A stretch of DNA of 64,000 nt from Candidatus Persebacteraceae bacterium Df01 (GTDB lineage Bacteria > Pseudomonadota > Gammaproteobacteria > Tethybacterales > Persebacteraceae), in contig JANQAO010000003.1 of NCBI GenBank assembly GCA_030386295.1, forward strand, positions 112,114-176,113, written 5' to 3'. The notes beneath the pieces were generated by a model that made no database searches, was not told the DNA's origin, and was given only the letters and a program-made list of their open reading frames with translations. Below are positions 1 to 64,000 of the stretch, in pieces. The position numbers and the translations under genes were made by a program. Position 1 is the stretch's first letter. Every line of letters starts with the position of its first letter.

Positions 1-1
1 A

Positions 2-82
2 GTAAAATTAGTTTTTGCCATCTCGCTTGCCACGATGGTTAGTGGTTGTGATCAGTTATCACAATTTATTTTAACGTGTTGA
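2..82 (+). other. possible lipoprotein fragment at window edge
   Basis: A short reading frame open from the left edge gives a hydrophobic stretch followed by a lipobox-like MVSGC and then only ten more residues before TGA. It resembles the start of a lipoprotein, but no start codon is visible in the window and the mature part is almost absent, so it may be a remnant or chance. The rest of the stretch up to 340 holds no ORF or structure I can support. Confidence 0.2.
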
Positions 83-340
83 ATGCGCAAGAAACGGTTA
101 GCCGCTTGCTATAAGTGGTGGCAAGAAAATGACCACTGTGCGATACTGAAGCATTATTGGTAAGAAACACGATAAGGATTTATATTTTTAATGGTGTTTG
201 CAAACCTATTTATTGACAAGTGATTTGTAGTGAGGTATTTAATATTTTGGGCTGTTCCGTCAAATAAATCGGATGGAATGTAAAGCCGACTATTTTAACT
301 TCCGAAGTTTTTTCAATCATCTTATTATTTATTTGTTCGG

Positions 341-1279
341 TTAATTCGTGTTGCGTTGTTCAAGCCAGTGAGCAAAGCCCGCCACGGTTAAAGAAATGTC
401 GTGATGATGACGGGATATATCATTGTCAAATCCTTTTTTTGCAGCCACTTCGGCAAACCATGTATTTAATTGCGTTCGAAATGTGGTGACAAATCCGTTT
501 TCATTCGCAATTGGTTCGGCTAGTGCAATCCATTCATACATACTTTCAATTTGCAATTCTGCAATTGTTGCAGTATTGGGAATTACTCCATAATGCGCTA
601 ATGCCGCCCATTTAGTGTTTAGTGCTTGCAGTTTTCGCAACGAGGTTTCCATTGCTGTCGGATCAAACTGTGTGGGCGGCATTACCGGAAAAATAAGTGC
701 GTTATTTCCTTGTTGATAATATGACACGCCGTAGGCGTCGCCGGCATAAAAAGTATCGCGCGTCGCATCGTACACACTTAAATGGTGCCAAGCGTGGCCC
801 GGTGTGTACAACGCGGTAAGTTGGCGTTTAGCGTCTAACATAACGCTTTCTCCGTCTGCTAAAATGCGGGTTCGGGTGGCGTTTATGGGTAACAATTCGC
901 CGTATTGTTCATCAAACCATTTTTTCCCGTATAGCTTTGTTACGCCGGGGACCAGTTTTTTATGAGGATTAATGAGGTGTTTGATAGCGCTTGGATGACC
1001 GGCTAAAGTGGCATTGGGAAATAATTGCATTAGCTGAGCGGCAGCGCCAGCATGGTCCAAATGAGCGTGTGTCACAATAATCCATTGCACTTGTTCAGGA
1101 GCAATTTGTTGCGCTGCCAACGTGTCCATAATAGTGGCGATACCATTTTTTGCACCGCAATCCACTAGGGCGGAGGCACCTTTTTCCACAATTAAATAAC
1201 AACAGCTATATTGTGGGGCAGGGTGAGAAACATCAATACGCCATACGCCGGGCAAAGATTCTTGATAGAGCAAAGACAT
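341..1279 (-). CDS. metallo-beta-lactamase-fold hydrolase
   Basis: About 312 residues with the metal-binding signature HAHLDHAG near residue 70, a second conserved Asp region (YAGDAYGVSY) near residue 180 and a late His (LAHYGV), the usual order of MBL-fold hydrolases. The fold is sure, the substrate is not. It lacks a signal peptide, so it is probably cytoplasmic. I chose the ATG at 1279 over an upstream TTG because it overlaps the stop of the upstream acuI-like gene (TAATG arrangement), which implies translational coupling and a shared transcript. A link to acyl-CoA or thioester detoxification is inferred only from that neighbour. Confidence 0.85.
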   Translation of the reverse strand: MSLLYQESLPGVWRIDVSHPAPQYSCCYLIVEKGASALVDCGAKNGIATIMDTLAAQQIAPEQVQWIIVTHAHLDHAGAAAQLMQLFPNATLAGHPSAIKHLINPHKKLVPGVTKLYGKKWFDEQYGELLPINATRTRILADGESVMLDAKRQLTALYTPGHAWHHLSVYDATRDTFYAGDAYGVSYYQQGNNALIFPVMPPTQFDPTAMETSLRKLQALNTKWAALAHYGVIPNTATIAELQIESMYEWIALAEPIANENGFVTTFRTQLNTWFAEVAAKKGFDNDISRHHHDISLTVAGFAHWLEQRNTN

Positions 1280-2286
1280 TAATCCCAAAGAGAAACTAAA
1301 ATACGACCGCTCAATTCACCAGCTAGTACCTTTTCTCCCCCCGCTATCACACCATCCAAGCCAACAACACAATTTTGGACACGGGTGTAATCGTTAGCTG
1401 TTAGTGTGTCCGCCAAAAGTTGCCATGCTTTGGCGCGCAATTGTTGCGGGATCATTACCGAATCAACACCATCCAACCTTACACCGCGAAGAATAAAGGG
1501 CGCAACAGTTGTGTTGAGTGACATGCCGCCGGCTAAGCCGCAAGCCGCAACAACGCCACCATAGTTGGTTTCAGCAAGCAAGCGCGCTAACACTTTTCCG
1601 CCAACGGTATCTACAGCACCGTCCCAGCGAGATTTTTCTAATGGTTTAGCGTCGGCACTCATTTCTTCACGAGTGATAACATTAGTTGCTCCCATTTCAT
1701 AAAGATAATCGGCGGCAGCAAGACGACTAACGGCAGTGACGGTATAGCCCAGTCGCGCCAGTAGGCGAACAGCAAAGCTGCCAACGCCTCCGGAAGCACC
1801 GCTCACGGCAATTTGTCCGCCTGCTGGCACGTGGCCACTATCGCGCAGTGCAATGACGCATAGAGCAGCAGTGAGTCCGGCGGTACCGCAAGTCATTGCT
1901 TTGCGAGCATCTATACCTGCCGGCAAAGATGACAACCAGCCTGCTTGCGCACGAGCATACTGGGCAAAGCCGCCACTGTGTTTTTCCCCAACGCCGAAAC
2001 CAGTCAGTAATACGTTGTCGCCGACAGCAAAATTTGGAGAGTCTGAAGCGGCAACTTCACCGGCATAATCTATGCCCGGCACAATGGGGGAAGATCGCAA
2101 AATTTTTCCTTTGCCGGTGACGGCGAGTGCATCTTTGTAATTAATACCTGACCAAGCGACGCGCACTAATACATCGCCGTCGGCAAGCACGGCGCTGTCG
2201 GTATCTTCTATTGTGAGAACATGTTTCTTGTCAGCTTCGCGTGCTACAAGTGCTTTAAATTGGGAGTTGAGGGTTATGTTAGTCAT
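1279..2286 (-). CDS. acuI: acrylyl-CoA reductase / YhdH-type quinone oxidoreductase
   Basis: 335 residues of the medium-chain dehydrogenase/reductase superfamily without catalytic zinc ligands. The N-terminal substrate domain carries SGINYKDALAVTGKG and GIDYAGEV; the nucleotide-binding loop is SGASGGVGSFA near residue 165. This layout is that of the YhdH/AcuI family, which reduces acryloyl-CoA to propionyl-CoA with NADPH, a detoxification step in DMSP and 3-hydroxypropionate metabolism. Length matches the family. It is the first gene of a two-gene minus-strand unit with the MBL hydrolase. The physiological substrate is inferred from family membership. A 6-bp inverted repeat (2284-2289 with 2299-2304) places the start codon in a possible hairpin. 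Confidence 0.82.
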   Translation of the reverse strand: MTNITLNSQFKALVAREADKKHVLTIEDTDSAVLADGDVLVRVAWSGINYKDALAVTGKGKILRSSPIVPGIDYAGEVAASDSPNFAVGDNVLLTGFGVGEKHSGGFAQYARAQAGWLSSLPAGIDARKAMTCGTAGLTAALCVIALRDSGHVPAGGQIAVSGASGGVGSFAVRLLARLGYTVTAVSRLAAADYLYEMGATNVITREEMSADAKPLEKSRWDGAVDTVGGKVLARLLAETNYGGVVAACGLAGGMSLNTTVAPFILRGVRLDGVDSVMIPQQLRAKAWQLLADTLTANDYTRVQNCVVGLDGVIAGGEKVLAGELSGRILVSLWD

Positions 2287-2492
2287 GCTTTAAATTTTAG
2301 CATGCTGAAAATAAAACGTTCATATTTTTGCTACAAAATTAGAATTTGATAAAAATCAAGTATTTGTACCGTGCTGATATTCTAATTAAGGTCAGAGGTA
2401 GATATTTCTATAATTAAAACCGTATGATGAAAAATAATGAAATTAATTGTTATGTTATTAGGATAGGTTTTTCTTTTAGTAGCAAAGGTATG

Positions 2493-2770
2493 TCATTCAA
2501 AAAGTTTATGCTTGTCAAATGTATGTATAAACTGTAGCAACCAAATAATAATTCCCGAAATAGAGCCTACTGCCACTAAAAATATTTGTAGTGGCGCTAC
2601 TCGTTTATATATTGGTGGAAAAAACCTACCGCCTATTCCAGTTCCTGCCTCCAAAGAAGCTGGGTGTTGTGCTAGAGAAATATAAACTGCCGCACCAAAA
2701 AATGTGCCTCAATTGAATAGTGCTATTACCTGTAAAATCATTAACCAGCCGCTGTTTGTGTATAACAATC
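2493..2770 (-). pseudogene. DUF1772-type membrane protein remnant with in-frame TGA
   Basis: Minus-strand translation gives a membrane-protein tail: FGAAVYISLAQHP, RFFPPIYKRVAPLQ and a final hydrophobic segment ending in DKHKLFE before the stop at 2493-2495. The pattern is typical of DUF1772 (anthrone-oxygenase-like) proteins. A TGA at 2709-2711 interrupts the frame just before FGAAVY, and the N-terminal region is short and lacks a convincing start. It lies in AT-rich spacer downstream of putA. Family call is from recognition of the motif pattern. Confidence 0.55.
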
Positions 2771-2949
2771 AATCGTAGCACTTAATTATATTAATATAAT
2801 TTATCTATTAACTCTTTCATAATAAGTATGTTTTTCTCTTTTCTTTATTCAAAAGTGCAAAAAGAAAGAGACCCAATGGGGAATTAAAGTAAAAAAAGAT
2901 TCTTTCTTTAGTATAGTGTTCCAACATGCTTTGAATTCGGGGGAGGGTG

Positions 2950-3217
2950 GATAGTTATTTTCGCCTGTTGGATCGACATCTTTTATCAGAATGGCTAATT
3001 TTAATCTCGCCTGTTACGCATAATATCGACAAAAATCAATGGAGCCTCTTACCTCAGAAATACTGTCATCTTGCGTATGTTTTGCTTCGTGAGTGATAAT
3101 GCTGATAAATTCTAATTGATTATCCTCTAATTGTTTCGCTACTTTGTCTGACAAATTTGCCCGTTTATTGAATCCGAATTTCTGCCAAAAGTCTTGTGCT
3201 GCAAGTGCTTTATTAAA
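2950..3217 (-). pseudogene. duplicated internal fragment of putA
   Basis: This 268-bp stretch is a close, diverged copy of 4305-4572 within putA (codons about 567-656, start of the aldehyde dehydrogenase part). The copy is co-oriented and ends only a few bases beyond the stop codon of putA. Differences are mostly scattered substitutions and small indels that destroy the frame. It has no start of its own. It is either the remains of a tandem duplication of the 3' half of putA or a piece of a second putA allele. Confidence 0.85.
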
Positions 3218-3225
3218 TTCTATCT

Positions 3226-6200
3226 TTACAAATTAAATAATTCAAAATTCCCACCACGGGCAACTAAATTTTCACAACAATGTCTTTCATTAATAAAACG
3301 CAATAAGTAATTAGGTCCACCAGCTTTAGGCCCTGTTCCTGAAAGTCCTGAGCCCCCAAAGGGTTGTGCTCCAACAACGGCTCCTATCATGTTGCGGTTT
3401 ATATAGGTATTTCCTATCCGTGTATTGTCGATTATTTTATTAGCAAAAGACATTACTCGACTGTGAATGCCAAGTGTTAAATTATAGTGAGTGTTATTAA
3501 TTTCAGCAATCACTTTGTCCAGCTCGTTAGAACTATAACGAATTATGTGCAATACTGGGCCGAACACCTCCTCTTGTAACTGAGATAAACTTTTTAGCTC
3601 AACAAGTGTTGGCGCAACAAAATGTTCAAATTCACTGTCGTTTATACTGGTCTGAAAGAGTAGTGTTGCTTCTTTCTTCATTTTGTTAATATGTTTATTA
3701 AGGCGCGTTGCTGCTATTTGGTCTATGACTGGACCAACATCTGTTGATAGCTTCTGAGGCTGACCTACATTTAGCTCCTTCATAGCACCAATTAGTAGCT
3801 CAATTGCCGATTCTGCAACCTCTTCTTGTAACCAAAGAACTCGCATAGCGGAGCAACGCTGTCCTGCACTTTTGAAAGCAGATAAAACAACATCATCAAC
3901 TAATGTTTCAAGCAACACGGAAGAATCAGTTACCATACAATTTTGCCCACCTGTTTCAGCAATAAGTGTTGCTATAGACCCTTTACGTTTCGCTAATTGT
4001 TGATTGATAATAGAGGCAGTCTGGGTTGAGCCAGTAAAAGCTACGCCTGCTAATTGGGGATTGGTAAAGACTATCTCCGCTATTTTTGCACCGTCTCCAA
4101 TAGCTAGTTGCAGTACATCTTCTGGAATGCCAGCTTTACGGCATAGCTGTAGAGTAAATTGAGCAATGTATGGCGTTTGCTCAGCAGGTTTAGCGATGAC
4201 AGTATTGCCCGTTACTAATGCAGCCATTACCTGACCCATAAAGATGGCTAAAGGAAAATTCCAAGGACTGATACATACAAACACTCCTTTACCATGAAAA
4301 CTAAGATAGTTACTTTCGCCTGTTGGACCAGACATCTTTATCGGAGTGGCTAATTTTAATCTCGCCTGTTGCGCATAATATCGACAAAAATCAATAGCTT
4401 CTCTTACTTCAGAAATACTATCATCTTGCGTACGTTTTGCTTCGTTAGTGATAATACTGATAAGTTCTAATTGATTATCCTCTAATTGCTTCGCTACTTT
4501 GTCTAACAAATCTGCCCGTTTATTGAATCCGAGCTTCTGCCAAGAGTCTTGTACTGCAAGTGCTTTGTTAAAAATTTGTTGTATTTCTTTTTCACTATGT
4601 TGTTTAACAATAGGAATATTAGACGTTACTTGTAATTGTGCAACTTGTATTGAACAACTCAAATCCAGACCTTTAGAGTTATCTCGTAAATCATTTTGAT
4701 GGCGATATAAATCACACGGTAACGGAATACTTGGGTTAGAGTGCGTAGTATTATTTTTCACTAATTCAAGCGTATCTTTTACCAAGTGATTTGGAGCAAC
4801 TTTTGCATCTAAAAAACGATTAACAAATGAACTGTTTGCACCGTTTTCAAGTAACCTTCTAACCAAATAGGGTAATAATTTTTCATGTTTCCCAACAGGT
4901 GCATATACTCTAATAGGAGCGGCTTCATTTTTATTATTATCAAGATAACATTGATATAATGTACTACCCATACCGTGTAGACGTTGAAATTCAAATTCTA
5001 TATTACTTCCTTCGGTCAATTTTTCAATATAAGCAAGGCTGTAAGCATTATGAGTAGCGAATTGAGGATAGATGTCATTACAATTTTTTAATAAATAGCT
5101 TGCACAAACCTCATAACAAAAATCTGTATTTTCTTTACGTGTAAAAACTGGATAATCATTTAAACCCAACTCTTGTGCATGCTTGATTTCCGTATCCCAG
5201 TAAGCGCCTTTAACGAGTCTAACAATGATTTTTCTTTGGGACGATTTAGCCAGCTCCACTAGCCATTTCAACACAAGGTAAGCACGTTTTTGATAAGCCT
5301 GTACAACCAAACCAAGACCATTCCAATCTATTAATTCTGGTTCAAATGCGAGTATTGAAAATAAATCAAGTGATAAATCTAAACGATCTGCTTCTTCAGC
5401 ATCAATGCTAATACTAATTCCGTAGCTTTTTGCCAAAACACATAATTGAACAAGCTTAGGTAATAATTCCTTAATAATAGTATCTTTTTGAAGGTGCTCA
5501 TAGCGAGGATGCAAAGCGGATAATTTGATAGAAACATTAGCCGCATGGTAAATACTTTGATTACAATCGCTATTATTGTTCGATTTTTTTAGTTGCTTTT
5601 TTCCTATAGTATGAATGGCTTCTGTATAAGAGGCTAAATAGTCAGCTGCTTGTTGGGCACTTCTTGCCCCCTCACCAAGCATATCAAAGGAATACAAAAA
5701 ACGGTTGTCACAACGTTTCAATGCTTTGTCTATTGTTTCACCAAGTACATATTGCTTACTCATAATTTCGATTGCCTTATACATAGCTTGCCTTATCAAA
5801 GGTTCGCCAAGGCGACTGAAAGTACGTTTAAACCAATTAGCAGGCTGATCGATCAAGTCATCATCGAGTGTAATTATTTTTCCTGTAAACAATAATCCCC
5901 ATGTTGAAGCATTCACTAAAAGACTGGAAGATTCTCCAATATGTTTTGACCAATTTCCAGATTTGATTTTTTCTTCAATAAGTTTATCTGCAGTGAAACT
6001 ATCTTTTACTCGCAACAAGGACTCAGCTAAGCACATTAAAGCAATGCCCTCTTGATTAGATAAAGAAAATTCAAGCAAGAAAAGACTCAACAAATCACCT
6101 TTATAGTTTTGCCGAGATTGCTCAACAAGATTAATGGCTTCAGTTCTAATATATTCTCGCTGTTCTACGCTAACCTCATTATTCCGAAGCAAACCTTCAA

Positions 6201-6273
6201 CAGAGGACAATTCATCTGTCAATTTACTAGAAACAATAGTTTTTTTTAATTGATTTAAGCGTTTCATAATCAT
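3226..6273 (-). CDS. putA: bifunctional proline dehydrogenase / P5C dehydrogenase
   Basis: 1015 residues. The proline dehydrogenase barrel covers roughly residues 100-460 (VRLVKGAYWDTEIK, EFQRLHGMG); the aldehyde dehydrogenase part covers about 560-1000 with AETGGQNCMV and catalytic Cys in SAGQRCSA near residue 806. Together they oxidise proline to glutamate via pyrroline-5-carboxylate with FAD and NAD. There is no N-terminal ribbon-helix-helix DNA-binding domain, so it is a non-regulatory PutA, and it stops soon after the ALDH domain as short PutA proteins do. The gene is much more AT-rich than the housekeeping operons and stands alone between pseudogenes. No strong ribosome-binding site is visible; two ATGs (6273, 6267) compete. 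Confidence 0.95.
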   Translation of the reverse strand: MIMKRLNQLKKTIVSSKLTDELSSVEGLLRNNEVSVEQREYIRTEAINLVEQSRQNYKGDLLSLFLLEFSLSNQEGIALMCLAESLLRVKDSFTADKLIEEKIKSGNWSKHIGESSSLLVNASTWGLLFTGKIITLDDDLIDQPANWFKRTFSRLGEPLIRQAMYKAIEIMSKQYVLGETIDKALKRCDNRFLYSFDMLGEGARSAQQAADYLASYTEAIHTIGKKQLKKSNNNSDCNQSIYHAANVSIKLSALHPRYEHLQKDTIIKELLPKLVQLCVLAKSYGISISIDAEEADRLDLSLDLFSILAFEPELIDWNGLGLVVQAYQKRAYLVLKWLVELAKSSQRKIIVRLVKGAYWDTEIKHAQELGLNDYPVFTRKENTDFCYEVCASYLLKNCNDIYPQFATHNAYSLAYIEKLTEGSNIEFEFQRLHGMGSTLYQCYLDNNKNEAAPIRVYAPVGKHEKLLPYLVRRLLENGANSSFVNRFLDAKVAPNHLVKDTLELVKNNTTHSNPSIPLPCDLYRHQNDLRDNSKGLDLSCSIQVAQLQVTSNIPIVKQHSEKEIQQIFNKALAVQDSWQKLGFNKRADLLDKVAKQLEDNQLELISIITNEAKRTQDDSISEVREAIDFCRYYAQQARLKLATPIKMSGPTGESNYLSFHGKGVFVCISPWNFPLAIFMGQVMAALVTGNTVIAKPAEQTPYIAQFTLQLCRKAGIPEDVLQLAIGDGAKIAEIVFTNPQLAGVAFTGSTQTASIINQQLAKRKGSIATLIAETGGQNCMVTDSSVLLETLVDDVVLSAFKSAGQRCSAMRVLWLQEEVAESAIELLIGAMKELNVGQPQKLSTDVGPVIDQIAATRLNKHINKMKKEATLLFQTSINDSEFEHFVAPTLVELKSLSQLQEEVFGPVLHIIRYSSNELDKVIAEINNTHYNLTLGIHSRVMSFANKIIDNTRIGNTYINRNMIGAVVGAQPFGGSGLSGTGPKAGGPNYLLRFINERHCCENLVARGGNFELFNL

Positions 6274-6295
6274 AAGAGTATTGGTTTAACTGTCA

Positions 6296-6471
6296 TTGGA
6301 AGTGCGGAGTGCTACATTGTACGAGATAGTGTTTACTTGCCTGATAACTTCTGCACGATTTATAGCACACTGTTCAGGCGTTATCTTTTTTTGCAACGGC
6401 TCGGTAATATCATCTAAGTATTCAATAATTACATCTGATTTAAAAAAGAATTGAACCCATATCGGTAATTA
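6296..6471 (-). pseudogene. glutathione-S-transferase-like fragment
   Basis: An open stretch without start codon reads SDVIIEYLDDITEPL followed by INRAEVIRQVN, resembling the end of the thioredoxin-like domain and the first helix of bacterial GST proteins. It stops at 6296-6298, so the C-terminal domain is missing. It begins just after the R' end of an attC-like site on the same strand, as the gene of the next cassette would. Call rests on a short motif match. Confidence 0.4.
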
Positions 6472-6480
6472 AAATTATAT

Positions 6481-6559
6481 AACTAACGCTTGCCATCAGC
6501 CACCGTTTAACTCAGAGCGAAGCTACGAGTGAAACATTCGGCTGGATGGATTTGTTAAA
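6481..6559 (-). repeat. attC-like integron recombination site
   Basis: On the minus strand the outer boxes are TTTAACA and GTTAGTT, and the inner arms pair as CCATCCAGCC with GGCTGATGG, leaving one unpaired base, the extrahelical asymmetry expected of a folded attC. It directly follows the broken 124-codon cassette gene on the same strand, in the usual gene-then-attC order. Confidence 0.65.
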
Positions 6560-6666
6560 TAATTTACTCCTCAATGAGATTATATGGACAAACTAAAGTA
6601 GTTTTATCTTTAGGGCGATCAAAAATATCGTGTTTCTTAAACCTTAATGTAATATGCAAATAAGTC

Positions 6667-7041
6667 TTACTTAAATTTATTCAAATACTTTCTTATCTTA
6701 TTGATTTTTTGTAGGCTCATAAGCCAAAAATAAACTTCATTGTCATCTTCTTTTATAGTACCGATACCAAAAATATAGACACAAACCTGATAACTAATAA
6801 ATTTCTCTACATTATTACTACAAATAGAAGGAAATTCCAAGGGATTAATAACTGTCAGATGGCGAGTATAGTTATCTCGTCTTTGTTGGTTTAATGTAAA
6901 TGAAATAAAATCAAGAGGATCAATTATTTTTTAAAAAGAGTTTAACCAATTCGTTATGACGCATTCTTCTACCTTAGCGGATATGTAAACGTTACCTTCT
7001 GCATCGCTATTTAAAATGACAATTGTATTAAGTGTGTGCAT
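6667..7041 (-). pseudogene. unknown 124-codon cassette protein with one in-frame TAA
   Basis: An ATG at 7041 preceded by AAGGAG opens a frame that runs 36 codons to TAA (6931-6933) and then stays open in the same frame for another 87 codons to TAA at 6667-6669. The product begins MHTLNTIVILNSDAEG and ends in a lysine-rich tail; the second half includes YQVCVYIFGIG and YFWLMSLQKINK. The reading frame is otherwise undamaged, so the stop is probably recent, or a sequencing error in the T/A-rich stretch. I do not recognise the family. It is flanked by a hairpin repeat upstream and an attC-like site downstream, so it is a gene cassette. Confidence 0.6.
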
Positions 7042-7062
7042 ATGTAGTCTCCTTATACTATC

Positions 7063-7169
7063 TAATGGCGCAAGTTAAATGACATTTGAGTTTCAAGTTT
7101 AACAGAAAGTTTATTTTCGTTATTAAACTAAACGAAGATGGAATGCCTGCCGAAGGCAGGTGTCCGCTT
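7063..7169 (-). repeat. cassette leader repeat, copy A
   Basis: First of three related elements (with 8189-8295 and 12009-12110), each ending 18-22 nt before a cassette start codon. On the minus strand it holds a CCTGCC-TTCG-GGCAGG hairpin and a second hairpin with arms close to AGTTTAACA and TGTTAAACT. The ends of the larger copy (7063-7235) form an inverted repeat GCAAGTTAA / TTAACTTGC. Confidence 0.75.
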
Positions 7170-7214
7170 AAACGGTTTGTTCGTCTGCCTTGCGAGCGAA
7201 CAATACGGAAAGTA

Positions 7215-7306
7215 CCTTAACTTGCAACATTCGTCCTGCCCGCAAAGCAGTACAAATGCTCAAAACAGCAGCGCATTTATGCGTCTGACTGCTTTTACTT
7301 GTTATA
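7215..7306 (-). repeat. attC-like site of the EamA cassette
   Basis: On the minus strand it starts with TATAACAAG, overlapping the final codons of the EamA gene, and ends near GTTAAGG. Internal arms AAAGCAGT...AAATGC pair with GCATTTGTACTGCTTT. Overlap of the cassette stop codon with the first attC box is common. The R' box is not a perfect match to GTTRRRY, so the 3' limit is uncertain. Confidence 0.5.
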
Positions 7307-8170
7307 TTTATTCAACACATATATACCAGAGAGTATTAACGCCGCGCCTACATAATCCAAGATGACTAGAGGTTCGCCGACAATAAGAACAGCAATTACC
7401 AGCGCAACTACAGGCGGAAGATAAGTTACAGAGGCCGCCTTCACCGCGCCTAGCGCATCAACCAGATAGTAGTAGATGACATAAGCTAGACCTGTACCAA
7501 TAACACCCAAACCAACGACAGTTGAAGTCAATGCCCAACCGTTAGAGCTCAGCTTGCTGAAATCTTCAAGGTTCGTAGCCAAAAGCAGAAATACAGCTGC
7601 AATACCAAGCTGATAAGTTACTAGGGCTGAATTCTCTATATTAAGTGGGATTATGTACTTTTTGGCATATACAAAAGAAAGGCCTAGACTGAGTGAGCCT
7701 AAAGCCATCCAAGAAACACCTAGCAGCAAATTGTTATCCAAAGTCCCAGAAAACGGCTTGGTTATCAAAGATATACCCACTAATGCCATCAAACACCCTA
7801 TCAATTTTTCTTTGCCAAAAGACTCTTCTTCAAGAAATATAACAGCCGCAATAAATGAAAATAGTGGAATTGAGCCGCTAACTGCTCCGGCAACTCCTGA
7901 ATACAGCAATTCTGTTCCCTTCACGAAAGCAAAGAAATACACCGATGTTGCCAAGAACGACATGACCACAAAATGGTGGGTATTCGCAATGTGCTCTGCT
8001 TTGAGAGTTCTTTTATACAAAGAGTAAAACAACAGCGGCAGAAAACCAGCAACTACCCTCAACAAAACCACTTGCCCAGGTGAAATATACTTGACAGCAA
8101 TTTTCATAAACATGAAGCTTGTGCCCCAAATAACCCCTAGAGTTACAAATAATATATAAACAATTCTCAA
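7295..8170 (-). CDS. EamA-family drug/metabolite transporter (cassette gene)
   Basis: 291 residues, ten predicted membrane segments, two EamA halves; N-terminus MRIVYILFVTLGVIWGTSF and late YLPPVVALVIAVLIVGEPL are typical of the DMT superfamily of inner-membrane exporters. Substrate unknown. The start is a TTG at 8170, chosen because AAGGAG sits six bases upstream; no ATG is available near it. The gene lies between a leader repeat and an attC-like site on the same strand, a complete gene cassette. It is intact, unlike most neighbours. Confidence 0.88.
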   Translation of the reverse strand: MRIVYILFVTLGVIWGTSFMFMKIAVKYISPGQVVLLRVVAGFLPLLFYSLYKRTLKAEHIANTHHFVVMSFLATSVYFFAFVKGTELLYSGVAGAVSGSIPLFSFIAAVIFLEEESFGKEKLIGCLMALVGISLITKPFSGTLDNNLLLGVSWMALGSLSLGLSFVYAKKYIIPLNIENSALVTYQLGIAAVFLLLATNLEDFSKLSSNGWALTSTVVGLGVIGTGLAYVIYYYLVDALGAVKAASVTYLPPVVALVIAVLIVGEPLVILDYVGAALILSGIYVLNKYNK

Positions 8171-8188
8171 GTGCTCTCCTTGGAAATA

Positions 8189-8295
8189 TAATGTTGCGAG
8201 TTAAGTGGTATCTGAGTTTCAAGTTTAACAGAAAATTTATTTTCGTTGTTAAACTAAACGAAGATGGAATGCCTACCGAAGGCAGGTGTCCGCTT
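8189..8295 (-). repeat. cassette leader repeat, copy B
   Basis: Second copy of the hairpin repeat, 18 nt upstream of the EamA start. Here the main hairpin is cleanest: AGTTTAACA pairs with TGTTAAACT over nine bases and GAAAAT with ATTTTC, leaving two unpaired bases on one arm and a two-base loop. Just beyond the repeat, 8319-8325 reads GTTAGGC on the minus strand, a perfect integron R' core, so a cassette junction probably lies there. Confidence 0.75.
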
Positions 8296-8325
8296 TGCGG
8301 GCGAATAAAGCAGAAAGTGCCTAAC

Positions 8326-8563
8326 TTGATGTCAAATTATATTTGAACTAATACATATAAAGCCTGCCTAATAACCCTTATTATATATGGCGATTGCAAT
8401 TTCTACTAGTGAAATCATACCTACAAATTACGATAGAAACAGGACTTTATTTAAGCTATATGACTAACAATTTAGCACTCTCAGTTAGGTAATCCAATAT
8501 CATATCTCATTCGCATTCCTTTGAACGTCAGTGTGCCGACAGAAGCTCAAAAGTGATATTTAC
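8326..8563. other. AT-rich spacer
   Basis: No ORF or full attC could be supported between the GTTAGGC junction and the end of the PurD-like remnant. A five-base pair of GTTAG/CTAAC boxes occurs near 8468-8496, too short for a recombination site. Confidence 0.4.
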
Positions 8564-9445
8564 CTAATATACATAAATTCTTGCCTTTAACTTCTGTGGG
8601 TTGAAATAGATATGCTGCGGCTGGAAATTCATTGTGTTGGGCCAGCACTTCAATGGCTCATCAATGCCAGAACATAAACCAGTTACAAGTCTGGTAGCGA
8701 CACTGAAACAATTGCTAATCTGTAATGGAGGTTCCCAAATTTCTTCTTTAGCAATGACATTAAAAACAGTTGATAAATTGTTTGTTATGCGAGGGAAAAT
8801 AACTTCATATTCTGAATCCCCCATCCGAGTATTCACTTCAATCAAATTTAGTTTGCCTTGTTGATCTACTCACAACCCTAAATAAATTGCCCCATTAAAG
8901 ATGATTCCCATATGCCTGAGAACTCCAAGCATTGGGTCAAGAATTTCAGATCGTATCCGTCTTTTCAATTTAATAATCTCTCTTGGATGAGGAGATAAAC
9001 CCCTCATACCGTCGCAGTTTGTGCATTGATCGTCGCAATGGCTTTTTTTATAATCTTGAGCAGAAGGTAGTTGAACTACACTATATTTATTTAATAGGTA
9101 ATGGGCTGAATAATCAAAACCCTCTAGGTAGTCTTCGACAAGAAATCTGTAAGGGGGGGCATTTTGTTTTCGTAATGCCCGTAGCTGACATAATAAGTCC
9201 AGAGTAGGCTGAGATGGAGATACTTGAATGGCTCCATTACCATTCAAGGTCAACCAATTTTCACAAGGAGGAATATTTATGAACATGGACTTATTCGACC
9301 CAATATTTAAATTGCAGGATGCACGCCTAAACAAACTTGGAGATCCTTTTTCAGAGCCTAATAATTTCATAATAGGCTTTAATCGTTCAACCAAAGTATC
9401 GTTTTTGTCTAGAAACCACTCCTCCACAATACGAAAGTCATCCAA
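8564..9445 (-). pseudogene. PurD-like ATP-grasp protein, broken by in-frame TGA
   Basis: Minus-strand reading gives FLVEDYLEGFDYSAHYLL, LPSAQDYKKS, GMRGLSPHP and, after a TGA at 8870-8872, continues in the same frame with LIEVNTRMGDSEYEVIFPR. Order and spacing match the ATP-grasp core of phosphoribosylamine-glycine ligase (PurD) or a close relative. The frame stays open upstream to about 9557 but offers only a TTG start and lacks the PurD N-terminal domain. It is a 5'-truncated, nonsense-broken gene, not a working purine enzyme. It could come from a peptide-ligase-like ATP-grasp cassette rather than true PurD. Confidence 0.55.
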
Positions 9446-9556
9446 CAGTTGATGAAGTGCACTCTTAATTGCATTTGCATCTCTATGATACCAAGCTGCA
9501 GCACATTGGATTTGGATAGGTGATTTAGTATCACTGATTTGTTGTAAACGACTAGT

Positions 9557-9994
9557 TTATCAATATATTGACATGCAAAAATCTTTTGATGTGCTAGACC
9601 TCATTTTATCTCGCACCGGTACGGTGATTGTCTTCGACTTTTTTTAAGCGAGATGGAGTAAAAGGGAAATCTCATTTGGGCGGTGGACACTCAATAGGTG
9701 AATTTTACGAAACTATTGAGAAAAATGGATTTAAAATTCATAAAGATTTGGATGTTACATCTAAAGTAAGTCCGAACCTTCGACTTGTAAACGAAATACT
9801 GACGGATCGTATTTTACCTTTTATTGAAACCTTGGATCAATTTCTTTCAAAAAGACACAAAACACATTTAAGTTTTTTAATTTATTTTCAGTAAAAAATT
9901 GAAAAAACTTAAGTTTAAATACTCTTTAAAGCGAAACCATGAGTCTTTTGAGAAGTTTAAAACCTACAGACTCGTTGTCATTAAAAAATCCTAA
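9557..9994 (+). pseudogene. SAM-dependent methyltransferase remnant (C-terminal part)
   Basis: Joining three frames gives a coherent methyltransferase tail: QYIDMQKSFDVLDLIL, TVIVFDFF, KRDGVKGKSHLGGGH, then ESFEKFKTYRLVVIKKS. The first break is repaired by removing one T from the T7 run at 9639-9645, the second by removing one T near 9886-9890. The N-terminal SAM-binding half is absent. The stop codon overlaps the first box of the next attC-like site, so this was a plus-strand cassette. Confidence 0.55.
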
Positions 9995-10165
9995 CAAAAC
10001 ACTCTGGCAGACTACTATGCCACCTCTAAGCTTGACTCTTCATATAGCACTTTTCGTTGCACAAGCACTTAATCTGACTTTCACTGCGTTGATTGTTTTG
10101 TGCATTTCAGCTACACTAACACAAAACAATCAGCTCCGTTTTGGCAACTTAGCCGAGTGTTAGTT
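9989..10165 (+). repeat. long attC-like site behind methyltransferase remnant
   Basis: Outer boxes TCCTAAC and GTTAGTT; outer arms CTAACA..ACACTC pair with GAGTGTTAG. An internal GCACAA/TTGTGC pair supports a long folded site of about 177 bp. A shorter alternative (about 10112-10165, ACTAACAC with GTGTTAGT) is nested in it. Confidence 0.5.
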
Positions 10166-10182
10166 CAAAAGGAAGTTAGATA

Positions 10183-10662
10183 GTGGAAATACGACAATAT
10201 AGAGAATCTGATTTAGATTCTGTCCTTGAGTCCTGGGAAGTTGCGACTCGTTTAGCTCACGAATTTATGACTGATGAGTTCATCGCGCAGGAACGAAAAA
10301 ATGTAGCTGAAATGTATATACCAAATACAGATACATGGGTTGCAGAGCTTGATGGTGAAGTAAAGGGCTTTATTTCACTAATGAGTAATGAGATCGGCGC
10401 GATTTTTCTTCAGCCAAATTATCATGGTAAAGGTATTGGTAAAGCGCTCATGGATAAGGCTCAATTTCTTCACGGAGATTTAGAAGTTGAGGTTTTCAAA
10501 GAAAACGCTATTGGGCGTAATTTTTATTCAAAATATGGCTTTGAATATCTAGAAGAAAAGCATCATGAACCAACCGGACAACAATTATTGCGCCTGAAAT
10601 TTACAGCTAACAAATCAAGTAATCGGGACGCCGTAACCGGCGCTCACTTCTTGCGACGTTAG
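10183..10662 (+). CDS. GNAT acetyltransferase (cassette gene)
   Basis: About 159 residues beginning VEIRQYRESDLDSV from a GTG start; AAAGGAAG lies eight bases upstream. The acetyl-CoA-binding motif A reads NYHGKGIGKALM and the C-terminal motif B region NFYSKYGFEYLEE, typical of small YjaB-like GNAT enzymes. The substrate is unknown. The last 17 or so residues are encoded by the attC-like site itself, a common consequence of cassette structure, so the folded domain ends near LRLKFTA. The gene is intact and on the plus strand, opposite to the EamA and VOC cassettes. Confidence 0.85.
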   Translation: MEIRQYRESDLDSVLESWEVATRLAHEFMTDEFIAQERKNVAEMYIPNTDTWVAELDGEVKGFISLMSNEIGAIFLQPNYHGKGIGKALMDKAQFLHGDLEVEVFKENAIGRNFYSKYGFEYLEEKHHEPTGQQLLRLKFTANKSSNRDAVTGAHFLRR

Positions 10663-10664
10663 AT
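10605..10664 (+). repeat. attC-like site of the GNAT cassette
   Basis: About 60 bp with R'' AGCTAAC and a perfect R' GTTAGAT (GTTRRRY). Inner arms CAAGTAATCGGGACGCCG and CGGCGCTCACTTCTTG pair with unpaired bases on one arm. It overlaps the 3' end of the GNAT frame. Confidence 0.7.
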
Positions 10665-11111
10665 TCATACCTATGTCATTAATAATTAACCATTACTCAG
10701 AAGATTATAAATATCTTTCAAGTTTAATATGGTAAATTTTATAGCTTAGCACAGCTGTATTTCTTTCATCTATTGTGGTTGTTGCCCTTGTGGCAGGAAA
10801 TTTTGATAAATAATTAATTTTAAAGTAGATAGCCATATATTAACTAGAATTGTTTTAATCATAAGTTGATTAACAATTTTTTATTTTTTACTTCTGAAAC
10901 ACTTGTGACTTATTTTGTAACAGTCCAAGGACTTACATTCCTCTATATTTGTTTTTCAGGTTAGATGAGTTCTAATAATAACTTTTGCTTAATTTCTTTA
11001 TATTTGTGATTTTTTTTATAGGGAATATCAAATAATAACTAATATGCAAAAGAATGCTAAAAATAATTAAATCAAACACCAAGATATATTTTAATGATAA
11101 AGCGTAAATTT
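10665..11111. other. AT-rich spacer without recognisable genes
   Basis: About 450 bases, strongly AT-rich, with frequent stops in all frames. I see no gene, attC or leader repeat here. Confidence 0.5.
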
Positions 11112-11424
11112 ATGAAAGCCGTAATTACATCAGACTACAGTTCTGTTGACGTATTAGAGGTTAAAGACATTGATAAACTAGAAATTAGCGATAAAGAAAT
11201 TTTAATTCGTATCCATGCTTGTTCAGTGAACCTGATTGATTGGAAAATATAATTGAAAATAGTGAGTGGCAAAAAACCTCCAAAAATTCTTAGCGGAGAC
11301 TTCTCTAGTATTGTAGATAAAACAGGCTCAGAAATTAATATTTAATATAGGCGATGAGAGGTGGGGACATGTTAATGCACTAAAAGGCGGCTCATATACC
11401 GAATATATAAAAGTAAATATTGAA
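11112..11424 (+). pseudogene. MDR-superfamily reductase remnant
   Basis: From ATG 11112 the translation MKAVITSDYSSVDVLEVKD and LIRIHACSVNLIDWKI matches the start of NAD(P)H quinone-reductase-like MDR proteins. A TAA follows DWKI, then GKKPPKILSGDFSSIVDK continues in frame, then a one-base shift near 11340 leads to FNIGDERWGHVNALKGGSY. Only about the first third of the family length remains before it runs into integrase-like sequence. Confidence 0.65.
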
Positions 11425-11556
11425 CAATTTTTATCTTATCTTGCTGTAGAGCGTCATGTATCTCCATCTACTCAAAATCAACCATTAATTCCTTAATCTT
11501 TCTTTGCGAGCAGGTATTAAATATTTCCTTGCAGATGCTCAAATAATTTCTGTAAG
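11425..11556 (+). pseudogene. fossil of an integron integrase (IntI)
   Basis: Plus-strand translation reads QFLSYLAVERHVSPSTQNQ, and after one-base shifts INSLIFLCEQVLNISL and LADAQIISVR. The STQNQ motif followed by an LxFL..VL helix is characteristic of the N-terminal SAM-like domain of IntI integrases (family knowledge), about residues 40-95. Only this piece survives; no catalytic RHRY region is in the window. It joins the MDR remnant upstream and runs straight into an attC-like site downstream. Confidence 0.6.
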
Positions 11557-11616
11557 AGTTAACAACCAAACTCAGCGGCCTGCCGATTGCGGGTCCGTTG
11601 GAATGTTTTGTTAGCA
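11557..11616 (-). repeat. attC-like site of the VOC cassette
   Basis: About 60 bp, following the VOC stop by ten bases on the minus strand. Outer arms GCTAACAAAAC and GTTTGGTTGTTAAC; inner arms CCAACGGACC and GGCCGCTGAG pair with one extrahelical base, the feature used by IntI to choose the strand. R boxes are imperfect. Confidence 0.7.
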
Positions 11617-11625
11617 ATAATTGGC

Positions 11626-11988
11626 TCAACTATGACAAACTGCCTCAATATTGTGGCCATCTGGGTCAATAACAAACGCACCGTAATAATTAGGATGGTA
11701 AATTTCTCTTACTCCTGGCTTTCCGTTATCGGTTGCGCCAGCAGATAATGCGGCTTCATAAAAAGCATCTACTTGACTACGTGTTTCAGCCAAAAAAGCA
11801 ACGTGCATGCGTTTGTGTGCTTGCCCATCAGGACCAAACCAAAATTCAGCTTTTCCTTTTTTTCCGAATCCAGCCCAGCCCTGTTCTTCCATAACTAATT
11901 CTATTCCGAGGGGGGATAAACTCTTCGTATAGAAATTTTTACTTTTTTCGTAATCAGAAATTACAAAACCAATATGGTCAATTATCAT
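11626..11988 (-). CDS. VOC (glyoxalase/bleomycin-resistance-fold) protein, cassette gene
   Basis: 120 residues with the paired beta-alpha-beta-beta-beta units of the vicinal oxygen chelate fold: starts MIIDHIGFVISDYEKSKNFY, middle HVAFLAETRSQVDAFYEA, end AFVIDPDGHNIEAVCH. Metal-ligand positions His5, His near 67 and Glu near 115 are present, so catalytic activity is plausible; the substrate is unknown. ATG start at 11988 with AAGGA nine bases upstream. A leader repeat lies 20 nt upstream and an attC-like site ten nt downstream, making a complete, apparently functional cassette. Confidence 0.88.
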   Translation of the reverse strand: MIIDHIGFVISDYEKSKNFYTKSLSPLGIELVMEEQGWAGFGKKGKAEFWFGPDGQAHKRMHVAFLAETRSQVDAFYEAALSAGATDNGKPGVREIYHPNYYGAFVIDPDGHNIEAVCHS

Positions 11989-12008
11989 ATTTTTTCCTTA
12001 TAGATTTC

Positions 12009-12110
12009 TAATGTTGGGAGTTAAGTGGCATCCGAGTTTTTAGTTTAACAGAAAACTTGTTTTTGTTGTTAAGCTAAACGAAGACAGCAGGTCTGTCAAA
12101 GCAGATATCG
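12009..12110 (-). repeat. cassette leader repeat, copy C
   Basis: Third and most diverged copy, 20 nt upstream of the VOC start. The hairpin arms are AGCTTAACA and TGTTAAACT; the loop-closing pair has changed from T:A (copy B) to C:G on both arms, a compensatory change. Upstream on the same strand, TATAACAAGC (12133-12142) overlaps the last codons of the acyltransferase remnant, as the first box of an attC would. Confidence 0.7.
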
Positions 12111-12149
12111 TTTTGTGTGTGCTTTACCTTTGCTTGTTATATTCTATTA

Positions 12150-12645
12150 GTTAACATCAAAATAATTTCTAAACCAAGACTAAGAATAGTTACAAGCGCA
12201 ACGATTAAAAATAATAGATAACTTCCCTCTAAATCTCCTTTTATTTTCTTGTTAGTTTTTTATTAGCAATAGTTTCTGAGTAAGGACAAACAGAAATCTA
12301 TTTGTTAGATTTGCAACAAAAGCGCTTGATAATAGAGCGGTAATCAAAATCGCTGATATGAGTAAAATAACTAATAATACCAGCGTATTAGATACATGAC
12401 TTAAAGCTTGTATAAGCCCAAAATATATTGCGATTTTTACAAAAACCCCATGCCAAATATAAACAAATAAAAGCTCTAGAAATACCCAAGAAATATCCAA
12501 CATCACTAACATAACCGGCGCATAACGAAACGATTATGCTAAGTAATAAAGGAAATTTAAACTGTGTGATTATTGGGAGGAAAATTTTCCATATAAACAT
12601 ACTAAACAAAAACCAAAGGATCCAAACCTGGCGAGGACAAATTAT
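12150..12645 (-). pseudogene. acyltransferase-3-type membrane protein remnant
   Basis: Two overlapping minus-strand frames carry neighbouring pieces of an acyltransferase-3 protein: WILWFLFSMFIWKIFLP with FPLLLSIIVSLCAGYV, and YIWHGVFVKIAIYFGL with hydrophobic segments to about 12252. A third short hydrophobic frame ends LEIILMLTNRI at 12145-12147. The central part of the family is missing and the frame shifts between GISRAF and YIWHG. Upstream, 12646-13140 holds only degenerate AT-rich sequence, including a short unplaced peptide (LAEDELAWTKLTAKIIKLIK) just before the helicase. Confidence 0.5.
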
Positions 12646-13159
12646 TGCTATACACCCGATTGTGCTAAATATCCGGCTAAAAGAAAGATTTTCTTATGCT
12701 TACTTATTTTTGGTGATAAAAGAGTGAAATGGTTTATTAAAGATCATACAATTGTCAATTTTTACCAGTTCCTTAATGCCATATCAAGTTTTCAGAGGAA
12801 ATTTAAGAAAAACACCTCATATTTTACTGATTTTGTTTTAATAAAAAATAAAGCTATAATTAACAGTTGGTCGGAATAGTTCGCCTGTTTGCAAAAGTCA
12901 TTGCTTGAAGCCGTATCGTTGATATTAATCATAAAGAGACTTTTATAAAATCACTTTCTCAAATTTAATCACTCTGTATTGGATATTGTAATAGCCTTTC
13001 AAATATAAAGTCAGTAGCGTACTGAGAGCTACCAAAACAATCGCTCTTTAGTATTGTTAGCAGAGGATGAGTTAGCTTGGACAAAGCTCACTGCCAAAAT
13101 AATTAAACTAATTAAAAATCAATCAAATTGCGGGCTAAAACCTGTTGAGGAAAATAGTA

Positions 13160-14344
13160 ATGGAAAATTTTAAAGAATTAAACTTGCCAGAAGCACTCAA
13201 TCATACATTAGAGCACATGCAGTTCTTAGCGCCTACGCCAATTCAGGCGAAAGCAATACCGGTTGCTATGTCAGGAAAAGATATCTTAGGGTCAGCTCAG
13301 ACAGGAACTGGAAAAACAGCAGCATTTGGTATTCCACTAATAGCTAAATTGATGATGAATACTCTTTCAGCAGGGTTGATTATGACCCCAACGCGTGAAC
13401 TGGCAGCTCAGGTGATGAAACAGCTGCAAATAATGGCGGGTAAAAAAGCAAAAATAAAAAGCGCTTTGCTTATTGGTGGAGAATCTATGTTGAAGCAAAT
13501 TCAACAATTAAATAACGATCCTCGTTTGTTTGTGGGAACGCCTGGGCGAATCAATGATCATTTAGAAAGAGGAAGTCTAAAACTTAACGAAATTGATTTT
13601 TTAGTGTTGGATGAAACAGATCGTATGTTAGATATGGGGTTTACTATACAAATTGATAAGATTATCAAAAAAATACCGAAACAACGTCAAACTCTACTGT
13701 TCTCCGCTACGTTACCTAAAAATATCATAAAAATATCTGATAAATATCTAACCTCTCCAATTCATATGGCGATAAAAAGTGAATTTGAGTCGCAAATCAA
13801 ACACGAAGTCTTAAAAACTTCTGAAGAAGATAAATACAATTTGTTATTGGAGCAATTAGAATCTCGTAAAGGCTCTATTATTGTATTTGTAAAAACAAAA
13901 TATGGAACAGAAAAGTTATCCAAAAAAGTATCAAAATCAGGTTTTAGCGCTGATGCTATCCATGGTAATTTAAGACAAAATGTGCGCAATAAAGTAATTT
14001 CAAATTACCGTGAAAAGAAATTTAAAGTATTATTTGCAACCGATGTTGCTTCTCGTGGGTTAGATATACGACACATTGAACATGTTATTAACTATGATTT
14101 TCCTCAATGTGCAGAGGATTACATTCATCGCATAGGGCGGACCGGTCGTGCTGGAGCAACGGGAGAGGCGCTTTGTTTTATTACTCCTGAGCAACATGGT
14201 AAGTGGAATGTTATTAATCGAATGCTTAAGCTAGATCAACCATTGGAAGTATCTTCTACATCCACTAAGAAAAAAATAAGTAAAAAAAGACCGTTTCGCA
14301 CTCAACGTAAAACATTTCAAAAAAATAAAAAAATAAAAGCGTAA
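13160..14344 (+). CDS. DEAD-box-family RNA helicase with DETD motif
   Basis: About 394 residues. Q motif region FLAPTPIQAKAIPVAM, Walker A AQTGTGKTA, motif II VLDETDRMLDMGF, motif III FSATLP, motif V ATDVASRGLDI and motif VI HRIGRTGRAG follow in family order, then a basic tail (KKKISKKRP) for RNA binding. It is an RhlE-like ATP-dependent RNA helicase acting in ribosome assembly or RNA turnover. Motif II is DETD rather than DEAD; the catalytic acidic pair is kept. The ATG at 13160 is chosen because GAGGA lies eight bases upstream; a TTG five codons earlier is less likely. AT-rich like the cassette region. Confidence 0.92.
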   Translation: MENFKELNLPEALNHTLEHMQFLAPTPIQAKAIPVAMSGKDILGSAQTGTGKTAAFGIPLIAKLMMNTLSAGLIMTPTRELAAQVMKQLQIMAGKKAKIKSALLIGGESMLKQIQQLNNDPRLFVGTPGRINDHLERGSLKLNEIDFLVLDETDRMLDMGFTIQIDKIIKKIPKQRQTLLFSATLPKNIIKISDKYLTSPIHMAIKSEFESQIKHEVLKTSEEDKYNLLLEQLESRKGSIIVFVKTKYGTEKLSKKVSKSGFSADAIHGNLRQNVRNKVISNYREKKFKVLFATDVASRGLDIRHIEHVINYDFPQCAEDYIHRIGRTGRAGATGEALCFITPEQHGKWNVINRMLKLDQPLEVSSTSTKKKISKKRPFRTQRKTFQKNKKIKA

Positions 14345-14407
14345 TAAACTTGATTTTTTATTAACTTATGGCAAGAAAAATTAATGTGTTCTTATGATTA
14401 ATTTGTT

Positions 14408-16204
14408 TTAACGGTTATTCTGGCGACGTTCGGACTCTTTTAGATATTTCTTTCTTAACCGAATATTGGAGGGAGTGACCTCCACAAACTCATCATCTCC
14501 GATGTAATCTATGGCTTCTTCTAAACCTAATTTTCTAGGTGGTACTAGGTTGAGAGCATCATCTTTTCCTGAAGCTCGTACGTTAGTTAATTTTTTATTC
14601 TTAGTTGGGTTTACATTAAGATCACTACCCTTTAAATGCTCTCCGATAATCATGCCTTCGTAAACGGGAATTGCAGGATCTATAAATAGCGGGCCTCTTT
14701 CTTGTAACTTCCATAAGCTAAAAGCCATTGCTGTACCTGATTCGCTACAGATTAAGCTGCCCACTTCACGGTGCTCTATATCGCCTTTGTAGGGCTCGTA
14801 TTTTTCAAAAACAGAGGTAAGAATACCTTCACCTTTGGTGAGAGTAGTGAACTGGGATTTAAAACCGAGTAACCCTCGTGTGGGTATAAAATATTCCATC
14901 ATGTTTGATCCATTATGTTCTTGTAGATTAAGCATGTCACCTTTGCGTTTTCCCATTTCGGCAATAACATTTCCGGCAAACTCGCTAGGTAAGGATATGC
15001 TGACACGTTCAATGGGCTCAAGCCTTTTGTTGTTCTCAAATTGATAAATAACCTGAGGGGTGCCTATTTGTAATTCAAACCCTTCTCGTCTCATGCTTTC
15101 AACTAGAACAGCTAAATGGAGTTCGCCACGACCACAAACAATAAAGCATTCGGGATCACTAAAATCCATACTCATTCCGATATTGGTTTCTAGCTCCCTT
15201 TCTAAACGTTCTCTAATTTGTCTTGAAGTTAGTAATTTTCCTTCTTTCCCAGCAAAAGGGGAAGAGTTGACCATAAACGCCATTTTTAAAGTAGGTTCAT
15301 CAATATTAATGGAGGGCATTGGGCTTTCTTTGGCATCAAATACAATGGTGTCTCCTACATAAATATCGCTGATTCCTGCGATGATAACAACATCGCCACT
15401 ATAGGCAGTAGGAACCTTGACTCGTGCTAGTCCTAAACTTACAAGTACTTCTGATATTTTGGCAGGTTTTTTGGTGCCATCTGGCTTAATAACTGTTACT
15501 CGATCGTTTTTATTAACCGTGCCTTGATAAATTCGCCCAATCGCCATCCGCCCTAAAAAATTATCATATGCTAGGTTTGTTACTTGCATTTTTAATGGAG
15601 CCTCATCAGCGGTTTTTGCAGGGCTGACTTGTTGCATGATTAATTCGAATAATGGCTGTATATTTTCGGTTATATTGTCAGATTCGTTACCGGCTTTGCC
15701 TTCCGTGGCTATGGTGTAGCAAATGGGAAAATCAAGTTGTTCGTCTGTAGCATCAAGCTTAACAAAAAGATCAAAAAGTTCGTTAATAACCCAATCACAG
15801 CGTGCTGATGGTTTATCAACTTTGTTGATGACGACAATGGGATTTAATCCTAGTGCTAACGATTTACTAAGCACAAATTTAGTTTGAGGCATAGGGCCTT
15901 CGTAGGAATCAACTACAAGAATAACGCTATCTATCATTCTCAGTACGCGCTCAACTTCTGAGCCAAAGTCAGCATGTCCCGGAGTGTCTATAATATTAAC
16001 TTTACAGTTTTTATATTGGTAGGAGGTGTTTTTTGCATAAATGGTAATGCCTCGTTCTTTTTCTTGGTCGTGAGAATCCATTACTCGAGTTTCAATTTGT
16101 TGATGTTCTTCGTACGTACCGCTTTGTTGTAATAGCGCGTCAACTAGGGTGGTTTTTCCGTGGTCAACGTGTGCAATGATGGCGATATTTCTAAATTCTG
16201 GCAT
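14408..16204 (-). CDS. typA: ribosome-associated GTPase TypA/BipA
   Basis: 598 residues, family length. G1 AHVDHGKTTL, G3 DTPGHADFG and G4 NKVDKPSARCDWV are intact; EF-G-like domains III and V and the TypA-specific C-terminal domain (AMAFSLWKLQERGPLF, EGMIIGEHLKGSDL) follow. TypA binds ribosomes under stress and supports 50S assembly and cold growth. It is convergent with the helicase with only a 63-base gap. Its start is at the edge of a 320-base spacer that holds an attC-like scar and is the likely promoter region. Confidence 0.97.
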   Translation of the reverse strand: MPEFRNIAIIAHVDHGKTTLVDALLQQSGTYEEHQQIETRVMDSHDQEKERGITIYAKNTSYQYKNCKVNIIDTPGHADFGSEVERVLRMIDSVILVVDSYEGPMPQTKFVLSKSLALGLNPIVVINKVDKPSARCDWVINELFDLFVKLDATDEQLDFPICYTIATEGKAGNESDNITENIQPLFELIMQQVSPAKTADEAPLKMQVTNLAYDNFLGRMAIGRIYQGTVNKNDRVTVIKPDGTKKPAKISEVLVSLGLARVKVPTAYSGDVVIIAGISDIYVGDTIVFDAKESPMPSINIDEPTLKMAFMVNSSPFAGKEGKLLTSRQIRERLERELETNIGMSMDFSDPECFIVCGRGELHLAVLVESMRREGFELQIGTPQVIYQFENNKRLEPIERVSISLPSEFAGNVIAEMGKRKGDMLNLQEHNGSNMMEYFIPTRGLLGFKSQFTTLTKGEGILTSVFEKYEPYKGDIEHREVGSLICSESGTAMAFSLWKLQERGPLFIDPAIPVYEGMIIGEHLKGSDLNVNPTKNKKLTNVRASGKDDALNLVPPRKLGLEEAIDYIGDDEFVEVTPSNIRLRKKYLKESERRQNNR

Positions 16205-16277
16205 GATTTGTATTGCTGTGTGTTTTCTTCAGTTTCTCAGTAATGCGTAGACCATCAGCTGATTGTCGTTTTTTTTA

Positions 16278-16334
16278 GGTTAACGCTTGAATTCAGCCGA
16301 CGCATTAACCGCCTGCTGAAAAGTTTTGTTAGGT
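16278..16334 (-). repeat. solitary attC-like scar upstream of typA
   Basis: 57 bp; on the minus strand R'' ACCTAAC matches RYYYAAC exactly, inner arms TTTTCAGC and GCTGAATT pair, and the end CAAGCGTTAAC resembles known attC right ends. It is about 4 kb from the cassette cluster and has no cassette gene beside it. The surrounding spacer (16205-16526) otherwise contains one hairpin near 16430. Confidence 0.6.
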
Positions 16335-16423
16335 TTTTTATTGGGTGAAGTTTTTGTCAATTTTTAAGGCGACAGAATTTTACCATTTTAGTAGGCTGTG
16401 GCTGGTCGGAATATTAAATTTTT

Positions 16424-16449
16424 TATGCCACACTCGCTAGCGTGGCACG
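16424..16449. terminator. hairpin downstream of the molybdenum operon
   Basis: TGCCAC (16426-16431) pairs with GTGGCA (16442-16447). Neither side has a clear U-run in the transcribed sense, so it is only a weak candidate terminator for the operon ending at 16527. Confidence 0.3.
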
Positions 16450-16526
16450 AATTTCTTTAGTGTAGATAGTTTTTTTGGGTAGTCGGGTTCATTGTTGTTA
16501 CGGAAAATTAAATTTTTTGAGTATCT

Positions 16527-16955
16527 TCAATAATTGTCCTCTTTATGTTTGCCGCATTGTAAAATATCTATCAGTGCTTCAAAAGGAAGTTGTACGCACC
16601 CGTAGCGTGCTGGATGCTCAATGACTGGGGTAAATACGTCCATGGAGGCAATTATTTTTTTTTCACCAAACATATGGATTACGTCACGGCACATTTTGTG
16701 CAAAGTGGATTGCTGCGGGTATTGAGCAGCTAATTGAAGCATTTTTGTGGTTGCCGCCTTGCACAGCACACAACCTCGTGTACGATGTGCTAGCCGATGT
16801 AGCGACATTGTATCGGTGACGGCAGCTAAAATAATTTCATCACCGCACAGCGGATTACTTCGCTGACAGCGTGCGGTGGCATCGGTAATATCGCCATTGT
16901 TATTCGCGCTTTTGGCCAGGGCCATAATGGCAGCTTGATAAACAGAATCACTCAT
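16527..16955 (-). CDS. SufU/IscU-like iron-sulfur scaffold or sulfur carrier
   Basis: 142 residues. The three conserved cysteine regions of NifU-N/SufU proteins are present: NPLCGDEI near residue 36, RGCVLCKAAT near 60, and RYGCVQLPFEAL near 120. In Gram-positive bacteria SufU takes persulfide sulfur from SufS; in IscU proteins these residues build a cluster. It overlaps the SufS-like gene by four bases and ends a maturation operon for molybdenum enzymes, so it may carry sulfur for the Mo sulfido ligand rather than general Fe-S assembly. That role is inference from context. Confidence 0.75.
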   Translation of the reverse strand: MSDSVYQAAIMALAKSANNNGDITDATARCQRSNPLCGDEIILAAVTDTMSLHRLAHRTRGCVLCKAATTKMLQLAAQYPQQSTLHKMCRDVIHMFGEKKIIASMDVFTPVIEHPARYGCVQLPFEALIDILQCGKHKEDNY

Positions 16956-18160
16956 TGTAGTAACTGTAATGCTTCGGTAACGCCAGTAATAGCAGCATCG
17001 ATATCGTTGGCGGTGTTGTAAGGCGCTAGACTGAATCGTACACTGCCATCAATGTCCCAATGCTGCATCAGCGGTTGAGCGCAATGATGACCGCCGCGCG
17101 CTGCTACTTGATGCGACGCTAAAATTTGGCAAATATCATGTGGATGTGCATTGTTGACGCAGAACGAAATAATGGGAGCATCATTGGGCTGTTTCTCGTC
17201 AAGGAAGCGCACTCCGGGCAGTTCGCACAATCCAGCCCTCAATGATGTAGCCAGCGTGTTTGTGTGTGCGGTTAATTCTGACCAATCCCACGATTGTATC
17301 CACCGCATTGCTGCGCCTAGCCCAATGGCTTGTGATACTGGTGGTGTGCCAGCTTCAAAGCGATGTGGCGTGGTACGGTAAGTCGAATGTGTGCTGCTCA
17401 CTGATTCCACCATACCGCCACCGCCGAATGCTGGAGGTAAGGAGTCCAGCAATTCTTTTTTCCCCCATAGCACTCCGATACCGGTGGGAGCATAACATTT
17501 GTGACCAGAAAATACATAAAAGTCTGCGCCGGACTGTAGCAACGTTGGCAATTTATGCGGCACATACTGGGCACCGTCTACAACCAGCCGAACGGTAAAC
17601 GGTTTAACTGCCATTGTCAAAGCATCTAGCGCAGTGTGAGCTCCACTTGCGTTGGCAATGTGTGATACGGCTAGTATCTGCGGCTTTTTGTTGTCCGCAC
17701 TTAGTGCTTCTACTACGCGTGTTGGTAACAAACGACCGTTTTTTTCTGCTGGTAGCCATCTTAAAGCAAACCCTTTTTGTGCTGCGGCCATTTGCCAAGG
17801 CACGATGTTGCTGTGATGATTATCTCTCGCCAACCATACCGAATCATCACTACCTAAATCGCGGCATAAACTGGTAGCGAGTAAATTAAGTGCTGCCGTA
17901 GCACCGCTAGTAAAGATGATTTCTTCTGCTTTAGTTTGGACCGCAGTGGCAATGTGACGGCGAGCTTCTTCGTAGTGTGCGGTGGCTTGTTCTGCCCAAG
18001 CATAAACGCCACGTCCGACGTTGCTGCGAATGCGTCCGTCATAATCGGCAACGGCATTAATCACTGTTTTCGGCATCAGAGAAGTAGCAGCGTTATCCAA
18101 ATAATGAATAGAATTATTTAGCAAAGGAATATCTTTGCGAAAGCGCGCAGCTTCTGTCAT
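16952..18160 (-). CDS. SufS-type cysteine desulfurase
   Basis: 402 residues of the class V aminotransferase family. PLP-binding Lys lies in FSGHKCYAPTGIG near residue 220, and the persulfide-forming Cys in RGGHHCAQP near 360, the group II (SufS/CsdA) pattern. It overlaps the SufU-like gene downstream and the MocA-like gene upstream by four bases each. In Rhodobacter a NifS-family desulfurase hands sulfur to molybdenum cofactor bound on XdhC; a parallel role here fits its operon with xdhC. It might instead serve general Fe-S assembly if no other suf/isc system exists in the genome. Confidence 0.85.
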   Translation of the reverse strand: MTEAARFRKDIPLLNNSIHYLDNAATSLMPKTVINAVADYDGRIRSNVGRGVYAWAEQATAHYEEARRHIATAVQTKAEEIIFTSGATAALNLLATSLCRDLGSDDSVWLARDNHHSNIVPWQMAAAQKGFALRWLPAEKNGRLLPTRVVEALSADNKKPQILAVSHIANASGAHTALDALTMAVKPFTVRLVVDGAQYVPHKLPTLLQSGADFYVFSGHKCYAPTGIGVLWGKKELLDSLPPAFGGGGMVESVSSTHSTYRTTPHRFEAGTPPVSQAIGLGAAMRWIQSWDWSELTAHTNTLATSLRAGLCELPGVRFLDEKQPNDAPIISFCVNNAHPHDICQILASHQVAARGGHHCAQPLMQHWDIDGSVRFSLAPYNTANDIDAAITGVTEALQLLQ

Positions 18161-19743
18161 TTGTCCGTTTCCAAAGCAGAAGGGGAATCAATGTCAAAGA
18201 GCACCCCCGCGCTGGCAGGAGCTTCAGTAATGACACTGTCGGCGAACAAAGCACGCGCGCCGGTGTCGCCTTGTAATTGCTCCAATGCGGCAAAGTGCTG
18301 CCGACCAATGAGAACCGGATTGCCACGCTTGCTATTGTGAGTGGGTACAACAATGTTGTTGCCATCAAAAGCGGCAATAACAGCAGCAATATCGTCTATG
18401 GTTACCGCTGGCATATCTCCCAGCACAACTAGCACGCCATCCACGTTTTTTGTGGCAGTGAGTGCTTGCAATCCACAGCGTAGCGAAGAAGCCATGCCTT
18501 GGGAAAAATCGGGATTATGAGTGACAAGTAAATTGCCAATGGCCGCTTGAACGGTGTCAACTTCATGGCCACAAACCGCCACAACCGTTTGAATTAATCC
18601 TGCCTCATGTGCGGCAATAAGTGTGTGTGCGGCATGACTGACCAGCGGTTTCTCGTGCCACGGAGCAAGCAATTTATTGGTCTTTCCCATGCGAGTAGAC
18701 AGCCCCGCAGCGAGCAAAATGCCGCCAATTATTGGCTTAGTAGCTAGTGTGCGGCGAACTGGGCGATCAACAATATCTTCCAGTAACCCGCCAACTCCCA
18801 TTGCGGCAATATCATTGGCTGTTGTTTCTATACCAGCCAGCAATCGCGCCAGTACCCAATCAAAGCCGTTTAATTTCGGCGATCGGGCACAACCAGGCAG
18901 CACAATACAAGATGCACCGTGAAACGTCGCTAAAACTAGTAAATTGCCCGGATCCGTCGGCATGCCAAAGCGCGTGACAATGCCGCCAGCTGCGGTAATA
19001 CTAGCCGGAACTACGTCAGCTTGATCACAAACTGCGCTGGCGCCGGCAATAAGATACAGGTCGGGAGAGATTTCACGCCGCACTATATTCAATGTGTCGG
19101 TAACCGCTTCTTGTTGATGCGCACAGCGCCATTCGCCACAAAGAGTGTTTTCCATATTAGCTAGACGCTGGACTGTAACGGCAGCGGTTTTATCTAATAG
19201 GTGCTTGTTAGCAACGGGCAACTCCGTTTGTATGAGGGCAATTTTCAAACGTTTAAAAGGGCGCACTTTAAGTAATTGCGCAAAACGCTGGACAGCAGCG
19301 TTAACTGCTGATAACGGTGCGGCAAAAGGAATGATTTTGATGGTGGCAACTAGACGCTTTTGTTGCACTACCGCAAGAGGAAGCAATGCTGCCAGAGTAA
19401 TGGCTGGCGATAAGCGATTAAATTCCGTCAACGATACGGCATCATAATGTAGCAACCCTGCGGTGCGGCTGTAGAGATTGACTCGTCCGTGAACCGGCCG
19501 ATGGGCTTCTAAATGCTCACCGCAGACAGCAGCTGCAACAATTTCCGCTGCTGTATTTTCTGCCACATCAATTTTTGTTTCTAGTGTGGCGGCTACAACT
19601 TCCGATATGCCCGCTTCCTGCAATTGTTGAATGTCATCTACCGTAAGCAATCGTCCTTTGGTAAGCCGACCGGCATGAGTTCGTTGTGAGTGCGCTAGTA
19701 TTTTTCCTGCCGCTTTTTCAATTGGATAATTAGAAAATTTCAT
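18157..19743 (-). CDS. molybdopterin-binding / MocA-type nucleotidyltransferase fusion
   Basis: 528 residues. The N-terminal two thirds carry a MoaB/MoeA-like molybdopterin-binding region (LYLIAGASAVCDQADVVP, TDPGNLLVLATFHGA). The C-terminal part starts at GGILLAAGLSTRMGKTNKLL near residue 340, the NTP-binding signature of MobA/MocA enzymes, followed by VLGDMPAV. MocA attaches CMP to molybdopterin for xanthine-oxidase-family enzymes; this fused form is known next to xdhC/cox maturation genes. Four-base overlaps on both sides show tight coupling. The nucleotide is inferred from family and context. Confidence 0.82.
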   Translation of the reverse strand: MKFSNYPIEKAAGKILAHSQRTHAGRLTKGRLLTVDDIQQLQEAGISEVVAATLETKIDVAENTAAEIVAAAVCGEHLEAHRPVHGRVNLYSRTAGLLHYDAVSLTEFNRLSPAITLAALLPLAVVQQKRLVATIKIIPFAAPLSAVNAAVQRFAQLLKVRPFKRLKIALIQTELPVANKHLLDKTAAVTVQRLANMENTLCGEWRCAHQQEAVTDTLNIVRREISPDLYLIAGASAVCDQADVVPASITAAGGIVTRFGMPTDPGNLLVLATFHGASCIVLPGCARSPKLNGFDWVLARLLAGIETTANDIAAMGVGGLLEDIVDRPVRRTLATKPIIGGILLAAGLSTRMGKTNKLLAPWHEKPLVSHAAHTLIAAHEAGLIQTVVAVCGHEVDTVQAAIGNLLVTHNPDFSQGMASSLRCGLQALTATKNVDGVLVVLGDMPAVTIDDIAAVIAAFDGNNIVVPTHNSKRGNPVLIGRQHFAALEQLQGDTGARALFADSVITEAPASAGVLFDIDSPSALETDK

Positions 19744-20705
19744 TTTTTTGAGTAAGTTGATAAAACTTCGGAAATGATAGCAACGGCAATTTCGGCAGCG
19801 CTTTTGGCGTTGATATCCAAGCCGACAGGAGCGTGGATGTGAGCAAAGGATTCCGCACTAATTCCTTCCGCCAATAATCGTTTTCGGCGTTTTTCGTGAG
19901 TGCGAACGGAGCCTAATGCACCTATATAGTGCGCTTTTTTGGACAACGCTATTGTTAATGCACCGTCGTCTATTTTGGGATCGTGAGCGAGCGTGACCAC
20001 CGCAGTTTGTTCGTCAACACCAATATCTGGCAGTGCGTCTTCAGGCCAGCGTTCATCCAATACAGTATCGGGAAAGCGCGCTGCCGTCAACCAAGCTTGT
20101 CGTGGGTCAATAATTATGACGTCAAAATCACATTGCCGCGCCAGTGGAGCCAATGTTTGCGCGATGTGCGTAGCGCCGACAATTAATAGTCGGCGTTGTG
20201 GAATACACGGTTCCAGAAAGTGATTGTGATTATCATCAAAAATTGGTGATGGAGGAACGTCATTGATTTTTTTGAATGTTAATTCACCGTTATTAATATT
20301 TGTAATGAGAATGCCGTTATTGCGCTGGACAACTGCCTGTCGCCATTCTTCCAACGCTTGATGTCCGGAAGTGCCGGGAGCTGGAAGGGGAGCAACAAAA
20401 ACATCTATTTGACCGCCGCATGAAAGGCCTGATTGCCATGCCATTTGATCTCCTATGCCAAAACTTAGATGGCGAACGGTATTGTGTTGTAAACAATCAG
20501 CAGCGGCGTGAATGACTTCTTTTTCTACGCAACCGCCAGAAACGGAGCCGGCAAATCGACCGTCTTGATTAATTATCAATCGTGCTCCCAGTGGGCGTGG
20601 TGCTGATTTCCAAGTGCGGATAACCGTGCCCACGGCTACCTTATTTCCTTCAACATGCCATTTGATGGCGGTCGCCAGCAAATCAACGTTTTCGCTTTGT
20701 GTCAT
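19740..20705 (-). CDS. xdhC: XdhC/CoxF-family molybdenum cofactor chaperone
   Basis: 321 residues. N-terminal XdhC/CoxI domain with SVSGGCVEKEVIHAA near residue 53 and GLSCGGQIDVFVAPL near 95; C-terminal Rossmann-like domain with GATHIAQTLAPLA and IGALGSVRTHEKRR. XdhC proteins bind molybdenum cofactor, protect it during sulfuration and insert it into xanthine dehydrogenase or CO-dehydrogenase-type apoenzymes. The coupled desulfurase and MocA-like genes downstream fit this job. The target hydroxylase is not in the window. Confidence 0.88.
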   Translation of the reverse strand: MTQSENVDLLATAIKWHVEGNKVAVGTVIRTWKSAPRPLGARLIINQDGRFAGSVSGGCVEKEVIHAAADCLQHNTVRHLSFGIGDQMAWQSGLSCGGQIDVFVAPLPAPGTSGHQALEEWRQAVVQRNNGILITNINNGELTFKKINDVPPSPIFDDNHNHFLEPCIPQRRLLIVGATHIAQTLAPLARQCDFDVIIIDPRQAWLTAARFPDTVLDERWPEDALPDIGVDEQTAVVTLAHDPKIDDGALTIALSKKAHYIGALGSVRTHEKRRKRLLAEGISAESFAHIHAPVGLDINAKSAAEIAVAIISEVLSTYSKK

Positions 20706-21874
20706 GGCGAAAAACGATTATGGTGTGCGCCCAGTGCCGCCGTCAATTCTTGTAGTGAACGAACATTGTGAATGGAACATACGGCGTCGGCATGATGCGA
20801 TAATATTTTAGCACCTTGAGCTAGCGGAGCATAGCCATCATATCGTAATAGCGGATTGAGCCACAATAGGCGGCGGCAGGATTTGCGTAAACGTGCCACT
20901 TCAGCGTTAAGGGTGGTTTTATCGCAATTGCGCTCCAGTCCATCGGTGGCAAACAGTACAGTTGCTTCTCCGCATCCTACTCGTCGCAGCCACAACCGAT
21001 TGAACTGCCGTAGTGATGGGGTAAGTCGTGTACCGCCGTCCCAATCCTGCGCACTGGCGGCAATGCGGGCGGCTTCGGCTTCTACATCGCCGCCACGCCG
21101 CCGTCCTACCGCGGTGAGCTGTGTCCCCAGTAAAAAAGCATGTAGACGATATTCGTCCCCTACCGCTAATCCAGCAATAAAATGTAAAAACGCTCGTGCA
21201 TAAGCGCTCATTGAGCCGGAAATATCTGCTAGCACCACCAGTTGAGATGGTTTGTGGCGGCGGCGAGAAAACAATAAGCGTTCGTCTTCGCCGCCACGGC
21301 GAATCGCACGGTGTATCGTACGACGCATATCTGGTTTACCGTATGTCGCTGCCCGCCGCCGCCGAGTGGGTATGGGTGGCAATATCGTACGCATATTCCG
21401 ATTCAAGCGTAAAGCCGTATGCCATTCTATTTTGTTCATTTTTTCAAAATCTTTGTCAGCTAAATTTTCTGTTAAGCTGGCGCTGTGGGTGACTTCAGGT
21501 TGAGGAGTTGATTGATTTAGTGGTGTCACCGCACCTTCAAAAGCTGCGGATAGGGGCGCGCCTTCGGTTGGTGCCAGTGTTTTTTCATCGGTTGTGCCAC
21601 GCAGGCCGCGCCAAAACAAATGAAACGCTTGGCGAAACAATTCTAGTTGTTCGCGTTTTTCTACAAATACCGTTGCCAGCGCCCAAAACACATCGGCGCG
21701 TTCATGAACACCCATTTGCGCTAGCGCAGTGGCGGCGGCATTCTCTTTGTCTAATCCGGCGGCAAATCCTATCTTTCGCAATACACCAGCAAAGGCGGTT
21801 AAATTGCGCAATAAACAGCCACTGTCGGCGCGGTCAACCAATAGATTGGCGGGTAATAATGACTCATTCATCAT
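20702..21874 (-). CDS. CoxE-like von Willebrand factor A protein
   Basis: 390 residues with a C-terminal VWA/CoxE domain: the MIDAS motif DISGSMS near residue 215 and later LFATDGLERN. CoxE proteins work with the MoxR-family ATPase CoxD to install the copper-sulfido or molybdenum centre of CO-dehydrogenase-type enzymes. The N-terminal half is a helical region typical of the family. It overlaps the MoxR gene by eleven bases upstream and xdhC by four bases downstream. Name kept generic because the partner enzyme is unknown. Confidence 0.85.
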   Translation of the reverse strand: MMNESLLPANLLVDRADSGCLLRNLTAFAGVLRKIGFAAGLDKENAAATALAQMGVHERADVFWALATVFVEKREQLELFRQAFHLFWRGLRGTTDEKTLAPTEGAPLSAAFEGAVTPLNQSTPQPEVTHSASLTENLADKDFEKMNKIEWHTALRLNRNMRTILPPIPTRRRRAATYGKPDMRRTIHRAIRRGGEDERLLFSRRRHKPSQLVVLADISGSMSAYARAFLHFIAGLAVGDEYRLHAFLLGTQLTAVGRRRGGDVEAEAARIAASAQDWDGGTRLTPSLRQFNRLWLRRVGCGEATVLFATDGLERNCDKTTLNAEVARLRKSCRRLLWLNPLLRYDGYAPLAQGAKILSHHADAVCSIHNVRSLQELTAALGAHHNRFSP

Positions 21875-22751
21875 GCCCGTTTAGCAGGTCGGAAAGACCT
21901 TGCTGCCTTACTAAATTTAAATCGTCTTGATATTTAAGTAGTGCGCCCAAGGTTTCGTCTACGGTTTCAGCGTCTAGTGTATCGCGCTCCAAGCGCGTAA
22001 TGGCATGCGCCCAATCCATGGTTTCAGCGATGCCCGGCAGTTTGTGTACGTCTAAAGCACGCAGGCGGTGAACAAAGGCCACGATTTGAGAGGTGAGCGC
22101 TTCGCCGATGTCGGGATAATGTAAGCGGATAATTTCGGCTTCGCGACGTGGACCGGGAAATTCTACCCAGTGATACAAACAACGTCGCTTGAGAGCGTCA
22201 TGTACTTCACGAGTGCGATTGGAAGTTAATATTGTTAGTGGAACTTCCTTTGCGCGAATGGTGCCATATTCGGGAATACTGATTTGCCATTCAGCTAAAA
22301 ATTCTAATAAAAAAGCTTCAAACGGCTCATCGGCACGGTCAATTTCATCAATCAATAATACCGGTGCTGGCTCGCCGTCAGCAGGAGTTAGAGCTTGTAA
22401 CAGTGGACGGCGCAATAAAAACTCATCGCTATAAAGTGCATTGCTTGTGATACTGTCGTGTTGTTGGAGGCGAGCTGCAAGCAATTGGCGAGGATAATCC
22501 CAGTCGTACAAAGCGGTAGAAGCATCAATGCCTTCATAACACTGCAGTCGTACCAGAGGACGATTGAGCGCTGTCGCCAGTGTTTTGGCAACAGCGGTCT
22601 TACCTACACCAGCATCGCCTTCCAAAAACAGTGGACGGTGCATGGCGCTTGCCAAAAAAACAGACACTGCCAACGGTCGCGATGCAAGATAATGGTGCGT
22701 AGCAAGAGAAGTAATGGTTTCATCAACGGAGGCAAAATGCTGTGAACTCAT
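21864..22751 (-). CDS. MoxR-family AAA+ ATPase (CoxD-like)
   Basis: About 295 residues. Walker A FLEGDAGVGKTAVAK, Walker B LLIDEIDRADEPFEAFLLE and sensor 1 LTSNRTREVHDALKRRC are those of the MoxR subgroup, and the lid domain follows. MoxR ATPases pair with VWA proteins as chaperones for metal-centre insertion. I use the ATG at 22751 rather than the TTG at 22769. It is the first gene of the six-gene operon; the promoter should lie in the 120-base AT-rich gap shared with the divergent cytochrome b561 gene. Confidence 0.88.
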   Translation of the reverse strand: MSSQHFASVDETITSLATHHYLASRPLAVSVFLASAMHRPLFLEGDAGVGKTAVAKTLATALNRPLVRLQCYEGIDASTALYDWDYPRQLLAARLQQHDSITSNALYSDEFLLRRPLLQALTPADGEPAPVLLIDEIDRADEPFEAFLLEFLAEWQISIPEYGTIRAKEVPLTILTSNRTREVHDALKRRCLYHWVEFPGPRREAEIIRLHYPDIGEALTSQIVAFVHRLRALDVHKLPGIAETMDWAHAITRLERDTLDAETVDETLGALLKYQDDLNLVRQQGLSDLLNGHDE

Positions 22752-22892
22752 GTTGTCAATTATAAACAAACTTATTTTTGCAGACTATGAAGTTAAGAAG
22801 ATTGAAAAATCTTGGTAGATATTTTTTGATATATGATATTTCGTATTTAATTCAGTTATATCGCAAAATAGCGAAAAAAAGGAAAGCACAAT

Positions 22893-23540
22893 ATGCCATT
22901 ATTTAATAAACGTGACCAATATGGATGGATGACGGTGCTATTGCACTGGCTCCTTTTTTTGATTATCGTTGGTTTGGTAGCGAGTGGTAAATATTCTGAT
23001 TCACTATCCTCTTCAAATAAAAACAATTCATTGATTTTTATTCATACGCAAATTGGTATCGCTGTTTTTGTACTTATGGCGTTTCGTTTTTTGTGGCGGT
23101 TAATTAATACTACGCCGGAGCCACTTTCGGAGGTTTATTTTGCGCGGTTGCTGGCTTTTTTGATGCATTGGATCATGTATATTGTTGTGCTGGGACAGGT
23201 TGTTGTTGGCGTGTGCATGATGCAGTTAGGTGGGCGCGAAGTAGCATTTTTCGGAATTCAACTACCTCTTATTGTCAGCCAAGTCAGTGATACGTTGGCA
23301 CCATTTTTAGGTATGTTGGGAGACGATTTGTCCCCTGTTAAACAGATGCGAAAGTTACATGAATTGGGCGGTTGGGCAATTATTGGTTTGGTCGGAGCAC
23401 ACATTGTTGTCGCATTTTTTCACCATTTTGTATTGGTAGATGACACATTACGGCGCATGAGTTTTGGTTACTTGCCCAGCTATATTCGTCATGATGTAAA
23501 AGTAAACAAAATGTTGCAAAAAAGGAAAAACAGACTCTGA
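22893..23540 (+). CDS. cytochrome b561
   Basis: 215 residues with four membrane segments and the conserved heme-ligand histidines, including MTVLLHWLLFLI near residue 18 and KLHELGGWAIIGLVGAHIV near 155. Inner-membrane diheme b561 proteins pass electrons between quinol and other acceptors. GGAAAG lies eight bases before the ATG. It is followed closely by a small membrane protein gene and stands divergent to the molybdenum maturation operon, whose enzymes often need membrane electron acceptors; that link is only suggestive. Confidence 0.88.
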   Translation: MPLFNKRDQYGWMTVLLHWLLFLIIVGLVASGKYSDSLSSSNKNNSLIFIHTQIGIAVFVLMAFRFLWRLINTTPEPLSEVYFARLLAFLMHWIMYIVVLGQVVVGVCMMQLGGREVAFFGIQLPLIVSQVSDTLAPFLGMLGDDLSPVKQMRKLHELGGWAIIGLVGAHIVVAFFHHFVLVDDTLRRMSFGYLPSYIRHDVKVNKMLQKRKNRL

Positions 23541-23563
23541 ATCGTCAGGCGGTCACGCGATTA

Positions 23564-24010
23564 TTGACTGGCGCTGCCGGTATTGTCTTAGCTGCAGGTA
23601 TTGGTGTGCTGTCGGCATTGTGCGGAATTTCGTTTATTGACGGCACGGCGATGTTGCATCATTGGTTGGGAGTAGCGCCAAATTTTTCTGGTAAAAGTAC
23701 GCAAAATTTGTGGATATTGGCAGTTGCACCGATCATTGCTGGATTATTGTGTGTGTTAGCTAAAAACCGCATAAAAATATATTTTCTAGGATTGGCTGAC
23801 ACTATGTTGGAGGCGTGCTGTGATTCTAAAAAACCTTTTTTACGACAAAATGATACTTTATTGGTTGCCATGCAAAAAAGCGCAAATTTTACTGGAGAAA
23901 GAATGGCTGTCGTTACCGACGATGGCGTGCTAGTTGGCACTTTAACAGAAAGCGATTTGTTGCGCGCTCGCGCTTACATTATGAGTCTGTTGCGCAAAGA
24001 AGCAATATAA
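23564..24010 (+). CDS. small membrane protein with CBS-like domain
   Basis: About 148 residues: two hydrophobic segments (LAAGIGVLSALCGISFI and LWILAVAPIIAGLLCVLA) then a soluble tail ending RMAVVTDDGVLVGTLTESDLLRAR, a CBS-motif half. Full CBS proteins have a pair of motifs, so this may be a truncated relative or act as a dimer. The start is uncertain: only a TTG at 23564 fits, within 25 bases of the b561 stop, so the two are probably co-transcribed. Function unknown. Confidence 0.5.
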   Translation: MTGAAGIVLAAGIGVLSALCGISFIDGTAMLHHWLGVAPNFSGKSTQNLWILAVAPIIAGLLCVLAKNRIKIYFLGLADTMLEACCDSKKPFLRQNDTLLVAMQKSANFTGERMAVVTDDGVLVGTLTESDLLRARAYIMSLLRKEAI

Positions 24011-24014
24011 CGCT

Positions 24015-25796
24015 ATGTATTTTGACGTCATTGTTATTGGTGGTGGAGCGGCAGGGCTGACGACAGCGCTATCGTTAGACAAGCGGTTGCGGATCGGAGT
24101 GATGACTAAACGCACATTAAGTGATTGCGCTAGTACTTGGGCTCAAGGCGGTATTGCAGCGGTGTTAACAGAGGAAGATTCTTTTTCCGCTCACGCAGCT
24201 GATACCCTGCAAGCTGGCGGTGGTTTGTGCGATGAAACTGCGGTGAGTTCTATTGTTGCCGATGCGCCGGCGGCGATTAACTGGCTGGAGACGCAGGGAG
24301 TCAAGTTTAATCGTGACCGTGCGGGTGTCTTGGCGTTAGGTCGCGAGGGCGGTCATCATGCTCGCCGCATCGCGCATGTGGATGATACTACTGGTCAAGC
24401 AGTAATTGCAGCTCTGCAGGCACAAGTATTAAAACGCGACAATATTACGTTGTTGGAGCACACGATTGCTGTTAATGCGCAAGTCATTGGTGAGCGTTGT
24501 AACGGTGTATATGCGCTACATCTGCTGTCGGGCAAAGTCAAAACCATTGGTGCTGGTGCTACTGTGCTGGCGACTGGAGGTGCTGGCAAGGTGTATTTGT
24601 ATGCGACCACACCGCAGGACACCACCGGTGACGGCGTAGCCATTGCCTTTCGCGCCGGTTGTCGTGTTCGTAACATGGAATTTGTGCAATTTCATCCGAC
24701 TTGTCTGTATCACCCGCTATCTTCTTCGTTTTTAATTACCGAAGCGATGCGAGGCGAGGGTGCACTCCTAGTCAACGAACGAGGTGAGCGTTTTATGCTA
24801 GCGCATCATCCCGACGCTGAGCTTGCTCCACGAGATATTGTTGCTCGTACTATTGATTTTGAAATGAAAAGTAGCGGTACCGATTGCGTTTATTTGGATT
24901 TGTCGACGTGGCCAGCTGATTTTTGGCAACGGCGGTTTCCTACAATTATGCGCAACTGTAAGGCACTGGGATTGGAGGCAGCATCAAATACTAAAGCGCT
25001 GCGCATTCCGGTGGTGCCAGCTGCGCATTATTGCTGTGGTGGAGTACACACCGATTTGCTTGGACGCACTGATATTGCTGGCTTGTGGGCGGTTGGTGAG
25101 ACTGCTTGTACTGGCTTACACGGTGCTAATCGGTTAGCTAGTAATTCTTTATTAGAATGTGTGGTTACGGCACGCCGTGCCGCTGCCGTGGTAGCGGACG
25201 AATTGCCCGTGACTACCGTAGCACTATCGCCGTGGGATGAGCGACGCATTTCGGCACCGCGCGAGCGAGTTATGGTCGCGCACAATTGGGAGGAATTGCG
25301 GCGAACAATGTGGGATTATGTTGGTATCGTGCGTAATGACGAAAGGCTATCACGAGCGCGGCGACGCATTGAGTGGATACGTGAGGAGATAGAAGATTAT
25401 TATCGTCGGTATGTGGTTAGTCGCGATTTTTTGGAATTGCGCAATCTTGCACAGTGCGCAGAATTAATTATTGAAGGCGCGCTGTCGCGGCGAGAAAGCC
25501 GCGGACTACACTACAACGCTGATTGTCCGCACGAGGCAGAACAGGCAACGGATACGCTGCTGTTGCAGCAGGATTTTGTGCGGAGGCGACAGGCAGTCAA
25601 CGATTTTTGTCCGTTCTCTGGTCGCTTCATTGTCGCCAATGCGCTGACGGACTATGTTGGCCATGTTGTGGGATTTTGCAATCCGAGCTGCCGTGATGAT
25701 TTTGCTCGTGCGATTGTTGTCGATTTTTCAGGCGTTTCTGAAAAAATATTAACGGCAAAGGAGTTTTTTGACGAACGCATTGCCGCACGCAGGTAG
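24015..25796 (+). CDS. nadB: L-aspartate oxidase
   Basis: 593 residues. FAD-binding GGGAAGLTTALSL at the N-terminus, STWAQGGIAAVL near residue 40, and the substrate region HPTCLYHP, GEGALLVNERGERFM and catalytic Arg in PRDIVAR near residue 275 are those of NadB. It oxidises aspartate to iminoaspartate, first step of NAD synthesis. It is somewhat longer than the E. coli enzyme in its C-terminal helical domain. NadA and NadC are not in the window; nadK (36.1 kb) is another NAD gene nearby. Confidence 0.95.
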   Translation: MYFDVIVIGGGAAGLTTALSLDKRLRIGVMTKRTLSDCASTWAQGGIAAVLTEEDSFSAHAADTLQAGGGLCDETAVSSIVADAPAAINWLETQGVKFNRDRAGVLALGREGGHHARRIAHVDDTTGQAVIAALQAQVLKRDNITLLEHTIAVNAQVIGERCNGVYALHLLSGKVKTIGAGATVLATGGAGKVYLYATTPQDTTGDGVAIAFRAGCRVRNMEFVQFHPTCLYHPLSSSFLITEAMRGEGALLVNERGERFMLAHHPDAELAPRDIVARTIDFEMKSSGTDCVYLDLSTWPADFWQRRFPTIMRNCKALGLEAASNTKALRIPVVPAAHYCCGGVHTDLLGRTDIAGLWAVGETACTGLHGANRLASNSLLECVVTARRAAAVVADELPVTTVALSPWDERRISAPRERVMVAHNWEELRRTMWDYVGIVRNDERLSRARRRIEWIREEIEDYYRRYVVSRDFLELRNLAQCAELIIEGALSRRESRGLHYNADCPHEAEQATDTLLLQQDFVRRRQAVNDFCPFSGRFIVANALTDYVGHVVGFCNPSCRDDFARAIVVDFSGVSEKILTAKEFFDERIAARR

Positions 25797-25807
25797 AATC
25801 TGCCAGC

Positions 25808-27187
25808 ATGTTTGATGATATTTATTTTCATAATACTTTAAGTAACCATAAAGAACGTTTTACCCCACAAGCAGCGGAGCGAGTTACTTTATATGTTTGC
25901 GGTCCCACGGTTTACGGGCCAGTGCATGTCGGTAATGCCCGTCCGGCAGTGGTGTTTGATATGTTATTTCGTCTACTGCGTCGTCAGTACGGTGTGGCGG
26001 CGGTACGCTACGCTCGCAATATTACCGATATTGATGACAAAATTATTGCCGCTGCTGCTATTAACAATGAACCGCCAGCAACATTGGCGGCACGTTGGCA
26101 CAAAGATTACCATCTAAATATGCAGGCTTTGTCAGTGTTACCGCCAACCGATGAGCCGTGTGCAACAGATTACCTGCCACAAATGCTCGCCATGATTGAG
26201 ACATTGGTACAAAAAAAACATGCTTACGAAGTTGAAGGGCATGTGCTTTTTCACGTGTCTTCCTATGCTAATCATGGTGTGTTGTCCAATCGCTGTCGTG
26301 AAGATATGCTTGCTGGAGCACGAGTGGAAGTAGCTCCATATAAACGCGATCCCGCCGACTTTGTGCTTTGGAAACCTTCTCCGCCTGAAGCGCCAGGTTG
26401 GGACAGCCCATGGGGGAGAGGACGTCCCGGTTGGCACATTGAATGTTCGGCAATGGCGGCAGCGTGTCTGGGAAAGTGTATTGACATTCATGGTGGTGGG
26501 CAGGATTTGATTTTTCCTCACCACGAAAATGAAATTGCACAAAGTTGTTGCGTCCATGATACCGACTTATTTGCGCGTTATTGGTTGCATAATGGTCACG
26601 TTAATATTGCTGGTGAAAAAATGTCCAAATCAATAGGTAACGTACGCTTGCTTGGCGAAGCGTTGCGGCAGTTTCCGGGTGAGGCGGTGCGTTATGCATT
26701 GCTGTCGGCGCATTATCGCAGCCCGCTCAATTGGACTTCGCGTTTATTGGAGGACGCCAAGTCATCGTTAGATCGACTGTATCGTGCCTTGCCGGCAGAC
26801 AATGGTGAGGCAGCGGATAGCAGCGAAATGCCACCGCCATTTGTAAGTGCATTGGCTGACGATTTAAATACACCGTTGGCGTTTTCCGTCTTACATGATT
26901 ATGCACATACCGCACAACAATCGCCGCCATCATCGCCAGTACGACAGCAACTCAAAGCTGCTGGTAGGTTTTTGGGGTTTTTCAATATGAATGCGGAGGA
27001 ATGGTTTCACGCAGATTTGTCAGCAGTAAAATTATCTACTGCCGACATTGAGATGCTTGTTGCACGGCGCCAGGAAGCACGGGTTGGTCGTGATTTTTCT
27101 GGTGCTGACCGTATTCGTAGTGAGTTGGCGGAAAAAGGTGTGATATTAGAAGATGCGGCGGGTGGAACCACATGGCGGCGCAAATAA
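25808..27187 (+). CDS. cysS: cysteinyl-tRNA synthetase
   Basis: 459 residues, class I synthetase. Zinc ligand and signature region CGPTVYGPVHVGNARP near residue 27 (HVGN as the HIGH box), later HIECSAMA, GGGQDLIFPHHENE and the KMSKS box GEKMSKSIGN near residue 270. It charges tRNA-Cys in the cytoplasm. It starts eleven bases after nadB and overlaps yidD by sixteen bases, so the three are likely one transcript. Confidence 0.97.
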   Translation: MFDDIYFHNTLSNHKERFTPQAAERVTLYVCGPTVYGPVHVGNARPAVVFDMLFRLLRRQYGVAAVRYARNITDIDDKIIAAAAINNEPPATLAARWHKDYHLNMQALSVLPPTDEPCATDYLPQMLAMIETLVQKKHAYEVEGHVLFHVSSYANHGVLSNRCREDMLAGARVEVAPYKRDPADFVLWKPSPPEAPGWDSPWGRGRPGWHIECSAMAAACLGKCIDIHGGGQDLIFPHHENEIAQSCCVHDTDLFARYWLHNGHVNIAGEKMSKSIGNVRLLGEALRQFPGEAVRYALLSAHYRSPLNWTSRLLEDAKSSLDRLYRALPADNGEAADSSEMPPPFVSALADDLNTPLAFSVLHDYAHTAQQSPPSSPVRQQLKAAGRFLGFFNMNAEEWFHADLSAVKLSTADIEMLVARRQEARVGRDFSGADRIRSELAEKGVILEDAAGGTTWRRK

Positions 27188-27468
27188 TTACTTTGATTAG
27201 AGGTATTCCGCGCCGCTTGGCGTTAACATTGATCGTCGTTTATCAATATTTGTTTTCGCCATTTTTTGCCGGTAGTTGCCGTTTTTATCCCAGCTGTTCT
27301 GAATATGCAAAAACGGTGTTTACGCATTATGGGTTGTTGCAGGCATTGTTGCTTACTGTGTGTCGCCTGCTACGTTGTCACCCTTTTGCTACTGGCGGAG
27401 TGGATTTGCCACCCAAAAAAAGCGCTTGTTGTAGTAAAAAAATGCTGCCGCCTCAAAAAAGTGATTGA
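27172..27468 (+). CDS. yidD: membrane protein insertion efficiency factor YidD
   Basis: 98 residues with the signature YQYLFSPFFAGSCRFYPSCS, a short amphipathic helix and three conserved cysteines; C-terminal GGVDLPP. YidD helps YidC-dependent insertion of inner-membrane proteins and usually sits near rnpA-yidC; here it is instead behind cysS, overlapping it by sixteen bases. Length matches the family. Confidence 0.88.
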   Translation: MAAQIITLIRGIPRRLALTLIVVYQYLFSPFFAGSCRFYPSCSEYAKTVFTHYGLLQALLLTVCRLLRCHPFATGGVDLPPKKSACCSKKMLPPQKSD

Positions 27469-27684
27469 CAAAAAATTGGTTTTAGCCACAGCTATCGGTA
27501 CTTCCCAACAGTAGGATGAGCAGTGTTGTGTTAGAAAGGGCGGGAAGCACTCGTATTTGCATAAATACGGTTGTACGACACAATTATTGCATATTTTAAC
27601 GGCGCTTTATTTTTACGAATTAAGCTTTGTCAGCATGTTAAAATAGGCTTTTTATTGTTACTACGGAAGGCTTATTAAATTACT

Positions 27685-30271
27685 GTGCCCGAAAAAGATA
27701 TTAGTTTTGCCAAAGAATTATCCGAAGTTAGTTTAGAGTCGCGCATGCAAAGTGCCTATTTGGATTACGCTATGAGCGTGATTGTCGGGCGCGCTTTGCC
27801 GGATGTACGAGATGGACTAAAGCCAGTGCACCGGCGCACTCTGTATGCCATGCACCAGGCGTCCAACGACTGGAATAAGCCATATAAAAAATCAGCCCGC
27901 ATCGTTGGTGATGTGTTGGGTAAATTTCACCCACACAGTCAGGATGCCGTTTATGATGCCTTAGTGCGCATGGCACAAAATTTTTCTATGCGCGCCATGC
28001 TGGTGGATGGGCAAGGGAACTTTGGCTCTATTGATGGTGATAACCCTGCTGCCATGCGTTACACCGAAGTACGAATGGCTAAAATCGCTCATGCGCTGCT
28101 TGAAGATATCGAAAAAGGCACGGTAGATTTTGTTCCCAACTATGACGGTTCTGAAAATGAACCGATGGTATTGCCAGCGCGTTTTCCCAATTTACTGGTG
28201 AACGGATCTTCCGGTATCGCCGTGGGCATGGCGACGAATATTCCACCGCATAATCTTGGTGAGACTATTGATGCCGCTTTGTTGCTGTTGGACAAACCTG
28301 ATGCTGACGTTGCTGATTTGCAAAAATTAATGCCAGCGCCAGATTTTCCTACCGGTGCTTTATTGTTCGACATGGGTGGAGTGACGGCGGCGTATCGTAC
28401 CGGTCGTGGGCGAGTAACTATGCGAGGCAGAACGCATTTTGAAAATATAGAAAAAAGTAGTTCACGGCAAGCAATTATTATTGATGAATTACCGTATCAA
28501 GTTAATAAAGCGACGCTTATTTCCCGCATTGCTGAGCTTGCGCGCGACAAAAAAATTAACGGTATTTCCGACCTGCGCGATGAATCAGACCGCAAGGGCA
28601 TTCGCGTAGTGGTTGAACTGCGTCGTGGCGAAAATGCCGACGTGATACTTAACCATTTGCACAAAGAAACGCAGTTGCAGGATAATTTTTCCATTAACAT
28701 GGTGGCGCTAGTAGACGGTGCACCGCAGCAGCTTACACTCAAAGAAATACTCGAAAATTTCTTGCGTCATCGGCGAGAAGTAGTAGTGCGACGGACGCTT
28801 TTTGAGTTGAACAAAGCGCGAACGCGAGCTCATTTGCTGGAAGGATATGCCGCAGCGGTGGCCAATGTAGACGAGATTGTTAATCTTATCAAGTCATCAT
28901 CGTCGCCGGCGGAGGCTGAAAAAGCACTGCTTGCGCGTGAGTGGCCGGCAACAGTGGTGGTGGATATGCTGTCGCGGTTAGAAAAACCTGCCGATGCTAT
29001 GCCCGAAGATGCTGATAATAGTCGCGGCTTGCAGGCGAACGGTGCTTACTTGTTTTCTACCGTGCAGACCAAAGCAATTTTGGATTTGCGATTGGCTCGA
29101 TTGACGGCGATGGAGCGCGATAAAATTGCCGCCGATTATGCCTCGGTGGTAGAAGACATAGTGCAATACTTAAATTTGTTGGCTAGCCCTAAAAAGATCA
29201 ATCGCCGCATTGCCGATGAGCTGAGAGAGGCACACAAAAAACTTTGCGACGCCGCGGCGCAGTGAAATTATCCCCGATGCTGATGACATTAACATAGAAA
29301 GCCTGATTACCGAAGAGGAAATGATGGTGACTTTTTCACACCGTGGTTATGTTAAGCGTCAGGCGGTGTCGGATTATCGTACTCAGCGGCGCGGCGGACG
29401 TGGTAAGCAAGCTGCGGGAACTCGCGAAGATGATTTTATTAATCGTCTTTTTGTAGCTAGCACACACGATTATCTGCTCATTTTTACTAATTTAGGCAAG
29501 GTTTTTTGGAAAAAAGTTTACGAACTACCACTAGCATCTCGCATCAGCCGCGGGCGCCCAATTGTGGGATTGTTGGAGTTGAGTGAAGGAGAGACGGTAC
29601 AAACCGTTTTGCCGGTAGATAATTTTGAAGGTGAGCGGTATGTAGTTTTTGCCACCGCTGGTGGAGTGGTTAAAAAAACTTTACTATCGGCATTCTCTAA
29701 TCCACGGCGTAATGGCATTATCGCCATTTCACTGGATGATAATGACCGATTAATTAACGCCGCGCTAACTGGCGACGGCGATACGTTGTTGCTATTTTCT
29801 AATGTCGGTAAGGCTGTGCGTTTTTATGCCGGTGACTTACGTGCCATGGGACGTTCGACGCGTGGCGTACGCGGTATGCGCCTTAAGGAGGGGCAACAAT
29901 TGGTTTCAATGTTGGCGTTATCCGTTGAAGCGGCGGAGCAAAATGCTATTTTAGTAGCTGCAAACAATGGTCGCGGCAAGCGTACTGACGCCGATGAATT
30001 TGCTATTAAAGGGCGAGGAGGGCAGGGAGTTATTGCTTTGCGGCTGCCATCCAATGATAAAGATGCGGCCGTTATCGGTGCTACGCTGGCCGGTGATAAA
30101 GATGATTTGATGTTGATTACCAACGGCGGAGTGCTAGTACGCACCAGTATGAAAGAAATTCGCCGGTTAGGACGCGTTACCCAAGGTTCTAGATTGATTA
30201 ATTTAGATAAAAATAGTCGGCTGGTTAGTGTGGCACAAATTATTGAAGAGGATGATGACGACGGAGAATAA
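27685..30271 (+). CDS. gyrA: DNA gyrase subunit A, interrupted by a +1 frameshift
   Basis: The first frame (27685-29265, GTG start) covers the breakage-reunion domain: LPDVRDGLKPVHRR, GQGNFGSIDGD and catalytic Tyr in AAMRYTE. The second, from about 29242 on, covers EIIPDADDINIESLITEEE and the six-bladed C-terminal domain with GyrA box QRRGGRGK and ends in an acidic tail. Removing one A from the A6 run at 29236-29241 joins them into about 861 residues, the normal length. The quinolone-contact segment reads HPHSQDAVYD instead of the usual HPHGDSAVYD. An essential gene should not be null, so expect a sequence error or slippage rescue. The 3' end overlaps the next gene. Confidence 0.9.
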
Positions 30272-31349
30272 TCCGCGTGTTAGTGTGGTTTCTCCTACCT
30301 ATCAGGAGGTGGAAAATATTCCATTATTGGCAGCACGAGTGAATGCGGCGCTAGCCAATGACTCTTATGAATTACTTATTGTTGATGATGACTCCGGTGA
30401 TGGCACTGCTGCTGTTTGTGCGCAACTAGCAAAAACTCTGCCGGTGCGATTGCTATCGCGTACCGAAAATCGCGGTTTGTCGCCGGCGGTAATTGACGGT
30501 ATCACTCACGCTAAAGGTGAATTTGTGGTGGTAATAGATGCCGATTTATCTCATCCACCAGAAAAAATATCAGAAATTGTGACCATGTTGGCAAATGGTG
30601 AGGCCGATTTTGTTGTTGGTTCGCGTTATGTCAAGGGTGGTGAATTAGATGAAGACTGGCCCTGGTATCGAAAAATAAATTCGCTGGGCGCAACATTGCT
30701 GGCAAAGCCGTTAGTACCGCTGGCCGATCCTATGTCGGGATTTTTTGCACTGCGCCGAGACGGTATGCCACAAAAGAATCTATCTCCTATCGGTTATAAA
30801 ATCGGTTTGGAAATTGCAGTTAAAGCTGGCTGGCCTCGTGAGCGCATTCGGGAAGCACCGATACGTTTTGATGACCGGCAGCACGGAAAAAGTAAGATGA
30901 CAATGGGGCAGCAGTTTAATTATTTGCGGCACTTGCGACGTTTGTATCACTATCGCTGGCCTAAACGTATGGAACTATTACAATTTACCGCCGTGGGCGG
31001 TAGCGGTTTTGTTTTGGATGTCGCGGCATATTTTGCTTTGTTAGCGGTAGGAGTGCCACATTTGGCGGCGCGGGCATTGGCATTTTGGCCGGCAGTAACG
31101 TCTAACTGGTTTCTCAATCGTATCATGACTTTTAAGACTCGAGTTCGCACTGAAGCTAAAAAACAGTGGTTTCAATACGTGGCGGTTTCCATTGCCGGTT
31201 TTGCTATCAATTGGGGGACATATGCCGGACTTACGCTACAAACTGAATTTTTTGCCGAGCAGCATTTTGTCGCCTTGATGATGGGTGTGTTGGCAGGGAC
31301 GGCTTTTAATTTCATTTCGTCCGATTGGCTGGTTTTTAAAAAACAATAA
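30252..31349 (+). CDS. polyprenol-phosphate glycosyltransferase with GtrA domain
   Basis: About 365 residues. N-terminal GT-A domain of the DPM1-like GT2 family: VSPTYQEVENIPLL, VDDDSGDGT and DADLSHPPEKI (DxD region). C-terminal GtrA domain with four membrane segments starts near residue 240 (LLQFTAVGGSGFVLD). The two activities, charging a lipid-phosphate with a sugar and moving it across the membrane, are fused as in some bacteria and archaea. The start ATG (30252 or 30255) lies inside the acidic tail of gyrA, overlapping it by about 20 bases. Confidence 0.88.
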   Translation: MMTTENNPRVSVVSPTYQEVENIPLLAARVNAALANDSYELLIVDDDSGDGTAAVCAQLAKTLPVRLLSRTENRGLSPAVIDGITHAKGEFVVVIDADLSHPPEKISEIVTMLANGEADFVVGSRYVKGGELDEDWPWYRKINSLGATLLAKPLVPLADPMSGFFALRRDGMPQKNLSPIGYKIGLEIAVKAGWPRERIREAPIRFDDRQHGKSKMTMGQQFNYLRHLRRLYHYRWPKRMELLQFTAVGGSGFVLDVAAYFALLAVGVPHLAARALAFWPAVTSNWFLNRIMTFKTRVRTEAKKQWFQYVAVSIAGFAINWGTYAGLTLQTEFFAEQHFVALMMGVLAGTAFNFISSDWLVFKKQ

Positions 31350-31420
31350 GTCTATCGTTCTGATGTGCGCAAGTGACCGAACTGCTGAAATAAACAGTAA
31401 GGTCAGGAAATCAGGTTGAT

Positions 31421-31714
31421 GTGAATAACATAATAAAACTCCCTAGCTACGGTTATTTATGTTTTTTCTGTCAATCCATTAATTTAATAGCGGCGGTAAT
31501 TTCGGTTGCAGTTGTGGCGCCGGCAGAAACAAAATATCGTCAAATGATTTTATGCTATCGTGCCTTGTGGGATGCAATTTTTATTTTTACTTATGGAACG
31601 CACTTTGCATTTATGCTTATAAAAAAATATGAGCGCGTTTTTTTATTTACTGGAGGCGTGGTTGTAGTAACAGCTTCGACAGTATCTAGTCAGTTACGAG
31701 ATATTGCCAACTAA
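31421..31714 (+). CDS. hypothetical small membrane protein (doubtful)
   Basis: A 97-codon GTG-started frame in a 510-base gap between convergent genes. It encodes two hydrophobic stretches (NLIAAVISVAVVAPA; VFLFTGGVVVVTAS) and no motif I recognise. AGGTTGAT upstream is a poor ribosome-binding site. It could be a real small protein or a remnant. Nothing else is visible in 31350-31862. Confidence 0.25.
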   Translation: MNNIIKLPSYGYLCFFCQSINLIAAVISVAVVAPAETKYRQMILCYRALWDAIFIFTYGTHFAFMLIKKYERVFLFTGGVVVVTASTVSSQLRDIAN

Positions 31715-31862
31715 TATTGCGCTATCTTTAATTTCCCTTGAGTTAGGGTGGTATTTTACTTATGTTGGGGAGCTCTTTGCTTGCATTGTTCTTAACAAAT
31801 TATCTGCATCGTCAAAGTTAGTAAAATAATTTTCAAATGGTGTACTGGCTGCGGCCGGATAT

Positions 31863-32588
31863 TTAATCCGACAATGCCGATACCATTGCCAATGCGGCGA
31901 GTGCCGCCGTTTCCGCTCGTAGTATTCGTGTACCCAAATTAGCAAAAGTAAAGCCGGCTGAAAGGCATTGTTCTTCTTCTGTATTGGTTAGTCCAGATTC
32001 GGGACCAAATAAAAAAATTGCCGGTTGTGCCGACTGATACGCCACCGACAAATGTTGTTTGGCTCGTGGTGATAATAGGATTTTTTGTTTGCTATCGCCT
32101 TGCGCTAAAAAATCTGACAAGGTAATTAGAGAATCTACAACGGGTACAGTCGCTCGTCCGCATTGGCCGCTGGCAGCGGTGGACAAGCGTTGCCAACGAG
32201 CGATCGGAGCGCGAATATTATTTGTATGGGCGGTGGTTAATGGAGTAATACGAGCGGCGCCCAATTCTGTCATTTTTTCTACTGCCCAATCCATTTTGGC
32301 CGACGCACAAACGGCTTGGGCAATGTGAATGCAAATATCGCTATCCGCCATTAATGATGAGATCTTTTCATCTACATGCAATTCAACACCTTTTTTATCA
32401 GCGGTGATAATGATCGCCGCATACTCGCCGCCGTTACCGTCAAATACGTGTACAACATCTTTGGGTTTCATGCGCAATACGCGCAATAAGTAATGACTTT
32501 GTTGCGCGGGCAGGTAACAGGTGCTGTTGCTTGTTGCCTGCGGCAGGTACAAGCGCGGCGGCATGGCGTTAGTCGCTGGTGTTGCCAA
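31863..32588 (-). CDS. rsmE: 16S rRNA m3U1498 methyltransferase
   Basis: 241 residues, SPOUT family. The N-terminal PUA-like domain has HYLLRVLRMKPKDVVHVFDG; the knotted SAM-binding C-terminus has FLFGPESGLTNTEEEQ and LGTRILRAETAALAAL, the RsmE signature. It methylates U1498 in the ribosomal decoding region. It overlaps the mscS-like gene by twenty bases at its 5' end, ending a four-gene minus-strand run. Confidence 0.95.
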   Translation of the reverse strand: MATPATNAMPPRLYLPQATSNSTCYLPAQQSHYLLRVLRMKPKDVVHVFDGNGGEYAAIIITADKKGVELHVDEKISSLMADSDICIHIAQAVCASAKMDWAVEKMTELGAARITPLTTAHTNNIRAPIARWQRLSTAASGQCGRATVPVVDSLITLSDFLAQGDSKQKILLSPRAKQHLSVAYQSAQPAIFLFGPESGLTNTEEEQCLSAGFTFANLGTRILRAETAALAALAMVSALSD

Positions 32589-33691
32589 TTTTGTGCGGAA
32601 CAGAAGGGGCGTTGTTCATATGATGCAGTGTGCGCGTGGGAAAGGCAAATTCGGCACCGTGTTTTTGTACAATGGCGGCAACTTCAAGCAAAACGTTGCC
32701 TTTGACAGCATGAAAAACTACCCAGTCGGTAGTGCGAGTCATAGCATAAATGAAAAAATCCAACGAAGAGTCGCCATAGCGGTCAAAGGCGACAATCAGC
32801 GTTTTATTCTGATCAACATCGGAGTGTGCTTGTAGCATGGCACGGGTGTCTTCTAAGATGACTGATAGCTTGTCAATATCATCGTAGCGCAATCCTATAT
32901 ATTCGTAAATGCGGCGGTTATTCATGCGCTGTGGATTTTCAATAATTTGGCTGGAAAATAGAGAATTTGGTACATACAGTGGCCGTTGGTCAAAAGTACG
33001 TAATTCTGTCATGCGCCAGCCAATTTTTTCCACCACGCCTTCAATATTTGAATCAGGGCATCGTATCCAGTCGCCGATAACAAAAGGACGTTCCCAAAAA
33101 ATCACCATGCCAGATAAAAAATTGGCTAATGTATCTTTGGCGGCAAAACCGATGGCAATGCCGCCAATGCCACCAAAAGCCAACAAACCAGAAATAGACA
33201 CGCCAAAAGCTTCCATGGTAGTTAGTAGGGCAATAAATACCAAAATTGCGCGTAACACCCGTGATACTGAATATACAGCACCGGGCTGCAACTGTTTGTC
33301 GCCGATGCGCAAAGTATTGCGACGATAATGTGTTTCCAAGCCGGAAATTAATCGCAAGAGCGCCCAAAAAAAATGCAATCGTAAAAGCAACGGAGCGTAT
33401 TGTAGAAAAAAGATGGGCGATGTGTTGGTAATCGGAAAAAATAGTGCCGATGGTGGCGATGATTTGCTGTATTCCCAAAATGAGGATAAAAATCGCAACT
33501 GGCGTGTTGATAGCGCGAACGATAATGTCATCCCACGGCTTAACCGTTTCTTGTGCTCGTCGGCTCAGGTAGCGACAGATGCGCGCCCACAAAAATAAGG
33601 TAAGGATGGTGGAAACAAGCAATAGTGCACATTTAGCTAGCCAACCGTAGGTTCCTATCCAGATAGAGATGTCTGCAATAAAGGAAGTCAT
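32569..33691 (-). pseudogene. MscS-family mechanosensitive channel, frameshifted
   Basis: The upstream frame from ATG 33691 encodes membrane segments (WLAKCALLLVSTILTLFLW, TPVAIFILILGIQQI). The downstream frame encodes the pore and beta domain: SGLLAFGGIGGIAIGFAAKD, NFLSGMVIFWERPFVIGDWI, then RRIYEYIGLRYDD. The two meet at a T8 run on the minus strand near 33367-33374; seven Ts would give AFFWALLRLISGLE and one open frame of about 374 residues. So it is either a one-base sequence error or a slippage-prone or dead gene. It overlaps msrQ by four bases. The family relieves osmotic stress at the inner membrane. Confidence 0.8.
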
Positions 33692-34317
33692 GATACTTTT
33701 CTTGTACGGGTAATGCGGGCGCGTAGTGAAGGAGCACGTAAAGCCAGTAAAGCAATCATAATGACCAAATAGGTTAACGGCTCAGAGAGATCTTCTCCGC
33801 GCTCAAGCCAGAGAAAGTGTAAGGGCCCCAGTAGCGCAATAAGATAAATACTTTTGTGTAGGCTCGTCCAGCGTTTGCTTCCCATTTTTTTGATACTGAA
33901 GCGATTAGAAGTTATTGCCAGTGGTAGCAACAGCAAAAAAGCAACAAAGCCGACGGTAATGTATTTGCGCTTGATAATGTCATCAACAACCAGTGAAAAA
34001 TCTAGCTGCAAATCCAAAAACAAATAGGTGCAAAAATGGCAGAACACATAAAAAAATGCAAATAAGCCAAACATGCGGCGCAGTTTAATAGGGCTGTTCC
34101 ATCGCGTTATTTGACGCAGCGGTGTCATCAGCAAGATGATAATTAAAAAGTGCAAAGCATGTTCTCCTGTCTCGCGGGTAATAAATTCTACCGGCTCGGT
34201 GATATTACCGCTTAATACGGCATAGGTTATTGCCGCCAGCGGCGCTAAGGAAACAATAAAAAGCGTTCCCTTGAGTAAGTTAAAGCGCTGAGGCGAAAGC
34301 GATTGCGCAACCGGCAT
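33688..34317 (-). CDS. msrQ: heme subunit MsrQ of periplasmic methionine sulfoxide reductase
   Basis: 209 residues with six membrane segments of the ferric-reductase-like YedZ/MsrQ family; heme histidines lie in GEHALHFLIIILLMTPLR, FCHFCTYLFL and WTSLHKSIYLIALLGPLHFLW. MsrQ passes quinone electrons to MsrP in the periplasm for repair of oxidised methionine. It directly abuts msrP (one-base overlap) and overlaps the channel gene by four bases. Confidence 0.93.
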   Translation of the reverse strand: MPVAQSLSPQRFNLLKGTLFIVSLAPLAAITYAVLSGNITEPVEFITRETGEHALHFLIIILLMTPLRQITRWNSPIKLRRMFGLFAFFYVFCHFCTYLFLDLQLDFSLVVDDIIKRKYITVGFVAFLLLLPLAITSNRFSIKKMGSKRWTSLHKSIYLIALLGPLHFLWLERGEDLSEPLTYLVIMIALLALRAPSLRARITRTRKVS

Positions 34318-35264
34318 TAGAAGTTTTTTTGCAAATCCATGCCGGCGTATAGTGACGCTACTTCATCGGCGAAACCGTTAAACATTTCAGTAGGACGGCG
34401 TGTCGGAAACAGACTATCGTCAATAACGCGCTCTGATGCTTGACTCCAGCGTGGATGATCAGCCATTGGATTGACGTTGGCATAAAAACCGTACTCGCTC
34501 GGTTGTATGAAATTCCATGTGGTGGTTGGTTGCTCAGCAGAAAAAACGATTTTGACTGGAGCTTTACCCGATTTAAACCCGTATTTCCAAGGAATCATAA
34601 GACGTACCGGTGCGCCGTTTTGAGTTGGAATACGCTCGCCGTACATGCCAAATACCAGTAGCGTTAGCGGATTTATGGCTTCATCCAGCCGCAAGGCTTC
34701 AATATAGGGCCAGGGCAGGGAACGGTTGGCTTTATCAGGAAATAGGGTTTCTGGATTGAAAGTAATAAAACTTACGTATTTACAACCAGCGGCGGGTTCT
34801 ACTGCATTTACCAGTGCTTTTAGCGGAAAGCCAATCCAAGGAATAACCATAGACCACGCTTCTACACAGCGTAGGCGATAAATACGTTCTTCCATCGGTG
34901 CCAATTTTGCTAAGTCATCCACATCAAAAATTCGAGGCTTGTTGACCGTGCCGTTAACTTCCACTTTCCATGGTTCTGGTTTATACCAATCAGCGTTGCT
35001 GGCTGGGTCGCTTTTACCGGTACTCAATTCATAAAAGTTATTGTGTCCTTGCGCTTTCTTTTTTGGAGCCAAAGCTTCATAGTTTTGTGATTTCAAAGTA
35101 TATGCCGAAGGGCTAGCGGCAAGTGGTGTGGCGGCTGTCGCGTTATTGGTCAGAGCAAAAGCCGACATTGACAACATCCCCGCAAGCAAACGACGACGAT
35201 TGTGATAAAAATGCGATGGTGTGATTTCAGACGGACGGTAACGGTCAGGTTTACGAATTAGCAT
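34317..35264 (-). CDS. msrP: periplasmic methionine sulfoxide reductase catalytic subunit
   Basis: About 315 residues. A twin-arginine signal (NRRRLLAGMLSMSAFAL) near residue 22 directs Tat export; the molybdopterin domain follows with LRCVEAWSMVIPWIGFPL, whose Cys binds molybdenum, and GAPVRLMIPWKYGFKSGK. I chose the ATG at 35264, preceded by AAAGGA, over one fourteen codons upstream. It is a second molybdenum-enzyme link in the window, but MsrP uses plain molybdopterin and does not need XdhC. Confidence 0.95.
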   Translation of the reverse strand: MLIRKPDRYRPSEITPSHFYHNRRRLLAGMLSMSAFALTNNATAATPLAASPSAYTLKSQNYEALAPKKKAQGHNNFYELSTGKSDPASNADWYKPEPWKVEVNGTVNKPRIFDVDDLAKLAPMEERIYRLRCVEAWSMVIPWIGFPLKALVNAVEPAAGCKYVSFITFNPETLFPDKANRSLPWPYIEALRLDEAINPLTLLVFGMYGERIPTQNGAPVRLMIPWKYGFKSGKAPVKIVFSAEQPTTTWNFIQPSEYGFYANVNPMADHPRWSQASERVIDDSLFPTRRPTEMFNGFADEVASLYAGMDLQKNF

Positions 35265-35442
35265 ATTGTTCCTTTGAGAATCGCTTGTTAGGCGGAAATA
35301 TAGCACGCAAGGAGGTTCTTATAGAAACGCTATCGCATGGATGACAGCATTAGAATATTGCCGATGTCTGGTACAAAGGCAGATTTTTTTATTAAAGGAG
35401 TAAGAGTTTTTTCAGTAAGAAGGGTAGTCTATAATTTAATTT

Positions 35443-36120
35443 ATGTCGCATTCACTTAAATTAGATAATTATGAGCGTCCTGTTTTACACCCCCCTACGG
35501 GTGATAGGCGGTTGCTTCTCCATTCCTGTTGTGCGCCGTGCGCTGGTGAAATTATAGAAGCACTGTTGGCTTCTAATATTTTGCTCACAGTGTTTTTTTA
35601 CAATCCCAACATTCATCCCCACGCTGAATATGAAATACGCAAGCGTGAAAATCGGCGTTTTTGCGAGCAACGTAACGTGCCCGTTATTGATGCTGATTAC
35701 GATTTGGATAATTGGTTTGTGCGGGTGCGAGGACTAGAAAATGAACCAGAGCGCGGGCGGCGCTGTACGGCATGTTTTAATATGCGTTTTGAGCGTACTG
35801 CTCTGTATGCAGCAGAAAACGATTTTTCATTAATTTCTAGCACACTCGGTATTTCACGTTGGAAAGATATGGCGCAGATTAATGGTTGTGGTGAACGGGC
35901 TGCGGCGCGCTGGGAAGGCATGCACTATTGGACGTTTAACTGGCGTAAGCACGGTGGTAGTCAGCGTATGATTGAGCTAGCCAAGCGAGAAAATTTTTAT
36001 CAGCAGGAATATTGCGGTTGTGTGTATTCACTGCGCGACACTAATTCTTGGCGAAGACAAAATAACCGCCCGCGAGTAGAGCGGGGAGTTAAGTTTTACG
36101 GTTATGGTGGGCTGTTATGA
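35443..36120 (+). CDS. queH: epoxyqueuosine reductase QueH
   Basis: 225 residues of the QueH (DUF208) family: [14 protein letters not shown] near residue 27, later [10 protein letters not shown] and QEYCGCVYS, the cysteines that bind a 4Fe-4S cluster and a second metal. It makes the last step of the tRNA modification queuosine where QueG is absent. The stop overlaps the nadK start by four bases (ATGA). Confidence 0.93.
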
Positions 36121-36998
36121 CATTGCGGCGAATAGCCTGTCTGGGGAGAAGCAAACAAGCCTTACCAGCACGCGAACTGTTATCAGTAGTGACAAAATTA
36201 TCAGCACAAGGGATTGAAGTGCTGTTTGAATCGCGCTTAGCGGCGCATTGTGATGCAGATGCAATAAAAAATAGCGGTGTGACGGTTTTGTCAATGAGCG
36301 AAGTGCGTCAAGCCGAAATAGCGGTGGTGTTGGGCGGTGACGGTACTTTTTTGCGAGCTGCGCGGCACTGCGCTCCACTGGGGATTCCGCTTGCTGGCGT
36401 TAATTTGGGACATTTGGGATTTCTGACCGACATTGCTTACGAAGATATGCGGCACGCGCTCTTAGATATTATCGGCGGTGCTCATCAGCTAGAAAAGCGC
36501 TTTATTTTGGCTGCGCAAGTGGAACGCAACGGAAAGGTATTGGAAGAAAGCGGTACCATTGCTATCAATGACATTGTGTTTAGTCGTGGCGAAGCCGGTG
36601 TATTGTTGGGACTGCGGGTTTCTATTAATGGTGCACTGGCGTACGATTTGCGTGCCGACGGGTTAATTGTATCAACACCGTCTGGTTCTACAGCTTATGC
36701 GTTGGCGGCGGGAGGACCTATTGTCGCGCCAAATTTAAAAGCGGTGTTGTTGGTGCCGCTGTGCCCACACGCGTTAACTTATCGACCGCTGGCATTGAAC
36801 GCTGCCGGCATGGATGTGACAGTGGAAATTACTAAATCAAAAACGGCACAATTACATTTGGATGGTGATTTACGGGTGCCGCTGGATAAGGGAGATATTG
36901 TTCGGGTACGACGTTATGCTAAGCCACTACGCCTTTATCACCCGCAGTCGTATGATTATTTTGCGACATTGCGGCAAAAATTGCACTGGGGAAACTAA
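36117..36998 (+). CDS. nadK: NAD kinase
   Basis: 293 residues. The conserved [13 protein letters not shown] near residue 70, [12 protein letters not shown] near 95 and [20 protein letters not shown] near 180 are diagnostic of ATP-NAD kinase (NADP synthesis). Four-base overlap with queH, zero gap to recN; nadK-recN adjacency is common in gammaproteobacteria. Confidence 0.97.
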
Positions 36999-38654
36999 GT
37001 GTTGCTTCGCTTGGCGCTGCGGCGCTTTGTTGTGATTGAAGAAGTACAAATTGACTTTGCCACTGGCTTTTGTGTGCTAACCGGAGAAACTGGCGCTGGT
37101 AAATCTCTATTGGTTGACGCTTTAGCGTTATTGGCTGGCGGACGGATGACAGGTAGCAGAATCATGCCGGGAGCCGATGCAGCTGAAGTGGAAGCAGTTT
37201 TTGACGTCGTGGAGTGCCCGACATTAGTTCAATGGCTAGAAGACAACGCCTTGCCTGCCGATGAAGAATTTGTTGTGCGGCGGGTTTTGTCAGCGCAGAA
37301 ATCACGAGCATTTATTAACGGTAGACAAGTGCCACTTACCGTTGCCGCTGATGCGGTATCGCAGTTAGTTGATATTTGTGGACAGCACGCACATTATTCT
37401 CTGCGTAAGGCGGCAGCGCATCGAGAGCTTTTAGATTCGTGCGCGCACGCAGACGACGAAATAGCTTCAGTGCAGCAGGCACATCGGTTGTGGTCATCGG
37501 CGAACGAAACGTTAAGTGCAGCGCAAAAATCAGCGGCGGATATACAACGACAGCAAGCGGTGCTGGAAGAAGAAATTGCGGAATTGGATGCTTTGCATTT
37601 TTCACTTGAACGTTGGGAACTTGAAAGTGCACAGTTAACACGTTTAGAGCATGTCGCCGATTTGGCGGTTGGGTGCGCACAAGCACAACAGGCATTGGAA
37701 GGCGACGATGGTGCCGAGCATGGATTAGTCCAGGCGCAACGAGCATTAGAGTCATTGCGGCGATTGGATGATGCTTTGAGTGAGCCGCTAGAGTGCCTAG
37801 AACAGGCATTAGTTGCCTCTAACGAGGCCGTGCGTGCCTTAAGCGCTTATGCCGACCAGTTGCAGCCTGACCCAGCAGCACAAGAGGCTGCTGATACCTT
37901 TATAGCTGCGGCTCATCGTTTGGCGCGTAAATATCAATTGGCCGCCCCGACACAGCTGGAAGAATTGTTAAACGCCAAAAAGGCGCAAGCAGCGCAAGGA
38001 GCAGCGGCAGATATTGAAGTACTAACGGCAAAAGAGCAACGCACACGTAAAGGACTGCTGGCGGCAAGTCGTCGGCTTAGCGGCAAAAGGAAGCGAGCTG
38101 CAGAAAAATTAGAAGAAAGCGTATCCATTATGTTGCCTCAATTGGCAATGCCGGAAGCGCGATTAACTGTGCAATTAACATCGTTGGATTTTCCTGATGT
38201 ACACGGAGGTGAGCGGGTGGAATTATTAATTAACACACGCAAAAATGCGGTACCGGCGCCGATTGCAGAAGTGGCGTCTGGCGGCGAGTTGTCGCGGTTA
38301 GGGCTGGCTTTGCAGATTGCTGCCGGGCGAGAGCGTCCGCGTCCAATAGCGGTATTTGATGAAGTGGACGGCGGTATTGGTGGTGCCACGGCCGCTGTTG
38401 TTGGCAAAATGTTGCAAACGTTGGGGGAATCTCGACAAGTATTGTGCGTGACACATTTAGCGCAAGTCGCTGCCTGTGCCGCACATCATTGGCGGGTGCG
38501 CACTGTTGATATTCGTGGTATTCGCGGTGTAGAAATACAAAAGTTGTCTACCGGAGAGCGAGAAGAAGAATTAGCTCGCATTGTTGGTGGAGCGGTAATT
38601 ACTGATGAGGCACGCGCTAACGCGGCGGACTTGTTGCGGCAAGCGCAGTATTAA
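36999..38654 (+). CDS. recN: DNA repair ATPase RecN
   Basis: 551 residues. Walker A TGETGAGKSLLVDALALL near residue 30, long coiled-coil centre (about 160-370), ABC signature VASGGELSRLGLALQ near 425 and Walker B PIAVFDEVDGGIGG followed by VTHLAQVAA. SMC-like RecN acts early in double-strand break repair. A GTG start immediately follows the nadK stop. Confidence 0.96.
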   Translation: MLLRLALRRFVVIEEVQIDFATGFCVLTGETGAGKSLLVDALALLAGGRMTGSRIMPGADAAEVEAVFDVVECPTLVQWLEDNALPADEEFVVRRVLSAQKSRAFINGRQVPLTVAADAVSQLVDICGQHAHYSLRKAAAHRELLDSCAHADDEIASVQQAHRLWSSANETLSAAQKSAADIQRQQAVLEEEIAELDALHFSLERWELESAQLTRLEHVADLAVGCAQAQQALEGDDGAEHGLVQAQRALESLRRLDDALSEPLECLEQALVASNEAVRALSAYADQLQPDPAAQEAADTFIAAAHRLARKYQLAAPTQLEELLNAKKAQAAQGAAADIEVLTAKEQRTRKGLLAASRRLSGKRKRAAEKLEESVSIMLPQLAMPEARLTVQLTSLDFPDVHGGERVELLINTRKNAVPAPIAEVASGGELSRLGLALQIAAGRERPRPIAVFDEVDGGIGGATAAVVGKMLQTLGESRQVLCVTHLAQVAACAAHHWRVRTVDIRGIRGVEIQKLSTGEREEELARIVGGAVITDEARANAADLLRQAQY

Positions 38655-38749
38655 TAACTTAATAACAGTTGTTTATTTTTTTATTAATTTAGTATTCATT
38701 AGTTCTTAAATGTATTGCACAAAGTAGTGTTACTTTTTTAAAATTGTGT

Positions 38750-39235
38750 GCCGAGTGGCAGTTCTTTTATTAATCGCTACGGTAGCGATAATCAGCGCAG
38801 CAAAAAGCAAAGTCGGAAAATTCAGAGCCTCATCTACAATGACGAGTGAGGCAAAAATCGTTACCGCTGGCATCAGCAACATTGTTTGACTCACCCGTCA
38901 CACCACCCAGTACTAATCTCTTGTTCCACCAAAAAAAGCCGGCTAATTGCTAATCAGTGCTAGATACCAAAAACCGCTCCACTCTGCCACCAACAAATGT
39001 GCCTACACATCTATGCCGTCTCGTCACAATGTGGGCGGAAAAAACCACAGTGCCACAAAAAATAAATAGTAAGGCAATGACGAGCGCCCAGCAGATTACC
39101 GCCAACCGTCAATTTCTTTGGATAATTGCCCACTCAGCAAATAGTCAACGGCGGCGCTGATAATGGCGCCAACAGCTACGGTTGAGCGCATGGGTGCTAA
39201 AAAAATCGGATCAAAGAGCAGCAACTCCTAAATTT
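38750..39235 (-). pseudogene. drug/metabolite transporter (EamA) remnant
   Basis: Minus-strand fragments read FLAPMRSTVAVGAIISAAVDYLL (about 39140-39215) and SQTMLLMPAVTIFASLVIVD with LLFAALIIATVA (about 38765-38900), pieces of the second EamA half separated by stops and shifts. No complete frame remains. It fills the 610-base gap between convergent recN and ybbP. Confidence 0.5.
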
Positions 39236-39266
39236 TCCCAAGCCATACCAAGTGTCCCTTTGTTAG

Positions 39267-41783
39267 TTAATCGTTGCGCATGAGTGCCAACGGCGATTGT
39301 TTCATTCTGTGAATAACGCTTAGACAACCAGCGATTAAAAACAGAATAATACCAGCGGCAACTACGATAAAAGGATTTCCACCGCTTAGCTGCCATTTGA
39401 GTTCAAAAATAAACTCTACTATCAATTTCGATGCGAGAAGACCAAATATTAATGCTGGTAGTAGTGCTACGCCTGCCATAGCAGCAAATTCGGTAAACCC
39501 TTTTAGCGCCAATGTTTTGGTGGATGCGCCAAGTAACCGTAGCGTTGTTGCTTCGTCGGCGCGCCGTCGTTGTCCGTCCATGAGTGCCGCCACCACGACA
39601 GGTATTCCGCTTACCAGCAAAAATAGCGCTGATAATTGCAACAAAAAAGAAATGCTACGTAGCAGTCTCTTAATCAATTCAAATGCTGTGCCAGTGGACA
39701 GCGGCGTTACATTAGGAAACTGTTTAGCTAGTGCCAACTTAACAAGCGTTTCATCCGCCGGTGGCAAGAAGGCTGCGCCCATCAAGGAATAGGGCGCGTT
39801 ACCAAAAGGGCGCTGATTCATCATGATAACAAAGTTAATATCAAAACTCTGCCAGTCAATATCGCGAAAACTAGTGACAATGCCGCTCCAGCGTCGCCCT
39901 AAAATATTGAGTTCCAGCGTGTCACCTAGTTCCATCCCAAAAGCTTCTCCCGCTTCGGCATCAAATGAGATTTGAGGTGCATCAATGTTCTCATTCCATA
40001 ATTTTCCCGCGCTAACTTGGCTGGCACCAATATAATCACCGCCTATCGTCCATGTGAGACCGCGATCGCCCCGCAAAATCCAGCGTAAATTATCAGGTGC
40101 CTCAATGGTATCTGCTGCTCGTCCGCCGATAGAGACAATGCGTCCGCGTAAAAATGGAATAGTGCGCAACCGTGCTGTTGGACTGATGTCAGTAATAGCT
40201 TCCCGCAATGCTTGTTCTTGTTCTTCACGGATGCCAATAAAGTATAGTGTTGGTGCCTCACGACGTAGGGTATCGTCAATACGGGCTGCAAAATTGCTTT
40301 CAATATTGAGTATGCCAATGAGCAGTGCCATGCCGATGGAAAATGACACAATGCCGGCAGCAGTTTGCCGTCGGTTGCGGGCAATAGCCAGTAATCCCCA
40401 GGAAAACGGTGGTGGACAGCGTCTTGCTAGCGGCTCGCTGGCACCGGCAATGGCGACGGACAATCCGTAAATTATCGCTGCCGCAGCCAAAATGCCAGCA
40501 GCTGCGATTTTTTCGCGCCAGCCAAGTGGAATGGCAAGAATCGTTATCGTCCAAATCGTGCCAATGGTAAGCCAATCCCGTTTTGGTGGAGGCGGCGAAT
40601 TGTCTTCCGTTGCTCCAAAAAGTGATAACGGATTAACCCGAGAAAAACGCAATACGGGTGCGGCAACAAATGCCGCGCCCATCATCAGCGCAACAAAAAA
40701 AGCGCGTGCCATAGCACTCCACGGCCATTCTGGCGTAAATGCTACAGGTAAAGAAGCTGACAGATAAGGCGATGCAGCAAAGAGTAAGCCGCCACCAATG
40801 AGTGTGCCTGCTAATGCGCCGCTAATGACAAATAAAAATACCACACCCAAATACACCCATCTCACGAGTGCTGCCGACCCACCTAACATTTTAATAACGG
40901 CAATGGCGCGTGTGCGAGCACGTAAAAAAGCCGATGCTGCTCCACCTACTCCAATGCCGGCAATGAGCATAGCTGCCAAGGACATCAGTGACAAAAAATC
41001 GCGCATGCGCGCTACAAACCGACGTAAACTTGGCATGGCTTCTTCTGCCCTACGTACTCGCCAGCCAGCCTCGGGAAATGCCTCAGTAAGCCGCGCCTCC
41101 CAGGCTGTTTCATCGTCGCTAGCTTTTAATTTCACCCGTGCAAAGTGATTTTCTAATAACCCAGCTGTGTCGGACAAAGTTTCATCAACGCCTCGAGCTT
41201 TAAGTAGCACTAGTGGCGAGGCCATCCACACTCGTGAATCAGGGTCGGGTTCTTGCTCCACGATGCCGACAATGCGTAAGGTAAGCCCCACGGCCTCAAA
41301 AATATCACCATGCCGCAAGTGCAATAGTTTTAGTAATTCTTGAGCAACTAAAGCCGGAAACGCACCTTCAGCATCTATATAGTCGGCGGACAGCAAAGGA
41401 TTGTTATCTTCTTGCAACACCAAATCGCCATACAGAGGATAAGCATCATCAACCGTTTTAATGCGTACCATTTGTGTTTTGTCACCAGCAATCGCTAGCG
41501 CACTGGCGACTCGCATTTGAGACATGTTGGCACTGTTGTCATTGAGCCAACGTAATTCATCAGCATTGAAAGCGCGCTGCGACAAGCGTACAGACATATC
41601 GCCACCAAGTAACGTTTTGGAGGAGGCATTAAATGATTTTTCAAAGGTGTCGCTGATGGCAAGCACCAACGCAAGAGCGGCAGCGGCTAGTGCGGTGGTG
41701 AGCGCAGCAAGTACGAAAAGTCGCTTTTCGCCACGTAACTCACAACGAAAAATAAAACGTTCAGCTGACGTTAAGATTGCCAT
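39267..41783 (-). CDS. ybbP: ABC transporter permease, YbbP/FtsX family
   Basis: About 838 residues with the FtsX-type layout: N-terminal membrane helix (VLAALTTALAAAALALVLAIS), large periplasmic domain, three helices around 260-400, four further helices and a second periplasmic region, and three C-terminal helices ending near NPFIVVAAGIILFLIAG. Works with YbbA next door; proposed to move or extract a lipid-linked or hydrophobic substrate, in complex with TesA in enterobacteria. I take ATG 41783, which overlaps the end of ybbA by 23 bases. Confidence 0.93.
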   Translation of the reverse strand: MAILTSAERFIFRCELRGEKRLFVLAALTTALAAAALALVLAISDTFEKSFNASSKTLLGGDMSVRLSQRAFNADELRWLNDNSANMSQMRVASALAIAGDKTQMVRIKTVDDAYPLYGDLVLQEDNNPLLSADYIDAEGAFPALVAQELLKLLHLRHGDIFEAVGLTLRIVGIVEQEPDPDSRVWMASPLVLLKARGVDETLSDTAGLLENHFARVKLKASDDETAWEARLTEAFPEAGWRVRRAEEAMPSLRRFVARMRDFLSLMSLAAMLIAGIGVGGAASAFLRARTRAIAVIKMLGGSAALVRWVYLGVVFLFVISGALAGTLIGGGLLFAASPYLSASLPVAFTPEWPWSAMARAFFVALMMGAAFVAAPVLRFSRVNPLSLFGATEDNSPPPPKRDWLTIGTIWTITILAIPLGWREKIAAAGILAAAAIIYGLSVAIAGASEPLARRCPPPFSWGLLAIARNRRQTAAGIVSFSIGMALLIGILNIESNFAARIDDTLRREAPTLYFIGIREEQEQALREAITDISPTARLRTIPFLRGRIVSIGGRAADTIEAPDNLRWILRGDRGLTWTIGGDYIGASQVSAGKLWNENIDAPQISFDAEAGEAFGMELGDTLELNILGRRWSGIVTSFRDIDWQSFDINFVIMMNQRPFGNAPYSLMGAAFLPPADETLVKLALAKQFPNVTPLSTGTAFELIKRLLRSISFLLQLSALFLLVSGIPVVVAALMDGQRRRADEATTLRLLGASTKTLALKGFTEFAAMAGVALLPALIFGLLASKLIVEFIFELKWQLSGGNPFIVVAAGIILFLIAGCLSVIHRMKQSPLALMRND

Positions 41784-42444
41784 TTTTAAGTGTATGAATA
41801 GTATCAAATTGTTTCAGTATTTCGTTGTTATGTGTGACAAAAACTAGTGTAGTGCTGTATTCTCTTACTAATCCTAGTAGCGTATCTAAAACAAATTTTC
41901 CAGTATCATAATCCAAATTTCCAGTAGGCTCATCGGCAAGCAACAGGGGCGGGTGTAATGCAAAAGCACGGGCAATTGCGACTCGCTGTCGTTCCCCACC
42001 AGATAATTGCGAAGGGAAATGCGTCAGTCGAGGAGATAAACCTACTGCTGCCAGTGATTCTTTAGCACGAGCGGCCGGTTTGGTTATACCTGCCAATTCC
42101 AGCGGCAAAATAACGTTTTCTAATGCAGTCATCGTTTCCAGTAAATGAAAATGTTGAAAGACTATTCCTATTTGAGTGCGGCGTAAATCAGCAAGGGTAT
42201 TTTCGTCCAATGTTGAAACATCACGCCCGAGCGTATTTGCCTTGCCTTGAGTAGGACGCAATAGTCCGGCGATAATCGCTAACAGGCTGGTTTTTCCAGC
42301 GCCGGAAGGGCCGGTCATGGCGACGGTTTCGCCATTGGCAACAGTTAAATTTAAGTTTTTTAACACTGGCACTGTGCCATTTGAAAAAGATAAGGCGACA
42401 TCGGACAGGCAAACGGCGTTTGATGGGATAGAATCGTTACTCAT
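41761..42444 (-). CDS. ybbA: ABC transporter ATP-binding protein YbbA
   Basis: 227 residues: Walker A GPSGAGKTSLLAI, Q-loop GIVFQHFHLL, signature LSGGERQRVAIARA, Walker B LLLADEPTGNLD and H-loop VFVTHN, the LolD/MacB-like subgroup. Partner of YbbP. Its ATG overlaps the tesA ATG on the other strand (sequence CATG), so each gene's promoter must lie inside the other's coding sequence. Confidence 0.96.
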   Translation of the reverse strand: MSNDSIPSNAVCLSDVALSFSNGTVPVLKNLNLTVANGETVAMTGPSGAGKTSLLAIIAGLLRPTQGKANTLGRDVSTLDENTLADLRRTQIGIVFQHFHLLETMTALENVILPLELAGITKPAARAKESLAAVGLSPRLTHFPSQLSGGERQRVAIARAFALHPPLLLADEPTGNLDYDTGKFVLDTLLGLVREYSTTLVFVTHNNEILKQFDTIHTLKNGNLNVS

Positions 42445-43069
42445 GAAAGCGATTCTAATAGCAATTGTTGCCGTCGTTACCCTTTTCGCGCCAGTGCGTG
42501 CTGATTCTCCGGTGATTATTACCGCTTTTGGCGACAGTTTGGCCGCTGGTTATGGATTGAAAAAAAACGAAGGTTTTGTGCCGGTGCTGCAAGCACATTT
42601 GCGAGAGCAAGGATTGCCAGTGAAAGTTATTAACGCTGCTATTGCCGGCGACACAACGTCGGATGCCTTGGCACGAGTAGACTGGATGTTGGAGGACAAG
42701 CCCGATATTGTTATTGTAGAATTCGGCGCTAACGACATGTTTCGAGGTATTCCCATTGCATTAACACAAAAAAATTTCGATGCCATTATTCGCCGTATTC
42801 AACAAACAGGAGCTCATGTGTTACTGGCAGGGATGTTTGCTCCAAACAATTACGGAGAAAAATATAAAAGTAATTTCAAAGATTTATATAAAAAATTGAG
42901 TGTTAAATATGATGTTCCGCTGTATCCGTTTTTCTTATTTGGCGTGGCATTACAGCAAGCTCTTAATTTGCCGGATGGCATTCACCCCAATGCCGATGGA
43001 GTGAAAATTATCGTCAACAATATTGCGCCACAAGTTGCCGGCATGGTGCGTAACTTGAGGCAGGAATAA
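42443..43069 (+). CDS. tesA: SGNH-family thioesterase/lysophospholipase TesA
   Basis: About 208 residues with a signal peptide (hydrophobic to residue 19, cleavage near RAD). SGNH blocks: GDSLAAGYGL at residue 30, NAAIAGDTTSDA, GANDMFR and the catalytic DGIHPN. It hydrolyses acyl-thioesters and esters in the periplasm. Divergent to ybbA-ybbP as in many gammaproteobacteria. First gene of a long plus-strand run to pncC. Confidence 0.94.
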   Translation: MKAILIAIVAVVTLFAPVRADSPVIITAFGDSLAAGYGLKKNEGFVPVLQAHLREQGLPVKVINAAIAGDTTSDALARVDWMLEDKPDIVIVEFGANDMFRGIPIALTQKNFDAIIRRIQQTGAHVLLAGMFAPNNYGEKYKSNFKDLYKKLSVKYDVPLYPFFLFGVALQQALNLPDGIHPNADGVKIIVNNIAPQVAGMVRNLRQE

Positions 43070-43072
43070 AAC

Positions 43073-43549
43073 GTGTCCACTTTGCGTCTGTCTTTTTTTG
43101 CCGGTGCGGTATTGTGCTTTGCTTCGTTAGCAATTGCCTATTTTTACATGGAGCGGCATTTGTTGTTAGAACCATGTCCGCTGTGTATTTTAGATCGCAT
43201 CGTAGTTTTCGTAATGGGATGCGCCTTTTTGCTGTCTGCTTTTTCTGGCACATACAGACGCAAGGTTTTGTGGAGTGTGAATTTGTTGGCTTTGGCGCTG
43301 GGGTTTGTTTTTGCTGGACGTCATGTCTGGCAACAATATCAACCAGTAAGCGAATCAGCAAATTGTCTATCAGATGGTGCTGTTGCCGCTAATTTTACGG
43401 AAGTTATTCGCCGCGCTTTTGGTGCTGAAGGTGATTGTGGCGCTATTTATTGGGAGTTCCTAGGTCTGAGTATCCCTGAGTTAGTGCTTATTTTGTTTGG
43501 TGTTTTTTCCGTATTGTTGGCAGCACAACTAGTATGGTTGCGTAAATGA
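43073..43549 (+). CDS. dsbB: disulfide bond formation protein DsbB
   Basis: 158 residues, four membrane helices. First periplasmic loop has the quinone-coupled pair EPCPLCILDR (CPLC); the second loop has cysteines in SANCLSD and EGDCGAIYW for exchange with DsbA. GTG start with AGGA upstream, three bases after tesA. Overlaps ribBX by four bases. Confidence 0.93.
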   Translation: MSTLRLSFFAGAVLCFASLAIAYFYMERHLLLEPCPLCILDRIVVFVMGCAFLLSAFSGTYRRKVLWSVNLLALALGFVFAGRHVWQQYQPVSESANCLSDGAVAANFTEVIRRAFGAEGDCGAIYWEFLGLSIPELVLILFGVFSVLLAAQLVWLRK

Positions 43550-44637
43550 TAGCCAAAATAAAAGACATTGTCGCCGAACTTGCAGCCGGTCGCATGATTG
43601 TACTGGTGGATGATGAAGACCGTGAAAATGAAGGTGATTTGTTGCTGCCTGCTTGTTTTGCTACGCCGGAAGCGGTTAATTTCATGGCCATTCATGCTCG
43701 TGGATTAATTTGTCTTACTCTTACGGACACGCAATGCGAACGCTTACGTTTGCCGATGATGTCGTCGCACAATGGTGCGTCTTTTGGCACCAATTTTACC
43801 GTTTCCATTGAAGCAGCGCAGGGAGTCACTACCGGTATATCGGCGCAGGACCGTGCTCGCACCATTTTAGCTGCCGCTAACCCAGATGCTGCCGCTAATG
43901 ACATTGTCATGCCCGGACATGTGTTTCCAGTACGCGCAAATCCGGGCGGGGTATTGGTGCGTGCTGGTCATACTGAAGCGGGTTGTGATCTTGCACGCAT
44001 GGCAGGGCTGTTTCCTGCTACGGTAATTTGTGAAATCATGAATAAAGATGGCAGTATGGCGCGGCTAGACAATTTAATTACTTTTGCCCGCACACACAAA
44101 ATTAAAATTGGTTCTATTCAATCTATTATTGAACATCGACTTAAGAATGAAGTGTTGGTAAAACGCGAACAGGCGCTGTCAGTGGAAACTGCTGCGGGAA
44201 GTTTTGAATTACTATCTTTTCGTGACACTGTATCCGGTCAGCTGCATCTAGCTTTTTGCCGAGGTAGCATTGTGCCAGATGAGCCGCTGTTGGTGAGAGT
44301 TCTGGTAGAACCTACGTTTTTAGACGGCGTGTTGTCTACATTACCATCCCGGTCGTGGAGCGTGATGGAAACTTTGCGGCGCATTGACAAGGAAGGGAAG
44401 GGCGCATTGGTAGTACTTAACGCTACTGATTCGGGTAATGACAAAATCGTTCAGCAATTGACTGATTTTTCTGCGCAGCCACCTATTGGTATTGCTGGGC
44501 GGTTGCGTACTTACGGCATTGGCGCACAAATTTTGCGTAACATCGGCGCAGGTCAGATTCGCTTACTTTCCGGAAAAATGACGCTGCCCAACATGGCTGG
44601 TTTTGGGCTGGAAATTATGGAGATTATTGAACGATGA
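43546..44637 (+). CDS. ribB: 3,4-DHBP synthase with degenerate cyclohydrolase II domain (RibBX)
   Basis: 363 residues. The N-terminal 200 form an intact RibB: DDEDRENEGDLL, ARGLICLTLT, FPVRANPGGVLVRAGHTEAGCDLARMAG in sections, which makes 3,4-dihydroxy-2-butanone 4-phosphate. The C-terminal part aligns with GTP cyclohydrolase II in its end (GIGAQILRNIGAGQIRLLS) but lacks the zinc cysteines of the usual GSLRCDCG segment, so it is probably not a cyclohydrolase. Such RibBX proteins are common; a separate ribA must supply that step. Confidence 0.92.
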   Translation: MIAKIKDIVAELAAGRMIVLVDDEDRENEGDLLLPACFATPEAVNFMAIHARGLICLTLTDTQCERLRLPMMSSHNGASFGTNFTVSIEAAQGVTTGISAQDRARTILAAANPDAAANDIVMPGHVFPVRANPGGVLVRAGHTEAGCDLARMAGLFPATVICEIMNKDGSMARLDNLITFARTHKIKIGSIQSIIEHRLKNEVLVKREQALSVETAAGSFELLSFRDTVSGQLHLAFCRGSIVPDEPLLVRVLVEPTFLDGVLSTLPSRSWSVMETLRRIDKEGKGALVVLNATDSGNDKIVQQLTDFSAQPPIGIAGRLRTYGIGAQILRNIGAGQIRLLSGKMTLPNMAGFGLEIMEIIER

Positions 44638-45038
44638 ACATTGCTATTGTGCTAGCAGATTTTTATTCTGATATTTCACAACAACTACTAGATAGCTGTG
44701 AAAAAGCGTTACGGGGTGTTGGTAATGTGCAAACTTGCATTGAGCGAGTTCCCGGAGCTTTGGAAATTCCGTTTGCACTTAAAACATTAGCCAACAAAAA
44801 TTCGCCAACTGCATTGGTAGCGCTAGGGTGCGTGATTCGCGGTGAAACGTATCATTTTGAAACAGTCGCTGATATATGTGCGCAGGGGATATTGCAGGTG
44901 CAAATGGAAACAGGAGTGCCGGTAGGTAACGGAGTATTGACAGTGGAAAACATGACGCAGGCACAGGCGCGTACTGGTAAAGGGGCAGATGCGGCGTTGG
45001 CAGCAGTTCGGTTGGCAATGCTGGCAGGACGACCATGA
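44634..45038 (+). CDS. ribH: 6,7-dimethyl-8-ribityllumazine synthase
   Basis: 134 residues, shorter than the usual 155 because the N-terminal strand is reduced. Conserved VPGALEIPFALK, ALGCVIRGETYHFETVAD and GVPVGNGVLTVEN are present. Catalyses the penultimate riboflavin step. Four-base overlaps both sides. Confidence 0.95.
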   Translation: MNIAIVLADFYSDISQQLLDSCEKALRGVGNVQTCIERVPGALEIPFALKTLANKNSPTALVALGCVIRGETYHFETVADICAQGILQVQMETGVPVGNGVLTVENMTQAQARTGKGADAALAAVRLAMLAGRP

Positions 45039-45520
45039 CCGCTCGCCGTTTGGCGCGGTTGGCAGTGGTAAGGGTGTTGTACGCAGCACTGTTACAAAAT
45101 ATCAGTGCGGAAGAAGCGTTATTAATGACCAGTCAGTCCAATTTTGAAAAGCCAGAGACACTGGAGGACAAGCTTACACTGGCGTTGTTGCAAGCAGCGG
45201 ATGAGCATAGTGCGCGCATTGAAACGTTAACAGTGGAGGCATTGTCCCGCCCACTCACGCAATTAAGTGACATAGAACAGGTGATTATCCGCGCTGCAAC
45301 GGCGGAATTGCTTGTTTTTCCGCTTACTTCTCATCGCGTTGTTATTGATGAGGCAATAGAAATTGCCAAACAATTTGGCGCTGAAGGCGGTTATAAAATT
45401 GTTAATGGTACGCTTAACGCTATTGCTATTAAACTCAGAAATAACCATGCCGGAAAAGTAAGTGATGGCACTGTGGAAAACAAAGAAAGCAATGACATAT
45501 TAGAAGACGACAATGCATGA
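45035..45520 (+). CDS. nusB: transcription antitermination factor NusB
   Basis: 161 residues, all-helical. ARRLARLAVVRVLYAALLQ at the N-terminus and the late VVIDEAIEIAKQFGAEGGYKIVNGTL are typical (in sections). NusB with NusE promotes rRNA antitermination. Overlaps ribH and thiL. Confidence 0.94.
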   Translation: MTARRLARLAVVRVLYAALLQNISAEEALLMTSQSNFEKPETLEDKLTLALLQAADEHSARIETLTVEALSRPLTQLSDIEQVIIRAATAELLVFPLTSHRVVIDEAIEIAKQFGAEGGYKIVNGTLNAIAIKLRNNHAGKVSDGTVENKESNDILEDDNA

Positions 45521-46463
45521 GCGGCGCGTTATTGCTGATTATTTTTATTTTTCTCACAATCAGTCGGTTACTGTCGGCATCGGTGATGATGCTGCCGTGG
45601 TGCGCCCTCCCACCAATGCCCAGCTAGCGGTTAGTACTGATACGTTGGTGGAAAACGTACACTTTTTTTCTGATGCAGCACCTTTTTTTCTTGCGCGCAA
45701 GGCGGCCGCAGTGAGTTTATCTGATATGGCAGCGATGGGTGCACGCCCATTGTGGATGACGGTAGCACTTACGGCGACCAAAGGTGCCGATTGGTTAGCA
45801 GCTTTTGCCAACGGCTTACGCAACAGTGCGGCAGAGTTTGACTATGCAATTATCGGCGGCGATTTATCGCGTGGAGAGCGAGTGTCAGTAACCACTACAG
45901 CAATCGGCACAGTGGAAGGTACTCCAATCGTGCGTGGCGGTGCTACCATTGGTGATGATGTGTGGTTATCTGGTGCCACCGGCGAGGCAGCACTGGCAGT
46001 GCGCTGGCGCCAGAAAATTTTACCGATACCAGAAAACACTGACTATGCAACCGTACTGGCGCGCTTGGATAATCCTACTCCACGAGTAGCACTAGGTTTT
46101 AGCTTACGCGGCATTGCTTCGGCGGCAATGGATTTGTCGGATGGCTTGATGTTGGCGGCAGAAGATGTTGCTGCCACTTCAGGCGTGAGCATTGTGCTGG
46201 AATTTCCCCGTTTGCCAGTAGCCGCAGCCTTGCACTGTTTGTCGGAATCGGCGCGTAATGAACTCATGCTTGCCGGCGGTGATGATTATGAATTGTTATT
46301 TTGTGCGCCGACGACAAAACATGCACAAGTGTTAGCCGCATCGAATGGAACGGCGTATTGTATCGGTCAGGTTGTAGCCGGAGAAGGTGTTATTGTTAGA
46401 GATGTCAACGGACAAGAAATAAATTTGTCACAAAAAGGTTATGAGCACGACTTCTGCGACTAA
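45513..46463 (+). CDS. thiL: thiamine-monophosphate kinase
   Basis: 316 residues, AIR-synthase-like fold. GIGDDAAVV near residue 22, STDTLVENVHF, ALSDMAAMGA-like segment (SLSDMAAMGARP), GGDLSRG and MDLSDGLMLAAEDVA are in order. Phosphorylates thiamine phosphate to the diphosphate cofactor. Overlaps pgpA by 23 bases. Confidence 0.95.
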   Translation: MHERRVIADYFYFSHNQSVTVGIGDDAAVVRPPTNAQLAVSTDTLVENVHFFSDAAPFFLARKAAAVSLSDMAAMGARPLWMTVALTATKGADWLAAFANGLRNSAAEFDYAIIGGDLSRGERVSVTTTAIGTVEGTPIVRGGATIGDDVWLSGATGEAALAVRWRQKILPIPENTDYATVLARLDNPTPRVALGFSLRGIASAAMDLSDGLMLAAEDVAATSGVSIVLEFPRLPVAAALHCLSESARNELMLAGGDDYELLFCAPTTKHAQVLAASNGTAYCIGQVVAGEGVIVRDVNGQEINLSQKGYEHDFCD

Positions 46464-46926
46464 ACAATGGGTTTTTAGCGACGTCGGGCACTGTCTTGCA
46501 TTTGGTTTCGGTGCGGGATTAACACCGAAAATACCCGGGACGGCGGGTACCGTACTGGCATTCCCGTTGTATTGGCTCAGTGCGCAATGGCTGTGGCAAA
46601 TACAATGGTTGTTGGTGTTGGTGCTAATCGTATTGGGAATCTGGCTGTGTGGGCGGGCTTGCCGTGCTTTGGGCCAGCATGATGATAGCGGTGTGGTATT
46701 GGATGAAATTGCCGCTTTTTACATGGTATTGTTATTGACGCCGTCAACATGGCAATGGCAAGCAGCAGCGTTTGCCGTTTTTCGCTTGCTAGATTCGCTC
46801 AAACCCCCCCCAATTAACTGGTTGGATAAATATGTCAAAGGGGGCACTGGCATTATGGTAGATGATTTGGCGGCGGCGGCACTAACCGTAGTGATAATTG
46901 CCGCGCCGCAATTTGCGGTAGAGTAA
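46441..46926 (+). CDS. pgpA: phosphatidylglycerophosphatase A
   Basis: 161 residues with membrane helices. FGAGLTPKIPGTAGT at residue 24 and DDSGVVLDEIAAF near 80 are the PgpA signatures. Converts phosphatidylglycerophosphate to phosphatidylglycerol. The stop overlaps the next start by one base. Confidence 0.95.
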   Translation: MSTTSATKQWVFSDVGHCLAFGFGAGLTPKIPGTAGTVLAFPLYWLSAQWLWQIQWLLVLVLIVLGIWLCGRACRALGQHDDSGVVLDEIAAFYMVLLLTPSTWQWQAAAFAVFRLLDSLKPPPINWLDKYVKGGTGIMVDDLAAAALTVVIIAAPQFAVE

Positions 46927-47417
46927 TGAATGTAGAATTGTTTGAATTATCGCGCACGATAGGTGAGCTCGCACAACGGCAGCATATCAAAGTAGCAACG
47001 GCTGAGTCATGTACCGGTGGTTTACTTGCGGCAACGTTAACTCATTGGTCAGGCGCGTCGGCATGGTTTGAGTGTGGTGTCATTGCCTATACCAACGAAG
47101 CAAAAAAACAGCTGCTCGCGGTGCCGGAAGATATTTTGTCAATGCACGGTGCGGTGAGTGAACCTGTTGCTGCAGCCATGTGTGCCGGAGTAGAAAGTGA
47201 TGCTGTACTGTCTATTACAGGCATTGCCGGACCGACCGGCGGTAGTGCAGAAAAACCAGTGGGGACGGTTTGTTTTGGCTGGCAGTTTATGGATGAAACG
47301 CACACAGCAACTCGGAGCTTTTCCGGAAATCGTGAAGCCGTGCGCATAGCCGCTGCTATTCACGCTTTGTTGACAATGGTAAAGTGGTTGCGGGAAGTAG
47401 AAAGTAAAGTTCTATAG
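46926..47417 (+). CDS. pncC: nicotinamide-nucleotide amidohydrolase (CinA C-terminal type)
   Basis: 163 residues. ATAESCTGGLLAATLT, AYTNEAKKQLL and GIAGPTGGSAEKPVGTVCFG (in sections) define PncC, which deamidates nicotinamide mononucleotide for NAD recycling. Stand-alone form without CinA N-domain. It ends nine bases before the convergent GT22 gene. Confidence 0.95.
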   Translation: MNVELFELSRTIGELAQRQHIKVATAESCTGGLLAATLTHWSGASAWFECGVIAYTNEAKKQLLAVPEDILSMHGAVSEPVAAAMCAGVESDAVLSITGIAGPTGGSAEKPVGTVCFGWQFMDETHTATRSFSGNREAVRIAAAIHALLTMVKWLREVESKVL

Positions 47418-47426
47418 TATGGTTTA

Positions 47427-49220
47427 TTAATTTTCGTCTTTGAACTTAACACCATAACGCGGAGGAACTTGGGGGATGTTATCCCTAAAAATTCGTTGCA
47501 TTACGCCTTCAAGACCGCCAGCAGCGATGATATGATAGTCTTCCCAGTCGCGTGTGGGAGTGTTAATATTTTTCCACAGAGCTGTTGTTTCATCCTGTTG
47601 TAATAATTCATAGTCATCTAGCACAATTTCTTGACCGCGATTATCCCAGTAAGTGATTTTTTTGGTTTTCCCATTAAAAATAAAAGTGGGTAGGCGAATG
47701 TTGCCTTTGTCTGTTTTTAAAAAAGGAACGCCTTGTTCGCTTACGCCGGTGTTTTCTGGTACAAACGCACTATTGGAAATAATGTGACTAGCATAGTCAC
47801 TAGTTTTTTCAGGCACAATCAAATCTCGCCAAGAAGAAATATCGTAAAAAGGAATATGGCGGTTGAGGTAGTAATAACCGCCAGTATTGAAATAAGAGCG
47901 CGTGAGGTCCAGTACACCATGTACCGAATCATCATTAGCTAATTTTCCGTACAAATCAAAAACAGGATCTTGATTAATAATAAAGTTAACTTTTCCAGTT
48001 TCTTCAGAAAATCCTTGGTACACATTTTTTTGTAACGGGATAGAATTAAAAATCCCTAGTACGGAGATAAGGACGGCATAGCTCATTGCCGCTGCTGGCC
48101 ACAACACTTTTTCAATAGCGTTTTTCAGTCCGGTGGAGGCGACGATGCAATCCGCCAATAATAATAGCCACAACGGCGTAACGATAAAGATGAAACGATA
48201 TTCGCGATGATTTTGTAGCATGTGTGGCAATAGTGCTAGCAAAATGAGTGCCAAGATAAACCCGCGCTGTTTTATACGCGTTGCTGCAGGTAGCATTACC
48301 GTTGCCAAGCCGCCGCTGGCAATAAACAGCCACATCAAAAAAATTAGTGGAGAAGATTCGCCAGCGCGACCGGCACCCACAATAACATTCATTTTGTAGT
48401 TAACGTAATAGGAATGAAAAGCGCCTCCCCAAGTAAATATTTCCAGCAAGGCGACGCCTAGAAAGATGGCCAAGCTGCCGCCCAGCATTGCTGCGCGAGC
48501 TCGCTTATCTGCTGATATAAAACCCACCAGTAAAATCAATCCGATAACCGGTGTGTACTGAAATCGCACGGCAATAATTAATGTGCCAAGCACACCGAAC
48601 AAGAAGGCGCGCCGAAGTGTAACCGCTGACATTGGAGACAATGCCAACAAAGTAAGTATTAGAGACGTGGCGACAAATTCAGTCATTGGTTTATGGGCAA
48701 AGCCGATTAATTCATACCAAAAAACGCCTAATATTAGCGCCATTCGTGCTGTTCGTTCTCCCCAGTGGCGGCGGCTAAATATATACATTCCCCACGGCAC
48801 CAGTACGGCGATAAGACAAAAGAATAATTTAACCGCAGCAATGTAATAAATAGGAGAATCTAACCCCAGTAGTTTACAAATCCAAAGAATACCAGCGACC
48901 ACTCCAGGCACCAGCCACGAGCGGGCACCGTAAAAATATTCCCAATACACTACACCGCTACCAAAAACCAGATTGTGTGCCGGCTCTAAATATTGCATGA
49001 TTTCATCGGGATGAATAACAAAGTCGCCAGATAAGGCGACTATGGCACGCAAGATAAAAGCTGTCACCAACAAATAAGGTAACCAGCGCCAAGAAGATTC
49101 GGAAACTTCCTGTGGGTGTAGATATGTTTCAACTATCCGGTTGAGCGTGCCTCCAATAGATATATGTGGGGTTGCTTTTTTTCGCACTGCCGTTTTTTTC
49201 GTTGTTTTTTTCGTTGCCAT
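47427..49220 (-). CDS. GT22-like (Alg9/PIG-B type) mannosyltransferase
   Basis: About 597 residues. A lysine/threonine-rich start (ATKKTTKKTAVRKK) precedes ten or more membrane segments. The first lumenal-type loop has the catalytic-region motif FVIHPDEIMQYLEPAH followed by WEYFYGARSWLVPG, as in GT22 polyprenol-mannose-dependent transferases. A C-terminal soluble region of about 150 residues follows. Acceptor unknown. The ATG at 49220 is preferred: it follows GAAAGG, lies six bases after the map stop and avoids a 29-residue extension. Confidence 0.8.
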   Translation of the reverse strand: MATKKTTKKTAVRKKATPHISIGGTLNRIVETYLHPQEVSESSWRWLPYLLVTAFILRAIVALSGDFVIHPDEIMQYLEPAHNLVFGSGVVYWEYFYGARSWLVPGVVAGILWICKLLGLDSPIYYIAAVKLFFCLIAVLVPWGMYIFSRRHWGERTARMALILGVFWYELIGFAHKPMTEFVATSLILTLLALSPMSAVTLRRAFLFGVLGTLIIAVRFQYTPVIGLILLVGFISADKRARAAMLGGSLAIFLGVALLEIFTWGGAFHSYYVNYKMNVIVGAGRAGESSPLIFLMWLFIASGGLATVMLPAATRIKQRGFILALILLALLPHMLQNHREYRFIFIVTPLWLLLLADCIVASTGLKNAIEKVLWPAAAMSYAVLISVLGIFNSIPLQKNVYQGFSEETGKVNFIINQDPVFDLYGKLANDDSVHGVLDLTRSYFNTGGYYYLNRHIPFYDISSWRDLIVPEKTSDYASHIISNSAFVPENTGVSEQGVPFLKTDKGNIRLPTFIFNGKTKKITYWDNRGQEIVLDDYELLQQDETTALWKNINTPTRDWEDYHIIAAGGLEGVMQRIFRDNIPQVPPRYGVKFKDEN

Positions 49221-49225
49221 AATTT

Positions 49226-50017
49226 TTATGTGCCTTTCGCTATTTCTGTTGTTGATAGCGTTAATATTTCGTAACCATCGGCGGTAACACGCACGGTGTG
49301 TTCCCACTGTGCCGATAGGCTACGGTCGCGAGTAACCGCAGTCCAGCCGTCATTCAAAATTTTAACCTGATATTTTCCAGCATTAATCATCGGTTCAATA
49401 GTAAAAACCATATTTTCTTTAAGTTCCGGTCCGCTGCCCGGTTTACCATAATGCAGTACTTGCGGTGGTTCATGAAATGAATCACCTAATCCATGACCGC
49501 AAAAATCCCGCACCACACTATAGTGATGAGCCTCTGCATGGGATTGAATGGCGTAGCCAATGTCTCCCAAATGAGCACCGGGACGTATCGCGCGAATACC
49601 GAGCCACAAACATTCTCGCGTGGTTTCACAAAGCCGGCGAGCAAGAACCGAGGGTGTGCCGGCATAAAACATGCGACAGGTATCGCCGTGCCAGCCGTCT
49701 TTGATAACGGTAACGTCAATGTTCAAAATGTCACCGTCTTTCAGCAGCCGCCTAAAATCAGGAATGCCGTGACAAACTTGGTTATTAATAGAAGTACAAG
49801 TAGCTTTTGGGTAGGGAGAGTGGCCGGGCGGTTGGTAGTTGAGTGGGGCGGGAATAGCACCGTTATCGGTGATGTAGGCGTGACAGAGGCGGTCTAGTTC
49901 GCCTGTGCTAATGCCCACTCGCACTTGTGGTGCGATGTAATCTAGTGCGTCGGCGGCTAACCGACCGGCAATGCGCATTTTTTCAATATCCGCTGGTGTT
50001 TTGATTTTTATAGTCAT
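49226..50017 (-). CDS. map: methionine aminopeptidase type I
   Basis: 263 residues, pita-bread fold. Metal ligands fall in NIDVTVIKDGWHGDT, GHGLGDSFHEPP and FTIEPM (Asp, Asp, His, Glu, then a last Glu near QWEHT). Removes initiator methionine. Usually near rpsB; here it precedes a sugar transferase instead. Confidence 0.96.
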   Translation of the reverse strand: MTIKIKTPADIEKMRIAGRLAADALDYIAPQVRVGISTGELDRLCHAYITDNGAIPAPLNYQPPGHSPYPKATCTSINNQVCHGIPDFRRLLKDGDILNIDVTVIKDGWHGDTCRMFYAGTPSVLARRLCETTRECLWLGIRAIRPGAHLGDIGYAIQSHAEAHHYSVVRDFCGHGLGDSFHEPPQVLHYGKPGSGPELKENMVFTIEPMINAGKYQVKILNDGWTAVTRDRSLSAQWEHTVRVTADGYEILTLSTTEIAKGT

Positions 50018-50138
50018 GAAAAGTGGATTTTAATCTGTTTTGTGTAAACAGTAAACGGCTAGCTCTGTATAGCCATAATCAAGTTGGTTATTGACAGAGG
50101 TGATTTACAAGGAAATATAGTAAGGAGAGGAGGTTGAT

Positions 50139-50516
50139 CTACGACAGACGTAAAACAAATCTACCCACAAAAAAAGACAATGGAACGTTGACGATAATGA
50201 CAAATATTGGTGCTAGCTCTTTAGCGAATCCAGCAGTTATGGAGATAGTTAATATCAGTAAGCCAATAAAATATTGCGCAATATAAATAAGAGGATAAAG
50301 TATAATTTTTTGCCGACTATGGGTTGTACGAAAAGTTATTTTTAGGTGTAATAAATAGGATGTCAGCACACCGGCGATGAAAGAAATGGTGTATGCTGCC
50401 TTAGGGCTGGCTGCTAATAGCGCGATAAGATAGACTAGATAAGAAAAAAGCGTGTTGACGCCGCCCATAAAAAGAAAGCGCAGAGGCTCAGTCTTCGTGT
50501 ATTTCGTCCACCGCAT
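50139..50516 (-). CDS. GtrA-family flippase-like protein
   Basis: About 125 residues with four membrane helices, starting FLFMGGVNTLFSYLVYLIAL and ending FVIIVNVPLSFFVGRFVL. GtrA proteins are proposed to move bactoprenol-linked sugars outward. It overlaps the end of the GT2 gene upstream, the standard GtrB-GtrA pairing. The start could be at 50540; I use 50516. Confidence 0.85.
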   Translation of the reverse strand: MRWTKYTKTEPLRFLFMGGVNTLFSYLVYLIALLAASPKAAYTISFIAGVLTSYLLHLKITFRTTHSRQKIILYPLIYIAQYFIGLLILTISITAGFAKELAPIFVIIVNVPLSFFVGRFVLRLS

Positions 50517-51453
50517 AAAGAGGTCTATTCCTTGTCGCATCTAGAGTTCGCCATAAATATTCACCAATAACGCCGAGCATAATCATTACTAGCCCGATAA
50601 GAAAAGAGAGCAAAACAACGATAGTTGCCCATCCAGGAGGCTGATTGATAGGATACCACGCGGTTAATTTTCCAATGATTACGTATACAGCAAATAAAAA
50701 ACTGCTCGTTGCTACGATAATGCCAACTACGCTCATCATACGAATGGGAAAGTAGGAAAAACTAGTGAAATTATCTATTGCTAGGTTAATATTTTTCGTA
50801 AAAGTCCAGTGGCTATGCTTTAGTTTTGGAGCAGGACGAGGGAAAGGATGAACTTTGTGATTGTATCCTAATGAAAAAATATAAGTGGCGATGTCCAGAT
50901 TACGCTCACGATTTTTTCTTATTATATCTGCAATTTTTTTATCTATCAGGCAGACACCTAATCCGTTGGAAGGGTAGTCGGGCATTATAAACCAGCGAAA
51001 AAGGCGATGATAAATGTTGGCGCAAACTTTCTTAAGAAAAGGTTCATTTCGCTCGCCTGTGCGAATAATAAAATTTACCTTACTGTTTTCGTCCCGCCAT
51101 GAACGAAACATAGCTGCAACCATTTCTGGTGTATCCTGCATGTCTTGAGAAATATTGCTGACACAATCTCCCTTTGCGTGATCTATGCCGGCCTGTAGGG
51201 CGGATACTGCCCCATAATTTCGTGACAGGCGAATGACTCGGAGTCTTTCCCCATATACGTCGCGCAATGCCAAAAGGCAACTGTATGAATCATCTTTGGA
51301 ACCATCATCTACGCTTATTATTTCTATATTGACATCTGGTAAGTTTTCCTCAAAATAGGAAAATATTGTCGAGATGGTTTTGCCAATCAAAGAAGAACCT
51401 TCATAAACAGCAACTATGATTGAGAGTAGAGGTTTTGATTGTTGTTTGTTCAT
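50488..51453 (-). CDS. GtrB/ArnC-like polyprenol-phosphate glycosyltransferase
   Basis: 321 residues. GT-A domain with LSIIVAVYEGSSLI, ISVDDGSKDDS and ISQDMQDTPEM (acidic metal site) and two C-terminal membrane helices (IGIIVATSSFLFAVYVI-like; ATIVVLLSFLIGLVMIMLGV). Transfers a sugar to undecaprenyl phosphate on the cytoplasmic face. Paired with GtrA downstream. Confidence 0.88.
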   Translation of the reverse strand: MNKQQSKPLLSIIVAVYEGSSLIGKTISTIFSYFEENLPDVNIEIISVDDGSKDDSYSCLLALRDVYGERLRVIRLSRNYGAVSALQAGIDHAKGDCVSNISQDMQDTPEMVAAMFRSWRDENSKVNFIIRTGERNEPFLKKVCANIYHRLFRWFIMPDYPSNGLGVCLIDKKIADIIRKNRERNLDIATYIFSLGYNHKVHPFPRPAPKLKHSHWTFTKNINLAIDNFTSFSYFPIRMMSVVGIIVATSSFLFAVYVIIGKLTAWYPINQPPGWATIVVLLSFLIGLVMIMLGVIGEYLWRTLDATRNRPLYAVDEIHED

Positions 51454-51473
51454 GTATGGGTTAAGAAATTATA

Positions 51474-52412
51474 TTACAAGGATATTTCATGCGATAAATG
51501 GGCACAACTACCAGCGCCAAATTCCTGTTTGAATTGGTGTAAGCCATCGTTTAGCTCCCCATTGCTAGGAATATTAGAAGTGCCGAAGCTGAAATAGCGA
51601 ATTTTTTTTTCCTGTGCCTGCAAGATAAGCGATTCAAAAAGAAAGTCCAACGCGCCAATTTTTCTTCCTTCATCGTTAGAGGCAATATATTGTGCATGCC
51701 AAACAGTAGCAGACAAAAATAAAACAACACCGCACACGATAGAGTCTTTTAGTATGCCAGCATAAAAAATAATGTTGTCGGAGAATAAGTTAGCTAGATG
51801 TAATATTTCCGTCTGTGTGTGGGCAGGAACAGTATTGTGCTGAGCGAGTAGATTATCCTCAATCAACTGCCAAATTGCTGGTGCATAGCTTTTCCCATAA
51901 TCAACACGGATATTTGCCCGAATTGCTTTTTTTTTGCCGCGCTGTCGGCGCGTGCTTACTACGCCACGGTCCGTTAAATCAATAACCGAAGATAAATTGC
52001 ACCGCAGAAGCCGAGCTCCTTTTTGATGAAGGGCATAAATATCATCGGCGTAGGGACGTTGGTGATAATATGTAGGCACTGCCTTGTACAATAAAGTTTG
52101 GAATTTTTGATCTTTATAGTGTGCAATAACGGCGCTTAACGCAGCGAGCATTTGTTTTCCACTGAGACGTCCGTTATGTACGATGCCACCGTAGGTTGCA
52201 CCGGGGTGACTTGCTACAATTCGTTTTTCTGCCGCCGCCGGTAATACACCACACAGTTTCTCGTTATTAAAAATTAAAAGTGAACAGTCATTAAACCGAT
52301 TTTTATGGTAGGACAAAAAGCGACGACTGTGCAAAAAAGTAGCCATTGGGCAATGATTGATAAAGTCATCCCAAATTTGGGCATCTGCGCGGGAATATTG
52401 AGCGATGCGCAT
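51474..52412 (-). CDS. FemAB/GNAT-like acyltransferase
   Basis: 312 residues. Begins with a double-GNAT-type pattern (FINHCPMATFLHSRRFLSYH) and later NIIFYAGILKDSIVCGVVLFL and HAQYIASNDEGRKIGALDFL, ending in YFSFGTSNI. This resembles FemAB/BioF2-like acyltransferases found in polysaccharide loci. The acceptor is unknown; glycan or lipid acylation is inferred from the cluster. Confidence 0.65.
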   Translation of the reverse strand: MRIAQYSRADAQIWDDFINHCPMATFLHSRRFLSYHKNRFNDCSLLIFNNEKLCGVLPAAAEKRIVASHPGATYGGIVHNGRLSGKQMLAALSAVIAHYKDQKFQTLLYKAVPTYYHQRPYADDIYALHQKGARLLRCNLSSVIDLTDRGVVSTRRQRGKKKAIRANIRVDYGKSYAPAIWQLIEDNLLAQHNTVPAHTQTEILHLANLFSDNIIFYAGILKDSIVCGVVLFLSATVWHAQYIASNDEGRKIGALDFLFESLILQAQEKKIRYFSFGTSNIPSNGELNDGLHQFKQEFGAGSCAHLSHEISL

Positions 52413-52538
52413 AGTAATTAGGGATGGATAACTTGGGGAGAATGCACGCTAATTGATTCATTTTGACTCATAGATAGGAAATGGTCGTAATTGACTTCGC
52501 TAAAAATATTTTTTTTTGTGTTTTCATTTTATATTTTC

Positions 52539-53465
52539 TTACAAGTCGCCTTGTAATTCTGCCCAACCAAAGCCAGTTTTTCCATTGTCGTTACCATTGT
52601 AAAACATAAGCCACTTATCTTTTACGCGAATTACTGCAGAGTAACAAACCATTTCTGAATCCCATTCAGTGGATTGAGACGGATAGATAACATCTTTTGA
52701 TTGCCGCTCCCAATTTTCCCCATCGCTGGATATAGCGTGTGATATACCAGTATAGGATATCCTCCCTGCTTGTATTGTTCTTCTAGAAAAAAACATGTGG
52801 TATTTTTCATCGTGCTTAATGACCCATGGTCTTGCCAAGCCACATTCATTTTTTTGGGGAGATAAACATGGTTTTTTGTACATTTGCCAAGAGCGACCAT
52901 CATGAGACTCGGCGCACCCTATATGATATCTATAATACTGTTTGTCACCTAACTTATCCCAACCTGATGCAAACCAGTGCCACATTCGCCAGCGGTTTCC
53001 CTCTTTTAAAATACATGGAGCTCCTTGTCCATACGGGCGGTCTGGTGTACGAGGAAGAATCGGGGCTTGTGAAAATCTTTTATAAGTTTTTCCATCAAGA
53101 GAAAGTGCTAAACCCGCAAATAGCATAAAAGGAATTTTAACACACCGCTGAAATCCAACGGTATAGAGATAATATTGATTATCACTTTTGATGATGCATG
53201 ATGGAACAACGCCACAATCATCAAATGTACCATCTGACCCTACGTCAAGGACATAAGAATCGTGTTCATAAACAATATGCGAGGGATTACTTGCCTTTAC
53301 GTCTAAAAATGTGGTGCGACCAAATAATTTATCATCTGTAGTGCCAAAATATATTCGGATACATTGATTTTCTGGCATGTATAACGGAGTAGGCAGCATG
53401 CCATACAAGTGCGCCCACCAAGCTTTACCTGGTTTCCAAATTTGTCCTTTTTTAATCCATTCCAT
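52539..53465 (-). CDS. five-bladed beta-propeller (GH43/68/32-like) protein
   Basis: 308 residues without signal peptide. Repeated short strands with Asp/Gly turns (YEHDSYVLDVGSDGTFDD, GLALSLDGKTYKRF, IGCAESHDGRSW, HAISSDGENWERQ) indicate a five-bladed propeller. Such proteins sit in surface-polysaccharide loci; some are glycosidases, others sugar-binding or transferase-associated domains. Catalytic residues cannot be assigned with confidence. It overlaps the NeuD-like gene by fourteen bases. Confidence 0.6.
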   Translation of the reverse strand: MEWIKKGQIWKPGKAWWAHLYGMLPTPLYMPENQCIRIYFGTTDDKLFGRTTFLDVKASNPSHIVYEHDSYVLDVGSDGTFDDCGVVPSCIIKSDNQYYLYTVGFQRCVKIPFMLFAGLALSLDGKTYKRFSQAPILPRTPDRPYGQGAPCILKEGNRWRMWHWFASGWDKLGDKQYYRYHIGCAESHDGRSWQMYKKPCLSPQKNECGLARPWVIKHDEKYHMFFSRRTIQAGRISYTGISHAISSDGENWERQSKDVIYPSQSTEWDSEMVCYSAVIRVKDKWLMFYNGNDNGKTGFGWAELQGDL

Positions 53466-54159
53466 TATCGCGCACTTTCCATAACCGTCGGCTAATGTTT
53501 TCCCTTACCGGAGATTTTGGTGGCGCTATTGAGGAATTTTCCAGTAGGTCACTCGTGATAATCGAGCCTGCACCAATTGTACAATCTTTTCCGATGGTCA
53601 AATTGTTACCGATAGTTGAATTGACCCCAACAAAACAATTGTCGCCAATATCGCAAAATCCTGAAATAACCACATGAGATGAAATAAAACAGTTTTTTCT
53701 GATTACTGAACGATGACCGACGTGATTACCGCTCCACAAAATTACATTATCTTCAAGCTGACAAAGATGTTGGATAGTATTATTTTCAAAAACGAAAGTG
53801 TTTTCGCCAATGCTGATGTTAGGTGACACAAAAGCTGATGAACTTAGGTAAGAAACAGAACGATAGCCAGCTTGGCGAGACATCTCTACTAATCGGCTAC
53901 GATCTCGGTTGAGGTGACCGTAAGTTAAAGCAACAAAAACGTCAAAATCGCTAGGTGGGTATCTTTCCGGTAATTCTTCAAAAGCAATGACGGGAATTTC
54001 GCAATAAGCGGTTTTTTCCAAAAATTTATTTTCTACCGCAAAGGCGACTACTTCATAATTTGAATCAACGTTAAAATAGTCATACGCTATTCTACCAAAC
54101 TCGCCTGCACCAATAATAACAATTTTTCCACCTTGTTGTTTAATCTCTTCTGGTTTCAT
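53452..54159 (-). CDS. NeuD/PglD-like sugar O-/N-acyltransferase
   Basis: 235 residues. N-terminal Rossmann-like part (VIIGAGEFGRIAYDYF) binds substrate; the C-terminal left-handed beta-helix has hexapeptide repeats (ISIGENTFVFENNTI, IGDNCFVGVNSTIGNN, IGKDCTIGAGSIIT) with a candidate catalytic His near HVGHRSVI. Family members acetylate sialic acid or UDP-amino sugars. First gene of the glycan cluster on this strand. Confidence 0.85.
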   Translation of the reverse strand: MKPEEIKQQGGKIVIIGAGEFGRIAYDYFNVDSNYEVVAFAVENKFLEKTAYCEIPVIAFEELPERYPPSDFDVFVALTYGHLNRDRSRLVEMSRQAGYRSVSYLSSSAFVSPNISIGENTFVFENNTIQHLCQLEDNVILWSGNHVGHRSVIRKNCFISSHVVISGFCDIGDNCFVGVNSTIGNNLTIGKDCTIGAGSIITSDLLENSSIAPPKSPVRENISRRLWKVRDNGMD

Positions 54160-54379
54160 ATATTAGTTACTTATGCTAGAGGTAGACATCATTCTGCCAA
54201 AACTTTATTCTACATTATCAATATACTTTTCTTGGCGTTCCCCATCCTAAAATTTTACATAATATATATTATGCGAAATTAGCACTGGCGCTGTTTATCA
54301 TTGTAAGTGCTGTTTTTACTAATCTGCTACCAGATTTTTTCTATGTCTTCTAATTTTTGTATTGTGCCCATTAAATAAA

Positions 54380-54452
54380 TGGGTCAGGAGGGATTTGAAC
54401 CCCCAGCCAAAGGATTATGAGTCCTCTGCTCTAACCATTGAGCTACTGACCC
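54380..54452 (-). tRNA. tRNA with CAU anticodon (probably Ile2; elongator Met possible)
   Basis: 73 nt fold into a full cloverleaf: acceptor GGGTCAG/CTGACCC, D arm AGCTC...GAGCA, anticodon arm GAGGA-CTCATAA-TCCTT, T arm GGGGGTTCAAATCCC. Anticodon is CAT. The D loop and GGACTCATAATCC arm look more like tRNA-Ile2 (lysidine-modified) than elongator Met. CCA is not encoded: the discriminator A is followed by TTT. The rest of the gap 54160-54532 has short GC-rich inverted repeats (GCCGGC twice near 54452-54470; GGCATTA/TAATGCC at 54467-54485) and no gene. Confidence 0.92.
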
Positions 54453-54532
54453 GCCGGCTGCCTGCCGGCATTAATTTTTAATGCCACATCCGCATTGTAA
54501 ATGTTGCAAGCGCGGCATTGAACACGATGTTA

Positions 54533-56821
54533 TTACTTTTCTGTGGCCGGCGGAGGCGCCTCAGTTTGTTGCCGCAATACGTGCTCACGCCGTGGCGTAC
54601 GCATTTTACGCAACGCTTTAGCTTCTATTTGGCGAATTCGCTCGCGAGTTACCTCAAACTGCCGTCCCACTTCTTCTAGTGTGTAATCGTTGTTGACGCC
54701 AATGCCGAAACGCATGCGTAATACTTTTGCTTCGCGTGGCGCTAGTTCTCTATCAAAGAAATTTTTCATAAATCTCTTTGTGTCTTTGTGCATGATGTTG
54801 TCTAACGGGTCTAACGCATCCGGATCGTGGATGAAATCCATTAATGTGGAATCATCATCACCCACTGGAGATTCCATAGAAATTGGTTCCTTAGCAATTT
54901 TGAGAATACGCCGTACCTTGTCCACAGTCATTTCCATTTCCACAGCAATTTGCTCTGGCGTCGGCTCGCTTCCATTTTTTTGAACTAATTGGCGAGAAAC
55001 ACGACTTAGTTTGTTGATGGTTTCAATCATGTGTACCGGAATTCGAATAGTGCGCCCTTGATCGGCGATGGCGCGAGTAATGGCTTGTCGTATCCACCAT
55101 GTGGCATAAGTAGAAAATTTAAAACCGCGACGGTATTGAAATTTGTCTACCGCTTTCATCAATCCGATATTGCCTTCTTGAATCAAATCTAAGAAATGTA
55201 ATCCGCGATTAGTATATTTTTTGGCGATAGAAATAACTAAACGTAAGTTGGAACTCACCATCTCGGCTTTGGCTTTTTTGACAATTTCTTCCTTTTCGCG
55301 CAACTCGCGATCCAATTCAATCATCGCCGTGGGCGTTTTAAGCCCAGATTTTTTTACAATTTCAGCGTATTGCTGTTGTAAATCAATTACTTCAGGAATA
55401 TAGCTGTCGGTATGTTTACGGAACAAGTTGGAATTAACCGTTTCTATCCACCGCGGATTAATTTCGTTACCCGGGAACAACTCCAAAAAATCCCGCCGCT
55501 TCATTCCCATTTTACGGGTACAACAATCTCGAATTTTGCTTTCAATGTTCATCACATGCACGCTTTCTTCGCGAGCAATAGCGATTAATTGCTTAATATA
55601 TTTTTCGGCAAAACAAAAGCGTGTCATCAATTCAGAAATATTCTTTTGCGGTCGTTTGCGATCGCGCTGGCGTTTTTTTTGTGCCATTTCTTTATGAATA
55701 TTATCCAGTTCGTCCAGAACTTCCCAACATTGTGCTGCCAATTTTTTGCTAACTTCCTCGGGCGAGTCGCTTACTTCATCAGCACTGTCGTTTTTATTGC
55801 CGCTATCCGGTTCGTGTAAAAAAGCGCTTTTAGCGGATTTTGCGCCACTGTTTTGCTCGTCAATATTGAGACCAAAAACGCCATTAACAATATCTTCAAT
55901 ATTACCGCCCTCTTCCCGTATTTTTTTGAGATTATCGAGCACTAACTCGGCAATATTAGGACAATATGAGAGCACTTCTACAATACGGCGTTGACCATTT
56001 TCTACACGACGTGAAATTTCAATTTCTTCCTGATGGGTAAGCAATGTAGAAGAGCTCATTTCACGCATATACATACGTACCGGATCGGTAGTGCGGCTGA
56101 TGCCGACAAAAGAGGAAATAGCCGCTTCTGCCTGGTCTTCAATGTCATTCTCATAACGCACTTGCCCATCTTCGTTGATAAGTAGTTCGTCTTGGTCGGG
56201 GGTGCTTTCAAAAACAGGGATACCCCATTCACGTAGAAGGTTAATTACGATCTGTGATGCTTCTTCAATTTCCTCCAACTCATCGGGCAAATGGTCGTTG
56301 ATGATAGCGTGAGTTACATAGCCTTTTTCGGAAGCATAAGTAAAAAGATCACGAAGCTTGTTCCAGTTAATGTCCTCTGAGTCGTCTTTGCGAGTCGCGC
56401 TTTTTCGACGTGCCTTGCCAAGTTTTTTGTTGAGTTCACGTTCCATGCGCTGCATGGCGTTTTGGCCTTCCATTTTTTTCATCGCGGCCTTGCCTGATTT
56501 AATGGACTGCTCAGCAGCTTTCTTTATAGAATCTATGTTATCCGTCTTGGGCGCCGCTTTTATCTTGGCCGGCGTGCTTTTTTTGTTTGCTACCGGTGCT
56601 TTAGTAGCGGCCTTCTTTTTGATGCTGGATGAGGCCACTTTACTTGGAGATTTTGCCTCTTTGGTTACTTTGATCGGTTTGCTTTTTTTGTTTGCTACCG
56701 ATGCTTTAGTAGCGACCTTCTTTTTAATGCTAGATGAGGCCACTTTACTTGGAGATTTTGTTTTTTTAGCGATAGAGGAAACTTTTTTTGAGGCGGGTTG
56801 AGTCCTGGATTTTTCCGACAT
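54533..56821 (-). CDS. rpoD: RNA polymerase sigma factor RpoD (sigma 70)
   Basis: 762 residues, longer than E. coli RpoD because of a lysine/alanine/serine-rich N-terminal extension of about 110 residues. Then region 1.1 ([20 protein letters not shown]), the acidic non-conserved region, 2.3-2.4 ([20 protein letters not shown]), region 3, and 4.2 with the -35-binding helix ([20 protein letters not shown]). It is the housekeeping sigma factor. The extension resembles histone-like tails and may bind DNA nonspecifically; that is inference. Followed by the tRNA, preceded by dnaG (54-base gap). Confidence 0.97.
56576..56758 (-). repeat. tandem 105-bp duplication inside rpoD
   Basis: Codons 22-47 and 57-82 are nearly identical (both begin [14 protein letters not shown] and end NKKS), at 56681-56758 and 56576-56653, a period of 35 codons. 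DNA identity is high, so the duplication is recent. It lies in the lysine-rich tail, outside known sigma functions. Confidence 0.9.
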
Positions 56822-56874
56822 ATTGACGTTCCTTTGAGATATTCTTAAAACTTTTTATTATATAACACAAATAC

Positions 56875-58557
56875 CTAATCATTGATATGTTTACGTATGT
56901 CAGCCAACCACTGACGCTTACCAGCACCAGTGCGGCGGTGATGTTCTTTTGCCAACCGCTCTAGTAGTGCCGAAAGTTCTTTTTCTACATCCAAACTTTG
57001 CAATTTGGCATAAATCCGCCCTGTTTCCTGTACTTGCCGTGATAGCATAAGGTAGCCTTCACTTTCTAGATAAGCAGGAAGATCGCTTTCCTCATTTTCT
57101 GGGTGCCAACGCAGGTGATGCAAGACGGCGGCAATAACTTCTACTTCTGCAGCTTCGCCGGGTAATGGTGGATGTTTCGTGAGCATTTCAATTAATGCCG
57201 GATTAACAGCTAAACAACATAATAATTTATATAACGGTTGTTCGCGACGCATTTTAAAACGCGCGCGTTCTGTCGGGCGCTTTGTTTCGCGTTGAGTAGC
57301 CTGATGTACGGCAGCAACTGACAATTTCGCTCGTGCAGCCAACCGTTCTTGTAGTAACTCCCGCAAAAAAGGAGCCCGTTGCGCTCCGACCAGCCCCAAA
57401 AGCCGTCTTCCTTCTTGTAAAGCAGCACTGGAACGACCTTCTTCGCTAGTGGCATTGCTGTTTTCCCATAGTTGCCGCACAATATAATCTGCTAGCGATT
57501 CTGCTCCAGATAATTGTTTTTCAAATGCAGCGGCACCGTGCGCACGAACAAAACTATCGGGATCCTCTCCCTGAGGCAAAAACAAAAAAAACACACTCGC
57601 CCCATCACGCAGTACTGGTAACGTATTTTCCATACCGCGCCATGCTGCCCGCCGCCCAGCATCATCACCATCAAAAGCAAAAATGACATTATCAGCGGAA
57701 CGAATGATTTTTTCCATCTGCCGCGCTGTAACAGCCGTGCCCATGGTTGCAACCGATTCGGAAAAACCTGCCTGCGACAACATTACAGTATCCATATAAC
57801 CTTCGGTGATGATAATACGTTTTTTCTCCCGCACGTGTTGGCGAGCTTGTGGCAGACCAAAAACGGTTTGTCCTTTGGAAAACACCGGCGAGTCCGGTGA
57901 ATTTAAATATTTTGGAGTATCATCTCCCAGCGCCCTTCCACCAAAACCGCTAACACGCCCGTTATTTTCCATAATCGGAAACATAATACGATTGCGAAAA
58001 TAATCGTACGTGCCGCCGCTCTCTTTTTTTCGCAGCAAGCCGACGGTGACAAGCGTTTTTTTGTCATGTTTGCTTAATGCGAGTTCTAATCCGTTCCAAG
58101 CGTCAGCGGCGTAACCAATGTTAAAGCGCGCTAGCGTTTCTGCTTCTAAGCCGCGTTGGGTGAGATATTCGCGCGCAATAGAGCTTTTTTTTAACTGTGC
58201 TTGCCAGTGTGCACATGCTTCCCGCAAAATATCATCAGAAAAACCGCTAGATTTGTCGTTGTCACCTCGGGGAATGGGCATTCCCAGCCGTGATGCTAGA
58301 ATTTCTACACCGGCCACAAAGTCACCACCATGTTGCTCCACAATAAATCGCAAAGCATCGCCGTTGGCACCACAGCCAAAACAATAATAAAATCCTTTTT
58401 CTGTGTTAACCGAAAACGATGGCGTTTTTTCGGCATGAAATGGACACAACCCCACTAGGTTTTTGCCTTGTTTTTTTAGCTTGACAGTCTCACCAATAAC
58501 TTGTTCCAAGTCGGCGGCAGCAATAAGTCGCTGAATAAATTCTCGTGAAATAGCCAT
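56875..58557 (-). CDS. dnaG: DNA primase
   Basis: About 560 residues. Zinc-binding domain GLCPFHAEKTPSF and YYCFGCGANGD; catalytic RNAP core with YLNSPDSPVFSKG and Toprim segment IIITEGYMDTVML plus FAFDGDDAGRRA; C-terminal DnaB-interacting helices. The ATG at 58557 (MAISREFIQRL) is chosen because primases start about here; the frame extends 31 codons further up to 58650 without homology. Linked to rpoD as in the classic macromolecular synthesis operon, but without rpsU. Confidence 0.95.
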   Translation of the reverse strand: MAISREFIQRLIAAADLEQVIGETVKLKKQGKNLVGLCPFHAEKTPSFSVNTEKGFYYCFGCGANGDALRFIVEQHGGDFVAGVEILASRLGMPIPRGDNDKSSGFSDDILREACAHWQAQLKKSSIAREYLTQRGLEAETLARFNIGYAADAWNGLELALSKHDKKTLVTVGLLRKKESGGTYDYFRNRIMFPIMENNGRVSGFGGRALGDDTPKYLNSPDSPVFSKGQTVFGLPQARQHVREKKRIIITEGYMDTVMLSQAGFSESVATMGTAVTARQMEKIIRSADNVIFAFDGDDAGRRAAWRGMENTLPVLRDGASVFFLFLPQGEDPDSFVRAHGAAAFEKQLSGAESLADYIVRQLWENSNATSEEGRSSAALQEGRRLLGLVGAQRAPFLRELLQERLAARAKLSVAAVHQATQRETKRPTERARFKMRREQPLYKLLCCLAVNPALIEMLTKHPPLPGEAAEVEVIAAVLHHLRWHPENEESDLPAYLESEGYLMLSRQVQETGRIYAKLQSLDVEKELSALLERLAKEHHRRTGAGKRQWLADIRKHIND

Positions 58558-58646
58558 GCGTACATTAAACCACTTGGCACGACTGATGGAGAACGGAGCA
58601 ATCGGAATCAAAAATGGCTGTGGATAACCTGCACTTAACAAGGCAT

Positions 58647-59720
58647 TCAACTGCTAGGAGGCAAAAATAGATTCATAAAACGTTTATCCAACCACTTTTT
58701 CCAGTGCCACAGCCAAGTACCGTCAGCGTACCAACTCCCCCAACCTGCAATCGCGCGTCCATCAGCAGTGTTAAGAATGTACAACTGCCGTTGTTGAAAG
58801 TGCCACGAAGAAAGCGGCATACCATTGATAGCTGCCAAGATGTTATCGCTCAACGTCGGTGACTGTCGGATTGCTGTTACGCCAGATTTTGGCGCGCTGA
58901 TAGCGGCACAATCACCCGCAGCAAATACCTGTGGGTGAGAAATACTTTGCAGACAAGCATTCACTTGTACAAAGCCGTTGTCATTCAACGCCAAGTCACT
59001 GTTTGCCAGCCATGCAAGAGCTCTAACCGGTGTGGCATAAACAAGATATTGCGCAGTTGTCTGCCGACCATCTGCCAATATAATGGATTCGTCTTTGTAG
59101 CTAATCGCTGTCGATTCAAACAGTGTAATACCGCGCACCTGCAACACTTTCCGTACTTTATGCCTAACGCCGTTGTTTGCTGAAGGCAAAAGGGAATTAC
59201 CGATTAATGCAATGTTATTACTGTTTCCAAAGTAAGAATTTAATGCTAGCGCCAATTCCACGCCGCCAGCACCAGCACCAATAATGGCAATCGTTTGCGG
59301 TTTGTTTGCCGTCAATCTGTTTAGCCAATGCAAAAAATCTTGCGCAGGCTTAACTGTTGTCGCTGCCGGAGTGTTGAATGTTTGCCTTGGCACACCGCCG
59401 ACATTGATAGAAAGCAAATCAAAACGGATTTCATCGCCACCTGCGAGTAATAATTGCCCTTGTTCAGCACTGATGCTAACTGCTGCGGCTTCTACCCAGC
59501 GCACACCAGTGTTAGCGCAGAGAGTAGGCAAATCAATAAAACATTCTTCCCGCCGGAACTGCCCGGAAATATAACCAGGCAACATACCCGAATAGGCTAC
59601 CTTTGAGCTGTCCGAAACCAATGTTACTGTTGTGCCGATTGGCCAGCGATTCGCTAACCGAAGTAATGATAATACATGCGTATGACCACCACCAACGAAA
59701 ACAATTTCAGTTTTTTTCAT
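58647..59720 (-). CDS. FAD-dependent oxidoreductase of the SelD-associated family
   Basis: About 357 residues. Two dinucleotide folds: VFVGGGHTHVLSLLRLA at the start and IAIIGAGAGGVELALAL near residue 150; AYSGMLPGYISGQF and VFAAGDCAAI complete the pattern. These features are those of the pyridine-nucleotide-disulfide-type family that is fused to or sits beside selenide-water dikinase (SelD) in many bacteria. No selD or selenium genes are in the window, so its role is open; it may be a general NADH dehydrogenase-like enzyme. Start at 59720 overlaps the upstream gene by fourteen bases. Confidence 0.8.
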   Translation of the reverse strand: MKKTEIVFVGGGHTHVLSLLRLANRWPIGTTVTLVSDSSKVAYSGMLPGYISGQFRREECFIDLPTLCANTGVRWVEAAAVSISAEQGQLLLAGGDEIRFDLLSINVGGVPRQTFNTPAATTVKPAQDFLHWLNRLTANKPQTIAIIGAGAGGVELALALNSYFGNSNNIALIGNSLLPSANNGVRHKVRKVLQVRGITLFESTAISYKDESIILADGRQTTAQYLVYATPVRALAWLANSDLALNDNGFVQVNACLQSISHPQVFAAGDCAAISAPKSGVTAIRQSPTLSDNILAAINGMPLSSWHFQQRQLYILNTADGRAIAGWGSWYADGTWLWHWKKWLDKRFMNLFLPPSS

Positions 59721-60657
59721 TTTTGATGCCAGTAGGGACGTGCCCTGCTTCCAATATTCCTTCCACATTCCGAACTTGATCGTCAAAGAAAAAATCAGGA
59801 TTGAAGGCGCGTAAAAACTCTTTTTTATTTTTACCGGAAAGAAACATTGCCTCGTCCACTTCCAGCCCCCACTCCATCAGAGTGCGAATCGGGCGCTCGT
59901 GTGCCGGTGCTCCGCGCGCAGTTACCAGTGCCGTTCGAATGGAATTTGAAGAGGCTTGTCGCAGCTTTTTCAATTTCTCTAAAAATGGCTTAAATGGCCC
60001 AGGTTGCAGCGGTGCTGCAACCATTTCTTTTTCCTGCTGCTGAAAAGCATCCAGTCCTTGTTCTTGATATACACGTTCTGATTCATCACCAAATAGCACT
60101 GCGTCACCGTCAAAAGCAATGCGCAATTCTTTTGATTCGTCAATCGTTTCGGTAATGGAGGTCTTTTTTTTAGCAATGGGGGTTGTAAGTGGTGTCGCAA
60201 TATTCACCAATTCTTCCGCACGCAGGCTATCACCACCTTTAACGTGAGCGGCAGGAATGCCGTTTTCCAGTGCGGCACGGACATCATCAGCAAAAGCGGA
60301 TAGAAATAAATTAGCTCCGCATGCCGGCAGATAACGGAATGGTGAGCGTCCGCGCACAAAACAACCGCATTGGATATTCAATCCGTTTTCGGCGATAGCT
60401 CGAAACACGCGCAATCCGGTGACAGGGTCATTACGCGACAACACAATAATTTCCACCCGTTTTTCCCCGTGGTTATTCATTGCCAGTAGTTTTTTTGCTA
60501 GCAGAAAAGCCACGCCTGGCTTGGCTACGCGCTCTAATCGATCCAGTTGTGTTTGAACATAGGCTTCTTCGCCGTGCAATTTGAAAATTTCATTTTCCTC
60601 TTCAAAATCAAACAAGGCGCGTGATGATACGGCAACGGTTAACAGTGGCATTGTCAT
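59707..60657 (-). CDS. cytosolic 5'-nucleotidase (NT5C1-like)
   Basis: 316 residues. VAVSSRALFDFEEE at the start, IIVLSRNDPVTGLRVF, FLSAFADDVRAAL, LRIAFDGDAVLFGDESERV near residue 180 and ALVTARGAPAHERPIRTL near 245 match the PF06189-type 5'-nucleotidases that dephosphorylate AMP/IMP. DFDGD-like segment supplies the haloacid-dehalogenase-type nucleophile. It leads the transcript into the FAD oxidoreductase and possibly dnaG-rpoD. Confidence 0.85.
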   Translation of the reverse strand: MTMPLLTVAVSSRALFDFEEENEIFKLHGEEAYVQTQLDRLERVAKPGVAFLLAKKLLAMNNHGEKRVEIIVLSRNDPVTGLRVFRAIAENGLNIQCGCFVRGRSPFRYLPACGANLFLSAFADDVRAALENGIPAAHVKGGDSLRAEELVNIATPLTTPIAKKKTSITETIDESKELRIAFDGDAVLFGDESERVYQEQGLDAFQQQEKEMVAAPLQPGPFKPFLEKLKKLRQASSNSIRTALVTARGAPAHERPIRTLMEWGLEVDEAMFLSGKNKKEFLRAFNPDFFFDDQVRNVEGILEAGHVPTGIKNEKN

Positions 60658-60732
60658 GTACGCATTATAAATGCCAGCTCCGCTTCACTTTTTAGGCGAT
60701 CTTTGTGACCGAATTTATAAGTGCTTTTATAC

Positions 60733-61095
60733 TTATAATGCCTTACTCTTCTTATTTGCCAATTGTCTTAGCAGTTCAAAAGTCCACGCGGCGCCAAAGC
60801 CTGTTTCTGGTCCCGGTGCTGCTCCCAAGCCTCCTTTGCAGGAAGATGTCGACAAATCTAAATGCAGCCACGGAGGTGTCCCTTCTATAAATTCACGCAA
60901 AAACAACGCCGCTAATATGTGATCGGCATCGCCCTCTTCAGCGCATTGTTTAATATCGGCAATATTGCTTTTGAGTTTGTCTTTGTAATCTGTTGGTAGC
61001 GGGAATACGCATAGCCGCTCGCCACTTGCCGTTGCTGCTTCTACAGCGCGCTGTCGCCAGCCATCATTGTTAACCACCAGAATTAATGAGAATAG
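60733..61095 (-). pseudogene. 5'-truncated M17 leucyl aminopeptidase
   Basis: The last 115-120 residues of an M17 aminopeptidase: ASGERLCVFPLPTDY, SNIADIKQ, DADHILAALFLREFIEGTPP, WLHLDLS and ETGFGAAWTFELL. The metal-binding catalytic core (NTDAEGR region) that should precede it is missing, replaced beyond 61095 by AT-rich sequence leading into the prophage. The remaining frame has only GTG starts and no ribosome-binding site, so it is dead. Confidence 0.8.
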
Positions 61096-61329
61096 GGATT
61101 AATTGAGAAGCCTAAGGATGGTGCGGTTTCTAACGCTTTTTAATGATGAATATTTATTAAATACCAACTACCGTATTAACAATGATTTACGTGTCTTGCA
61201 ATTACCTTGCACTGTCGTTATAAGGCGAAAAAAACGCATTTTTTAAATTGGTGTTTTTAACTTTTTTGACCTTTGTGGTAGGCGGTAGCGGTTTTTGATT
61301 CGTTATGCGCGCAAGAGCTTCACGCATAA

Positions 61330-61605
61330 TTAAAATGCAGTGTGAGTACGGCGGCAACGCTCAAGTGCTACTCTCTCGGCGTTCTTTCCCTCGTTGGGTG
61401 GTTGGGTCAGTTTAGGCCAAGAACCAATGTCTTTAAAATACTCAACCCCGCGATCATAACAATCATCAATCTTATATTGTCTTTCTTTTTCGACCTTGCG
61501 AAAATAATCGCTAATAGACACAAGTATATAGAAAAAGCCAATAACTAGGCCACCCAGAATAATCGAGTCCAAAAATACCATAATCGGGTCTTCCTTCTTC
61601 TGCAT
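61330..61605 (-). CDS. small phage-region membrane protein
   Basis: About 83-91 residues: one membrane helix (ILGGLVIGFFYILVSI) then a charged cytoplasmic tail (DYFRKVEKERQYKIDDCYDR). Not recognised. The ATG at 61581, eight codons in, has better-spaced AAGGAAG than the first ATG. It lies 31 bases downstream of the repressor on the same strand, the usual place for lysogenic-conversion or exclusion genes; function unknown. The gap 61096-61329 holds no gene. Confidence 0.55.
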   Translation of the reverse strand: MQKKEDPIMVFLDSIILGGLVIGFFYILVSISDYFRKVEKERQYKIDDCYDRGVEYFKDIGSWPKLTQPPNEGKNAERVALERCRRTHTAF

Positions 61606-61636
61606 GCCTCCATATTAAAACGTTATTACATATACA

Positions 61637-62302
61637 TCAGTTAATTAAGGTGGAATACCATACGACCCTTCCAATGACAGAAAAATGGTCATATTCATCC
61701 GTTGATATCTGTACTGGTGGATATGATGAATTAGCGCCGGACATGATGATATGAGTATGGGTTTTCCTTAAGTACTTAATATAGAGGTCGTCATATAGGC
61801 GCACGCCATAAATAGAACCAACGAGGATGTCTTGCTGGGAGAGGTCAAACATAACAGAAGAAGCTGAAGGTATGGTTGGTGCCATACTATCGCCACGGAC
61901 ACGAGCCATGACAAGATCATCTGGATTTAAACGGGCGTAACCTAAAAAATCACGCCTAAAATCACGGTCAGACGGCAGTGTTTCGGCTGATGTGATACCG
62001 CGCCCCGCGGAAAATTCAGTGTCATATTCGGGGATACGGACAATTTCTTCCACCGGGCTGTATTGGTCATGAGATAACCCCAACAACCAATTAAGTGACA
62101 CTCCCGCCCGTAAAGCTAATTCAGCCGCCTTATCTAATGCTGGCATAGTTCCCTTAGCCCAAGATCTAAGGCTATCTGGCGGCACCCCCCATGCGATAGA
62201 ACACTTATTAATTGACCGACCAGCAATAACTTTTTTAAGATTTTCCTTAAAAGACTGCTTAAAATTGTAATTTGCGTGAGATTTCCCTGTATAATTATCC
62301 AT
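61637..62302 (-). CDS. prophage repressor, CI/LexA-like (HTH + S24 peptidase)
   Basis: 221 residues. N-terminal helix-turn-helix (NKCSIAWGVPPDSLRSWAKG) and C-terminal S24 domain with catalytic Ser in RVRGDSMAPTIP near residue 140 and Lys in DLYIKYLR near 185; the cleavage-site Ala-Gly lies in FSAGRGI. This predicts RecA-stimulated self-cleavage and SOS induction. Divergent from the small ORF at 62338 with a 35-base gap that must hold both promoters and operators. Confidence 0.9.
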   Translation of the reverse strand: MDNYTGKSHANYNFKQSFKENLKKVIAGRSINKCSIAWGVPPDSLRSWAKGTMPALDKAAELALRAGVSLNWLLGLSHDQYSPVEEIVRIPEYDTEFSAGRGITSAETLPSDRDFRRDFLGYARLNPDDLVMARVRGDSMAPTIPSASSVMFDLSQQDILVGSIYGVRLYDDLYIKYLRKTHTHIIMSGANSSYPPVQISTDEYDHFSVIGRVVWYSTLIN

Positions 62303-62337
62303 AACTACTCATAACATAGAACAACAAAAAATCATAA
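62303..62337. promoter_or_regulatory. repressor/early-gene operator interval
   Basis: Only 35 bases separate the two divergent starts. CATAAC occurs twice ten bases apart (ATAAC-TACTC-ATAAC), one helical turn, a candidate operator. No clear -35/-10 pair can be assigned. Confidence 0.35.
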
Positions 62338-62658
62338 ATGACGCAACAACGCCTAACAGACAAAATAACAGAAACTAACAATATACTACAACTGCATATT
62401 ATAGCGCATATTAAGATAATGGCAGAAGCTGCTGGCATATGCTGGGCAGATTGGGCAAGAACGAGAAAATTATCACCGGCGACGGTAAGGCAAGTGTTGA
62501 CTGGAAGATCTAGCGGACGACGTGGTCATGCGCGCGAAGTAGTAGGAGAATTAAAGAATTTATCTCGGGAATTACGGCTGGATAGCGGCGCGATTACCAG
62601 AGAATCACAGCTTGCTGCACACCGCCGCGCGGCAATGGCTCGGAGAGGGTCAGTTTGA
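62338..62658 (+). CDS. Cro-position small DNA-binding protein
   Basis: 106 residues, basic. An HTH-like segment (CWADWARTRKLSPATVRQVL) lies near residues 35-55, followed by an Arg-rich tail. Position opposite the repressor suggests a Cro or early regulator; sequence is not one I recognise. Its TGA overlaps the next start. Confidence 0.6.
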   Translation: MTQQRLTDKITETNNILQLHIIAHIKIMAEAAGICWADWARTRKLSPATVRQVLTGRSSGRRGHAREVVGELKNLSRELRLDSGAITRESQLAAHRRAAMARRGSV

Positions 62659-62879
62659 TGGTTGATTACCGGTTGCCAGTGGGAGAATCCTACTCTCTCA
62701 CTCCCACTGGCCGCGCGGCTATTTCGTATGGAGATAATCGCGCGTTATTATCAATGAATGCCCACAGCAGTGGTCCCTTTTTTGCTGCTGCTGGCCGCGC
62801 GCTTGCTCCTAGCGGTGTCAGGCGCGCACTATTATCTCCTTGGATGCCGGTGGGGAAGCTCACCGGCACGTTGATGTAA
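62655..62879 (+). CDS. small phage protein with internal repeat, over inverted-repeat DNA
   Basis: 74 codons, overlapping the previous gene by four bases and the next by one (TAATG). The product repeats a motif: TGRAAISYGDNRALLS and AGRALAPSGVRRALLS, 28 residues apart. The DNA is dense in inverted repeats, so this may be a coding-compatible structural or origin region rather than an important protein. Unknown function. Confidence 0.4.
   Translation: MMVDYRLPVGESYSLTPTGRAAISYGDNRALLSMNAHSSGPFFAAAGRALAPSGVRRALLSPWMPVGKLTGTLM
62676..62710. repeat. 10-bp perfect inverted repeat
   Basis: CCAGTGGGAG (62676-62685) and CTCCCACTGG (62701-62710), 15-base loop. Part of an inverted-repeat cluster with 62730-62744/62823-62839 and 62845-62852/62861-62868. 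Confidence 0.85.
62845..62868. repeat. 8-bp perfect inverted repeat before the third early gene
   Basis: TGCCGGTG and CACCGGCA with an eight-base loop, ending ten bases before the ATG at 62879. Could be a replication-protein site or modulate translation of the next gene. Confidence 0.7.
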
Positions 62880-63232
62880 TGGTTTTTATACGGATTAAAA
62901 AAGGTGACCGATTAGCTACGCCGCAGAGCGTAGAAATATGGGAAGAGACGCGGCAAAAAATGATAAAAAAACACGAAAGCGTGAAGGCCGTCGCTGAGCG
63001 AATGGGAGTGGATATTAAATATCTACAGGCATTGGTAGCTAAGGCGCCAGCTCGCGTACAGAGAGGCACAATACGAGCCCAAATAGTAGAGCGCTTAGGT
63101 GCCAATATCGCGATAGTTGACACGATTGGCGGCCGCTATAAAAGCTATAGAAGCAAAAGTGACGACCCATTCTGGGATTTTGCTGCAAATCCCTTTATTA
63201 AGTTGATTCGGGATAGACAGGGCAGAACATGA
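62879..63232 (+). CDS. unknown phage early protein
   Basis: 117 residues from ATG 62879 (TAATG coupling to the previous ORF); the frame is open further upstream. Basic, with KKHESVKAVAERMGVDIKYL as a possible helix-turn-helix near residue 45 and an aromatic C-terminus (DPFWDFAANPF). It overlaps the dnaB-like gene by four bases, so it may be a helicase loader or origin-binding protein by position. Not recognised by sequence. Confidence 0.6.
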   Translation: MVFIRIKKGDRLATPQSVEIWEETRQKMIKKHESVKAVAERMGVDIKYLQALVAKAPARVQRGTIRAQIVERLGANIAIVDTIGGRYKSYRSKSDDPFWDFAANPFIKLIRDRQGRT

Positions 63233-64000
63233 GCAGCATAGCGCCACCTCATGCCGTAGACGCTGAACAGGCATTGCTTGGTTCGCTATTGCTGAATAAT
63301 AAATTGTTTGATGTAGTAGATCATCTGCGGGGTGAGCATTTTTATGACAAGCGCAACGCTGTCATATATGACACCCTCAAAAAGATGATAGCAGCGGGCG
63401 CGGTTGACCCGGTGCTATTGAGCAAACAGCTAGACGACGAAAAGAAGCTACGAGCGGCTGGTGGATCGGAATATATTGCAGATGTGGCTGATTGCGGTGC
63501 ATCCGCAGTCAATGTGGCAGCATATGTAGAGCTGGTCGCCGATATGGCACAGCGCCGGCAGGTAATTACCATATTATCCGAGGCACAGGCGGCTGCCTAT
63601 GCGCCCGGCGACGCAAAATCAAGCCAATTAATAGATGAGATAGAGCAGCGGCTATCCGAAGTGCAGAACGAATTTGCGCAACAGGGAACCGCGCTGCGTG
63701 ATGCGGGTGTAGTCGCTGGTCAACATCTCGACAAAATAACGGATATTATTGCTCGCGACGCATTTGAGGAGTTGATTGGCGTGCCGACAGGCATCAGCCG
63801 GCTCGACAAGATGACATCTGGCTTACACGGGGGCGATTTGATTATTGTGGCAGCACGTCCCGGTGCGGGTAAGACGGCATTCGCGCTGAACCTCGCGCGG
63901 CATGCTACAGCGACAGGCGGCGGCGCCGTGTTTTTTAGCTTGGAAATGAGTGCCGAATTATTGGCACGGCGGCTGGTTAGCCAAGACGGTGTGCCGCTGA
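63229..64000 (+). CDS. dnaB: DnaB-type replicative helicase (partial, runs off window)
   Basis: 257 residues visible. N-terminal domain DAEQALLGSLLLNNKLFDVV, linker, then GVPTGISRLDKMTSGLHGGD and Walker A AARPGAGKTAFALNLARHA, then FFSLEMSAELLARRL. It is the phage-encoded hexameric helicase; the chromosomal dnaB would normally lie elsewhere. Start overlaps the upstream gene (ATGA). The C-terminal part is outside the window. Confidence 0.92.
   Translation, partial: MSSIAPPHAVDAEQALLGSLLLNNKLFDVVDHLRGEHFYDKRNAVIYDTLKKMIAAGAVDPVLLSKQLDDEKKLRAAGGSEYIADVADCGASAVNVAAYVELVADMAQRRQVITILSEAQAAAYAPGDAKSSQLIDEIEQRLSEVQNEFAQQGTALRDAGVVAGQHLDKITDIIARDAFEELIGVPTGISRLDKMTSGLHGGDLIIVAARPGAGKTAFALNLARHATATGGGAVFFSLEMSAELLARRLVSQDGVPL

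Follow-up and report, generated by a model that had tools for sequence, protein, structure and literature searches.

Three copies of a hairpin-forming repeat stand shortly before start codons in the 64,000-nucleotide stretch of DNA analysed here (the window), and their placement raises the question of whether they regulate the genes behind them or owe their position to something else. The copies, all on the minus strand, are in register over 110 nt (A, 7060-7169; B, 8186-8295; C, 12006-12115). BLAST inside the window gave 90% identity between A and B over 110 nt (E 7.5e-39), 88% between B and C over 76 nt (E 4e-23) and 79% between A and C over 78 nt (E 6e-15), with a single 18-nt chance match as the only other result at E<0.1, and neither BLAST nor the covariance model found a fourth copy in the host genome of 1.53 Mb. 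The repeat ends at 7063, 8189 and 12009 lie 18-21 nt before the minus-strand start codons at 7041 (ATG), 8170 (TTG) and 11988 (ATG), and the repeat alignment and BLAST thereby bear out the three copies and the placement reported in a first-pass annotation of this DNA. It had also seen a cassette gene behind each copy; those after B and C are intact, but the ORF after A contains an in-frame stop. As argued below, the repeats are most probably decayed copies of one long (about 126-137 nt), VCR-like attC family within what is left of an integron cassette array (Table 1).

Table 1 Features of the degraded cassette array in the window.
Feature	Position	Strand	Remarks
Ordinary attC-like site ending the cassette after copy A	6505-6560	-	Direct sequence reading; pattern scans
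Decayed ORF after copy A	6680-7041	-	One in-frame stop
Copy A, probable decayed long attC	7060-7185	-	R″ GACGAAC 7185-7179, L″ GTTTAAGC, branched centre, L′ ATTTAAC, R′ ATTAGAT 7066-7060; covariance model 128.9 bits
Inverted copy of attC right half (CCTTAACTTGCAACATTCG)	7215-7233	+	Before left box of copy A; pairs with right half of copy A
Complete short attC of the DMT-transporter cassette	7250-7306	-	Resembles a plasmid-borne Pseudoalteromonas attC; R′ degenerated to ATTTGT
EamA/DMT-family transporter, cassette gene after copy B, intact	7295-8170	-	PF00892, E 3.4e-38
Copy B, probable decayed long attC	8186-8347	-	Right half intact except ATT for GTT, left half eroded; covariance model 126.7 bits
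Probable attC before GNAT cassette	10114-10165	+	Direct reading, CACTAAC...GTTAGTT
Ordinary attC-like site after GNAT acetyltransferase gene (10183-10662, +)	10606-10664	+	Direct sequence reading
Integron-integrase (IntI) remnant	11410-11574	+	VNIEQFLSYLAVERHVSPSTQNQ, then stops
Ordinary attC-like site after glyoxalase gene	11557-11616	-	Direct sequence reading; fuzzy match
Glyoxalase/VOC protein, cassette gene after copy C, intact	11626-11988	-	PF00903, E 9.6e-11
Copy C, probable decayed long attC	12006-12142	-	Different left half, starts ATATAAC; covariance model 117.8 bits

Covariance models located three relatives of the repeat, each in a different genome, and all three genomes belong to a single further family of gammaproteobacteria. 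A first model, built from A, B and C and run on 369 genomes of the class, gave a full-length match of 43 bits (L017, in genome G326); on 192 relatives of G326 it gave another, also of 43 bits (L021, in G389). A second model, comprising A, B, C, L017 and L021 and applied to 83 genomes of the order, recovered L036 in G384 (39 bits, E 4e-5); it gave nothing further in the 369 genomes of the class or in 398 of the phylum. On these searches the repeat family, known from the host and that one other family, appears lineage-restricted. Two weak matches, L022 and L023, were lost under the second model, and a short one, L018, had no similarity outside the hairpin. An exact-pattern scan for the repeat gave no match in viral contigs and three in genome contigs (Bacteroidota) that are AT-rich chance hits with no similarity beyond the pattern, while BLAST against plasmids and phages found the short attC of the DMT cassette only, not the repeat.

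The orientation to the next gene is identical in all six copies, of which five lie just before a gene start and L021 lies before a decayed gene. L021 sits within an integron array that contains about a dozen attC-like sites of the ordinary kind, and the preceding dioxygenase cassette gene has a stop codon that overlaps the left core of L021. The window copies and L021 occupy cassette junctions within cassette arrays. An ordinary attC-like site follows L017 1.5 kb downstream, and L036 precedes a nitroreductase-like gene, although a surrounding attC array is not proven there. When the genus of G384 was examined for an empty site, G418 proved to have other genes behind the permease, with neither the nitroreductase nor the repeat, so that the neighbourhood has been rearranged. 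Elsewhere in these genomes, a HaeIII-like restriction endonuclease and a C5 cytosine methylase are among the cassette genes of the G389 array (L026, 6705-8665), and repeated scan matches in L025 (G326:C1:1-15000) reveal numerous tandem repeats, each about 290-294 bp long and nearly identical to the others.

At its right end each of the six copies has the layout of an attC right half, L′-spacer-R′, reading CATTTAAC-TTGCGCC-ATTAGAT in A, CACTTAAC-TCGCAAC-ATTATAT in B, CACTTAAC-TCCCAAC-ATTAGAA in C, AGTTTAAC-TCGTACC-GTTATGT in L017, CGTTTGAC-TGCCTTT-GTTGTGT in L021 and AATTTAAC-TTGCTT-GTTATAT in L036. Across the 64-kb window the pattern YTTAACTN4-6RTTA occurs only at the three copies, with 0.83 occurrences expected. 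The left half is more variable. Compared with the R″ consensus RYYYAAC, L017 matches at 7/7 positions (GTCTAAC), C and L021 at 6/7 (ATATAAC and GTATAAC) and A at 5/7 (GACGAAC), and B and L036 have no AAC. Pairing of L″ with L′ around an extrahelical base is complete in L017 (GTT(G)AAAC with GTTTAAC, 7/7), reaches 6/7 in A and 5/7 in C, and was not found in B. The left half of L017, GTCTAAC-AAGGC-GTTGAAAC, completes a 129-nt attC with one extrahelical G, whose inner boxes (GTCTAAC-AAGGC-GTT(G)AAAC ... GTTTAAC-TCGTACC-GTTATGT) are paired at 6/7 and 7/7 positions. From box to box A, C and L017 measure 126-137 nt, inside the attC range of 57-141 nt; attC sites have extrahelical bases and an unpaired spacer, the long ones have a branched centre, and some have low fold probabilities (PMC5371416).

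Several features speak against the attC reading. Each relative genome has one copy, not a homogeneous attC set as with the VCRs, and B lacks the left core. Moreover, relative to the R′ consensus GTTRRRY the cleavage triplet is ATT in A, B and C, and GTT in L017, L021 and L036. Lacking the GTT triplet, A, B and C are classed as attC relics and not as working sites, and since the host genome also has no integron integrase above the TIGR02249 cut-off, the window copies are probably inactive, as judged from their sequence. The inverted left arm of copy A reads AAT, matching the ATT triplet, and instead of being dead sites the copies may have last been moved by an integrase tolerating ATT.

The first-pass annotation had proposed that the structure is under selection, pointing to a compensatory T:A to C:G change between B and C. 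The change is real, but it is located at the hairpin apex round a 2-nt loop and is weak alone, and copy C has lost pairing at another stem pair on the minus strand. Solid covariation emerges only when the relatives from other genomes are added, not from A-C alone. In the alignment of A, B, C, L017 and L021, both-side changes are present in 10 of the 29 pairs, as against a mean of 3.4 in shuffles, none of 500 of which reaches 10, and the two hairpins within the conserved part are preserved in 87.6% of cells. Sliding the pairing partners destroys the signal, although these slid controls are biased towards the structure, which had itself been obtained from this alignment. Copies lying away from cassette starts and a lack of covariation had been named as evidence against the earlier interpretation, and neither was encountered. 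Conservation of the hairpins would be expected of an attC, because it is recognised as a folded single strand. In L017 the recombinogenic fold is favoured 2400-fold on the bottom strand over the top (1.5e-3 vs 6.2e-7), a preference that fits the strand choice of attC sites (PMC5371416); it is 6-fold in A and absent in C and L036. The poor pairing of the inner boxes in A and C (bottom-strand pfold 4e-8 and 2e-7, respectively) again counts against an attC.

The relatives also bear on a simpler explanation, that the copies are duplicates of one intergenic stretch made by homologous recombination and have no special function. While the close identity of A and B, only 1.1 kb apart, would suit such an origin, it is disfavoured by homologues with covarying stems in three genomes of another family and by similarity that ends at the R′ core, and we regard it as very unlikely.

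The genes around the repeats are those of a degraded cassette array at 6.5-13 kb, flanked by a proline dehydrogenase (PutA-type) gene on one side and the gene for a DEAD-box helicase on the other. It contains four ordinary attC-like sites, the short one of the DMT cassette included, and one further probable site. Over 53 nt, the short site at 7250-7306 shares 88.7% identity with a canonical attC, 57 nt long, from a cassette on a Pseudoalteromonas plasmid; the DMT cassette thus owns a complete attC, and copy A does not form its right half. The IntI remnant matches TIGR02249 with 21 bits over model positions 43-97 and contains 3 stops; over 23 aa it is 70% identical to proteins annotated as integron integrase, and a PDB search with its peptide gave no match. 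In the window at 11060-11574 the IntI fragment is fused in frame behind a decayed alcohol-dehydrogenase-like ORF and then runs into stops, and gene decay is general in the array, where an ATP-grasp-like gene (8564-9445) has one in-frame stop near 8867. The GNAT cassette (10114-10664) is on the plus strand and the other cassettes are on the minus strand, which indicates that the array has been inverted or rearranged. The possibility raised earlier that the repeat is the right half of a long VCR-like attC is thus upheld by the L′-R′ boxes of six out of six copies, the cassette-array context, the integrase remnant and the covariation.

Such an origin would also account for the placement of the repeats. 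An attC closes the preceding cassette, and IntI would cut G/TT of the right core, after which TTRRRY, the leader of the next cassette and its start codon would come at once. A cut at the right core would explain the constant position, the single orientation, the close start codon and the abrupt end of similarity at that point. The distance from core to start is 15-18 nt in the window, 45 nt in L036, 75 nt in L017 and about 90-150 nt in L021, and in the G389 array ordinary attC-like sites are followed by leaders of 12, 14, 40, 42 and 87 nt, which makes the spacing in the window ordinary. The start-codon spacing is a cassette leader length, the usual geometry of a cassette junction. The other two options of the first-pass annotation, a transcribed 5′ leader or a promoter module regulating the cassette gene behind the repeat, could draw on the position before start codons, the shared orientation and the covarying stems, as well as on gene-less cassettes, which often drive the next cassette (PMC11014356, PMC6557892). 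However, the downstream genes are mutually unrelated, and the distance is not kept in the other genomes, where it is 45 nt or more. In addition, no Rfam family matches the repeat, and the gene strand of the repeats shows no sigma-70-like site, even if promoters of gene-less cassettes are reportedly not predictable in silico (PMC11014356). A promoter or leader role is therefore not supported and appears unlikely.

A further element, the inverted half-site in front of copy A, is shared with L017. The arms of copy A form 13 pairs, a value matched by 1 of 100 shuffles, and the homology of A and L017 extends into the inverted part (4/300 shuffles as high). In L017 an 18-bp uninterrupted stem closes three hairpins, with fold z-scores of -7.6 and -9.2; this long outer stem has neither an unpaired central spacer nor an extrahelical base, contrary to an attC. 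Reading L017 as a single outer palindrome was dropped in favour of the inner attC after its extrahelical base was seen. The continuous terminal stem and strong fold of L017, together with the arm pairs of A, could alternatively denote a MITE, a small transposon-derived element with terminal inverted repeats (TAAYGKTGCRAGTTAA) inserted into cassette junctions. The uniform orientation of all six copies and their common end at a cassette junction are, however, at odds with a MITE, the terminal inverted repeat is present in A, L017 and partly B but absent in C and L021, and neither a target duplication nor additional copies in the genomes were seen, so that such an origin is quite improbable.

Returning to the attC reading, A and L017 both lie about 20 nt behind the core of the previous site and for that reason look like gene-less cassettes consisting of almost only an attC. 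By its sequence, 7060-7233 may be part of one such cassette, with an attC bearing an inverted extra right half. In L017 the near-perfect 180-nt palindromic attC-like element (1505-1720) has a further 32-nt GTTAG...CTAAC hairpin in front, and the ORF beside it (1857-2168) resembles a REP-associated transposase by eye. It is conceivable, if doubtful, that these copies represent a gene-less mini-cassette family in which an inverted second right half has created the near-perfect palindrome of L017, recombinable on either strand, moving before cassette genes and perhaps supplying a promoter. The palindromic variant stands out as an anomaly within an otherwise ordinary attC kind, and would make it possible to study the behaviour of an attC that has neither a spacer nor extrahelical bases.

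The repeats would represent a long VCR-like attC family outside Vibrio, common to two families of small-genome gammaproteobacteria and still traceable after the death of its integrase, and they illustrate that hairpins can precede cassette genes at a constant spacing without having to be regulators. Like the Vibrio cholerae repeats (VCRs), which are the long attC sites found in the superintegron of Vibrio, they have a length of 120-140 nt, a branched centre and an L′/R′ right half and lie between cassettes, but their sequence differs, they do not recur homogeneously through an array in the relative genomes, the window copies have lost GTT, and A and L017 possess the outer inverted half. With the short attC sites (59-base elements) of class 1 and Pseudoalteromonas cassettes they share the box order R″-L″-L′-R′, and a site of the Pseudoalteromonas type adjoins copy A, whereas those sites are 57-60 nt long and have a tiny loop in place of the branched centre. 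Gene-less integron cassettes with promoter activity are known from Vibrio and Treponema (PMC11014356, PMC6557892), and A and L017 resemble them in seemingly lacking a gene and standing directly upstream of a cassette gene, although the repeat family is almost only attC, with no predicted promoter. The repeats are accordingly a new, lineage-restricted member of the known attC kind and not a new regulator.
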